From positions 1-45,469 of the forward strand of contig PFJX01000098.1 of assembly GCA_002784045.1 (NCBI GenBank): 45,469 nucleotides of DNA, in the 5' to 3' direction. Shown here piece by piece: positions 1 to 45,469 of the stretch. Both the position numbers and the translations under genes were made by a program. The number at the start of each line of letters is the position of its first letter. Within the stretch, counting starts at the first letter, position 1. The notes under the pieces were generated by a model, which made no database searches, was not told where the DNA came from, and worked only from the letters and a program-made list of their open reading frames with translations. This stretch comes from Hydrogenophilales bacterium CG_4_10_14_3_um_filter_63_21. GTDB taxonomy: Bacteria > Pseudomonadota > Gammaproteobacteria > Burkholderiales > Thiobacillaceae.

Positions 1-25
1 TCCACAAGCCCCACAGGCGCCAGCC

Positions 26-54
26 GTTTTGATTCGAAATTCGAAGGTCAAAAC
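26..54. repeat. Inverted repeat GTTTTGA / TCAAAAC with inner TTCGAA pair
   Basis: GTTTTGA (26-32) and TCAAAAC (48-54) are perfect inverted arms, and between them TTCGAA occurs twice (33-38, 40-45), so the whole stretch is strongly dyadic. It could be an operator or the end of a terminator of a gene to the left of the window. No T-run follows. Its role is unknown. Confidence 0.35.
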
Positions 55-143
55 CGGAAGCTCAGACTCATACCTCTATTGGAATTGACTCCCGCTGGCG
101 GAATTTCTTTCACATGCATGGCTGTTTGCTGGCTGCGGGAGAT

Positions 144-172
144 ATGACAGCCGCGTCCCGCCTCCCTACAAT
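144..172 (+). promoter_or_regulatory. Sigma70-like promoter for nadC-nudix
   Basis: ATGACA (144-149, one mismatch to TTGACA) and TACAAT (167-172, one mismatch to TATAAT) are separated by exactly 17 bp. A transcript would start near 179 and carry a leader of about 93 nt before nadC at 272. The leader contains a small hairpin, CCGCC/GGCGG (202-214), followed by a T-rich stretch, so partial attenuation is conceivable but not shown. Bases 1-271 otherwise contain no gene that I can support. Confidence 0.55.
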
Positions 173-271
173 CCAACTGGCCAGCAACCGGGCAAGGCGA
201 CCCGCCTCGGGCGGCGGTGTTGTTTTGGCGCGATTTTCGGCTACGCGCCGTTCACTTCACTCACCTACACC

Positions 272-1108
272 ATGATCCCCTCCCTGCAACACGCCATCGC
301 CGCCAACGTCCGCGCCGCGCTCGAAGAAGATGTGGGCACGGGGGATCTCACCGCCCGCCTCATCCCCGCCGCGGATCAGGCCAAGGCCCGTGTCATCACC
401 CGCGAGGATGGCGTGCTGTGCGGAATGGCCTGGTTCGAGGCCTGTTTCGCGGCGCTCGATCCCGCGATTCGTATCACCTGGCAAGCACGCGATGGCGAGC
501 GCATCGTGGCTGGACAAACCCTGTGCGAAATCGTCGGCCCGGCGCGGGCGCTGCTGACCGCCGAACGCCCCGCATTGAACTTTCTGCAAACCCTGTCCGG
601 CGTGGCGAGCGAGACGCGGCGCTATGTCGATGCCATCGCCGGCACCCACGCGCGCATCTACGACACCCGCAAGACCCTGCCCGGTCTGCGCCTGGCGCTG
701 AAATACGCGGTGAAGTGCGGCGGCGGCGAGAACCAGCGCATCGGCTTGTATGACGGAATATTGATCAAGGAAAACCACATCGCGGCGGCGGGGGGAGTGC
801 GGGCCGCGCTGGTGGCGGCGTTCGCGCTGGCTTCCGGCAAAGTCAGCGTGCAGATCGAGGTGGAATCCCTGGCACAACTGGACGCGGCCCTGGCCGCTGG
901 CGCAACCTTGATCCTGCTCGACAATTTCGACCTGGCCGGGATGCGTACCGCCGTTCAGCAAACCGCCGGGCGGGCGCAACTTGAAGCCTCCGGCGGCATC
1001 GTGCTGAAAAACGTGCGCGCCATCGCCGAAACCGGGGTGGAGCGCATTTCCATCGGCGGCCTCACCAAAAACCTGCGCGCCATCGACCTCTCCATGCGCT
1101 TTCTATGA
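272..1108 (+). CDS. nadC: Nicotinate-nucleotide pyrophosphorylase (carboxylating), NadC
   Basis: The 278-residue protein is the quinolinate phosphoribosyltransferase of de novo NAD synthesis, converting quinolinate and PRPP to nicotinate mononucleotide, CO2 and pyrophosphate in the cytoplasm. Family signatures are clear: EDVGTGDLTA near residue 20, ERPALNFLQTLSG near 100, DTRKTLPGLR near 130, the glycine-rich CGGGENQR stretch, GILIKENH near 160, and the C-terminal SGGI and ISIGGLTK phosphate-binding turns. Length is normal for NadC. The ATG at 272 has no obvious Shine-Dalgarno sequence. The stop overlaps the next gene's start as ATGA, so the Nudix gene is almost certainly translated from the same mRNA. 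nadA and nadB are not in the window. Confidence 0.96.
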   Translation: MIPSLQHAIAANVRAALEEDVGTGDLTARLIPAADQAKARVITREDGVLCGMAWFEACFAALDPAIRITWQARDGERIVAGQTLCEIVGPARALLTAERPALNFLQTLSGVASETRRYVDAIAGTHARIYDTRKTLPGLRLALKYAVKCGGGENQRIGLYDGILIKENHIAAAGGVRAALVAAFALASGKVSVQIEVESLAQLDAALAAGATLILLDNFDLAGMRTAVQQTAGRAQLEASGGIVLKNVRAIAETGVERISIGGLTKNLRAIDLSMRFL

Positions 1109-1659
1109 ACCTGCCCTCCATGAAATTCTGCTCCCAGTGCGGTGCCGCGTTGCGTATCGAAATCCCCGCCGGCGACAACCGCCCGCGCCATGTCTGCCCA
1201 AGTTGCGGCGCCATCCACTACCAGAACCCGAAGCTGGTGGTGGGCTGCATTCCGGAATGGGAAGACAAGATTCTTTTATGTCGGCGCGCCATCGAGCCCA
1301 GACACGGCCTATGGACCCTGCCCGCCGGCTTCATGGAAAACGGCGAGACCACGGCGGAGGGCGCCGCGCGCGAGACCCTGGAAGAGGCCGGCGCGCGGGT
1401 AGATATGCTCGCCCTGTATTCCATGATCAGCCTGCCGGACATCAATCAGGTCTACCTGGTGTTCCGCGCCAGGTTGCTGCATCTGGATTTCGAACACGGC
1501 GAGGAAAGCTTGGAAGCGCGGCTATTCAGCGAATCCGAAATTCCCTGGGCAGAGATGGCCTTCCGCACCATCCAGCACACGCTGGAACGCTATTACGCCG
1601 ACCGCAAAGCGGGGGTTTATGGCTTCCACGAGGGGCAGATTTTTCACAAGCCCAGATAG
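1105..1659 (+). CDS. Nudix hydrolase with N-terminal zinc ribbon
   Basis: The 184-residue protein begins with a zinc ribbon (Cys9, Cys12, Cys31, Cys34) and then carries a Nudix box around residues 76-98: G, five residues, E, seven residues, RE, then EE and G, matching GX5EX7REUXEEXGU except that Thr sits at the first hydrophobic position. This zinc-ribbon/Nudix architecture resembles NADH pyrophosphatase-like and ADP-ribose hydrolases. Overlap with nadC by ATGA supports a role in nicotinamide nucleotide turnover, but the substrate is inference. The internal Met6 is an alternative start just before the zinc ribbon. Confidence 0.88.
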   Translation: MNLPSMKFCSQCGAALRIEIPAGDNRPRHVCPSCGAIHYQNPKLVVGCIPEWEDKILLCRRAIEPRHGLWTLPAGFMENGETTAEGAARETLEEAGARVDMLALYSMISLPDINQVYLVFRARLLHLDFEHGEESLEARLFSESEIPWAEMAFRTIQHTLERYYADRKAGVYGFHEGQIFHKPR

Positions 1660-1684
1660 CGGGCTGCGGCTCCGTTAACAGTTT

Positions 1685-2863
1685 TTAATACTGCAAGGTC
1701 GCCTCGGTTTCCATGACCGGCCGCGAGAACTGATCCACCCGCAAATCCACGGCAAAGCGCACATCGGCCGCCTTGAGCGCCTTGATGACCACACGCCATG
1801 TCGCTTCTTCCTTCGGGTTCAGGCGGGGCAGCGGCTCTGCCGTGATCCTCGCATCGGCCACTGCCATCGCGGTCATGCCGCTGCTGGACAGATAAGCCTG
1901 GCTGTCTTCCAGCACGCCCGCAATCCTGATGTTGCTGAGCGGCTCCGACCCCTGATTGAGCACCCGGATGGTGTAGACCACCTCTTTGCCGACGAGAACG
2001 GGGTCAGCCAGATCGACCACTTCCAGCAAGACGGCCGGGATGCCATAGATGCGGGTCGTGCATTGGCTTTGTACCTCGGCGGCGCGCTCCCCGACGGCCA
2101 CACTCGCGAATGACAAAGTGCCGGGTTCTGCCGCGACGAAAGTGGCGCACAGCGCCTGGCTGCCGCCGGGTGCCAGATCCGACACGCTCCAGGTAATGCG
2201 ATCGGCGGCCACTTCCGCCGTCCCCGTCGTGCTCACCAGCGAGGCGCCGGCGGGAATAGGCAAGGACAGCGTGGCCTTGGCCGCCGTGGCATTGCCACTA
2301 TTGCGAAGGTGATGGCACAGCGAAACAGACCGCGGCAAGGGCTGCTCCGCGGGCGCCTCGCAGGCCAGCGACAAAATGGGGGCGGGACGCGGCAAAACTT
2401 CTTCAACCCAAAAGTTGCTACAGGGCTTGGGGGTGACGACTCGGTAACGCCGCCCTTTCGAATCGAAGGTGAATTCATAGGCCGCGATCGGCTTGGCCCC
2501 GGCCCAACGTACCTGCCGCAGGAGCACCGGCCGCCCCTGCAAGCGCGTGGACATGGACGGAAGCAGCGTACCCGGGGGGATAAACAACTCGTGGATCGTG
2601 GCTTTAGCCACCGCGTCGCGGAAATCCTGGAGGTCTCCCAGGTAATCGCTCTGCCGCAAAATCATTGCGACATCTGCCCGCAATGCCTCTGAAAGCAGCA
2701 TCCGGCGCAGGTCATCCGGCGTCTTCAGGGGCGCGGCGAAGCGTGTCGCCGGATTACCCAGATGGGTGGCGCGATGCTCGCGGGCAAGCGCCGGGCTGTT
2801 CGCCCATGCCCAGAGCGAGCAAAGCAACAGCAAAAAAGAGACAAAGTGACGGCTCATCTTCAT
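1685..2863 (-). CDS. Secreted DUF11-type repeat protein, function unknown
   Basis: The 392-residue product starts with a signal peptide (MKMSRHF, then a hydrophobic core LLLLCSLWAWA, cleavage likely after NSPALA). The middle and C-terminal parts contain two or more DUF11-like beta-sandwich modules, recognisable from 'LCHHLRNSGNATA' and 'VVYTIRVLNQGSEPLSNI', the phrasing typical of conserved repeat domain proteins. Scattered cysteines (around CSNFW, ACEAP, LCHH and QCTT) could form disulfides in the periplasm or outside the cell. It lies 66 bp downstream of galU on the same strand and converges with the Nudix gene. No enzymatic motif is visible; a cell-envelope or adhesion role is only a guess. 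Confidence 0.75.
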   Translation of the reverse strand: MKMSRHFVSFLLLLCSLWAWANSPALAREHRATHLGNPATRFAAPLKTPDDLRRMLLSEALRADVAMILRQSDYLGDLQDFRDAVAKATIHELFIPPGTLLPSMSTRLQGRPVLLRQVRWAGAKPIAAYEFTFDSKGRRYRVVTPKPCSNFWVEEVLPRPAPILSLACEAPAEQPLPRSVSLCHHLRNSGNATAAKATLSLPIPAGASLVSTTGTAEVAADRITWSVSDLAPGGSQALCATFVAAEPGTLSFASVAVGERAAEVQSQCTTRIYGIPAVLLEVVDLADPVLVGKEVVYTIRVLNQGSEPLSNIRIAGVLEDSQAYLSSSGMTAMAVADARITAEPLPRLNPKEEATWRVVIKALKAADVRFAVDLRVDQFSRPVMETEATLQY

Positions 2864-2911
2864 CTCGCAGCATGATTGGCAAAAATCATGAGCGGGTAGC
2901 CTCCATGCAGC

Positions 2912-2928
2912 GCCGGCTGGCAGCCGGC
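2912..2928 (-). terminator. GC-rich hairpin directly after galU
   Basis: GCCGGCT and AGCCGGC (7-bp perfect stem, GGC loop on the + strand) begin one base after the galU stop codon. There is no T-tract, so it is either a factor-dependent terminator, an mRNA-stabilising hairpin, or a REP-like palindrome. It separates galU from the DUF11 gene. Confidence 0.4.
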
Positions 2929-2929
2929 T

Positions 2930-5844
<2,915 letters not shown>

Positions 5845-5858
5845 TCACTCCTCTCCGA

Positions 5859-7211
5859 TCACGCAAACAGCCTGAGCGCGCGCTCGCCACCGGCCGGAAT
5901 GCCACGTTTTTCCATGCGTGCATAGAACTCCACCAGGCGGGCGCGATCACGGCTCAGACTATCGTTGCTGACGGCCCTGCCGTTGTCGTCCACCAGGCGG
6001 CCGGACAAACGATCGGCCAGGCTGAAGCCGAACTCGGTCATGCGGTCGAACACGTTGGCCCCATCCGCCACTCGCGGCACGTCGAACAACAGGGTCACCC
6101 CCTGCGTAGTGACGCCGCGCCCATCCAGCGGGAAGGGGGTCTCTTCCTGGTTGGCCAGGGAGAACAGGCTGTACCCCCCCGCGTCGCGCGCGTGGTAGAC
6201 GCCATCGCGCTCCAGGGTGAGACCGGCGGCGCTGGCCTGGGTGTGGATGGCTTCACTGGTGAAAGGGTGGGTGTCGGCGGCAACCACGTTCACGCCCATC
6301 AGGACATCGACATCCATGCAGAACAGGTCGAGTTCGCGTGCCCGCGCCAGGGCTTCTTCCTTGTCCGGGCAGAACACCGCACCCCCGCTATCGGCGGCGA
6401 AGGTATAGAGCGTGCGGCAGAAGGTGTCGAGTTGGTCCTGGGCCACGGCACCGCCACGGTCCGCCAGTTGCAGCCCCAGTTCCATCTGGCTGTAGGCATT
6501 GCGCGGGTTGCCGGTAAGCACTTCCCAGACAGCGTCGGCACGCAGGCCGAATGCCCGCACCGGTTTGCCGATCCGGCGCAGGCTGCCCAACAGTCCGGCG
6601 TAGGAGGTGAACGCCGGGGAGGCAAACTTGAGGCGGGCGATAAACTCGGTCTCACCATCCAGGCCACTGGCCACCTGGGCCAGCGCGGTGGGGATGGGGA
6701 AGTCAGCGGTGAGCGGCGGCAGGGTGCCGAATTCATCCTCGGGCGGCGCTGCTTCCAGCACCGGCTTCACGACTTCGGGGGCACGCGGTGATTCGAGCTT
6801 CGCCGCGCGCGCTTCCGGGGAAGGCTGCGTCGGCCGTGGCGGCAGATCGCCCAGAGGCGCGGGGAGCGATGCTTCCTCGCCACGGTGTTTCGGCTTTGGC
6901 TCAAAGGAATCGGGGAAGGAGAAATCCACATCCCGGTGTCCCATCAGCAAGGGCGCATCCGCATCTTCGACGGCCTGTCGGGCCTCCGGCGAGGAGGCTT
7001 CCTGGCCCGTCAACTGAATGCGGGTTTCGCCCTGGCGGCGGCTGGGGTCGGTGCGAACGGCCTCGCCCAGCATGATGTCATCGCGTTTGTGCGAGAACAG
7101 GCGATCCGCCTCTTTGCGGAAGCGCCGTTCCTGCACCAGGTTGTAGATGACGATGGCGGCAATCATGCCGACGCCGACGATGGCCAATACGATCTGGAGC
7201 GTAGTCATCAT
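5859..7211 (-). CDS. zipA: Cell division protein ZipA-like, FtsZ-binding
   Basis: The 450-residue protein has an N-terminal membrane anchor (about residues 5-26, ending VIYNLVQERR), a basic juxtamembrane segment, a long proline- and acid-rich linker to about residue 200, and a C-terminal globular domain that matches the ZipA FtsZ-binding fold in pattern (VRAFGLR, VMGVNVVAADTHPFT-like strands, GVTLLFDVPRVADG). ZipA tethers FtsZ to the inner membrane at mid-cell. It precedes ligA by 17 bp, as expected, and overlaps ftsB by ATGA. Sequence conservation in this family is low in betaproteobacteria, so the name rests on architecture and context. Confidence 0.82.
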   Translation of the reverse strand: MMTTLQIVLAIVGVGMIAAIVIYNLVQERRFRKEADRLFSHKRDDIMLGEAVRTDPSRRQGETRIQLTGQEASSPEARQAVEDADAPLLMGHRDVDFSFPDSFEPKPKHRGEEASLPAPLGDLPPRPTQPSPEARAAKLESPRAPEVVKPVLEAAPPEDEFGTLPPLTADFPIPTALAQVASGLDGETEFIARLKFASPAFTSYAGLLGSLRRIGKPVRAFGLRADAVWEVLTGNPRNAYSQMELGLQLADRGGAVAQDQLDTFCRTLYTFAADSGGAVFCPDKEEALARARELDLFCMDVDVLMGVNVVAADTHPFTSEAIHTQASAAGLTLERDGVYHARDAGGYSLFSLANQEETPFPLDGRGVTTQGVTLLFDVPRVADGANVFDRMTEFGFSLADRLSGRLVDDNGRAVSNDSLSRDRARLVEFYARMEKRGIPAGGERALRLFA

Positions 7212-7543
7212 TTTCTTTTGCTCTCCTCGCGGGGCGGAACACCCCCTTTTCCGCCAGACGGCTTGCCGGCTTCAGTCTCGATTACATGAATGAAAACTTC
7301 GTCGCCGCGCACCATGCCAAGTTCGAAACGGGCGCGGCCTTCCAGGGCATCATAACCGCCATGCAAATCCTGCGCCTCCGCCGCCAGTTGCACATTGCGC
7401 GCCTCCAATGCCAGGTTGGCGGTCTTCTGGGCATTGACCTCCCGCTCCAGTTCCCACACCCGCGGCCAACTCCCCTTGCCCAGCCAGAGCGGGTATTGCA
7501 GCAGCAGGATCAGCACCGCCAGCGCCCAGGACAGCCCACGCAT
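7208..7543 (-). CDS. ftsB: Cell division protein FtsB
   Basis: The 111-residue bitopic membrane protein has a short cytoplasmic start, a transmembrane helix (about residues 5-22, WALAVLILLLQYPLWLG) and a periplasmic coiled coil (residues about 28-60, LEREVNAQKTANLALEARN), then the conserved ARFELGMVRGDEVFIHV segment. FtsB joins FtsL and FtsQ in the divisome and licenses septal peptidoglycan synthesis. It lies one base after eno, as in many Proteobacteria. The last 20 residues are a Gly/Lys-rich tail beyond the usual family end. Confidence 0.92.
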   Translation of the reverse strand: MRGLSWALAVLILLLQYPLWLGKGSWPRVWELEREVNAQKTANLALEARNVQLAAEAQDLHGGYDALEGRARFELGMVRGDEVFIHVIETEAGKPSGGKGGVPPREESKRK

Positions 7544-7544
7544 C

Positions 7545-8870
<1,326 letters not shown>

Positions 8871-9710
8871 TTACACACGGGCCTCGATAAAGCCCTGTTG
8901 CTTCACCAAGGCGTCGATGTCCTTGAGGGTATGCAGCAATTCTTTCATCAAGTGCAGCGGCCAGGCATTGGGGCCGTCGGATAGCGCGCGGGCCGGGTCC
9001 GGATGGGTTTCCGCGAACAGGCCGGCAACCCCGACCGCCACCGCAGCCCGCGCCAGCACCGGCACAAACTCGCGCTGGCCGCCGGAACGGTCGCCCTGCC
9101 CACCCGGTTGTTGCACCGAGTGGGTGGCGTCGAAAACCACCGGGCAACCGGTGTCGCGCATGATGGCCAGTCCACGCATATCGGAAATCAGGGTGTTGTA
9201 ACCAAAGGAGACGCCGCGTTCGCAGACCATGATGGTGTCGGCCCCACCGTTGGCATCCTTCGCCTTGGCGACCACATTCTTCATGTCGCCGGGTGCGAGG
9301 AACTGGCCTTTCTTGATATTGACCGGGCGGCCGGAGGCGGCGCAGGCCTGGATGAAATCGGTCTGCCGACAGAGGAAAGCCGGGGTTTGCAGGACATCCA
9401 CCACCGCCGCCACCGGCGCGATTTCCGCTTCGGTGTGAATGTCGGTGATGACTGGCAGGCCCAGTTGCCGCTTGACTTCGGACAGGATGCGCAAGCCTTC
9501 GTCCATCCCCAGCCCCCGGAACGACTTGCCGGAGGAGCGGTTGGCCTTGTCGAAGGACGATTTGTAAATGAAGTTGATGCCGACCTCGGCGCAGATTTCC
9601 TTCAGTCTGCCCGCGGTATCCAGCGCCATCTGTTCCGACTCGATCACGCAGGGACCCGCGATCAGGAACAATGGGTGGTCGAGTCCGACTTCGAAGCCGC
9701 AGAGTTTCAT
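8871..9710 (-). CDS. kdsA: 3-deoxy-8-phosphooctulonate synthase, KdsA
   Basis: The 279-residue enzyme condenses arabinose-5-phosphate with phosphoenolpyruvate to KDO-8-phosphate for LPS inner core. Motifs are typical: [10 protein letters not shown] near residue 15, [11 protein letters not shown] near 55, [55 protein letters not shown] and the C-terminal [15 protein letters not shown]. The ATG at 9710 is chosen because an AGGAGG sequence lies 9 nt upstream, inside the last codons of pyrG; the open frame continues upstream only because it runs across pyrG. The gene is 4 bp after the pyrG stop. Confidence 0.97.
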
Positions 9711-9714
9711 GGGT

Positions 9715-11454
<1,740 letters not shown>

Positions 11455-11471
11455 TTAGAGCCACACCGCTT

Positions 11472-14400
11472 CTACCGCCCGATCTCGAACACCCCGTTCG
11501 GCACCTCGCCGTACAACTCCGGCGCGTACATCGCCTCCACCCGAGTCGGCGGCAGGTTGTAAACACCATCGTTGTTCAGGCGCAGCGTGTATTCCGCCGT
11601 GTGCCGGCCGCGCGGCAGCCATTCGTAGTAGGCGCGGTAGTGGTCGAACAGGCGTTCCTGCCAAGTGGGCCAGGCCGTTCCACCGAGGTTGCCACCCTCG
11701 TTTTGTGTCAATACCGAAGAGCCACGTTTGCCGCTACTGGTAAGAATGCTGGCGCCGGCGGGAACCGGGTCTTCCACCACCACCCAGCCCATGTCGTCGC
11801 GCGCGTCGATGGATAGGCGCACACGCAGGACATCGCCCCGGCTCCATTTGCCGGGGGTTTTCTGGTCGATCGCCAGCAGTTCGCGGCTGACGCGGTAGCC
11901 GCGTGATACCGGCTCACGCAGCGGCACGGCGGCCAGGGTGGTGACGCTGACATAGGGCTCGCCCTGGCCTTCATGCTTGATGTGCAGGGTGGTGGTGGGG
12001 GTGGCAAGGCCAGCGGCCAGCGGCAGGAAGGCGGTGGCGCCCTTGGGGAAGGCAGTCCAGTCGATCAGGCGACCTTCCTTGCCCAGGACCACGGTGCTTT
12101 TTCCCGCCGGTTTCACCGCCTCGAAGCGCTGCTGGTAGCGTTCCAGCGCCAGCGTGCCCCAGGCGTTGGCGGTAGTGGTATTCCAGCGCCCCTCCTGTTG
12201 CCGCGCCAGCACGCCGGCGGCGAGTTTGGGCAGGCGTTCCTTCCAGGCCGGCTCATCAACCAGCGCAAGCAGCGCGCGCAGGGCGTTGCTGTCGGCGGAA
12301 GCCAGCATCCACCAGAGGCCATCGCGCGCTTCGCTGTTGAAGTTGAGGCGGCGGCCGCTGTAAGTAAAGCGGCTCTCCAGGGCGGCGTGGGCCTCTTTCA
12401 GCCACTCATCACGACGCGCCAGGCCGGGAACGCGCTTGAGAACGCCAATCCAGTCGATCACCGCTGAACTGGCCCAGAGCCGGGGTTCCGGCTTGATGGT
12501 TGAAATCAGCGCCGGGGTGGCGCGACCGGCACGCGACAGGGCTTCCAGGGCGGCGAGACGCTGCACCGGGCCGGCGTTCAGAACTTCCCAAACACCCCGC
12601 CGCGTCCCCAGCTTGCCGGCAACGAAATCCGCGAGGGCGTTTTCCATGCGCGTCTTGCTGTCCAGCGGCAGATTCCAGCCGGCTTCATGGGCGATGGACA
12701 GCACATAAGCGGTGAGCGCCACACTGCCCTCCTTACCGATTTGTCCATTCTCGGGGAAGAAGTTGAGCAAGCCATTCCCGGCCTGATAAGTGGGCAGGTT
12801 GGCCAGCAGCGCCTGCCAGGCGAGGGGGTCGCGGGTGGCGATGGCTTTCGAGGCCTTCTGTTCCAGGCAGGCATAAGGGTAGCCGCGCATGTAGGTGCGC
12901 AGTTGGGTCTGGCCGTCAAGCAGGCTGGCGGCCAGGGTGGCGCGCAGTTCACCGCTGCCGGGGAGCGCCTCGGCGGGGGCGGCGACCGGCAATTCGAGTT
13001 TGTTGACCACCAGCTTGTTTTCCAGGCGATACAGGGTGGAGGACTGCACATGCACCGGCACGGCATCGCGCACCGCCTGCTTCGCCTTGAGGGCATCGCG
13101 GCCCTGGCCGCCGACTTCAACGGCGGTGAACGTCCACTCCAGCGTGGCCACCTGGTCGGGGGCGACGAAGTTCCAACCGATCTCCCGGCTTTCCCCGGCG
13201 GCGAGGCGCACGGTTTGCGCCGGCAAGGGCTTCAAACCGACGGCTGCACCGCTCACCTCGACCTGCATCCAGCGCTCGCTGCCGTTGCGCACCGTGACAT
13301 GGGCTTGCAGACGATCCCCCTCGCGCAGCACCGGTGGCAGGCCGGAAATGAGCTGCAAATCCTGGCTGGCGCGGATGCCGGTCTTGCCGCTGCCGAAGCG
13401 GGTTTCCGAGGCGGCGACGGCGACGATGCGGAATGACGTCAGGCTGTCGTTCAGCGGCACCTCCACGCTGGCTTCGCCATTCGCATCCAGCACCACGCTG
13501 TCCCGCCAGAACAGCAGGGTGTCGAACAGTTCGCGGGTCGGCAGTTTGCCGCCGCCACCGCCCACCGGCAGGGCCTTCTTGCCGTAGTGGCGTTTGCCGG
13601 TGACCTGCATCTGGGCGGTGAAGGTGTGCACGGCATAACCGCGCTCGGCCATCATCGCCTCCAGCAGTTTCCAGCTTTCGTTGGGGGCGAGTTCCAGCAG
13701 GCCCTCATCGACGGCGACCAGCGTTACCTCGGTGCCGGCCGGCGGCGCCTTGCCTTCCGGCGTACGCACCTTGACCCGCACCTTGGCCTTTTCGCGGATC
13801 TGATAACTGGCGCGGTCGGCCTGAACCTCCACATGCAACTGGTGCGCCTGCTGCCCGACCGCGATGCCGGCGATGCCGAGTTTGAACGCAGGGCGGCCGA
13901 GATCGACCAGGGCGGTGGGTTTGATGTCGTCATTACGGCCGCGCACCACCAGGGCGGAAACGAAGATATTGGGCGCCCAGCCGGCCTTGACCGGAATATC
14001 CAGCACCGGCGCCTTGCCGGACAGCGTGACCACACGCGCATCGAGCACGCCCTCGCGTTCCACGGTGACCAGGGCGGTGGCCAAACGGTAGGGCATGCGC
14101 ACCTGGAAGCGGGCGGTCTGGCCGGGTTCGTAGTGTTTCTTCTCCGGAATCAGGTCGATGCGGTCATGGTTGTCCTGGGCAAACACCCATTCGTCCTTGC
14201 CCGCCACCCAATGGCTGTGCGTGGTTTTGGCAATGCGCCCCTGGGCGTCGCGCGCCGTCGCGGCGATCAGCACCTCGCCACCCTGTTCGGTCTGCGCGCT
14301 GCAACTGAACTGGCCCTTGCCGTCGGTCTTGCCCTCGCAGGTGTCGGGCAACGGGGTTTCCCGGGTTTCGTTGCGATAGCCATAGAAGCCGCCGGCCAGG

Positions 14401-17114
14401 CGTTCGCGGTAACCGAAGGTCTGGCGCAGTTTCATCTTCACTTCCACCGGCACCCCCGCGAGTGGCCGGCCTTGTGGGTCCACTGCCTGGAAAGTGAGTG
14501 TGTGGCGCGTGCCGGCGCGCACCCAGTTGCCCTTCTTCAGGCCCAGCACCACGTTGGCCGGCCACCAAGGCGTGGTGGTGCTTACGGTCTGGATTTCACC
14601 ATTGGGGTCGGCATATTCCAGTTCCACACGCAGCTTGTGCGGCAGGGCCAGGCTGGGGATGCCGGCCACCTTGCCACGGGTAGCACCACCGGCATCCAGT
14701 TTGAGGTTGGTCGCCGCCAGGGCGACGGATTCGCCCTCCTCTCTTCCCTGATCCGTATCGTGTCGCTCAGCGAAGTCATAGTCCGCGTAGCGGGCGAAAT
14801 CGACATTGAAGCGCGGCTCCAGTTGCGCGCGCAGTTTCACCGCCAGGTTCTTGGCGCCACCGCCGTTGAGGTAACTCACCGCGAGGTCGTATTCCGCCAC
14901 CTCAGTCGCGAGCAAATCCGGCCGCACCGAATCGACGCTGGCTTTCATCAGCGGCACACGGAAGTCACCGACGCTGAAGGCGCCGGAATCCAGGCCATCG
15001 AGATTTTGCAATTCGGCCGGGTCGCTGCCGGACTTGATCTCCTTGTCCACCAGGCGCAGGCGGTAATCGCCGCGTTTGGCGCCTTCCGGCACTTTCCAGG
15101 AGGAGGCAGCCGCGCCGTTCTTCCAGGCCAGCGGGAAAAACCAGCGCTGATTGCTGGCGCCATGTTCGATCATCAGGGTGCGCGGCGGCTTCGAGGAATA
15201 GGACAGGCCGAACGCCTGTTTGTCGCGCAGGAAATGCTTCATGTGCAGCGTATCGCCGGGCCGAAACAGCACCCGGTCGAGCACGCTATGGGCCTGGCGC
15301 TTGTCCGCGTTCCAGGCTTCCGGCAAGCCGAAACGCCAGGTTTCGATGCCTTCATTCCAGTCGGAGAAGGCAAAACTCATGTCGTCGCCGGCGCGCGCGC
15401 TGACCATCAAGGGGCAATTCCACTCCGCGTTGCGCGGCTCATTTTGAGAACCAAGCAAGCCGCGCGGAATCAGCGCCAACCCCTGATGGTCGGTCGTGGC
15501 CTGGGCATAGAGACGGCCCTTGCAGTCGCGCACCGCCATCTGCGCACCCGCCACCGGCGTACCCAGATCCAGACGCGTCACCCAGGCCAGCGAGGCACCC
15601 GCGCCCCATTTGAAATGCACGCTCAGGTTGGTGACCAGCGCGGTGGTGCGCACAAACATGGGCACGTTCTGGCCGAGCAGCGATTTGCCCAGATGTTTGC
15701 TTTCCGCCTCCACCACATAGAAGCCCGGCTGCTCCAGGGGCACGCCCACCACTTCAAAAGCCTGGGCGCCGTTGGGCTTGGGCAGGGCGCGCTCCACCAC
15801 ACCCGCCTCCCAGTTGCCCAGCAGTTGCGCGTGGCGCATTTCCGGGGTGCGCCCGAGCTGCGGGTCGTAGTCCGGGTGGTCGATCTTCTTCACCCGCGCC
15901 CGCCAGGCGAGGATGGCGGCATCGTCCATCACCCGCACCCAGCGCACCTTGGCCGCTGTGCCGCCCCCCGCGCCCGGTTCCAGATTGCGCACGGTCAGCG
16001 GCAACAAGCCGCCGGCGACCCGTTCGACAATGCCGAAATCGCCGGAGAACTTGACCAGCGGCGGCGTGTCGGCCAACCGGAAATGCAGCGGAAAGCGCGC
16101 CACGTTGACCAGATCGCGGCCCTTGTCGTCGGCCAAATTGCCGGGCAGCGCCAGGGTCAGATCGGCCCTGGCCGGGAACGGGCCGGGGAACACCACGCGG
16201 TCGTCGCTGGCGGCCGGCTGTTCGGCCTGCGCATAGTTTTTGCCCTTGGCATCCTTCAGCGTGATCTTGTCGAGATGCTCGCGCACCACCGGCGCGGTGA
16301 ATTCCAGACGGATCGGGGTAAGCGGCATGCAGCCGGCCTTGGCGTTTTCCTTCTGGCAACGCAGGTGTGCCGCGAAGGGGTCGCGCACGCTGAAAGTCAG
16401 GCGCTGATCGCCCGGATTGCGCTGCCCGGAAGCGGTAGCGACACCCGCGCCCCAGACCAGATCGAATTTGCCATTGGCCGGCAAGGTGCGGCCGCACTGC
16501 ACCCCCTCCAGACGCGGATCGGCGTCCGGGGATGAGCCTTCCCAGGTGGCGTTCATGTCATCCAGACGCGATTTGAGCTGCGCCAGCAGACGCGCACGCT
16601 CATTTCCGGTAACCCGCTTCACCGGCACCTGTTCATGGATGCCCTGGATTTCGCAACGCACATGAGACAGCAGGCTTTCCGGCGTCGCCTGGCCATTGAG
16701 CATCAGGAGGAAAACCTGATCCTCGTCGACCACTTCACCGGCAGTCGGCAAGCTCCACTGCGCGCGCGGCCCGGCGACGGAGAAGCCATATTCCGGCGCG
16801 CTCGCCACCGGCTCGCCGGCCAGGGTTGCCAAATCAGCGCGCGGAATGAAACGGCACGTCACACCGGCTTTCAGCGCGCCCTCCAGGTCATACACCCAGG
16901 TGCGCCCGTCCTCCCAGTGGCCGTTGCCGGGCACGCCACACTCCACGCGAAACGGCGATGCCGCATCACTCCGCCCCAACGCCGCCATCGGCGCGGAAAA
17001 ACGCGCCTGTGCCTGGCGCACTTCGAGTTGTTCACCCTGCGGCGTGAAGCTTTCCAGGCTGGCGGCGGCAGCGAGGCCAGACCAGACGGTGAACAGAAAA
17101 ACCAGCTTGTTCAT
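11472..17114 (-). CDS. Bacterial alpha-2-macroglobulin family protein with intact thioester motif
   Basis: The 1880-residue exported protein resembles the E. coli YfhM/ECAM family, periplasmic protease traps thought to protect the envelope. The start at 17114 is supported by GAGGAA upstream and by a signal peptide (MNKLVFLFTVWSGLAAAAS). Successive macroglobulin beta-domains fill the first two thirds, including WVTRLDLGTPVAGAQMAVRD, the RPGDTLHMKHFLRD and FRVPLMKASVDSVRP stretches, and the DSLTSFRIVAVAASE region before the thioester domain. The thioester motif CLEQ is intact with Cys1416 (GYPYACLEQ). There is no lipobox cysteine, so it should be soluble in the periplasm and not lipid-anchored. 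pbpC, the usual partner of one subfamily, is absent nearby. Confidence 0.9.
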   Translation of the reverse strand: MNKLVFLFTVWSGLAAAASLESFTPQGEQLEVRQAQARFSAPMAALGRSDAASPFRVECGVPGNGHWEDGRTWVYDLEGALKAGVTCRFIPRADLATLAGEPVASAPEYGFSVAGPRAQWSLPTAGEVVDEDQVFLLMLNGQATPESLLSHVRCEIQGIHEQVPVKRVTGNERARLLAQLKSRLDDMNATWEGSSPDADPRLEGVQCGRTLPANGKFDLVWGAGVATASGQRNPGDQRLTFSVRDPFAAHLRCQKENAKAGCMPLTPIRLEFTAPVVREHLDKITLKDAKGKNYAQAEQPAASDDRVVFPGPFPARADLTLALPGNLADDKGRDLVNVARFPLHFRLADTPPLVKFSGDFGIVERVAGGLLPLTVRNLEPGAGGGTAAKVRWVRVMDDAAILAWRARVKKIDHPDYDPQLGRTPEMRHAQLLGNWEAGVVERALPKPNGAQAFEVVGVPLEQPGFYVVEAESKHLGKSLLGQNVPMFVRTTALVTNLSVHFKWGAGASLAWVTRLDLGTPVAGAQMAVRDCKGRLYAQATTDHQGLALIPRGLLGSQNEPRNAEWNCPLMVSARAGDDMSFAFSDWNEGIETWRFGLPEAWNADKRQAHSVLDRVLFRPGDTLHMKHFLRDKQAFGLSYSSKPPRTLMIEHGASNQRWFFPLAWKNGAAASSWKVPEGAKRGDYRLRLVDKEIKSGSDPAELQNLDGLDSGAFSVGDFRVPLMKASVDSVRPDLLATEVAEYDLAVSYLNGGGAKNLAVKLRAQLEPRFNVDFARYADYDFAERHDTDQGREEGESVALAATNLKLDAGGATRGKVAGIPSLALPHKLRVELEYADPNGEIQTVSTTTPWWPANVVLGLKKGNWVRAGTRHTLTFQAVDPQGRPLAGVPVEVKMKLRQTFGYRERLAGGFYGYRNETRETPLPDTCEGKTDGKGQFSCSAQTEQGGEVLIAATARDAQGRIAKTTHSHWVAGKDEWVFAQDNHDRIDLIPEKKHYEPGQTARFQVRMPYRLATALVTVEREGVLDARVVTLSGKAPVLDIPVKAGWAPNIFVSALVVRGRNDDIKPTALVDLGRPAFKLGIAGIAVGQQAHQLHVEVQADRASYQIREKAKVRVKVRTPEGKAPPAGTEVTLVAVDEGLLELAPNESWKLLEAMMAERGYAVHTFTAQMQVTGKRHYGKKALPVGGGGGKLPTRELFDTLLFWRDSVVLDANGEASVEVPLNDSLTSFRIVAVAASETRFGSGKTGIRASQDLQLISGLPPVLREGDRLQAHVTVRNGSERWMQVEVSGAAVGLKPLPAQTVRLAAGESREIGWNFVAPDQVATLEWTFTAVEVGGQGRDALKAKQAVRDAVPVHVQSSTLYRLENKLVVNKLELPVAAPAEALPGSGELRATLAASLLDGQTQLRTYMRGYPYACLEQKASKAIATRDPLAWQALLANLPTYQAGNGLLNFFPENGQIGKEGSVALTAYVLSIAHEAGWNLPLDSKTRMENALADFVAGKLGTRRGVWEVLNAGPVQRLAALEALSRAGRATPALISTIKPEPRLWASSAVIDWIGVLKRVPGLARRDEWLKEAHAALESRFTYSGRRLNFNSEARDGLWWMLASADSNALRALLALVDEPAWKERLPKLAAGVLARQQEGRWNTTTANAWGTLALERYQQRFEAVKPAGKSTVVLGKEGRLIDWTAFPKGATAFLPLAAGLATPTTTLHIKHEGQGEPYVSVTTLAAVPLREPVSRGYRVSRELLAIDQKTPGKWSRGDVLRVRLSIDARDDMGWVVVEDPVPAGASILTSSGKRGSSVLTQNEGGNLGGTAWPTWQERLFDHYRAYYEWLPRGRHTAEYTLRLNNDGVYNLPPTRVEAMYAPELYGEVPNGVFEIGR

Positions 17115-17207
17115 GATTTTTGATTCCTCAATTGAATGTGCCCAAGTGTGCGGCCGGCGCGGTGGCGTGGTAAATCTGCGCCCCCGTTTTACGCTCAGGA
17201 ACCTCGC

Positions 17208-17768
17208 ATGTACCAACCCGCCCACATCGGCATCGTTTCCATCAGCGACCGCGCCAGTTCCGGCGTTTATGTAGATAAGGGGTTGCCCGCCCTGAAGGCA
17301 TGGCTGGTCGGCGCCCTGCACAACCCGCTCACCTTCGTCGAACGCCTGATCCCGGATGAACAAGCGGTCATCGAACAGACCTTGATCGACTTATCCGCAC
17401 GCTGTTGCCTGCTGCTCACCACCGGCGGCACCGGCCCGGCGCCGCGCGACGTCACCCCGGAGGCCACGCTGGCGGTGGCCGACAAGGTCATGCCGGGGTT
17501 TGGTGAACAAATGCGCGCGGTGAGCCTGAAGTATGTCCCCACCGCCCTCCTCTCGCGGCAAGTCGGCGTGGTTCGCGGCGGTTGTCTGATCCTCAATCTG
17601 CCGGGCCAGCCCAAGGCGATCAAGGAAACCCTGGATGGGGTATTCGCCGCCGTGCCCTACGGCATCGACCTGATCGGCGGGCCTTACCTGGAAACGCGTG
17701 AAGACGTGGTGAAGGCGTTCCGGCCGAAGTCGGCCATCAAGCCAGTCGCCGCGCCGTCCCAAGATTGA
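17208..17768 (+). CDS. mog: Molybdopterin adenylyltransferase, Mog-type
   Basis: The 186-residue protein is a MogA/MoaB-fold enzyme that adenylates molybdopterin before molybdate insertion. Seen in the sequence: IGIVSISDRASSGVY at the N terminus, the nucleotide-binding TTGGTGPAPRDVTPEAT starting near residue 70, PGFGEQMRAVSLKYVPTALLSRQ, and NLPGQPKAIKETLDGVFAAVPY near the C terminus. The long PTALLSRQVG and IDLIGGPYLET features favour Mog over the regulator-like MoaB. The ATG at 17208 follows AGGA by 7 nt. It is divergent from the macroglobulin gene (93 bp apart) and convergent with tcdA. Confidence 0.93.
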   Translation: MYQPAHIGIVSISDRASSGVYVDKGLPALKAWLVGALHNPLTFVERLIPDEQAVIEQTLIDLSARCCLLLTTGGTGPAPRDVTPEATLAVADKVMPGFGEQMRAVSLKYVPTALLSRQVGVVRGGCLILNLPGQPKAIKETLDGVFAAVPYGIDLIGGPYLETREDVVKAFRPKSAIKPVAAPSQD

Positions 17769-17828
17769 CTGGCACCCCCTCGGGGTAGCGAAGGGTAGGG
17801 GCTTCATCAGGCCACGCCGCCATGATCG

Positions 17829-18545
17829 TTAAGCCAGCAAGCGCCGGATGACCGCGCCCGCCAGCATCAAGCCGAACAGCGGCGGCAGATAGGAGATCGT
17901 GCCGTTCACCGCGCGCGCGCGGCCCTGGCTCATCGCCTCGGGTGGCAGCGGCGGGTGGCCAACCTCATCACTCCAGACACACAGCACGCCCTGCTCCACC
18001 CCCTGGCGTTTCAGGCGCTTGCGCACCAGACGGGCGAGCGGGTCGACCGCGGTCTTGCTGATGTCGGACACCCGCACCCGCGCCACATCCAGCTTGTTGC
18101 CCGCCCCCATGCTGGCGGCGACCGGCAGTCCGCGCCGGTGCGCCGCCACAATCAGCGCGACCTTGCAGTTGAGTGAGTCGATGCAATCCACCACATAGTT
18201 GACATCGGCTGGCAGCAGCGTGGGGAGATTGTCCGGCGTGAGGAAATCGTTCAGCACCGCGAGGCGGCAATCCGGGTTGATGCCGCGGATGCGCTCGGCC
18301 ATGACTTCCGCCTTGGAGCGCCCTACCGTGGAGAGCAGTGCCGGCAGTTGCCGGTTGATGTTGGAGACGGCCACCGTATCCCTGTCCACCAGGGTCAGAC
18401 GCCCCACCCCGGCCCGCGCCAGCGCCTCGGCACACCAAGAGCCGACCCCGCCCAGACCAGCGACAAACACATGGCAAGCCGCCAGGCGGGCCACCCCCTC
18501 GGCGCCGATGAGGATTTCCGTGCGTTCGAACTGGGGAGGGGTCAT
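17829..18545 (-). CDS. tcdA: tRNA threonylcarbamoyladenosine dehydratase, TcdA
   Basis: The 238-residue E1-like enzyme cyclises t6A37 to ct6A in ANN-decoding tRNAs, using ATP. The adenylation fold is clear: VAGLGGVGSWCAEALARAG near residue 28, LVDRDTVAVSNINRQ, VDCIDSLNCKVALI, ASMGAGNKLD, the RLVRKRLKR segment, and GTISYLPPLFGLMLAGAVIR at the end. I use the ATG at 18545; a TTG nine codons upstream lies inside a palindromic repeat and lacks a ribosome-binding site. The gene converges with mog; a small ACCCC/GGGGT hairpin (17774-17786) sits between them. Confidence 0.92.
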   Translation of the reverse strand: MTPPQFERTEILIGAEGVARLAACHVFVAGLGGVGSWCAEALARAGVGRLTLVDRDTVAVSNINRQLPALLSTVGRSKAEVMAERIRGINPDCRLAVLNDFLTPDNLPTLLPADVNYVVDCIDSLNCKVALIVAAHRRGLPVAASMGAGNKLDVARVRVSDISKTAVDPLARLVRKRLKRQGVEQGVLCVWSDEVGHPPLPPEAMSQGRARAVNGTISYLPPLFGLMLAGAVIRRLLA

Positions 18546-18551
18546 GGGGTT

Positions 18552-18594
18552 GTAGCGCCGACGTTTTGACAAGCCGGCGAGACGCCGGCGCTAC
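18552..18594. repeat. REP-like intergenic palindrome, copy 1
   Basis: GTAGCGCCG (18552-18560) and CGGCGCTAC (18586-18594) are perfect 9-bp inverted arms filling the gap between tcdA and the YecA-like gene. The inner part carries a second GCCGGCG/CGCCGGC pairing. A related palindrome beginning GTAGCGCCGGC lies at 41360-41387, suggesting a dispersed family in this genome. Confidence 0.55.
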
Positions 18595-18595
18595 T

Positions 18596-19306
18596 TCAAT
18601 GCAGCGTCGGCCCGGCGCCGCAGCATTTCTTGAACTTCTTGCCGGAACCGCACGGGCAAGGGTCGTTGCGGCCGATCTTGTCACCGGCGCGGCGCAGGGT
18701 GGAGGTCACCCGTTCCTGGGCGGCGGCTTCGCGTTGCGGCAGGAAGTGCTGGAACAGAGCCGCGACCATGTCCGGAATGGCTTCATAAGCCGCCCGAATC
18801 TTGTCCATCTGGTCCTCGCCTGCTTCGAGTTCATCCCAGCCGGCTTCCGTGCCCAGCAAAATCACGGGCGCCAGCCATTCCGAGGGTTCCTCGATGACCG
18901 GCAGCCAGATGTCCTTGAATAGCTCGACGCCAAGCATGAAGCCCATGCTCCAGCCTTCGGCGTCATAGAACTCGCTGCCGTCTTCCTGTTGCAACGTGTA
19001 CATCAGCGGCGCGAAGTGGCCCTCGCTGATCGACTCCTGCACGCTGTTGTAATGGCGCAGAAGCAAGCCGCTGATGCGGTTGGCCTGCTCGGCGGCCTCA
19101 AACGCCGGGGTTTCGGCGCCTTCTTCCATGTCCCACACCCAGGGCAGCCATTGGCTGGGCAGGATGAACTCGGGGTTGAGGGCGATGGCGGCGAGGAAAC
19201 CGTCCAGGGTGGAAATGTCCATCGCCTCTTCGGAAACGCCATCGGAGCCAAGAAAGGCGTCGAGTTCGTCCAGTTCTTCGTCGTTGAGAGGGAGTTCCAG
19301 GGTCAT
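18596..19306 (-). CDS. YecA/UPF0149 family protein with C-terminal SEC-C zinc motif
   Basis: The 236-residue protein combines an N-terminal UPF0149 (YecA) helical domain, with [26 protein letters not shown] near residues 36-60 and [12 protein letters not shown] near 120, and a C-terminal SEC-C motif ([17 protein letters not shown], last 20 residues) that binds zinc as in SecA. Members of this type are thought to work with SecA or the ribosome-associated export pathway; the exact role is not established. The ATG at 19306 is preferred because AAGGA lies 6 nt upstream; a TTG two codons earlier has no room for one. It is 14 bp after ubiA on the same strand. Confidence 0.87.
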
Positions 19307-19320
19307 GAGCAATCCTTCGC

Positions 19321-20187
19321 TTACCAGTGGAGGAGACTGGCGGCGATGCCGGCGAATACCGCCGCGCCAAACCAGTTGTTATGCAAAAAAGCCTTGAAGC
19401 AGCGCGCGGGGTCACGCGCGCGGATCAAGGTCCAGTGATAGGCGGCCACCCCGGCGGCCGCGGCCAGGCCGGCGGAGAACGGCCAACCCAGGTGCAGGCG
19501 GTAACCCACCCAGGCCAGGGTCAGCAGGGTGAGGCCATAACAGGCCATCACCGCCATCACATCATATTTGCCGAAAGTGATGGCCGAAGTCTTGATGCCA
19601 ATCTTCAGGTCGTCCGCGCGGTCCACCATCGCGTACTCGGTGTCGTAGGCCATCGCCCAGAACACATTGGCCAGCATCAGCAGCCAGGCCTCAAGCGGAA
19701 TGAAATCCAGGTGCGCGGCATAGGCCATGGGAATGCCGAAGCCGAAGGCCACGCCCAGATACGCCTGCGGCACGGCGAAGAAGCGTTTGGTGAAGGGATA
19801 ACTGGCCGCCAGAAAAACGGCGGCGAACGACAGGCCGAGCAGCAGCTTGTTCCACAGCGGCAGGATCAACAGGAATGCCAGCAGCGCCAGCCCGCCCGCC
19901 AGCCATAAGGCTTCCTGCTCGCCCACCTGGCCGGCGGCCAGGGGGCGGTTCTTCGTGCGCGCCACATGCGCATCGAAATGGCGGTCGGCATAGTCGTTGA
20001 TCACGCAACCGGCGGAACGCATCAACACCACGCCCAGGGCGAAGATCCAGAAAATCATCGGATCGGGCTCCCCTGCCCCGGACAACCACAAGCCCCACAA
20101 AGTGGGCCAGGCAAGCAGCAGGATGCCGATCGGCTTGTCCAGCCGCATCAGCTTTTCGTAGAGAGCCAGGCGTTCGGTCAGGGTCAT
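19321..20187 (-). CDS. ubiA: 4-hydroxybenzoate octaprenyltransferase, UbiA
   Basis: The 288-residue integral membrane enzyme prenylates 4-hydroxybenzoate in ubiquinone synthesis. Both aspartate-rich magnesium/diphosphate motifs are present: NDYADRHFD near residue 64, followed by ARTKNRPLA, and [19 protein letters not shown] near 185. Eight or nine hydrophobic segments are visible (for example [43 protein letters not shown]). Length is that of E. coli UbiA. The frame is open far upstream, but the ATG at 20187 gives the family N terminus ([16 protein letters not shown]). ubiC is not adjacent. Confidence 0.95.
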
Positions 20188-20250
20188 TTCAAGGGGCAAG
20201 GGGCGAGTGGCAAGGGGATTGTAGGGTTTCCTTGAACTTTGAACCTTACC

Positions 20251-20289
20251 CCTCCTCAATCCGGGAGTTTTTTCCCCGGATTGAGGAGG
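20251..20289 (-). terminator. 15-bp perfect hairpin spanning the end of the FAD oxidoreductase gene
   Basis: CCTCCTCAATCCGGG (20251-20265) and CCCGGATTGAGGAGG (20275-20289) are perfect inverted arms with a 9-nt loop. On the minus strand the second arm contains the stop codon and the first arm lies within the last codons of the FAD-binding oxidoreductase. No U-tract follows, so it is not a textbook intrinsic terminator; it may block 3' exonucleases or mark the end of the transcript. Confidence 0.5.
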
Positions 20290-21650
20290 CCGAGCGGGTC
20301 GAACAGGCGTTTCAGGCCGCGCATCAGCTCCAGGGTGGGTGGGTCGACTTCCAGGGGGACGAAGTGGCGTTTTTCGCTGCCGATGCCGTGCTCGCCGGAA
20401 AGGCTGCCACCGAGGCCGATCACCGCCCGCGCCAGAGCGGCGCGACAGGCGCCAGCGCGTTGCATTTCCTCGGCGTCGCCATTGTCCACCATGATGTTGA
20501 CATGCAGGTTGCCGTTGCCGGCATGGCCGAAAGTGACAATGGGCAAGCGGTAGAAATCGGCCAGGGCGTCGATGGCGTTGACCAGGTTGGCCAAACGCCC
20601 CACCGGCACCACCACGTCTTCGTTGATTTTCAGTGGCGCGATGCGTTTGACCGCGTGCGACAGCGATTTGCGCGCGGTCCATAGGCGAACCGTGTCTTCC
20701 TTGGTGAAACCGCTCTGGATTTCCAGGAGGTCCGGACCCGCCAGCGCCTTTTCCAGGGCCACGATCTGGCGCGGCACGTCCTCGCGGTTGCCATCGGCTT
20801 CCACCATGAGCACGGCGCGCGTCCCCGGCGGCAGGCCCGCGGTTTCAAAAACCCCCTCCCCGTATTCGCGGATCGCGTCGATGGCGCGGTGATCCATGAA
20901 CTCCAGGGCACACGGCGTGGTCGGCTGGTTCATCACCCGGCTCACCGCCTCGCAGGCGCTCTGGTTGTTGGCGTAGCAGATGCGCAGGGTGGCCACCGAC
21001 TCCGGCGCAGGAACCAGTTTCAGGGTGGCCTGGGTGATGAACGCCAGGGTGCCTTCAGAGCCCACCAGCAGGCGGGTGAGGTCGTAGGCGGTGGCGTATT
21101 TGGTGGTGCGCCCGCCGGTGTGAATCACGCGGCCGTCGCCGGTGACGGCGGTGAGCCCCAGCACATGGTCGCGGGTGGCGCCGTATTTCACCGCTCTGGG
21201 GCCGGCGGCATTCATCGCCAGGTTGCCGCCGATGCGGCAATAGGCGCCGGAGCCGGGGTCGGGCGCGTACATCAGGCCATGCTTGCGGGCCAGGCGGTCG
21301 ATCTCGTCGGTGACCACGCCCGGCTCCACCACCACCAGGCGGTTCACCACGTCGAACTCGATGATCTTTTGCATGCACTCGAAGCTCACCACCACGCTGC
21401 CCGGCACGGGCATGGCGCCGCCAACATTGCCGGAACCCGCGCCGCGTCCCGTCATGGGAATGCGATGCTGGTTGGCCAGGCGCACGATCTCCACCACCTG
21501 TTCATGGCTGGCAGGAAACAGCACCGCCTCCGGCAGACAGAATTTGGGCGTCTCATCGCTGGCGTAAAGCGCCAGGGTATCGGCATCGGCGCGCGCGCGA
21601 TCAGGGCCGAGGAGCGCCTGGAATTCAGCCAGTAAAGTATCGGAAAGCAT
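20256..21650 (-). CDS. FAD-linked oxidoreductase, GlcD/D-lactate dehydrogenase type
   Basis: The 464-residue protein belongs to the FAD-binding type 4 (PCMH) family that includes GlcD and D-lactate or D-2-hydroxyglutarate dehydrogenases. The FAD domain shows [17 protein letters not shown] near residue 66, [37 protein letters not shown] near 130, and [24 protein letters not shown]. The C-terminal oxidase domain shows [24 protein letters not shown] and [12 protein letters not shown]. Its substrate is probably a 2-hydroxy acid, but which one cannot be told. The ATG overlaps the upstream stop as TGATG, so it is translationally coupled to two uncharacterised genes; glcE and glcF are absent. Confidence 0.88.
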
Positions 21651-22222
21651 CACCCAAGCGCCGCTTCGACCACCTCAGCCACGGCGGCCAGTGCGTCGGA
21701 ATCCGGGTAACGCGCGTGCACATCCCGCACGGCGGCATCGTAGGTCAGGCGATTGAAGGGCGCGGCCATCTGCTCGCGCAGGGCATGCTTCAGTGCCTGG
21801 GTCATCACCTTGTCCAGCGACAGGATTCGCCGCGCGCGCACGATGCCATCCTCGGCGTCCACCAGCGTGATCTTGAGGCGAGCGCGGTCGCCCGGGGCCT
21901 CGTTCGGCAGTTCGCGCTCCGCTTCCGGCAGCAGATGCGCGTTGAAAGAAGCATCGGACCACTCGCAGACATTCTTGACCTTGTACAACAGAAAGGCGGC
22001 CGGGCCGTGGCTGAACAGGCCCACTTCCACGTCGGCGTCGCGCAGGCCCGCGACTTCCGCCGGGGTGGGCGCAGCCCAGAACAGGGTCAGCTCATGCGCG
22101 CCGAAGCGGTAGACATAACGCACGCCCTCGTCGTAGCGGTTGTGCTCGGCTGACCAGCGTTCGCCGATGGCGGGCTCTTTGGGCAAAAAGTCGGGCCGCG
22201 CAAAAATATGGGGCGCTGTCAT
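21650..22222 (-). CDS. Uncharacterised 190-residue protein
   Basis: I do not recognise this protein. It has no signal peptide or membrane segment and appears soluble and acidic. Notable stretches are the aromatic 'YDEGVRYVYRFGAHELTLFW' near the N terminus, FLLYKVKNVCEWSDASFNAHL in the middle and ILSLDKVMTQALKHALREQ towards the C terminus. It overlaps the SseB-like gene (ATGA, 22219-22222) and the FAD oxidoreductase (TGATG), so the three are probably one transcript and might act together. Codon use and composition resemble the neighbours, so it is a real gene. Confidence 0.7.
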   Translation of the reverse strand: MTAPHIFARPDFLPKEPAIGERWSAEHNRYDEGVRYVYRFGAHELTLFWAAPTPAEVAGLRDADVEVGLFSHGPAAFLLYKVKNVCEWSDASFNAHLLPEAERELPNEAPGDRARLKITLVDAEDGIVRARRILSLDKVMTQALKHALREQMAAPFNRLTYDAAVRDVHARYPDSDALAAVAEVVEAALG

Positions 22223-22644
22223 ACCGCTTCCTCCGGCAACAGGGAGGCGAGCATGGCCACCATGTCGGGATCGAAATCGAAGCCGAGTTCCTGCCCGGGA
22301 TTGATCGACAGCCCCATGTCGGCGCCGATGCGGCGCAAGATCCAGGACACTTCGGTGAGCAGGCCGCCGCCATGGCCGGGGAATTCAGCAACGAACGACT
22401 TGGCCCGTTCCGGTGCGGAAAATGCGATCAGCACCCGGCCGCCGTCCGCGTCCTCAATGACCAGCGGCCGCGCCTTGGTGGAAAGCTGAAAACCGGCGAT
22501 CTGGTGCTTTTCATCCTGGATCGGCATGAATACCTGCTGGGCGATCAGCTCGCGGGCAAAATTTTCGGGCTCGATGCGGCCCTCGTGCATTTCCGCCAGC
22601 AGGCGCTCGACTTCATTGCGGGGAGAAATTTCAGGAGAGGTCAT
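22219..22644 (-). CDS. SseB-like domain protein
   Basis: The 141-residue product resembles the N-terminal SseB domain: a short helical start (NEVERLLAEMHEGRIEPENFARELIAQQVFMP), then PLVIEDADGGRVLIAFSAPERAKSFV, which is the typical arrangement of the SseB fold, and a helical end. SseB proteins are of poorly known function (named for enhanced serine sensitivity in E. coli). I place the start at the ATG at 22644; another ATG 17 codons upstream would add a non-conserved segment and lacks a better ribosome-binding site. It is first of a three-gene overlapping unit and is divergent from the yfiR-like gene, 198 bp away. Confidence 0.65.
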   Translation of the reverse strand: MTSPEISPRNEVERLLAEMHEGRIEPENFARELIAQQVFMPIQDEKHQIAGFQLSTKARPLVIEDADGGRVLIAFSAPERAKSFVAEFPGHGGGLLTEVSWILRRIGADMGLSINPGQELGFDFDPDMVAMLASLLPEEAV

Positions 22645-22842
22645 AGGAAATGCCGAACAAGCACTAAGGCGGGGCAGGATACCACCGCGCCCCATTGCCC
22701 CGGAAGCCGGATAGAATAGCGCCCGGAGACCATACTTATCTAAAGTTATATTTCTTATGGCTAGTCGAGAGAAGGCTTCTGATCACGGCATCCGCCCATG
22801 CCACGGTAGCGCCCCGGATCCGGCACGCGGCCTGTATTTCTG

Positions 22843-23367
22843 ATGCGCTTGCGCTTGCTTCGCTTCCCCTGCCTGTGCCTGATGCTCGCGCTGGCGGCGC
22901 CTGCCCGGGCCGCGCTAGAAGAAAACGAGGCCAGGGCCGCGGTGGTCTACCACCTCACGCTGTTCGCGGAGTGGCCGCCGGGCAGCCAGCGCGAGGGCCA
23001 CTTCAACCTGTGTGTGCTGACGGAAAATGAAAACAGCGCACACGCCCTGGCCCATCTCAACGGCAAGACGGTGAAAGGCGCGCGCCTGGTGATTTGGCGT
23101 AAACACCCGATGCAAGACCTGGGCGCCTGCCAGGCGGTGTATCTGAGTGAGATGAGCGACCCCTTGCGCGACCACGTCATCAACAAACTAGCCGGACTGC
23201 CGGTGCTGACCATCGCCAACGGCGATATTCCCGTACCCGGCGCCATGATCAGCCTGGGCGTCGCCGGCGAGCGAGTCTATTTCGATATCGACCTGTCGGT
23301 CGTACAGCGTGTCGGTCTCCGATTGGACGCCAAACTGCTGCGTCTGGCGCGCAGCATCGCGAAGTAG
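22843..23367 (+). CDS. YfiR-family periplasmic regulator (DUF4154)
   Basis: The 174-residue exported protein begins with a signal peptide (residues 1-23, cleavage after APARA) and then the YfiR/DUF4154 pattern: VVYHLTLFAEWP near residue 35, FNLCVL, LACQAVYL-like GACQAVYLS, LPVLTIANGD and VYFDIDLSVVQRVGLRLDAKLLRLAR at the end. In Pseudomonas YfiR binds and silences the diguanylate cyclase YfiN in the periplasm. Cys57 and Cys96 are 39 residues apart, the same spacing as the conserved YfiR disulfide Cys71-Cys110; the second, Cys145-Cys152, is missing. The next gene is a membrane GGDEF-EAL protein 35 bp downstream, the expected partner. No clear ribosome-binding site precedes the ATG. Confidence 0.85.
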   Translation: MRLRLLRFPCLCLMLALAAPARAALEENEARAAVVYHLTLFAEWPPGSQREGHFNLCVLTENENSAHALAHLNGKTVKGARLVIWRKHPMQDLGACQAVYLSEMSDPLRDHVINKLAGLPVLTIANGDIPVPGAMISLGVAGERVYFDIDLSVVQRVGLRLDAKLLRLARSIAK

Positions 23368-23402
23368 CGCCGGACGCATGCCCGCCATGGCCAAGGTACG
23401 CT

Positions 23403-25286
23403 GTGAAATTCGCGAGCATGGCGCACGATAGCGGCCTCACACTCATCCACCGCATCGCTCGGATGAGCCAAACCCCTAAACCCCTGGCAGACCATCGGCG
23501 CGGCTGGGACCGCCTCAACTGGCTGTCCACCGCGCTGGCGCTGGGAATTGCCACGCTGCTGCTGATCTCCAGCGAAACCACCACCCTGCGCGAAGATTTT
23601 CAGCATCGCCTGGCCACTCAGGCCAGCCTGGTCGCCGCCAACAGCGCGGCGGCCGTGGTATTTCAGGATGCCTTGTCAGCGCGCGACAACCTGGCCGCCT
23701 TCCGCCATTCCCCGGAGATCCTCTCGGCCCGCATCTTTCTGCCCGGCGGCACGCTCTTCGCCGACTATCACAAGGGCGGCGCGAACGAAGAATCTCCGCC
23801 CTGGGCCAGGTTGCTCGGCCTCGACCGCATCGAGTACCAACGGCCGCTCCGTCTGGAAAACATGACCGTCGCGGAAATTCGCCTGGTCGCGGACCTGGAG
23901 CCGTTGCGCGCGCGCATGCTGGGCTTCATCGCGGTGGTGCTGGGCGCGGCGCTGTTCGGCCTGTTCATCGCCCAGGCCCTGATGGCCCGACTACGCCGCG
24001 CGATGCGCCGCGCCGAAGACGACATGGTGCGCATGGCGCACTACGACACCCTCACCGGCCTGCCCAACCGCGCCTTCTTTGAAATCCATACCGAACAGGT
24101 GCTGGCGCGCGCCGCCGCTGCTGGCCAGCGCGCCGCCCTGCTGTTTTTCGACCTGGACAACTTCAAAGTCGTCAATGACAGCCTCGGCCACCCCATCGGC
24201 GACCAGTTACTCAAGGCGGTTGCCGCGCAACTCGGCCAGGTGGTGCGGCAATCCGACAACCTTTCGCGCCTGGGTGGCGATGAATTCACCCTCTTGATTG
24301 AAGGCGCCGACCAGCACCAGGCAAGCGCCATCGCGGAACATGTCATCCAGGCCCTGCACCAACCCTTCCCCATCGACGGCCATGAACTCAGCATCGGGGC
24401 CAGCATCGGCATCGCCCTGTATCCCGACGATGGCGACAGCGTGGACAAACTGTTGCGCAGCGCCGACAGCGCCCTCTATGCCGCCAAAGCGGCGGGCAAG
24501 CACACCTGGCGCTTCTTCTCGGCGGCAATGGATGAACAGGCGCAACACCGCCTCGTGCTGGAGGCCGGCCTGCACCGCGCGCTCGATCGCGGCGAATTGC
24601 GCATGGTCTACCAGCCCATCGTCGACCTGGGCAGCGGCCACCTGATCGGTTATGAAGCCCTGATGCGCTGGAACTCGCCGGAGTTGGGCGAAGTTCTGCC
24701 CGCCCAGTTCATCCCGGTGGCGGAAGAAACCGGCCTGATTCACGCCCTGGGTGATTTCGCCCTGCGTTCCGCCTGCGCCCAGACCCGCTGTTGGCTGGAT
24801 GAAGGCCGAACCGAGTTGGTCGTATCGGTCAACGTCTCGGCGCGCCAGTTTTATGGGCGTGGCCTGGTGGAGAGCGTGCGGCAGGCTCTGGCGGCGGCCA
24901 ATCTGCCGCCCAGCCATCTCGATCTGGAAATCACGGAAACCGCCCTGATGGGGGCCGAACAGGAAGTGGTCGACATCCTCAATGACCTGCATGCCCTGGG
25001 GGTGAGCCTGTCACTCGACGATTTCGGCATCGGCTATGCCTCCCTCTCGCAACTCAAGCGCCTGCCCATCCACAAACTCAAGATCGACCGCAACTTCGTC
25101 ATGGACATCCCACAAGACAGCGACGACGTCGCCATCACCACCGCCATTGTCGGCATGGCCGAGGCGCTGGGCCTGTCGGTGGTGGCCGAGGGCGTGGAAA
25201 CCCGGGAGCAACAAGCCTTCCTCGCCGCGCTCGGCTGCCACAGAGGACAGGGCTACCTGTTCGGCAAGCCGGAGCCAGCGGAGTAA
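23403..25286 (+). CDS. Membrane GGDEF-EAL protein, YfiN-like sensor
   Basis: The 627-residue protein has a transmembrane helix (about residues 40-58), a periplasmic CHASE8-like segment (TTLREDFQHRLATQASLVAANSA, as in YfiN), a second helix (about 172-192) followed by a HAMP-like stretch, a GGDEF domain with intact GGDEF near residue 290, and an EAL domain with intact EAL near 418 and DDFGIGYASLSQL near 540. So it may both make and degrade c-di-GMP. Pseudomonas YfiN lacks the EAL domain. The start is GTG at 23403 with AAGG 6 nt upstream; ATGs at 23418 and 23463 are alternatives. The YfiR-like gene just before it should be its periplasmic inhibitor. Confidence 0.92.
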   Translation: MKFASMAHDSGLTLIHRIARMSQTPKPLADHRRGWDRLNWLSTALALGIATLLLISSETTTLREDFQHRLATQASLVAANSAAAVVFQDALSARDNLAAFRHSPEILSARIFLPGGTLFADYHKGGANEESPPWARLLGLDRIEYQRPLRLENMTVAEIRLVADLEPLRARMLGFIAVVLGAALFGLFIAQALMARLRRAMRRAEDDMVRMAHYDTLTGLPNRAFFEIHTEQVLARAAAAGQRAALLFFDLDNFKVVNDSLGHPIGDQLLKAVAAQLGQVVRQSDNLSRLGGDEFTLLIEGADQHQASAIAEHVIQALHQPFPIDGHELSIGASIGIALYPDDGDSVDKLLRSADSALYAAKAAGKHTWRFFSAAMDEQAQHRLVLEAGLHRALDRGELRMVYQPIVDLGSGHLIGYEALMRWNSPELGEVLPAQFIPVAEETGLIHALGDFALRSACAQTRCWLDEGRTELVVSVNVSARQFYGRGLVESVRQALAAANLPPSHLDLEITETALMGAEQEVVDILNDLHALGVSLSLDDFGIGYASLSQLKRLPIHKLKIDRNFVMDIPQDSDDVAITTAIVGMAEALGLSVVAEGVETREQQAFLAALGCHRGQGYLFGKPEPAE

Positions 25287-25301
25287 AGCGCCAAAGCCTT
25301 G

Positions 25302-25332
25302 TAGGATACGGCTCGTACCTCACCGCATCCTA
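25302..25332 (+). promoter_or_regulatory. Inverted repeat covering the ROK kinase start codon
   Basis: TAGGATACGG (25302-25311) and CCGCATCCTA (25323-25332) pair over 10 positions with one mismatch (a G.U-like or A.C position depending on strand). The second arm ends on the A of the ROK ATG. It could hide the start in read-through mRNA from the GGDEF-EAL gene, act as its terminator, or be an operator. Confidence 0.35.
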
Positions 25333-26285
25333 TGGCCTCCCCCTCCAAGATGACCCCACGTATCGGCATCGACCTCGGTGGCACGAAAATCGAAATCGCC
25401 GCTTTCGACGAATGCGGTCGGCAACGGCTACGCCGCCGCGCCGCCACGCCCGCGAGCGATTACCGCGCCACGCTGGATGCCGTGGCGGCGCTGGTGGCGG
25501 AGGCGGAGAGCGAACTGGGCGCGCAAGGCACGGTCGGGATCGGCATCCCTGGCGCGGAATCGCGCGCCACCGGCCTGATCAAGAACGCCAACTCCACCTG
25601 CCTGATCGGCCAGCCCCTGCGCCACGATCTGGAAACACGCCTGCACCGCGAAATCCGCCTGGCCAACGATGCCAACTGCTTCGCGCTGTCCGAGGCCGTG
25701 GATGGCGCGGCGGCGGGCGCCGAAGTGGTGTTCGGCGTGATCCTCAGCACCGGCTGCGGCGGCGGGCTGGTGGTGCGCGGCCAGGTGCTGGTGGGCGCCA
25801 ACGCCATCGCCGGCGAATGGGGCCACAACCCGCTACCCTGGCCGCATGACGATGAACGGCCCGGCCCGGCTTGCTATTGCGGCAAACACGGCTGCCTCGA
25901 AACCTGGCTGTCGGGGCCGGGGCTTGCCCGCGATCTGTTCACGCATAGTGGCCGCCACTTGCCCGCCGCGGAAATCGCCACCCTGCATGACGCCGACGCC
26001 CTGGCGGCGCTGCAACGTTATGAAGACCGCCTGGCGCGCGGCCTGGCCCAGGTCATCAACGTGCTCGACCCGGACGCCATCGTCCTCGGTGGCGGGCTGT
26101 CCAACCTGGCCCGGCTCTACGAAAACGTGCCACGCCGATGGGGTTCCTACGTTTTCTCGGATCAAGTGGCAACGCGCCTGGTGCCCCCGCTGCATGGCGA
26201 CTCCAGCGGCGTACGTGGCGCGGCTTGGTTGTGGGAAACCGATGAAAGTCTCGCCACGCGGAGGGAGAAACCGCATGACCTCTGA
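25332..26285 (+). CDS. ROK-family sugar kinase (fructokinase/NagK-like)
   Basis: The 317-residue protein has the ROK hallmarks: phosphate-loop IGIDLGGTKIEIAAFD (residues 11-26), GIGIPGAES, NDANCFALSEA with the catalytic aspartate, VILSTGCGGGLVV, GEWGHNPLPWP, and the zinc-binding CYCGKHGCLETWLSGPGLARD near residue 180, then IVLGGGLSN. The GEWGHNPLPWP and CGKHGCLETWLSG features are like Mak/NagK, which phosphorylate fructose or N-acetylglucosamine; which one is not decidable here. The last 11 nt overlap the next gene. Met7 is an alternative start. Confidence 0.9.
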   Translation: MASPSKMTPRIGIDLGGTKIEIAAFDECGRQRLRRRAATPASDYRATLDAVAALVAEAESELGAQGTVGIGIPGAESRATGLIKNANSTCLIGQPLRHDLETRLHREIRLANDANCFALSEAVDGAAAGAEVVFGVILSTGCGGGLVVRGQVLVGANAIAGEWGHNPLPWPHDDERPGPACYCGKHGCLETWLSGPGLARDLFTHSGRHLPAAEIATLHDADALAALQRYEDRLARGLAQVINVLDPDAIVLGGGLSNLARLYENVPRRWGSYVFSDQVATRLVPPLHGDSSGVRGAAWLWETDESLATRREKPHDL

Positions 26286-27054
26286 CAGAAGCAGAAAAAC
26301 CTGGGCGCTGATCGCCTTGCTGGCCGCGTTCGCCTGCCGAGCCGATCCGGTCGAAGTCAGCTTGCATCTGCCTTCCGGCGCCGAGATCGTCAGCCAGCGC
26401 TACCCCGCCCGCGGCGAGTCCGGCAGGCTGCTAGCGCTCTGGCTGACCGATGGGCGCAGCGAGGATGAACAGAAGGCGGCAGCCGACATGGCGACACGCG
26501 GGGTGGAAACCTGGGTCACCGACTTCCTCGCGCCCTATTTCCTACCCGTGCTGTCCAGCAGTTGGAGCCAGATTCCCGAACAGGACCTACGCGAGTGGCT
26601 GGAAACCCTGCACACCCGGAACCCCGGCCAGCGCATCGTCCTCATCGCCAGTGGACGAGCCGCGACGCTGGCCTTGCGCGCGGCCAACGACTGGCAAGCG
26701 CGCCATGGCGAAGGCGCCGCCAATCGGCTGGCCGGCGCCTTGCTGATGTGGCCGCTGCTGTATCAGGAACTGGCGCCAGGGCAGGAACCGGACTATGACC
26801 CGATCGTGCGGCAAACCCATCTGAATCTGGTCATTCTGCAACCGAAATCGTCCGCCGGATTCTGGTGGCGCGAGCGTCTCAAAAACTTCCTTGAAGGCGC
26901 CGGCAGCCGGGTCTGGCTGAACGTGCTACCGGGCTTGCGCGACGGGTTTTATGGCCGTGGCGACATCACCCCGCGGGAAATCAGCGCCAGTGCCCGCCTC
27001 GGCGAAATGCTGCTGGATGGACTCAAACCTCTGCTCGACAAGGACAAACCATGA
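26275..27054 (+). CDS. Exported protein of unknown function, possible alpha/beta hydrolase fold
   Basis: The 259-residue protein has a signal peptide (SRKTWALIALLAAFA, cleavage probably after CRA; FAC is not a good lipobox). The body looks like an alternating alpha/beta protein: RLLALWLTDG, a helical stretch, RIVLIASGRAATLALRAA in the place where a nucleophile elbow would be (Gly-x-Ser-x-Gly is not seen; SGRA is), LNLVILQPKS, and WLNVLPGLRDGFYGRGD near the end. It may be a degenerate alpha/beta hydrolase. The ATG follows GAGGGAG. It overlaps the ROK kinase by 11 nt and tlpA by ATGA, so it is translated with both. Confidence 0.65.
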   Translation: MTSDRSRKTWALIALLAAFACRADPVEVSLHLPSGAEIVSQRYPARGESGRLLALWLTDGRSEDEQKAAADMATRGVETWVTDFLAPYFLPVLSSSWSQIPEQDLREWLETLHTRNPGQRIVLIASGRAATLALRAANDWQARHGEGAANRLAGALLMWPLLYQELAPGQEPDYDPIVRQTHLNLVILQPKSSAGFWWRERLKNFLEGAGSRVWLNVLPGLRDGFYGRGDITPREISASARLGEMLLDGLKPLLDKDKP

Positions 27055-27554
27055 AGTATTGGTACTTCCCCTTCATCCTGGCGCTAGCCGTCAACGCGGC
27101 GGCCGGCGATCTGAAAGTGCTACCGGCCAAGCCGGCGCCGGCACTGGCGCTGCCCACGCTGGATGGCGGCATGTCGCGGCTGGAGCGATTGCGCGGGCGC
27201 GTCGTGCTGGTCAACTTCTGGGCGGTGTGGTGCCCGCCCTGCCGCAAGGAAATGCCGTCGATGGCGCGGCTGGCGGAGAAGCTGGGCAGCCGCCCGTTCA
27301 CCATCCTGGGCGTCAATGTGGGCGAGAGCCCGGAGGAAATCCGCGCCTTCCTGAAACAGGTGCCGGTGAACTTCCCCATCCTGCTCGATGCCGAGGGCGA
27401 ACACCTCAAGCCCTGGCAGGTATTCGCCTTCCCCACCAGCTATGTGGTGGACAAGCAGGGCCGCCTACGCCTGGGTCTGTTCGGTTCGATCGAATGGGAC
27501 AATGCTGAAACCATCGCCAGAATCGAAGCGCTGCTGAACGAGGCCGACCACTAA
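27051..27554 (+). CDS. TlpA-type periplasmic thiol:disulfide oxidoreductase
   Basis: The 167-residue protein has a signal peptide (MKYWYFPFILALAVNAAAG) and a thioredoxin fold with the active site WCPPC at residues 60-64 (VLVNFWAVWCPPCRKEMP), ILGVNVGESPEEIRAFL, and the cis-proline loop in FAFPTSYVVDKQG. It belongs to the TlpA/ResA/CcmG group and probably reduces disulfides in the periplasm, for example for cytochrome c maturation or for the exported protein encoded just upstream. No ccm genes are near. The stop TAA is the left TAA flanking the hairpin element downstream. Confidence 0.92.
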   Translation: MKYWYFPFILALAVNAAAGDLKVLPAKPAPALALPTLDGGMSRLERLRGRVVLVNFWAVWCPPCRKEMPSMARLAEKLGSRPFTILGVNVGESPEEIRAFLKQVPVNFPILLDAEGEHLKPWQVFAFPTSYVVDKQGRLRLGLFGSIEWDNAETIARIEALLNEADH

Positions 27555-27713
27555 GGGATGAGGAAATGACTAATGTCCCGTTATTGGAGGTGCTGGCGGG
27601 ATGCAGTGCGAGGCGTTCTAAGCGCCGTGTGGCGAGCCACATAAACGAGGAACAACGACGCAATGCGCCTGTTAGTGCATCCACAAATGGGATATTGGTT
27701 GTTTCCTCATCCC
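27555..27713 (+). mobile_element. 159-bp MITE-like hairpin element with 12-bp terminal inverted repeats
   Basis: GGGATGAGGAAA (27555-27566) and TTTCCTCATCCC (27702-27713) are perfect inverted ends, flanked on each side by TAA (27552-27554 and 27714-27716), like a 3-bp target duplication; the left TAA is the tlpA stop codon. The two halves pair over their whole length. In the outer 46 positions I count 33 Watson-Crick pairs, 10 G.U pairs on + strand RNA and 3 mismatches. The tip is GTGTGGC (27627-27633) paired with GCCACAT. No protein is encoded. It could be a miniature inverted-repeat transposable element or a structured RNA in the tlpA 3' region; the wobble bias favours structure on the + strand. 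Confidence 0.6.
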
Positions 27714-27814
27714 TAACCAAGCGGTGAGGTGTGCCGAATAGGTTTTTGACAGCAGCCGGATATTGCACGGAACAGGCGGTTGAGTGGTGAGGGAGTGGGT
27801 CTGCTACCAACCTG

Positions 27815-27853
27815 TTGCAGCCATTGGCACAAACGGCCAGCCAATGGCTGCAA
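27815..27853. promoter_or_regulatory. 14-bp perfect dyad upstream of cas3
   Basis: TTGCAGCCATTGGC (27815-27828) and GCCAATGGCTGCAA (27840-27853) are perfect inverted arms separated by 11 bp, about 93 bp before the cas3 start. There is no T-tract on either side. A dimeric or tetrameric repressor or activator of the cas operon is the natural guess. A smaller palindrome, ATTTG-C-CAAAT, lies at 27864-27874. I find no convincing -35/-10 pair between here and cas3. Confidence 0.45.
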
Positions 27854-27932
27854 TATGGCCCGGATTTGCCAAATGCTGAGATCGATTGTGTGGCTGCTGG
27901 TGCCGCCCATGTAGTATCGCGAGCATTCTCTC

Positions 27933-27940
27933 GGGGGGGG
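27933..27940 (+). promoter_or_regulatory. Run of eight G in the ribosome-binding position of cas3
   Basis: Eight consecutive G (27933-27940) end 5 nt before the cas3 ATG, exactly where a Shine-Dalgarno sequence belongs; no other one is visible. Homopolymer runs can change length by slippage, which here would alter the spacing or strength of ribosome binding. Phase variation is a hypothesis only. Confidence 0.4.
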
Positions 27941-27945
27941 CACAC

Positions 27946-30537
27946 ATGAAGGCGTGGGGTAAATTGGTGGTTGAGCAGGAAAGCGATGCCGTTTTGGATC
28001 GCCTATCGTTGGCTGACCATTGCGTCGATGTGGCCAGTGTGTTTCGGGAGTTATGCAGCTTGCCCGCCATTCGCCGCAATCTGGAGTGGGAGGCGGGCCA
28101 TCCGCTGGCCAAAATACACCTCGACCGCCTGGCCGTCTTTGCCCTGCTGCATGACCTGGGCAAATGCAACTGGGGCTTTCAGGCCAAGGCCGACCCCAAG
28201 GCGAAGGAAACGGCGGGACACGTCGGGGAAACTGCGGCGCTGTTCTTCGACGATGGTTTGAGCAGTCGGGTGACCGAGGTACTGGGGCTTGAAGATATGG
28301 CCGACTGGCTCAGCGAGCCTGCAGGTCATCCACTTCCCGATCTTCCTCCCTTGTCGCGCCTGCTCTTGGCTGCCGTCTCCCACCACGGTGAGCCTGCATT
28401 TACCTCCCAGATTAACGGCTCCATCAAGGTTGACCGCTGGGCCGGGTATTGGCGGGAACAGGATGGCTATAACCCCTTTGACGCCCTGGCGGAACTGGGC
28501 CAGGTGGCAAGAGCCGCTTTTCCCGATGCGTTTCAGAAACAGGCCGATCCGCTGACCCTCACCCCGGCCCTGGAACACCGTTTCGCCGGCCTGCTCATGC
28601 TGGCCGACTGGCTGGGCTCGCACCGGGAAGCCTTCTTCCCCTTCCACCAAGAAGGCAGCCGCATTCCCTGGGCGCGAATGCAGGCCGGGATTGCACTGGC
28701 CACGGTCGGCTTGGAGGTGGGGGCGGCCAGGCAGCATCTGGCGGCCGGATTGCCCGCCTTCGGCCAGGCCTTCAACCTCCAGGCCGAAGCCAGGCCACTC
28801 CAGGTGGAATTGGCCCGGGCCGACCTGCCGGCGCTGCTCATCGCGGAATCCGATACCGGTTCGGGCAAGACCGAGGCAGCCCTGATGCACTTCCTGGCGC
28901 TGTTCGCCGCCGGGGAGGTGGATGGCCTCTATTTCGCTTTGCCGACGCGGGTGGCGGCGCGGGAGCTTTATGGCCGGGCCCGGGCGGCCATGAGGCGGGT
29001 TTTCGGGGACGATTGCCCGCCCGTGCTGCTGGCCGTGCCGGGCTATGCCCAGGTGGATGGCGAGCCGGCCACGCACTTGCCGGCAAGCGCGGCGCTCTGG
29101 CACGAGGCGGATATGGCCAAGCGCGAGCGGGCCTGGTCGGCGGAACGTCCCAAGCGTTTCCTCGCCGCGCCGGTGGCCGTGGGCACCATCGACCAGGCCC
29201 TGTTTTCCGCCCTCCAGGTACCTCATGCCCATTTACGCGCCGCCTGTCTGGACCGCTCACTCCTGGTGGTGGACGAGGTCCATAGCTCCGACGTCTACAT
29301 GCGCTACCTGTGCCGGCGCGTGTTGGCCCGCCATCTGGCGGCGGGTGGCCGGGCGCTCCTGCTCTCCGCCACTCTTGGCAGTGCCGCTCGGGTGGAATAT
29401 CTCTCGCCAGGCAGTCGGCCCCCGGCCCCGGAGGATTTCGATCTCGCCGCCGCCCAGCCCTATCCCGCGCTGTGTGCGCCCGGCATGGCTTTACGCCACC
29501 TGCCCGACCCGGCTGTGCGGCCCAAACGGGTACGTATTCAAGCCCTGTCCATCCTGGAATCCCCGGAAACCCTGTTGCCGGACTTGCGCGCGGCCGTGTC
29601 GGCCGGCCGGCGGGTGATGGTGGTGTTGAACACCGTGGCCCGCGCCCTGGCGCTGGCGCGTCTGGCGGATGCGGACCCGGTATTGGCGCCCGCCCTGTTT
29701 TCCGTGAACGGCCAGCCTTGTCCCCACCATGGCCGCTACGCCCGGCCCGACCGGGAGTTGCTGGATGGCGAAGTGAGCCGGCGCATGGGCAAGGACTCGC
29801 CGGCAGGTTCCCTCCTGCTCATCGGCACCCAGACCCTGGAACAGAGCCTGGACATCGACGCCGACTGGCTGGTGACCGACCTGTGCCCGATGGACGTGCT
29901 GCTGCAACGCATCGGCCGCCTGCACCGCCACGACCGGGGGCCGCGACCGGAAGCGGTATGCACGGTTCTCCTGCCCGAAGAGCCGGATTTTTCCGTTTTC
30001 CTCAAGAAAAACGGCGAAATGGGCCGGGGTGGCTTGGCCGGGTTCGGGTTTGTCTACGAAGACCTGCGCATCCTGCAACTGACCCGCGACTGGGCCGCTG
30101 GCCAACTGGAAATAGAAATCCCCCGCGACAACCGGCACCTGGTGGAATCCGCCACCCACCCGGAGCGGCTCGCCACCCTGGCCGGGGCGAAATGGCAGGC
30201 CCACGCCGGGCGGCTGGAGGGCGGAGGCATTGCCCAAGCCATGGCTGCCGACAACGCGCTGATCCCGGATAAACACTTCGGTGACTTTCTGTTCCCCCAC
30301 GGCCTCGAAGCCAATCTGGCGACCCGCCTCGGCCTTAACGACCGCACCGTTTCCCTGGGCGCGTCCTACCCCAGCCCCTTTGGACAGCTCATCGACGAGA
30401 TCAATATTCCCGGCCATCTCGCGCCGGGCCTGGCAAATGAGCAGGCTCACCTGGTGAGCCTGGAGGGGAGTAGCCTGTTCATCCATGTCGGCCCCCTGGT
30501 CTTTCGCTATTCCCGTTTTGGATTGGAGAAACTCTAA
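27946..30537 (+). CDS. cas3: CRISPR-associated helicase-nuclease Cas3 (type I-E, HD fused)
   Basis: The 863-residue protein is the interference nuclease-helicase recruited by Cascade to unwind and degrade target DNA. The N-terminal HD nuclease has its metal ligands: His25 (ADHCVDV), His69-Asp70 (LLHDLGK) and His92 (GHVGETAA). The helicase has Walker A (SDTGSGKTEAAL near residue 302), DEVH near 443 (LVVDEVHSSD), SAT near 471 (LLLSATLGS), TQTLEQSLDIDADWLVTD, and the arginine-rich motif VI RIGRLHRHDRG. Length is close to E. coli Cas3 (888). The ATG at 27946 is chosen over an upstream in-frame start, which would add 20 cysteine-rich residues with no family match. The stop overlaps cas8e as TAATG. 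Confidence 0.95.
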   Translation: MKAWGKLVVEQESDAVLDRLSLADHCVDVASVFRELCSLPAIRRNLEWEAGHPLAKIHLDRLAVFALLHDLGKCNWGFQAKADPKAKETAGHVGETAALFFDDGLSSRVTEVLGLEDMADWLSEPAGHPLPDLPPLSRLLLAAVSHHGEPAFTSQINGSIKVDRWAGYWREQDGYNPFDALAELGQVARAAFPDAFQKQADPLTLTPALEHRFAGLLMLADWLGSHREAFFPFHQEGSRIPWARMQAGIALATVGLEVGAARQHLAAGLPAFGQAFNLQAEARPLQVELARADLPALLIAESDTGSGKTEAALMHFLALFAAGEVDGLYFALPTRVAARELYGRARAAMRRVFGDDCPPVLLAVPGYAQVDGEPATHLPASAALWHEADMAKRERAWSAERPKRFLAAPVAVGTIDQALFSALQVPHAHLRAACLDRSLLVVDEVHSSDVYMRYLCRRVLARHLAAGGRALLLSATLGSAARVEYLSPGSRPPAPEDFDLAAAQPYPALCAPGMALRHLPDPAVRPKRVRIQALSILESPETLLPDLRAAVSAGRRVMVVLNTVARALALARLADADPVLAPALFSVNGQPCPHHGRYARPDRELLDGEVSRRMGKDSPAGSLLLIGTQTLEQSLDIDADWLVTDLCPMDVLLQRIGRLHRHDRGPRPEAVCTVLLPEEPDFSVFLKKNGEMGRGGLAGFGFVYEDLRILQLTRDWAAGQLEIEIPRDNRHLVESATHPERLATLAGAKWQAHAGRLEGGGIAQAMAADNALIPDKHFGDFLFPHGLEANLATRLGLNDRTVSLGASYPSPFGQLIDEINIPGHLAPGLANEQAHLVSLEGSSLFIHVGPLVFRYSRFGLEKL

Positions 30538-32075
30538 TGAATCTGCTGCTTGAGCCGCTGTTTCGCGTTCGCCTGCAAGAGCAGACGATCCGCGCCAGCC
30601 TGCCGGAACTCCTGGCCATGCTGGGCGAGGACCGGGTAGACAGCCTGCCCGGCCTGCAACGCCACCAGGAGGACGCCTTCCACATCTTTCTCTGCTACCT
30701 GGCCGGGGCAGTGCTGGACCGGCAAGGCCGCGCCGAACCGAAGCAACCCGCCGAATTCTGGCTCGAAGGCATCCGCGCCCTCACCCATGCGGAAGGCTGC
30801 GACAACGACGATGCCTGGACTCTGGTGGTGGACGACCCGACCCGGCCCGCCTTCCTGCAAGCACCCGCACCCAGCCGGGACTACAAACCCAAGGCCGCCA
30901 CGCCGGATGCACTGGATGTGTTACAGACGGCGAAGAACCATGACGTAAAAGCAGCCCGTGGCGACCGGAACGAAGCCGAAGCCTGGTGTTTCGCTTTGCT
31001 CACGCTGCAATCCCAGATTGGTTTCCTTGGCGCTGGCAACCAGGGTGTCGCCCGCATGAATGGGGGTTTCGGCAGCCGCCCTTGTGTCGCTTGGCAGCAG
31101 CATCGGCGCCCAGGAGCCCGCCTGTTGCGGGATATTCCCGTGCTTCTGTCCCACAGGAAAACGCTATTGGAAGAACCCTATCCCTATCTTGCTGATGGCA
31201 AGGTTCTGCTCTGGATACCCCCTTGGGATGGACAAACCAGCCTGTCGCTCGCAGCTCTCGATCCCTGCTTTCTGGAGATCGCCCGGCGTATTCGCCTGGT
31301 CGCCGCCGGCACCGGTTGCCAGGCTCTGGCGGCCACCGCGTCCGCCCCGCGCATTTCTGCCAAGCAGCAAAAAGGCAACTTGGGCGATCCCTGGATACCT
31401 ATCAACACCAAGACCGGTGGCGCGCTCACGGTACCGGCCACGGGCTTCACCCCCGACCTGCTGCGTAACTTGCTTTTCAGCGACGGTGGCTTTACCCCGG
31501 CGGCCATGCAGGAAGCGCCGAAGGGCCAGGGCGCCGGCTGGTTTTCCGCCGCCGTGCTGGTGCGCGGCCAGGGCACCACGGACGGCTTTCACGAAGCGGC
31601 TATCCGGGTACCGGAAAAAATCCGTCCGGTGCTGTTCGGCAAAGGACCAACTCGGGATCGGCTGGCCGGCTTGTCGAAAAAGGGTCTGGAGACCGCTTCG
31701 ACCATTCAATACAAGGCGCTCCGTCCAGCACTGTTTGCCCTGATGGAAGGCGGTCCCGATGCCATCCATCCGGACAAGACCGAAATCAGTAATTGGGTGG
31801 ATAAAGCCGCCGGGGCTTACAGCCGGGATTGGAATCCCCTCTACTTCGACTGGCTCTGGGACACCCTGGACCAGCCCGACGATTCTGCCGCCTTGAAACC
31901 CTGGTTCGACCAACTGCGCCACCTGGCGGAAGCCACCCTGGAACAGGCATTCGAGCGGGTGCCTGTGCGCAGCGGTCGCAACTACCGGGGGAAAACCCGT
32001 GCACGGGGCATGTTCTACGGCTCCCTGCACAAACACTTCAAAGACTACATGGAGGCAAATCATGAACACGCCTGA
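30537..32075 (+). CDS. cas8e: Cascade large subunit Cas8e (Cse1/CasA)
   Basis: The 512-residue protein is the type I-E large subunit that recognises the PAM, helps unwind target DNA and recruits Cas3. The N terminus is typical of the family (NLLLEPLFRVRLQEQT, then SLPELLAMLGED and LPGLQRHQEDAFHIFLCYL). Other recognisable parts are PAFLQAPAPS, the 'ARMNGGFGSRPCVAW' loop and WIPPWDG. Length is close to E. coli CasA (502). It begins on the A of the cas3 stop (TAATG) and its stop lies inside the start of cse2, so all three are translationally coupled. Confidence 0.93.
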   Translation: MNLLLEPLFRVRLQEQTIRASLPELLAMLGEDRVDSLPGLQRHQEDAFHIFLCYLAGAVLDRQGRAEPKQPAEFWLEGIRALTHAEGCDNDDAWTLVVDDPTRPAFLQAPAPSRDYKPKAATPDALDVLQTAKNHDVKAARGDRNEAEAWCFALLTLQSQIGFLGAGNQGVARMNGGFGSRPCVAWQQHRRPGARLLRDIPVLLSHRKTLLEEPYPYLADGKVLLWIPPWDGQTSLSLAALDPCFLEIARRIRLVAAGTGCQALAATASAPRISAKQQKGNLGDPWIPINTKTGGALTVPATGFTPDLLRNLLFSDGGFTPAAMQEAPKGQGAGWFSAAVLVRGQGTTDGFHEAAIRVPEKIRPVLFGKGPTRDRLAGLSKKGLETASTIQYKALRPALFALMEGGPDAIHPDKTEISNWVDKAAGAYSRDWNPLYFDWLWDTLDQPDDSAALKPWFDQLRHLAEATLEQAFERVPVRSGRNYRGKTRARGMFYGSLHKHFKDYMEANHEHA

Positions 32076-32562
32076 ATCCCGCTGGCCCTCGGCCCAGGTG
32101 CCCGCCCTGGCGCGCGCGCTGGCTGACCCGCACTTTTCCAACGGCGAGCGGGCCGCCTTGAAACGCATGGGGCTGGAAGGCCCCGCGCCCCTGGCCCTGC
32201 ACCGCTTCATCCTGCGCCAGGTAGAGGAAACTTGGCAGGGCGAACACTGGACGCCGCGCTGGCGCGCCCTCATCTGCGCCCTGGCCATCCAGCGGGACGG
32301 CGGTTTCGACCCCTCTCGCCCCTGGGGCCAGGCCCTGGCCGAGGCCCGCTTCGCCGAAAGCCGGCTGGAACGGCTGCTGGCCGCGCAGGGCGACACCCAA
32401 CTCACCCTGGCTTTGCGCGCCGCCCGTCAACTGGCGGCCAAGGGCATCGCCTGCGACTGGCGGCAACTGGCCGATCTGATTTTTTCCAGCGACCCCGAAA
32501 TCCGCGAACGCATCAACACCCGTATTGCCCGCGACTATTACTGCAACCTCAAAAAGGATTGA
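32062..32562 (+). CDS. cse2: Cascade small subunit Cse2 (CasB, Cas11e)
   Basis: The 166-residue helical protein forms the belly dimer of type I-E Cascade. Visible family features are the N-terminal ALARALADPHFSNGERAALKRM, the basic tract WRALICALAIQRDGG, and the C-terminal DWRQLADLIFSSDPEIRERINTRIARDYY. The ATG at 32062 follows GGAGG by 7 nt and lies inside the end of cas8e (14-nt overlap). Length matches CasB (160). Confidence 0.92.
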   Translation: MNTPESRWPSAQVPALARALADPHFSNGERAALKRMGLEGPAPLALHRFILRQVEETWQGEHWTPRWRALICALAIQRDGGFDPSRPWGQALAEARFAESRLERLLAAQGDTQLTLALRAARQLAAKGIACDWRQLADLIFSSDPEIRERINTRIARDYYCNLKKD

Positions 32563-32566
32563 CGCC

Positions 32567-33721
32567 ATGTTCCTGCAAATCCACACCCTGACCTCCTTTG
32601 CCGCCGCCCTACTCAACCGCGACGACGCCGGCCTCGCCAAACGCATCCCCTTCGGAAACGCCGAACGCATGCGGGTCTCCTCCCAATGCCTCAAGAAGCA
32701 TTGGCGCGATGATTTCCACCGCAACCTCGATTTGCCCGGCGGCATCCGCTCACGCATGTTTTTCGAGCGGGAAATTCTGAGCCGGGTGCTGGAAGCCGGC
32801 GTCGCTGAGGAAACTGCCCGCAAACTGACCGAAGCCTTGCTCAAACGCCTGGTCCAGGGCGGGCAGGACAAGAAAAACCCTTTGCGCTTGAATCAACCGG
32901 TGCTGTTCGGCAAGCCGGAAGCGGATTACCTGGTACGACTCATCACCGAATGCGCCGCCAGCGATGCCGATCCGGTGCAACGCCTCGGCGAGCGGCTACA
33001 TGCGGAACATGGCAACCTGAAAGCCATGTGGAAAGCCGCCGGGGTGAACCTGGTCTCCGGTGTGGAGGGAGCCATGTTCGGCCGCTTCGTCACCTCCGAC
33101 ATCCTGGCCCGCACCGATGCCGCCGTGCATGTCGCCCATGCCTTCACCGTCCACCCGCTATCGACGGAAGTGGATTACTTCACCGTAGTCGACGACCTCA
33201 AAGAAGCGGACGAAGATGCCGGCGCCGCTCACGCCGGCGACATGGAACTCGGCGCCGGACTGTTCTACGGCTATGTGGTGGTCGACGTGCCTTTGCTGGT
33301 CTCCAACCTGTGCGGCTGCGATCCGGCGAAATGGCAGGAACAGCCGCTGGAAGCCTTGCGGGATGCCCGCGATGTGCTGGAACGCTTGGTGCAAGCCATC
33401 GCCACGGTCAGCCCTGGCGCCAAGCTGGGCGCCACCGCCCCCTACGCCCGCGCCGAACTGGTGCTGCTGGAATCCGGCACTGCCCAACCCCGCACCCTGG
33501 CCAATGCCTATCTTCAAGCGCTGAAGCCCAAGGGCAATCCGCTGCAACAGGCGGTGGACGCACTGGGCCAGCATCTCGACGCCCTGGATGCGATGTACGG
33601 CCGCGACGAACAGCGTTTCGTCGCCTCCACCCAGGACACCGCCAGCCTCAAGGACATTCCCCGCGCACCGATGAAAAACAGCGTCCAGGCCGCGCTGGAT
33701 GGGTTGTTCGGAGCCGGCTGA
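32567..33721 (+). CDS. cas7e: Cascade backbone subunit Cas7e (Cse4/CasC)
   Basis: The 384-residue RAMP protein polymerises (six copies in E. coli) along the crRNA spacer. The N terminus is diagnostic: FLQIHTLTSFAAALLNRDD, then IPFGNAERMRVSSQCLKKHWR. Further motifs are GVEGAMFGRFVTSD, DAAVHVAHAFTVHPLSTEVDYFTVVDDL and GAGLFYGYVVVDVPLLV. The ATG at 32567 is 4 bp after the cse2 stop with AAGGA upstream. It is about 20 residues longer than E. coli CasC. Confidence 0.95.
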   Translation: MFLQIHTLTSFAAALLNRDDAGLAKRIPFGNAERMRVSSQCLKKHWRDDFHRNLDLPGGIRSRMFFEREILSRVLEAGVAEETARKLTEALLKRLVQGGQDKKNPLRLNQPVLFGKPEADYLVRLITECAASDADPVQRLGERLHAEHGNLKAMWKAAGVNLVSGVEGAMFGRFVTSDILARTDAAVHVAHAFTVHPLSTEVDYFTVVDDLKEADEDAGAAHAGDMELGAGLFYGYVVVDVPLLVSNLCGCDPAKWQEQPLEALRDARDVLERLVQAIATVSPGAKLGATAPYARAELVLLESGTAQPRTLANAYLQALKPKGNPLQQAVDALGQHLDALDAMYGRDEQRFVASTQDTASLKDIPRAPMKNSVQAALDGLFGAG

Positions 33722-34452
33722 TGGACGCCCTGATCCTGCGTTTCGACGCACCGCTGATGAGCTTCGGCGGCGTCATGGTGGACCAGCACAATGTCACCGA
33801 CCGCTTTCCCGGGCTTTCCCTGTTCGCGGGCCTCCTCGCCAATGCGCTGGGCTGGCAGCACCGCGACTTTGATCGCATTGGCCGCCTGCAAGAGCGCCTG
33901 TTGCTGGCCTCCCGCTGGGACATCCCCGGCGAGGCCATCATCGACTACCACACGGTGGACCTGGGGCAGCCGAAGATGCGCGAAAAGGGCTGGACCACCC
34001 GGGGCGAACCGGAACACCGCGACGGTGGGGATGCCAAATTCGGCACCCATCAGCGCTATCGCCACTACTGGGCCAATGGCGTGCTGACTGCCGCCCTGGC
34101 GCTCCACCATGCCGACGAAACCCCGACGCTGGATGAACTGCAAGCCGCCCTGCGCCGGCCCGCCCGGCCCTTGTTCATTGGCCGCAAGACCTGCCTGCCC
34201 AGCGCGCCCATTCTGATCGGCCGGCAAACTGGCTCCGACCTGTTGGCCATCCTGCAAGCCGTGCCTCGTGCCCTCTGCCCGCAGCGCCCGGACACGAAAC
34301 CTATGCCGGCCCGCTGGCCCGCCGACCTGGGCCAGGCGCAGGAAGCGCAACTCCACCCCGTTTATGACCAGCGCGACTGGAAAAACCAGTGGCACGCCGG
34401 CAGCCGCCAGGTTGCCGAAGGCCCGCTCCAGGAGATGCCGCCATGTACATGA
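33721..34452 (+). CDS. cas5e: Cascade subunit Cas5e (CasD)
   Basis: The 243-residue RAMP protein caps the 5' handle of the crRNA. The start ALILRFDAPLMSFGGVMVDQ, followed by TDRFPGLSLFAGLLANALGW, is characteristic; FIGRKTCLPSAPIL is the conserved mid-protein segment. It begins on the A of the cas7e stop (TGATG). Upstream the same frame is open across cas7e, but those residues have no family match. Its last 10 nt overlap cas6e. Confidence 0.94.
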   Translation: MDALILRFDAPLMSFGGVMVDQHNVTDRFPGLSLFAGLLANALGWQHRDFDRIGRLQERLLLASRWDIPGEAIIDYHTVDLGQPKMREKGWTTRGEPEHRDGGDAKFGTHQRYRHYWANGVLTAALALHHADETPTLDELQAALRRPARPLFIGRKTCLPSAPILIGRQTGSDLLAILQAVPRALCPQRPDTKPMPARWPADLGQAQEAQLHPVYDQRDWKNQWHAGSRQVAEGPLQEMPPCT

Positions 34453-35180
34453 TCGACCTGCCCCTGGATGCCGCCGCCCTGACCCGCTTCGCCTGGCGCC
34501 AGGGCCATGCCGGCGGGCGTAATCCGAGTGACGAGGATTTCGGCTATGCCGCCCACGCCTGGCTCGCCGCCACCCTGGGCGAACAGGCGCCTCGCCCCTT
34601 TAGGCTCATGGAAACCCGCGCCGGCCTGCGTCTCCTGGGCTATGCCGCGGCCGACGCGGACACGCTGGCGCAACACGCACGCGAGTTCGCCTTGCCGGAC
34701 GCCCTCGCGGTGTGCGACTGGGGCACCGCCGCCGGCAAGGCCATGCCCGCCACCTGGGCCGCCGGTCGGCGCCTGGGCTTCGAGGTACGCGCCTGTCCCA
34801 TCCTGCGCGGCGAACGAGAGCGGGATGCTTACCTGGTGGAAGTGGATCAAGCCAAAGCCCAAGTCCGCGAGCCGGCCAGCCGCACCCAGGTCTACGCCCA
34901 CTGGCTGCAACGCCAGCTTAAACGAGAGGGCGCCGCTCAGGCCGTCGCGGAAACCCTCAACCTCGTCGGCTTTCGCCGGGTGCGGGCGCTACGTCAATCC
35001 CGCACTGGGCAGGGCCAGCGGCGACAAGGGATGGAGCGGCCGGATGCCCTGATGGCCGGTGAGTTGCTCATCAGCGACCCGGACGCCTTTGCCCGCCTGC
35101 TGGCCCGTGGCATCGGCCGGCATCGCGCCTTCGGCTTCGGCATGTTGCTGCTGCGCCCACCGGGCAGAGGAGCGGCCTGA
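34443..35180 (+). CDS. cas6e: crRNA endoribonuclease Cas6e (CasE, Cse3)
   Basis: The 245-residue nuclease cuts the repeat hairpin to release crRNAs with an 8-nt 5' handle. Seen: RAMP folds, the N-terminal FAWRQGHAGG with His22 in a position like the catalytic His26 of other Cas6e proteins, the late LNLVGFRRVRALRQ and the C-terminal glycine-rich loop GIGRHRAFGFGMLLLRP. It is about 45 residues longer than E. coli CasE (199), the extra length falling in the middle. The ATG at 34443 is inside cas5e; Met3 is an alternative. The stop is 1 bp before cas1. Confidence 0.93.
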   Translation: MYMIDLPLDAAALTRFAWRQGHAGGRNPSDEDFGYAAHAWLAATLGEQAPRPFRLMETRAGLRLLGYAAADADTLAQHAREFALPDALAVCDWGTAAGKAMPATWAAGRRLGFEVRACPILRGERERDAYLVEVDQAKAQVREPASRTQVYAHWLQRQLKREGAAQAVAETLNLVGFRRVRALRQSRTGQGQRRQGMERPDALMAGELLISDPDAFARLLARGIGRHRAFGFGMLLLRPPGRGAA

Positions 35181-35181
35181 C

Positions 35182-36081
35182 ATGGCGGGCCTGCTCGTCG
35201 GCCGCCTGGGCCTGGCCGAGGCGCGCATTCCCCATGGGGATCGCCACGGCCTCATTTGGCTCTCCCGTGGCCGCCTGTTCGTCGAGGACGGCACCCTGCG
35301 TTTCATATGCACCGAATCGGCGGAACTCGAAGCCGGCGATTACGCCATCCCCTACCAGAACGTTTCCCTGATCCTGCTCGGCCCCGGTTCCACCGTCAGC
35401 CACGATGTCCTGCGCATCCTCGCCCGACACGGCACCCTGCTCGCCGCCGTGGGGGAGGGCGGCACCAAGTTCTACACCGCCCCGCCGATGGGCCAGGGCC
35501 ATAGCGAAGTGGCCCGCGCCCACGCCCGCCTGTGGGCGGACGAAAAAGTCCGGCTGGACACCGCGCGCCGGATGTATGCCTTCCGCTTCGGCACAATCCT
35601 GCCGCATCGGGACATCTCCGTGCTTCGGGGCATTGAAGGCGCCCGCATGAAGGAAACCTACCGCATCCAGGCCGACCGCTACCGCCTGCCCTGGGAAGGT
35701 CGCCGCTACGACCGTCACCAGCCGGAAGGCGCCGACATACCGAACCAGGCCATCAACCACGCCGCCACCTTCGTCGAATGCGCCGCCGACGTTGCCGTCG
35801 CCGCCGTGGGCGCGCTGCCGCCCCTGGGCTTCATCCATGAGGATTCGAGCAACGCCTTTACCCTGGACATCGCCGACCTTTACCGAGCTGAAGTCACCCT
35901 CCCGCTCGCTTTCCGGGTGGCGCGCCAAGCCTTGGACAATTCGGGTTTGAATCTGGAGCGGACGCTACGCCGGGAAGCGGCGATGGAATTCCGACGCGGC
36001 AAGCTCATCCCGAAAATGATCGACCGTATCAAGGAGTTGCTCGGTGTCCATGACGCTGGTGGTGACGCGCAACATCAGTAA
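35182..36081 (+). CDS. cas1: CRISPR integrase Cas1 (type I-E)
   Basis: The 299-residue metal-dependent integrase inserts new spacers at the leader end, in complex with Cas2. The active-site triad is present: Glu152 (GIEGARMKETY), His219 (FIHEDSSNAF) and Asp232 (DIADLYR). Each is offset by 11 from the E. coli residues Glu141, His208 and Asp221. Other landmarks are GPGSTVSHDVLRILARHG and the NQAINHAATF segment. The ATG at 35182 follows GAGGAG. The last 38 nt overlap cas2. Confidence 0.96.
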   Translation: MAGLLVGRLGLAEARIPHGDRHGLIWLSRGRLFVEDGTLRFICTESAELEAGDYAIPYQNVSLILLGPGSTVSHDVLRILARHGTLLAAVGEGGTKFYTAPPMGQGHSEVARAHARLWADEKVRLDTARRMYAFRFGTILPHRDISVLRGIEGARMKETYRIQADRYRLPWEGRRYDRHQPEGADIPNQAINHAATFVECAADVAVAAVGALPPLGFIHEDSSNAFTLDIADLYRAEVTLPLAFRVARQALDNSGLNLERTLRREAAMEFRRGKLIPKMIDRIKELLGVHDAGGDAQHQ

Positions 36082-36346
36082 CCGCGTGCGCGGCTTTCTC
36101 GCCTCGTCCCTGCTCGAACTGGCGCCAGGCGTGTACAGCGCGCCGCACATTTCCCCGGCGGTGCGGGAGCGCATCTGGGGGGTATTGGCGGATTGGTTCC
36201 TCCAGGAAAAGGACGCCTCGGTCGTGATGGTGTGGGCGGACAACGCCACGCCTTGTGGTCAATCCGTGCGCACCCTGGGCGTTCCGCCCATTGATGTCGT
36301 TTTGGTGGATGGCCTCCTGGCCACATTCCGCTCGCCAGCTCTTTAA
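36044..36346 (+). CDS. cas2: Cas2, type I-E (CasI-E ferredoxin-like)
   Basis: The 100-residue protein pairs with Cas1 in adaptation. Its start, SMTLVVTRNISNRVRG, lines up with the E. coli Cas2 N terminus SMLVVVTENVPPRLRG, which places the start at GTG 36044, 7 nt after AAGGAG; the ATG at 36050 would drop two conserved residues. APGVYSAPHISPAVRERIW and ASVVMVWADNATPCGQSVRTLG complete the I-E type of Cas2. The gene overlaps cas1 and ends only 34 bp before the first repeat. Confidence 0.95.
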   Translation: MSMTLVVTRNISNRVRGFLASSLLELAPGVYSAPHISPAVRERIWGVLADWFLQEKDASVVMVWADNATPCGQSVRTLGVPPIDVVLVDGLLATFRSPAL

Positions 36347-36380
36347 AAATACGAGATAGTTCAGGCGCTTACCTTCTAGA
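36347..36380 (+). promoter_or_regulatory. CRISPR leader (very short)
   Basis: Only 34 bp lie between the cas2 stop and repeat 1, mostly AT-rich (AAATACGAGATAG at its start). A 13-mer at 36359-36371 ending CTTA matches 6 of 9 fixed positions of the IHF consensus, which is weak. The functional leader may extend into cas2, or the array may be transcribed from the cas operon promoter. In other I-E systems integration uses an IHF-bent leader of 60 bp or more. Confidence 0.4.
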
Positions 36381-39300
36381 GCTTCCCCCGCCCACGCGGG
36401 GATCGACCAATCCTAGCCACTTTGGCTAACCCGGCGACAACGCTTCCCCCGCCCACGCGGGGATCGACCCCACTGGTGATGTCTATCTGCTCCAATCTAG
36501 AAGCTTCCCCCGCCCACGCGGGGATCGACCCCAAGAGGCTGGAAGGAGAGGCCGCATTAGAGCGCTTCCCCCGCCCACGCGGGGATCGACCCGCCCCGGC
36601 CCCGCCCGCACTCCGGCCCGCCGTGCTTCCCCCGCCCACGCGGGGATCGACCCCAGCCTGAAATCGTTGATAGAAAGCTCATGAAGCTTCCCCCGCCCAC
36701 GCGGGGATCGACCCTTTCGCGGCTTCCCATTCATCCCCGGCCCGGAGCTTCCCCCGCCCACGCGGGGATCGACCGGTCACTCGTGGCAATTTATGGATGG
36801 CACCGAGGCTTCCCCCGCCCACGCGGGGATCGACCCCTCAGGGAATGCTTTGCGTAACGCCTGCGCCTGCTTCCCCCGCCCACGCGGGGATCGACCCCTG
36901 TGACAGATCGAAAGCCTATCGAAAGCCTAGCTTCCCCCGCCCACGCGGGGATCGACCCGCATTGGGAAGTGATTACTTTTCATATGGTTAGCTTCCCCCG
37001 CCCACGCGGGGATCGACCTGAAGTTCATTATCCGCATCGCCGGCGGATTGTGCTTCCCCCGCCCACGCGGGGATCGACCTCAAGAGCGATCGCGTGCTGG
37101 CAATGATGTTGGGCTTCCCCCGCCCACGCGGGGATCGACCCTCATGGCAGGCTTCGATTGGATGGCACCTGACGCTTCCCCCGCCCACGCGGGGATCGAC
37201 CCTGGTCGGAGTTGTAGCAGGCGTGGTCGTGATCGCTTCCCCCGCCCACGCGGGGATCGACCCGCCAAGAGCTTATTGTCATCGCCCGCACTTGGGCTTC
37301 CCCCGCCCACGCGGGGATCGACCCAACGCTGCCGGACGTATGACGGTCATATTGATGCTTCCCCCGCCCACGCGGGGATCGACCCGGGGTTGATTCCTGG
37401 CGACCGGATCATCGAAAGCTTCCCCCGCCCACGCGGGGATCGACCTGGGTCTGCGTGCGCCCTCTTGACCGCCTCCCAGCTTCCCCCGCCCACGCGGGGA
37501 TCGACCGTGCGCCAGGATTGGATGCAAGGACGACTTGTGGCTTCCCCCGCCCACGCGGGGATCGACCCCTTATCGACTACGCGACTGTGGAACATATCAG
37601 GCTTCCCCCGCCCACGCGGGGATCGACCCTCTGGTTACTATCCAACACGAGTTCTTGAGCAGCTTCCCCCGCCCACGCGGGGATCGACCTCCTTCTTGGC
37701 CTTGGCTGCGCGGGAATCTTCTGCTTCCCCCGCCCACGCGGGGATCGACCTGGGTGGATATTCGTGAAATCTGTTCCTTTCGGGCTTCCCCCGCCCACGC
37801 GGGGATCGACCTGAAGTCGGCGACGGAAACGCCCGAGATTCTGCGCTTCCCCCGCCCACGCGGGGATCGACCCTCCGGGAATGTCCCCACCAGCAAAGGG
37901 CTTGGGCTTCCCCCGCCCACGCGGGGATCGACCGTTTTCGGGCCTGGAATCGACGACAGTCCAGAGGCTTCCCCCGCCCACGCGGGGATCGACCTCGAGC
38001 GCGACGAGGCGAAGATGAAGATGTTTGGCTTCCCCCGCCCACGCGGGGATCGACCCGAGGAAACCACAGCGGCCGGGATCGAGGCTCTGCTTCCCCCGCC
38101 CACGCGGGGACCGACCCGCACAAGTGCATCCCCACCCAATCTTGCCAGTGCTTCCCCCGCCCACGCGGGGATCGACCCGACGATGATATGGCCCACTGCG
38201 CGGCTCAACCGCTTCCCCCGCCCACGCGGGGATCGACCTGACCTTACCGCCATGGGGATGGGCACCGAGTCGCTTCCCCCGCCCACGCGGGGATCGACCC
38301 GCGGCCGTCTATCTGATCGTGGCAATGGTGACGCTTCCCCCGCCCACGCGGGGATCGACCAACGACAAGCCAGTATTCTTCGCCCGGCTGAATGCTTCCC
38401 CCGCCCACGCGGGGATCGACCCGTTTCGAGAGGGATACGGGTAGCGGTGACAATGCTTCCCCCGCCCACGCGGGGATCGACCCCTCGGACTCAAGCAGCG
38501 TGAACTCGCTGATGAGCTTCCCCCGCCCACGCGGGGATCGACCCGGGTATCCGGAACAGGGCTGATCCCTGGCGACGCTTCCCCCGCCCACGCGGGGATC
38601 GACCCATCGCCGGACTCCCATCGACTCAGACGTGGCTGCTTCCCCCGCCCACGCGGGGATCGACCCTCCACTATTGGAGCGCACTGAGATGGCCGAGCGC
38701 TTCCCCCGCCCACGCGGGGATCGACCATAAATAGCCGACCGCCAAAGCCACTTACCGCCGCTTCCCCCGCCCACGCGGGGATCGACCCTTTTTGGGCGGG
38801 TGATGGGCAGCGGGCCGACCGCTTCCCCCGCCCACGCGGGGATCGACCTATGTGTGCCGAGATGGCGCGCTTTCCCCCGCAGCTTCCCCCGCCCACGCGG
38901 GGATCGACCCTCGACTACCACCTACGCCACTCCTGCGCGCGGGCTTCCCCCGCCCACGCGGGGATCGACCCATCGTATGATCGCGGGTAGGGGACGTGCG
39001 CCCGCTTCCCCCGCCCACGCGGGGATCGACCTGCGGCGGAGTCGATGCCAGTAGCTCCGCCTGCGCTTCCCCCGCCCACGCGGGGATCGACCCTTGTCGT
39101 CGCCGAAGCGAGCCGGGTCCACTCCGCTTCCCCCGCCCACGCGGGGATCGACCCCCAGTGTCGCCCATTACCAGTTGGCCGGATACGCTTCCCCCGCCCA
39201 CGCGGGGATCGACCCGCCACACGCCAAGTCGCCTGTTCTGCGCAGCCGCTTCCCCCGCCCACGCGGGGATCGACCCTTCTTCGAGCGTGATCTTCTCGTA

Positions 39301-39580
39301 CCGGCCCCGCTTCCCCCGCCCACGCGGGGATCGACCTGCCCTAGATTCGTCTGAATTGGCCGCGCTGGTGCTTCCCCCGCCCACGCGGGGATCGACCCGA
39401 GCCATCGAAGCGGAAAAGTCCGCCCGGATGGCTTCCCCCGCCCACGCGGGGATCGACCGCTGTCAGCCGCATGGCCATGGGAGGCATCGGCGCTTCCCCC
39501 GCCCACGCGGGGATCGACCCGATCCAGAGCGTCTTGTGCGCCATTTACAGCAGCTTCCCCCGCCCACGCGGGGATCGACC
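36381..39580 (+). CRISPR. Type I-E CRISPR array, 53 repeats and 52 spacers
   Basis: A 28-bp repeat starting GCTTCCCC and ending GATCGACC recurs every 61 bp exactly from 36381 to 39553, giving 33-bp spacers. The inner stem is CCCCGC-CCAC-GCGGGG, and the last 8 nt, GATCGACC, would be the crRNA 5' handle, analogous to ATAAACCG in E. coli. Orientation follows cas2, so the leader is on the left and the newest spacers should be near 36409. All repeats look identical except repeat 29 (38089-38116), where position 38111 is C instead of T. The last repeat is not degenerate. The first spacer base is C in 34, T in 11, G in 4 and A in 3. Long open frames on both strands here are artefacts of stop-free repeats. 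Confidence 0.98.
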
Positions 39581-39622
39581 ACTGAGATGCCACCAGGTAT
39601 GGCAACCGCGCGACGGGCTCGC

Positions 39623-40417
39623 CTACACCGCCACCGGCGCCTTGATGCCGGGGTGCGGGTCGTAGCCTTCCAGGGTGAAGTCGTCGTATTTGAAGGCGAA
39701 CAGATCGGCCACCGCCGGGTTCAGCCGCAAGGTCGGCAAGGCGCGCGGTTCGCGGGAAAGTTGCAGGTTCACCTGTTCCAGGTGGTTGCGGTAGATATGG
39801 GCATCGCCCAGGGTGTGCACGAAATCGCCGGGTTTCAGGCCGGTGGTCTGGGCCATCATCAGGGTGAGCAGGGCGTAGCTGGCGATGTTGAAGGGCACGC
39901 CGAGGAAGAGGTCGGCGCTGCGCTGATAGAGCTGGCACGAGAGCTTGCCGTCGGCCACGTAGAACTGAAACAAGGCGTGGCAAGGCGGCAGGCGCATATT
40001 AGGCAGCTCGCCCACGTTCCAGGCGGAAACGAGGATGCGGCGCGAATCCGGATTGTTTTTCAGGGTCTCCAGCACCTCGCTGATCTGGTCGATGTGGCGG
40101 CCGTCGGCGGCGGGCCAGGAGCGCCACTGATAGCCATAGATCAGCCCGAGGTCGCCATTCGCATCGGCCCATTCGTCCCAGATGGAAACCCCGTTGTCCT
40201 TCAGATACTGGATATTGGTGTCGCCTTTAAGGAACCAGAGCAACTCGTGGAGGATGGATTTCAGATGGACTTTCTTGGTGGTGAGCAGGGGAAAGCCGGC
40301 CTGCAGATCGAAGCGCATCTGATAGCCAAACACCGACAGCGTGCCGGTGCCAGTGCGGTCGTCCTTGGCCGTGCCGTGAGCCAGGACATGGTTCAATAAG
40401 TCGAGGTATTGCCGCAT
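39623..40417 (-). CDS. thyA: Thymidylate synthase, ThyA
   Basis: The 264-residue enzyme methylates dUMP to dTMP with methylenetetrahydrofolate. Length and nearly every motif match E. coli Thy[41 protein letters not shown], the catalytic Cys146 in [36 protein letters not shown] and the C-terminal PVAV. The ATG at 40417 overlaps the PilZ gene stop as TGATG, with AGGAAG upstream; the frame stays open further upstream only across that gene. It converges with the CRISPR array, 42 bp away. Confidence 0.97.
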
Positions 40418-41337
40418 CAAGTGTCTTCCTTCAGGAGATGCTGGTAGACCAGGTTCATGATGATGAGCCGCTGCGATTGGCCGAGTTCGCCGAACTGAAT
40501 GCCGAAGGCCTTCATGCGCTTGCCCTCCTCGTCGTCTTCCTCGCCTTCCGAGCAGATCACCACCGGGGTTTTCACGTATTCCTCCATGTCGCCCAGCCGA
40601 ACTTTGAACGACAGCCACAAGCTATCGCCTTTGCGGCCCAGTTGCATGGGCGAGAGCATCTTGGCGCCGCCGACGCTGATGTCCACCAGCATGCCGGCGC
40701 CGATCTGGCAGCCCTCTTCACTCTCCTGCGCGGCGACGATGATGCTGGCGGGTGACCGCATGGCACGGCGAATGCGCATGGCCTGCACCGAATCCGGGTA
40801 GGCGAGGTGCAGATAAGGGAACGGCTGCAATTGCGACTTCAGTACGCGGGCCTTGAACGCGCACACATTGAGGCCGGAAAAGGCGCGCACCAGATAGGTC
40901 TGGCCGTCACGCACGAAGATCAGTTTGCCGTCCACGACCGGCATAGTGACCAGCACACTTTTCGGCTTCATCACGCCGATCACATGCACGGTGAAACGTT
41001 CGCTCTGGCCTTCCAGCAAGGGCTGGAGTTGCAGCGCATCGCCGGGCATCAGCTTGATTGCGTCGAAACTGAGGATTTCTTCCCGCGGTTTGCGGTAACC
41101 ACCGGCGTCGGCCGGCTTGTCGTCATCCAGCCGGGCCGCGGCTTGGCCGGATTTTCCCCCGACCCGCTCGCGGAACAGGCCTTTTTGCAGCAGCACTTCA
41201 ACCTGGTTGTCAGAAGTAACCACCACGCCGCGATTCAGCAGCAGATTGTGATCCGCGTCGTAGATCGCGAAGCCCAAAGGCTTGCCGATCTCGATCTCCG
41301 TCTTGCGCACTGGCACCATGAAACTGTCTTCGACCAT
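40417..41337 (-). CDS. PilZ-domain c-di-GMP binding protein (YcgR-like)
   Basis: The 306-residue protein has an N-terminal regulator segment of YcgR type ([24 protein letters not shown] and [12 protein letters not shown]) and a C-terminal PilZ domain. The c-di-GMP binding residues are there: the arginine motif [10 protein letters not shown] near residue 190 and DISVGGAKM near 218, then a strand-rich end. So it should bind c-di-GMP and affect motility or envelope functions, perhaps responding to the GGDEF-EAL protein elsewhere in the window. The stop overlaps thyA, so translation is coupled although the functions are unrelated. Confidence 0.85.
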
Positions 41338-41359
41338 GTTTTGTTATCCCGTCAACCTT

Positions 41360-41387
41360 GTAGCGCCGGCGAAGGCGCCGGCGCCAC
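41360..41387. repeat. REP-like intergenic palindrome, copy 2
   Basis: GTAGCGCCGGC (41360-41370) and GCCGGCGCCAC (41377-41387) pair over 11 positions with one mismatch. It shares the GTAGCGCCG head with the palindrome at 18552-18594 and also sits in an intergenic gap, between the PilZ gene and the 186-residue protein gene. This supports a dispersed repeat family. Confidence 0.55.
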
Positions 41388-41452
41388 GTGTGGATACCTG
41401 TTGCTTCGGTACGCCTTTCGGTTTGGTGGCCGATGGCTTGGCGCCGTGGCCG

Positions 41453-42013
41453 TCAATGCAGCCCCGCCTTGCCCAGTTCGCTCAGGATGTCCAGCAACAA
41501 CTGGCGGCCCAGCGGCCCCATCCCCTTCATCAGCGGGTCGGCATCGCGTTCGCCGTTGACCAGGCGGCGCATAATGCCGCCCAGGCGCGCCATGTCGCCG
41601 CCAGCACGCAGCATCTGTTCCGCCATGTCGGCGAGCACGGCGAGCGCCTTGGCATCGCCATGTCCGGCGGCGGCGATCATGGCGGCCAGGCCGGGCGCCG
41701 CCGCGCGGCCGTCCGGTTTTTCATCGAGCGCAGGCAGGCTGGCGGGGTTTTCCAGGCCCTGTAACACGGCCTCGACGATGATCCGGTCTTCCTCGTCGAG
41801 GCCCAGCTTCACCGAGGCGTCGCGCTTGCCGTCGATGATCTGGCGCATGGCCGCGGCCAGCCTGGCCCAGCCTTGTTGTTCCGCCGCCGCCAGGGTCCGC
41901 ATCAATTCGGGAAGCGCTGAGCGGTCACGCAAGGCGCCCACCACGGCATGAATGAACGGCGCGTGCATACGCCGCACCTGTTCTGCCGCATCCGGCAATT
42001 CAGACACCCTCAT
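41453..42013 (-). CDS. Uncharacterised protein with internal duplication, downstream of bpt
   Basis: The 186-residue soluble helical protein is not one I can name. It contains two related modules of about 75 residues: RLAAAMRQIIDGKRDAS and then EDRIIVEAVLQGLE, repeated as RLGGIMRRLVNGERDAD and then GRQLLLDILSELG. Each has a helix, an [IV][IV][ND]GxRDA turn and a closing helix. It overlaps the 3' end of bpt by 14 nt, so it is probably cotranscribed and could be linked to the N-degron pathway, which is inference only. Confidence 0.7.
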   Translation of the reverse strand: MRVSELPDAAEQVRRMHAPFIHAVVGALRDRSALPELMRTLAAAEQQGWARLAAAMRQIIDGKRDASVKLGLDEEDRIIVEAVLQGLENPASLPALDEKPDGRAAAPGLAAMIAAAGHGDAKALAVLADMAEQMLRAGGDMARLGGIMRRLVNGERDADPLMKGMGPLGRQLLLDILSELGKAGLH

Positions 42014-42728
42014 CCTCCTGCCAGCGCCCCCGCAACAGCATTTCCAGTGGGCGGTAGGCGCGTTTGTAGGCCATTTTTCGGCAATCGGCGATCCAGTAAC
42101 CCAGGTACAGGTAGGGCAGGCCCAGCTCGCGCGTCAGCCGGATCTGTTCGAGTACCCCGTAGACGCCGAGGCTGCGCCGTTCCAGGCCGGGCTCAAAAAA
42201 GGTGTAAACGGCGGAAAGGCCGTCGAGCAGACGATCCACCAGCGCCACCATCACCACCTCGCTGTCCAGGCGGTATTCGATCAGGGCGCTGTCGACTCGG
42301 CTTTGCAGGAGAAAGCCGCGGTATTGCTCGCGGTCGTCCTGGTCCATGCCGCCACCGGCATGGCGCGCGGCCTGATAGCGGCGATACAGGCGGTAGTGCG
42401 TTTCGTCGTAGACCAACGGCTTCAGGCGAACTTCCAGGTCGGTGTTCCTGGCCAGGCAGCGGCGCTGCGTGCGGTTCGGCTCGAAACCAGCGGCCACCAG
42501 ACGCGCCGGCGTGCAGGCCTGGCAATGGTCGCAATGTGGGCGGTAGACATGCGAGCCGCTACGCCGGAACCCCTGGCGCACCAGTTCGCTGTAGGCCACC
42601 GTATCCACCATCCCGCTTGGCATCGCCACCTGCGAACGCGCGCTCTGATCGGCCAGGTAGCTACAGGGATAACTCGCCGTCAGATAGAACTGGAGGCGGA
42701 AGATGGGCAGTTCGGCGGCGAAACTCAT
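42000..42728 (-). CDS. bpt: Aspartate/glutamate leucyltransferase, Bpt
   Basis: The 242-residue enzyme transfers leucine to N-terminal Asp or Glu, making proteins substrates of ClpS/ClpAP. N-terminal landmarks are [21 protein letters not shown] and the cysteine cluster [10 protein letters not shown]; further on come [38 protein letters not shown] and [24 protein letters not shown]. Length matches the family. It follows aat with ATGA overlap, the classic pairing, and both transferases share ClpS as downstream recogniser. Confidence 0.95.
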
Positions 42729-43420
42729 GCACCAGGCCAGGGGCCGAAGAGCTGCGGCTGCGGCGTCAACCGTCCCAGCAGACGGCTGAATTCGCTACGC
42801 GGAATCGCGCGCGCCCCCAGGGAGGCGAGATGGGCCGTTTTCATCTGGCAGTCGATAACGCCGAAGTCATGCTGTTTGAGGTGGGCAACCAGATGCGCCA
42901 GTGCGATCTTCGAGGCATCGGTCTTACGCGTGAACATGGATTCCCCGAAGAATGCCCTACCCACGGCCACGCCGTACAGCCCCCCAACCAGTTCTTCACC
43001 GTTCTCGCCCTCCATCCAGGTTTCGAAAGTGTGTGCATAGCCCGCCTCATGCAGTGCGCCATACGCCGCGATCATTGGATCACTGATCCAGGTACCGCCG
43101 CCCTCGCCACGCGGTTCGGCGCACGCCCGCATCACCCGGGTGAACGCCGTGTCCACCCGCACCTGGTAATCGGCGCGCGCAAGCCTTTTCTTGAGCGACC
43201 GGGAAATTTTGAATTCATCCGGAAACAACACCATGCGCGGATCGGGCGACCACCAGAGAACCGGCTCGCCTTCGTTGAACCAGGGAAAGACGCCAAGCCG
43301 GTAGGCCTCCAGCAAGCGTGGCAGGGAAAGATCGCCCCCCGCTGCGAGCAAGCCGTTGGGTTCCGTCAACGCCATCTCCAGCGGGGGAAAAGGCGTCGCG
43401 GGGTGGAGCCAGGGGATCAT
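42725..43420 (-). CDS. aat: Leucyl/phenylalanyl-tRNA-protein transferase, Aat
   Basis: The 231-residue enzyme adds Leu or Phe to N-terminal Arg or Lys, tagging proteins for ClpS/ClpAP. Family sequence is clear: [40 protein letters not shown], the [17 protein letters not shown] stretch, [41 protein letters not shown] and the [14 protein letters not shown] end. The ATG at 43420 gives the usual N terminus ([14 protein letters not shown]); 18 upstream codons are not conserved. It lies 58 bp after the antitoxin gene, all on one strand. Confidence 0.95.
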
Positions 43421-43478
43421 CTCTGCGTAGCCACAATCGGGTATGGCTCGCCGCGGGCCGTGCGCATGCCGCAAGCAC

Positions 43479-43763
43479 TCACGCCACTTCGGCGTGCAGC
43501 TTCACGCCCAGCGCGCGCACCACTTTCATCACCGTCTCGTAACGCGGCTTCGCACCAGGCGCGAGCGCCTTGTACAGGCTCTCGCGCCCGAGCCCGGAAT
43601 CCTTCGCCAGTTGTGTCATGCCACGGGCGCGGGCCACGGTTTTTACCGCCACCAGGAACATATCCGGGTCGGGGTCCTCCAGCGCGGCGGTCAGGTATTC
43701 GACGATGGTTTCTTCGTCGGCCAGATAATCGGCGGCGTCAAACGGTGCGGTTTCGACTTTCAT
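43479..43763 (-). CDS. Antitoxin of RelE/HigB-type module, HigA-like HTH
   Basis: The 94-residue protein belongs to the addiction-module antidote family (COG3636-like). The N terminus [23 protein letters not shown] is the usual toxin-wrapping arm, and the second half is a helix-turn-helix ([25 protein letters not shown]). It should neutralise the toxin encoded just upstream and bind the operon promoter. AGGA is 7 nt before the ATG; the gap to the toxin stop is 3 bp. The order is toxin then antitoxin, as in higBA. Confidence 0.88.
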
Positions 43764-43766
43764 GGC

Positions 43767-44066
43767 TCATTCCTTTCGCAAAGCGCGGGCCATCTCGATG
43801 GCTCGCTTGATGTCGCGGGACTGCGATGACTTGTCTCCACCCAGCAGCAGCAGAAAAACCACCCCACCCACCCTCGTGTAATACGCCCGATAGCCGGGGC
43901 CGACATGAATACGCATTTCGGAAACCCCTTCGCCCACCGGCTCGCAGTCGCCAAAATTTCCGGCGGCGGCAGCATCCAAGCGCTGGGCAATCCGAGCTAC
44001 ACCAACCTTGTCCTTCAGAGCTGACAGCCAGGCATCGAATTCAGCGGTGCGATGGAATTGGTTCAT
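43767..44066 (-). CDS. RelE/HigB-type toxin (addiction-module killer protein)
   Basis: The 99-residue basic protein has the RelE/ParE fold of the Gp49/HigB subgroup: EFDAWLSALKDKVGVARIAQRLDAAAAGNFGD, then EGVSEMRIHVGPGYRAYYTRVGG and VFLLLLGGDKSSQSRDIKRA. These toxins usually cleave mRNA at the ribosome. The ATG at 44066 leaves the conserved start (MNQFHRTAEFDAWL); an in-frame upstream start would place the promoter inside the gene. There is no ribosome-binding site before this ATG, so a leaderless mRNA is possible. The pair stabilises its chromosomal locus or acts in stress. Confidence 0.87.
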   Translation of the reverse strand: MNQFHRTAEFDAWLSALKDKVGVARIAQRLDAAAAGNFGDCEPVGEGVSEMRIHVGPGYRAYYTRVGGVVFLLLLGGDKSSQSRDIKRAIEMARALRKE

Positions 44067-44073
44067 GAGTCGA

Positions 44074-44102
44074 ACTGTATTCAGTTGGATACGATAGAGC
44101 AA
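44074..44102 (-). promoter_or_regulatory. Toxin-antitoxin promoter with operator dyad
   Basis: On the minus strand TTGCTC (44097-44102) and TACAGT (44074-44079) are 17 bp apart, placing the start of transcription about at the toxin ATG. The dyad GTATTCA-GT-TGGATAC (44077-44092, one mismatch) sits between and over these elements, as expected for autorepression by the antitoxin. Confidence 0.35.
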
Positions 44103-44114
44103 GCACGGCCTAAG

Positions 44115-44486
44115 CTACGAACCCTGAAACAGCGGCGTCGGGTCGGTGTAGATCAAGTAATCGACGATGGCCGTATCACGCATGCGAAACAGATTGAGAA
44201 AAGGCAGGGTGACTACTGCCGCGTTGGGCAGGTGGTAGGTCACCTCGCCCTGGACGAAACAGGTGTCCCGCGTTTGCCCCCACCAGAAGCCGGTCAAGTC
44301 ATGGCTGAGGCTGCTCATGCCGGTAAAAAAACCCGCCACATGCTCGCGTACCGCTTCTCTGCCAGCCACGACGGGCTGGCTGCCATAGCGGAAGGTGCCG
44401 TCTTCGGCCAGATAGGCTGCGAAGGCGGTCGCGTCGCGGGCGTCGATGGTAAGGAACAACTGGCGCACCCAGGCGGGGATTTCCAT
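44115..44486 (-). CDS. SnoaL/NTF2-like small protein
   Basis: The 123-residue protein has the cone-shaped SnoaL/NTF2-like pattern: FLTIDARDATAFAAYLAEDGTFRYG, REAVREHVAGFF, and the strand pair DTCFVQGEVTYHLPNAAVVTLPFLNLFRM with IVDYLIYTDPTPL near the end. Members are ketosteroid isomerase-like enzymes or ligand-binding proteins; no catalytic residue can be assigned. AGGAG is 8 nt before the ATG. It lies 23 bp after the YgjP-like gene and upstream of the toxin promoter. Confidence 0.82.
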   Translation of the reverse strand: MEIPAWVRQLFLTIDARDATAFAAYLAEDGTFRYGSQPVVAGREAVREHVAGFFTGMSSLSHDLTGFWWGQTRDTCFVQGEVTYHLPNAAVVTLPFLNLFRMRDTAIVDYLIYTDPTPLFQGS

Positions 44487-44509
44487 ACGAATGGCTCCTG
44501 TAAATGGTT

Positions 44510-45226
44510 TCAGAACTGAAAATAAAGGCGGCCATTCTGCCGCAGTTCACTCCGGACTTTTTTCCAATCCGGGAACAGGACGGCCACTTCGCGCCAGAAC
44601 GCCGGGGAGTGGTTACGTTGCTTGAAGTGGGCAAGTTCGTGGCAGATGACGTAGTCGATGGCCTCAAGCGGCGCCTTGAGCAGGCGCCAGTTGAGGCTGA
44701 CCACGCCGCGGGCCGAGAGGCTGCCCCAGCGCGTGCGGGCGTTCGACAGGCGCAGCGGCGGCATTGGGCAACCGGCATGAGCGGCATGATGGGCCAGGCG
44801 TTCACCCAGCAGCGCACGGGCGTTGCGCTGATACCAGCGCAGCACCAGGGCCGGCGCCTGCGCTGGCTGCGCGTTGCAGAGCAGGGCCGCGCCATCCTGG
44901 CGAGCGCGAGCCGGACCAGGCTGATCGAGCAGGCGCAGTTGCAACTGGCCACCCAGGTAAGGCAGCAGCACGCCGTCTTGCCAGTCGAAGCGGTGCTCGC
45001 GCGCAGCTTGCAGGCGCGCGCCGATCCAGTCGGCGTGTTTGTGCAGGAAACCGTCGATCTCCCGCTGCGACAGGAGCAGGGGCGCGTTGACCACGATCTC
45101 GCCAGCTTCAGAAACGCGCAACGCCAGGCTTCGCCGCCGACTGCTGCGGCGCAGGAGGTAGGGCGGATGGATGCCCGGAAAGGGTCGGGTTTCCCCGGAG
45201 CGGGTGGCGGAACGGGCTAACGGCAT
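44510..45226 (-). CDS. YgjP-like (DUF45) zinc metalloprotein
   Basis: The 238-residue protein has the HExxH signature near residue 196 (VICHELAHFKQRNHSPAFW) preceded by the characteristic RTRWGSLSARGVVSLNWRLLKAP, which defines the YgjP/DUF45 family; FW(R/K)xVAxLFPDW follows. E. coli YgjP was described as a UTP pyrophosphatase; others call it a minigluzincin-like peptidase. The ATG at 45226 is chosen because it gives the usual short N terminus ending SLALRVSEAGEIVVNAP; upstream codons are arginine- and proline-rich and not conserved. No ribosome-binding site is visible. Confidence 0.87.
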   Translation of the reverse strand: MPLARSATRSGETRPFPGIHPPYLLRRSSRRRSLALRVSEAGEIVVNAPLLLSQREIDGFLHKHADWIGARLQAAREHRFDWQDGVLLPYLGGQLQLRLLDQPGPARARQDGAALLCNAQPAQAPALVLRWYQRNARALLGERLAHHAAHAGCPMPPLRLSNARTRWGSLSARGVVSLNWRLLKAPLEAIDYVICHELAHFKQRNHSPAFWREVAVLFPDWKKVRSELRQNGRLYFQF

Positions 45227-45328
45227 GGCGCGGAAGCTTACCCGTTCAGCCGTTCCAGCGCGCTTCGCCCTGCGTGGCCGGAGCGTCGGGCAGAATCCCG
45301 CCAGCTTGAGAGGATCAGGCCTCGGACA

Positions 45329-45465
45329 CTGACCGTCGGTCCAGGCCAGTACCCCCACTTGCTACAGGCGTGGGATTTCGATCAAACATCGAGTTATTGA
45401 AAATCCTGTTGGATTTCTGCTATCGGCCAGCTTCAGACGGTCGAGAAGGCCTGACCAACGGTCAG
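45329..45465. repeat. Imperfect inverted repeat at the right edge
   Basis: CTGACCGTCGGTCCAGGCC (45329-45347) and GGCCTGACCAACGGTCAG (45448-45465) match as inverted copies with one mismatch and one gap; each arm is itself partly palindromic (GACC-GTC-GGTC, CTGACC-AAC-GGTCAG). The 100 bp between also hold smaller pairings. It could be ends of a small element or operators; the window stops too soon to decide. Bases 45227-45328 show no gene. Confidence 0.35.
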
Positions 45466-45469
45466 GAAA
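45362..45469 (-). CDS. Possible C-terminal end of an unrecognised gene (partial)
   Basis: A minus-strand frame open to the window edge reads 35 residues (FPDRWSGLLDRLKLADS at the start, LIEIPRL at the end) before a TAG at 45362-45364. If real it would lie 135 bp upstream of the YgjP-like gene. It is too short to identify and overlaps an inverted repeat, so chance is quite possible. Confidence 0.2.
   Translation of the reverse strand, partial: FPDRWSGLLDRLKLADSRNPTGFSITRCLIEIPRL

Follow-up and report, generated by a model that had tools for sequence, protein, structure and literature searches.

ERIC, Correia/NEMIS, YPAL and CIR sequences are short mobile or dispersed repeats whose transcripts are described as foldable (PMC2229807, PMC10969869, PMC2267715). 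In the account given in PMC2229807, the enterobacterial ERIC sequence (also IRU or RU-1) is a short palindrome with terminal repeats, a target duplication and a transcript that forms a long stem-loop, and transcripts next to it are reported to be affected. Correia/NEMIS elements of Neisseria are short MITEs, and the part of PMC10969869 that concerns them describes a Correia transcript that folds and, in some cases, is cut by RNase III. YPAL (RU-2) of Yersinia is given as 168 bp, with empty and filled sites, and may affect upstream transcripts (PMC2229807). CIR of Caulobacter is portrayed as two hairpin arms and a linker (PMC2229807). According to PMC2267715, either strand can usually fold, the exception being cases in which GU pairs are indispensable.

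Here we describe a 159-nt element at positions 27555–27713 (+ strand) of the window, which is the whole 45,469-nt stretch of DNA analysed. The element resembles ERIC in its short palindrome, terminal repeats, target duplication and predicted long stem-loop transcript. It also resembles Correia/NEMIS as a short MITE with a predicted foldable transcript; however, the latter are described with 24-bp repeats and TA termini (PMC2229807). For YPAL, internal repeats and duplications of between 3 and 26 bp are given (PMC2229807), whereas the element family has exact ends and a 3-bp duplication. Two-hairpin relatives of the element share the arms and linker of CIR but, compared by description, not its GANTC motif (PMC2229807). 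The likeness to an RNA-hairpin MITE of the ERIC or Correia type lies in structure, and a hairpin RNA is predicted. Searching the open-licence literature, we recognised no paper on this element family, nor any on wobble with a strand bias in MITEs.

Results

The tlpA gene (27051–27554), which encodes AhpC-TSA/Redoxin domains, ends in a TAA stop codon at 27552–27554 (+ strand). The target duplication, of 3 bp, consists of this triplet on the left and a second TAA on the right, at 27714–27716 (+ strand). That the left boundary of the element coincides with the tlpA stop had been claimed in the first-pass annotation; we confirmed it, and it fits a preference for TNA targets. The element belongs to a subfamily with GGGATGMGGAAA ends, as judged from its fold, blastn and a covariance model. 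Its terminal inverted repeats are perfect over 12 bp (27555–27566 on the + strand and 27702–27713 on the − strand). Ungapped comparison of the outer 46 positions of the arms gave 33 Watson-Crick pairs, 10 + strand G.U pairs, no pair of the reverse type and three further mismatches. These counts, the perfect ends and the TAA flanks, all noted earlier, were exact on recount. By the same ungapped count, the element has the most arm matches of any 159-nt segment in the 45-kb stretch (33; the runner-up has 26). For this single copy, 10 of 10 G.U pairs pointing one way has a two-sided chance of about 0.002. The RNA fold of 27545–27725 has an energy of −95.5 kcal/mol (z −10.4) on the + strand and −65.9 kcal/mol (z −4.3) on the − strand. 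None of 200 shuffles matched the fold on either strand.

The listed cas3 open frame starts 172 nt beyond the element, which itself follows the tlpA stop without a gap. No T run follows the hairpin. Downstream, cas3 is accompanied by Cas_CT1975, Cas5, CRISPR_assoc and Cas1 domains; on our reading of the domain names, this is a type I-E CRISPR locus. A scan of 35500–38000 placed a CRISPR array behind the cas genes, from 36381, with a 61-nt period and 26 copies of the reference unit. Thirteen of the 22 other genomes of the genus have a tlpA-like locus, where likeness means protein identity only (58–84% to tlpA). In none of the 13 does the element lie directly behind the stop. An empty TAA site at the tlpA loci of relatives, looked for at the suggestion of the first-pass annotation, did not emerge: none of the 13 loci gave an alignable empty site for the tlpA copy itself. 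At L307, one weak covariance-model match lies away from the tlpA-like locus.

The search for further copies proposed earlier was productive. Using blastn with 23 genomes of the genus, our own included, we found 20 copies in four genomes, the tlpA copy counted. After joining of pieces, there was one copy in the own genome, six in G017 (7 rows), 12 in G014 (14 rows) and one in G011. An exact-pattern scan of GTDB contigs returned 14 stretches, 12 of them in two MAGs (apparently G014 and G017). The others were in a Burkholderiales MAG (L095, a full-length model match of 151 bits) and a Rhodoferax MAG (L092, a partial match of 54.8 bits). A covariance model built on 13 copies matched 27 of 61 genomes. 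A second model, built on 23 thinned copies, matched 71 of 250 genomes of the order, in 39 of 120 genera; both tallies include the own genome. For the second model, eight degenerate copies were excluded beforehand, filters were strict and at most 11 candidates were scored per genome. The union of both lists places at least 12 distinct superfamily sites in the own genome. Curated Rfam models had no match in the 45-kb window or in ten relatives' loci, nor in 27500–27760 at E up to 1, and five queries of a plasmid collection found no match.

We assembled 97 near-full-length copies: the tlpA copy, 95 among the matches listed for the 13-copy model, and L095. We excluded fragments, nested copies, two-hairpin relatives and the longer-tipped variants of 213 nt. 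A tip variant with some 50 extra nt is shared between species (L161, L164 and L168, in G000:C32, G000:C144 and G019:C9). At L254 (G017:C61:41634-41953), two copies stand in tandem in the same direction, 2 nt apart.

The 3-bp flanks were equal in at least 48 of the 97 copies (TAA 22, TTA 19, TAT 2, TTT 2, ATA 1, TCA 1 and CAA 1), a lower bound since copies with less than 110 nt of flank were passed over. This TNA duplication differs from the TA termini given for ERIC in PMC2229807. Fourteen joined flank pairs, compared with 46 genomes, had uninterrupted matches at many sites. Four of six aligned sites were clean empty sites, with a single duplicated triplet (TTA or TAT) in at least one relative. 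The site of G000:C126, a copy of the own genome, is empty in G019 (95% identity), G006 and G005; that of G008:C99 in G009; that of G022:C6 in G008; and that of G006:C57 in G011. In this joined-flank alignment, G011:C300 and G034:C18 were not clean, nor were the junctions of L319, L320, L322 and L329. Equal flanks together with clean empty sites demonstrate insertion; mobility and target duplication are therefore observed properties of the family. Short (159 nt) and non-coding, the element has terminal inverted repeats, dispersed copies, a target duplication and empty sites in its family. Hence, we are nearly certain that it is a mobile element, a MITE; the earlier suggestion to this effect is borne out by the copies, the target duplications and the empty sites. 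Stop codons were flush with the element on the left, for sense genes, in 15 of 91 copies, and on the right, for antisense genes, in seven of 91. These counts cover copies with callable flanks (six of the 97 are too near contig ends) and use a home-made codon score, with no gene caller. The flush stops arise because the element targets TNA and duplicates it.

REP/REPIN sequences, moved by a RAYT (HUH) transposase, are not known to make a target duplication. Hence, the 3-bp duplications argue against membership of that group. There is some likeness, in that both form hairpins and inverted REP pairs resemble the two-hairpin relatives. Conversely, REPs are described as 20–40 bp and GTAG- or CGTC-tagged (PMC3733652), and the element family has long terminal repeats.

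At 159 nt, the element is too short to contain a transposase. A MITE copy can do without an autonomous partner in its own genome. One end pattern, sought in 41 genomes, matched beyond the known copies but without a nearby second end. Other end patterns, in eight and seven genomes, revealed no autonomous partner. A 3-bp TNA duplication is a feature of IS5-type transposases of the IS1031 group. The duplication of the element fits that group, but no matching ends were found at 23 PF01609 loci in eight genomes. The same was true of 20 PF13546 matches. We rejected as the mover an IS701-type gene that lies next to a solitary element-like end in G000:C11; it apparently begins with a different, IS701-like end.

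In ordinary MITEs, the ends are conserved and the interior is variable. Here, at least seven types of terminal repeat occur over the same core, including GGGATGMGGAAA, GGGAGTCGGAAA, GGNNCTGTYCATGRATAA, GGGCTCGTTAATGAATAA, GGRGCCGTAAATGAATAA, GGAGCCGAGAAATAATAA and GGAACGGGTACGAAATAA. The copies thus form a superfamily. The core hairpin common to elements with other termini is at 27585–27683 (+ strand; columns 31–131 of the 23-copy alignment A3). Mixed-end copies, with one end from each of two types, were found at G014:C81 and G014:C36. Hairpins of the ends alone, without a core, measure about 31 to 48 nt (31 nt at L217 and 48 nt at L074; also L221 and L223), and deletion derivatives such as L230 occur. 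Many genera also carry two-hairpin elements. In these, terminal repeats such as GAGCCTATTTCAGTAGGA enclose two cores, the second inverted relative to the first, which are joined by a linker like CCTTCGGGTTG. Such elements are at L014, L019, L020, L169-L171, L356-L359, L361, L362, L364, L370 and L373, in several genera of the order.

Pairing among homologues, on which the first-pass annotation had made its reading depend, is conserved. Across 23 thinned sequences, 93.2% of cells in the 36 core pairs are paired, compared with 24–47% in slid controls. The core covaries: both sides have changed in 13 of the 36 pairs, against 8.4 in shuffles (reached in one of 500). Counted by cells, there are 50 double-side changes against 13.0 (none of 500 shuffles as high). 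Further pair types in the core showed no excess: there were 41, compared with 38.4 in shuffles, and 74 of 500 shuffles reached 41. The tip hairpin (helix 3; 27627–27642, + strand) varies in sequence by subfamily but retains most pairs (87.8% of cells paired). Four internal-loop adenines are unpaired and invariant in all 23 sequences of alignment A3. They are A57 (27611), A89 (27643) and the adjacent A100 and A101 (27654–27655), all on the + strand, and suggest that something reads the structure. The consensus fold of 95 distinct copies has an energy of −46.0 on the + strand and −15.4 on the − strand, and each of the 97 copies folds better on the + strand.

We then compared the left 62 nt with the complement of the right 62 nt in all 97 copies, without folding. 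There were 4325 matches, 652 + strand G.U pairs against 204 of the reverse type, and 622 further mismatches. Strand-biased wobble is thus observed throughout the family: G.U on the + strand is in excess in 93 copies, four are ties and none is reversed. The tlpA copy is typical in this respect. The + strand of each copy was taken as the strand scored better by the covariance model, and the core's own asymmetric sequence agrees. Because copies share ancestry, neither the wobble nor the covariation counts are counts of independent events.

Private transitions at Watson-Crick pairs, i.e. states missing from the six nearest copies, were G.U in 87 cases and A.C in 47 (86:45 and 76:41 with other neighbour settings). 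The ratio was the same whichever pair was the origin (55:30 from G-C and 32:17 from A-U). One-strand C-to-T mutation predicts bias from G-C only, and the A-U-derived bias therefore argues against it. Private double changes retained a Watson-Crick pair in 23 cases and did not in nine. Template-switch repair between the arms could be a source of such changes; by itself, it would not make wobble one-sided. The bias also rises with frequency. Transition states (G.U:A.C) were 16:17 when seen in one copy, 19:16 in two to four, 19:5 in five to 14 and 13:0 in 15 or more (one-copy versus at least five-copy states, Fisher p 0.0008). The even one-copy states count against a reading by selection. Taken together, the private transitions, the frequency spectrum and the double changes form the pattern expected if copies bearing A.C spread less. 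Pairs for the private-change and frequency tests were taken from + strand folds, which may favour G.U; the unfolded 652:204 count avoids this.

An unrelated palindromic MITE (about 160 nt, ends GAGCCTGTCGGACTTTG) is nested at about the same place inside L032 and L038 (G017:C12 and G014:C70, two species), and apparently also in G000:C76 (L162). In G014:C70, CTAG stands at both its edges. Its arm counts in two copies, 4:3 and 2:3, are without bias. One of its strands likewise gives the better fold (−94.0 against −83.3 and −102.3 against −95.7), so a strand difference in energy alone proves little. Arm bias is also absent from the two-hairpin relatives (18:28 and 25:16 in 12 elements; the linker was not found in four of 16 loci tried), and in these relatives the strand of the core itself gives the better hairpin fold in nine and 10 of 12 cases. 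E. coli ERIC gave three loci at two distinct sites; one full-length arm count was 3:1, too few to read, and at the other site a 32-nt piece aligned.

The relation of bias to host genes was measured from private changes. The G.U:A.C ratio was 39:21 in copies sense to both neighbours and 21:6 in copies antisense to both (p 0.32). Host read-through would be expected to make the bias stronger in sense copies, and the similar bias in both orientations argues against it. Among co-directional neighbours, orientation leaned towards sense (45:24, p 0.015; 22:10, p 0.05, with the strictest gene score).

Discussion

We propose that the element is a non-autonomous, end-to-end palindrome that inserts mostly into TNA, duplicates it and would, as a result, often land flush behind TAA stops. 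A DDE transposase may move it. Across the superfamily, the core hairpin of about 100 nt is retained while terminal repeats differ between subfamilies. In the 159-nt class, changes that give G.U on the + strand could become common and A.C changes could not, leaving the + strand foldable. Selection would act through the success of the propagating lineage. The working we judge most likely is like that of ERIC and Correia elements: an RNA hairpin would make insertions behind genes tolerable. Wobble pairs would be favoured because they preserve the hairpin in RNA but spoil the perfect palindrome in DNA. Palindromic DNA is unstable, and imperfection should help the element to escape hairpin cleavage. 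On balance, we lean towards this explanation as a whole, that of a palindromic TNA-inserting MITE with a constant core, changing ends and a + strand kept foldable. Selection for a folded + strand is its firmer part and is probable. That selection acts on an RNA and not on single-stranded DNA we rate at about even chances. The choice of RNA is favoured because G.U keeps the RNA hairpin.

The same MITE could instead be selected as + strand single-stranded DNA, whose folding would take place in transposition or on the lagging strand, by the logic of REP/REPIN or integron attC sites. DNA hairpins tolerate G.T better than A.C. The independence of bias from host transcription direction, the conserved unpaired adenines of the core and the existence of short hairpins made of terminal repeats alone would all suit such a molecule. 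Conversely, the variable 3-bp duplication (TAA, TTA, TAT and others) is the trace of a staggered double-strand insertion, and the 45:24 lean towards sense is a mild hint for RNA. We regard single-stranded DNA as a rather unlikely alternative.

Selection might also be dispensed with. Strand-asymmetric mutation (on the + strand, C to T and also A to G) could yield every + strand G.U by one-strand transitions, turning a perfect palindrome into a wobble-biased one, and young private changes are indeed biased already (87:47). However, under C to T alone A-U pairs should give rise to no bias, yet we found 32:17, and mutation does not account for a bias that climbs with frequency or for pair-restoring double changes (23 private; 13 of 36 core pairs). 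Nor does the bias track transcription direction, and the two copies of an unrelated palindromic MITE of the same genus lack it. Mutation alone is thus improbable; selection on a folded + strand accounts better than asymmetric decay for a bias that comes from G-C and A-U alike and grows with frequency. The first-pass annotation had left these two readings side by side. The frequency pattern, the covariation and the A-U origin come down for the folded + strand, but the bias is family-wide and not specific to this locus.

A + strand transcript at tlpA, proposed earlier as the thing under selection, is not supported, nor is a role in tlpA mRNA or its read-through transcript, because the bias ignores the direction of neighbouring genes and the two-hairpin relatives are unbiased. 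That the hairpin works in tlpA mRNA (by protecting the 3′ end, as an RNase III site or as a terminator) and insulates the downstream cas3 gene and CRISPR operon would suit its place, flush behind the tlpA stop and 172 nt ahead of cas3, and the action of ERIC and Correia elements in mRNAs described in PMC10969869, but is very improbable given its absence behind the stop at 13 of 13 tlpA-like loci, a family-wide bias unconnected with host direction and the lack of a T run.

One speculative and, we think, unlikely reading is that the element is modular and reverses the layout of ordinary MITEs. A strand-specific folded core with invariant unpaired adenines would be held constant while termini are swapped repeatedly, and core RNA or single-stranded DNA would be the functional unit, riding different transposases and perhaps recruiting them. 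A constant core with changing termini raises a testable question: how MITEs switch transposase. A palindrome folds on either strand, which makes it hard to tell whether foldability in a bacterial MITE is under selection or simply a consequence of its terminal repeats. A family whose departures from palindromy run mostly one way separates the two cases, and provides a signal by which strand-specific selection on a transposable element can be measured.
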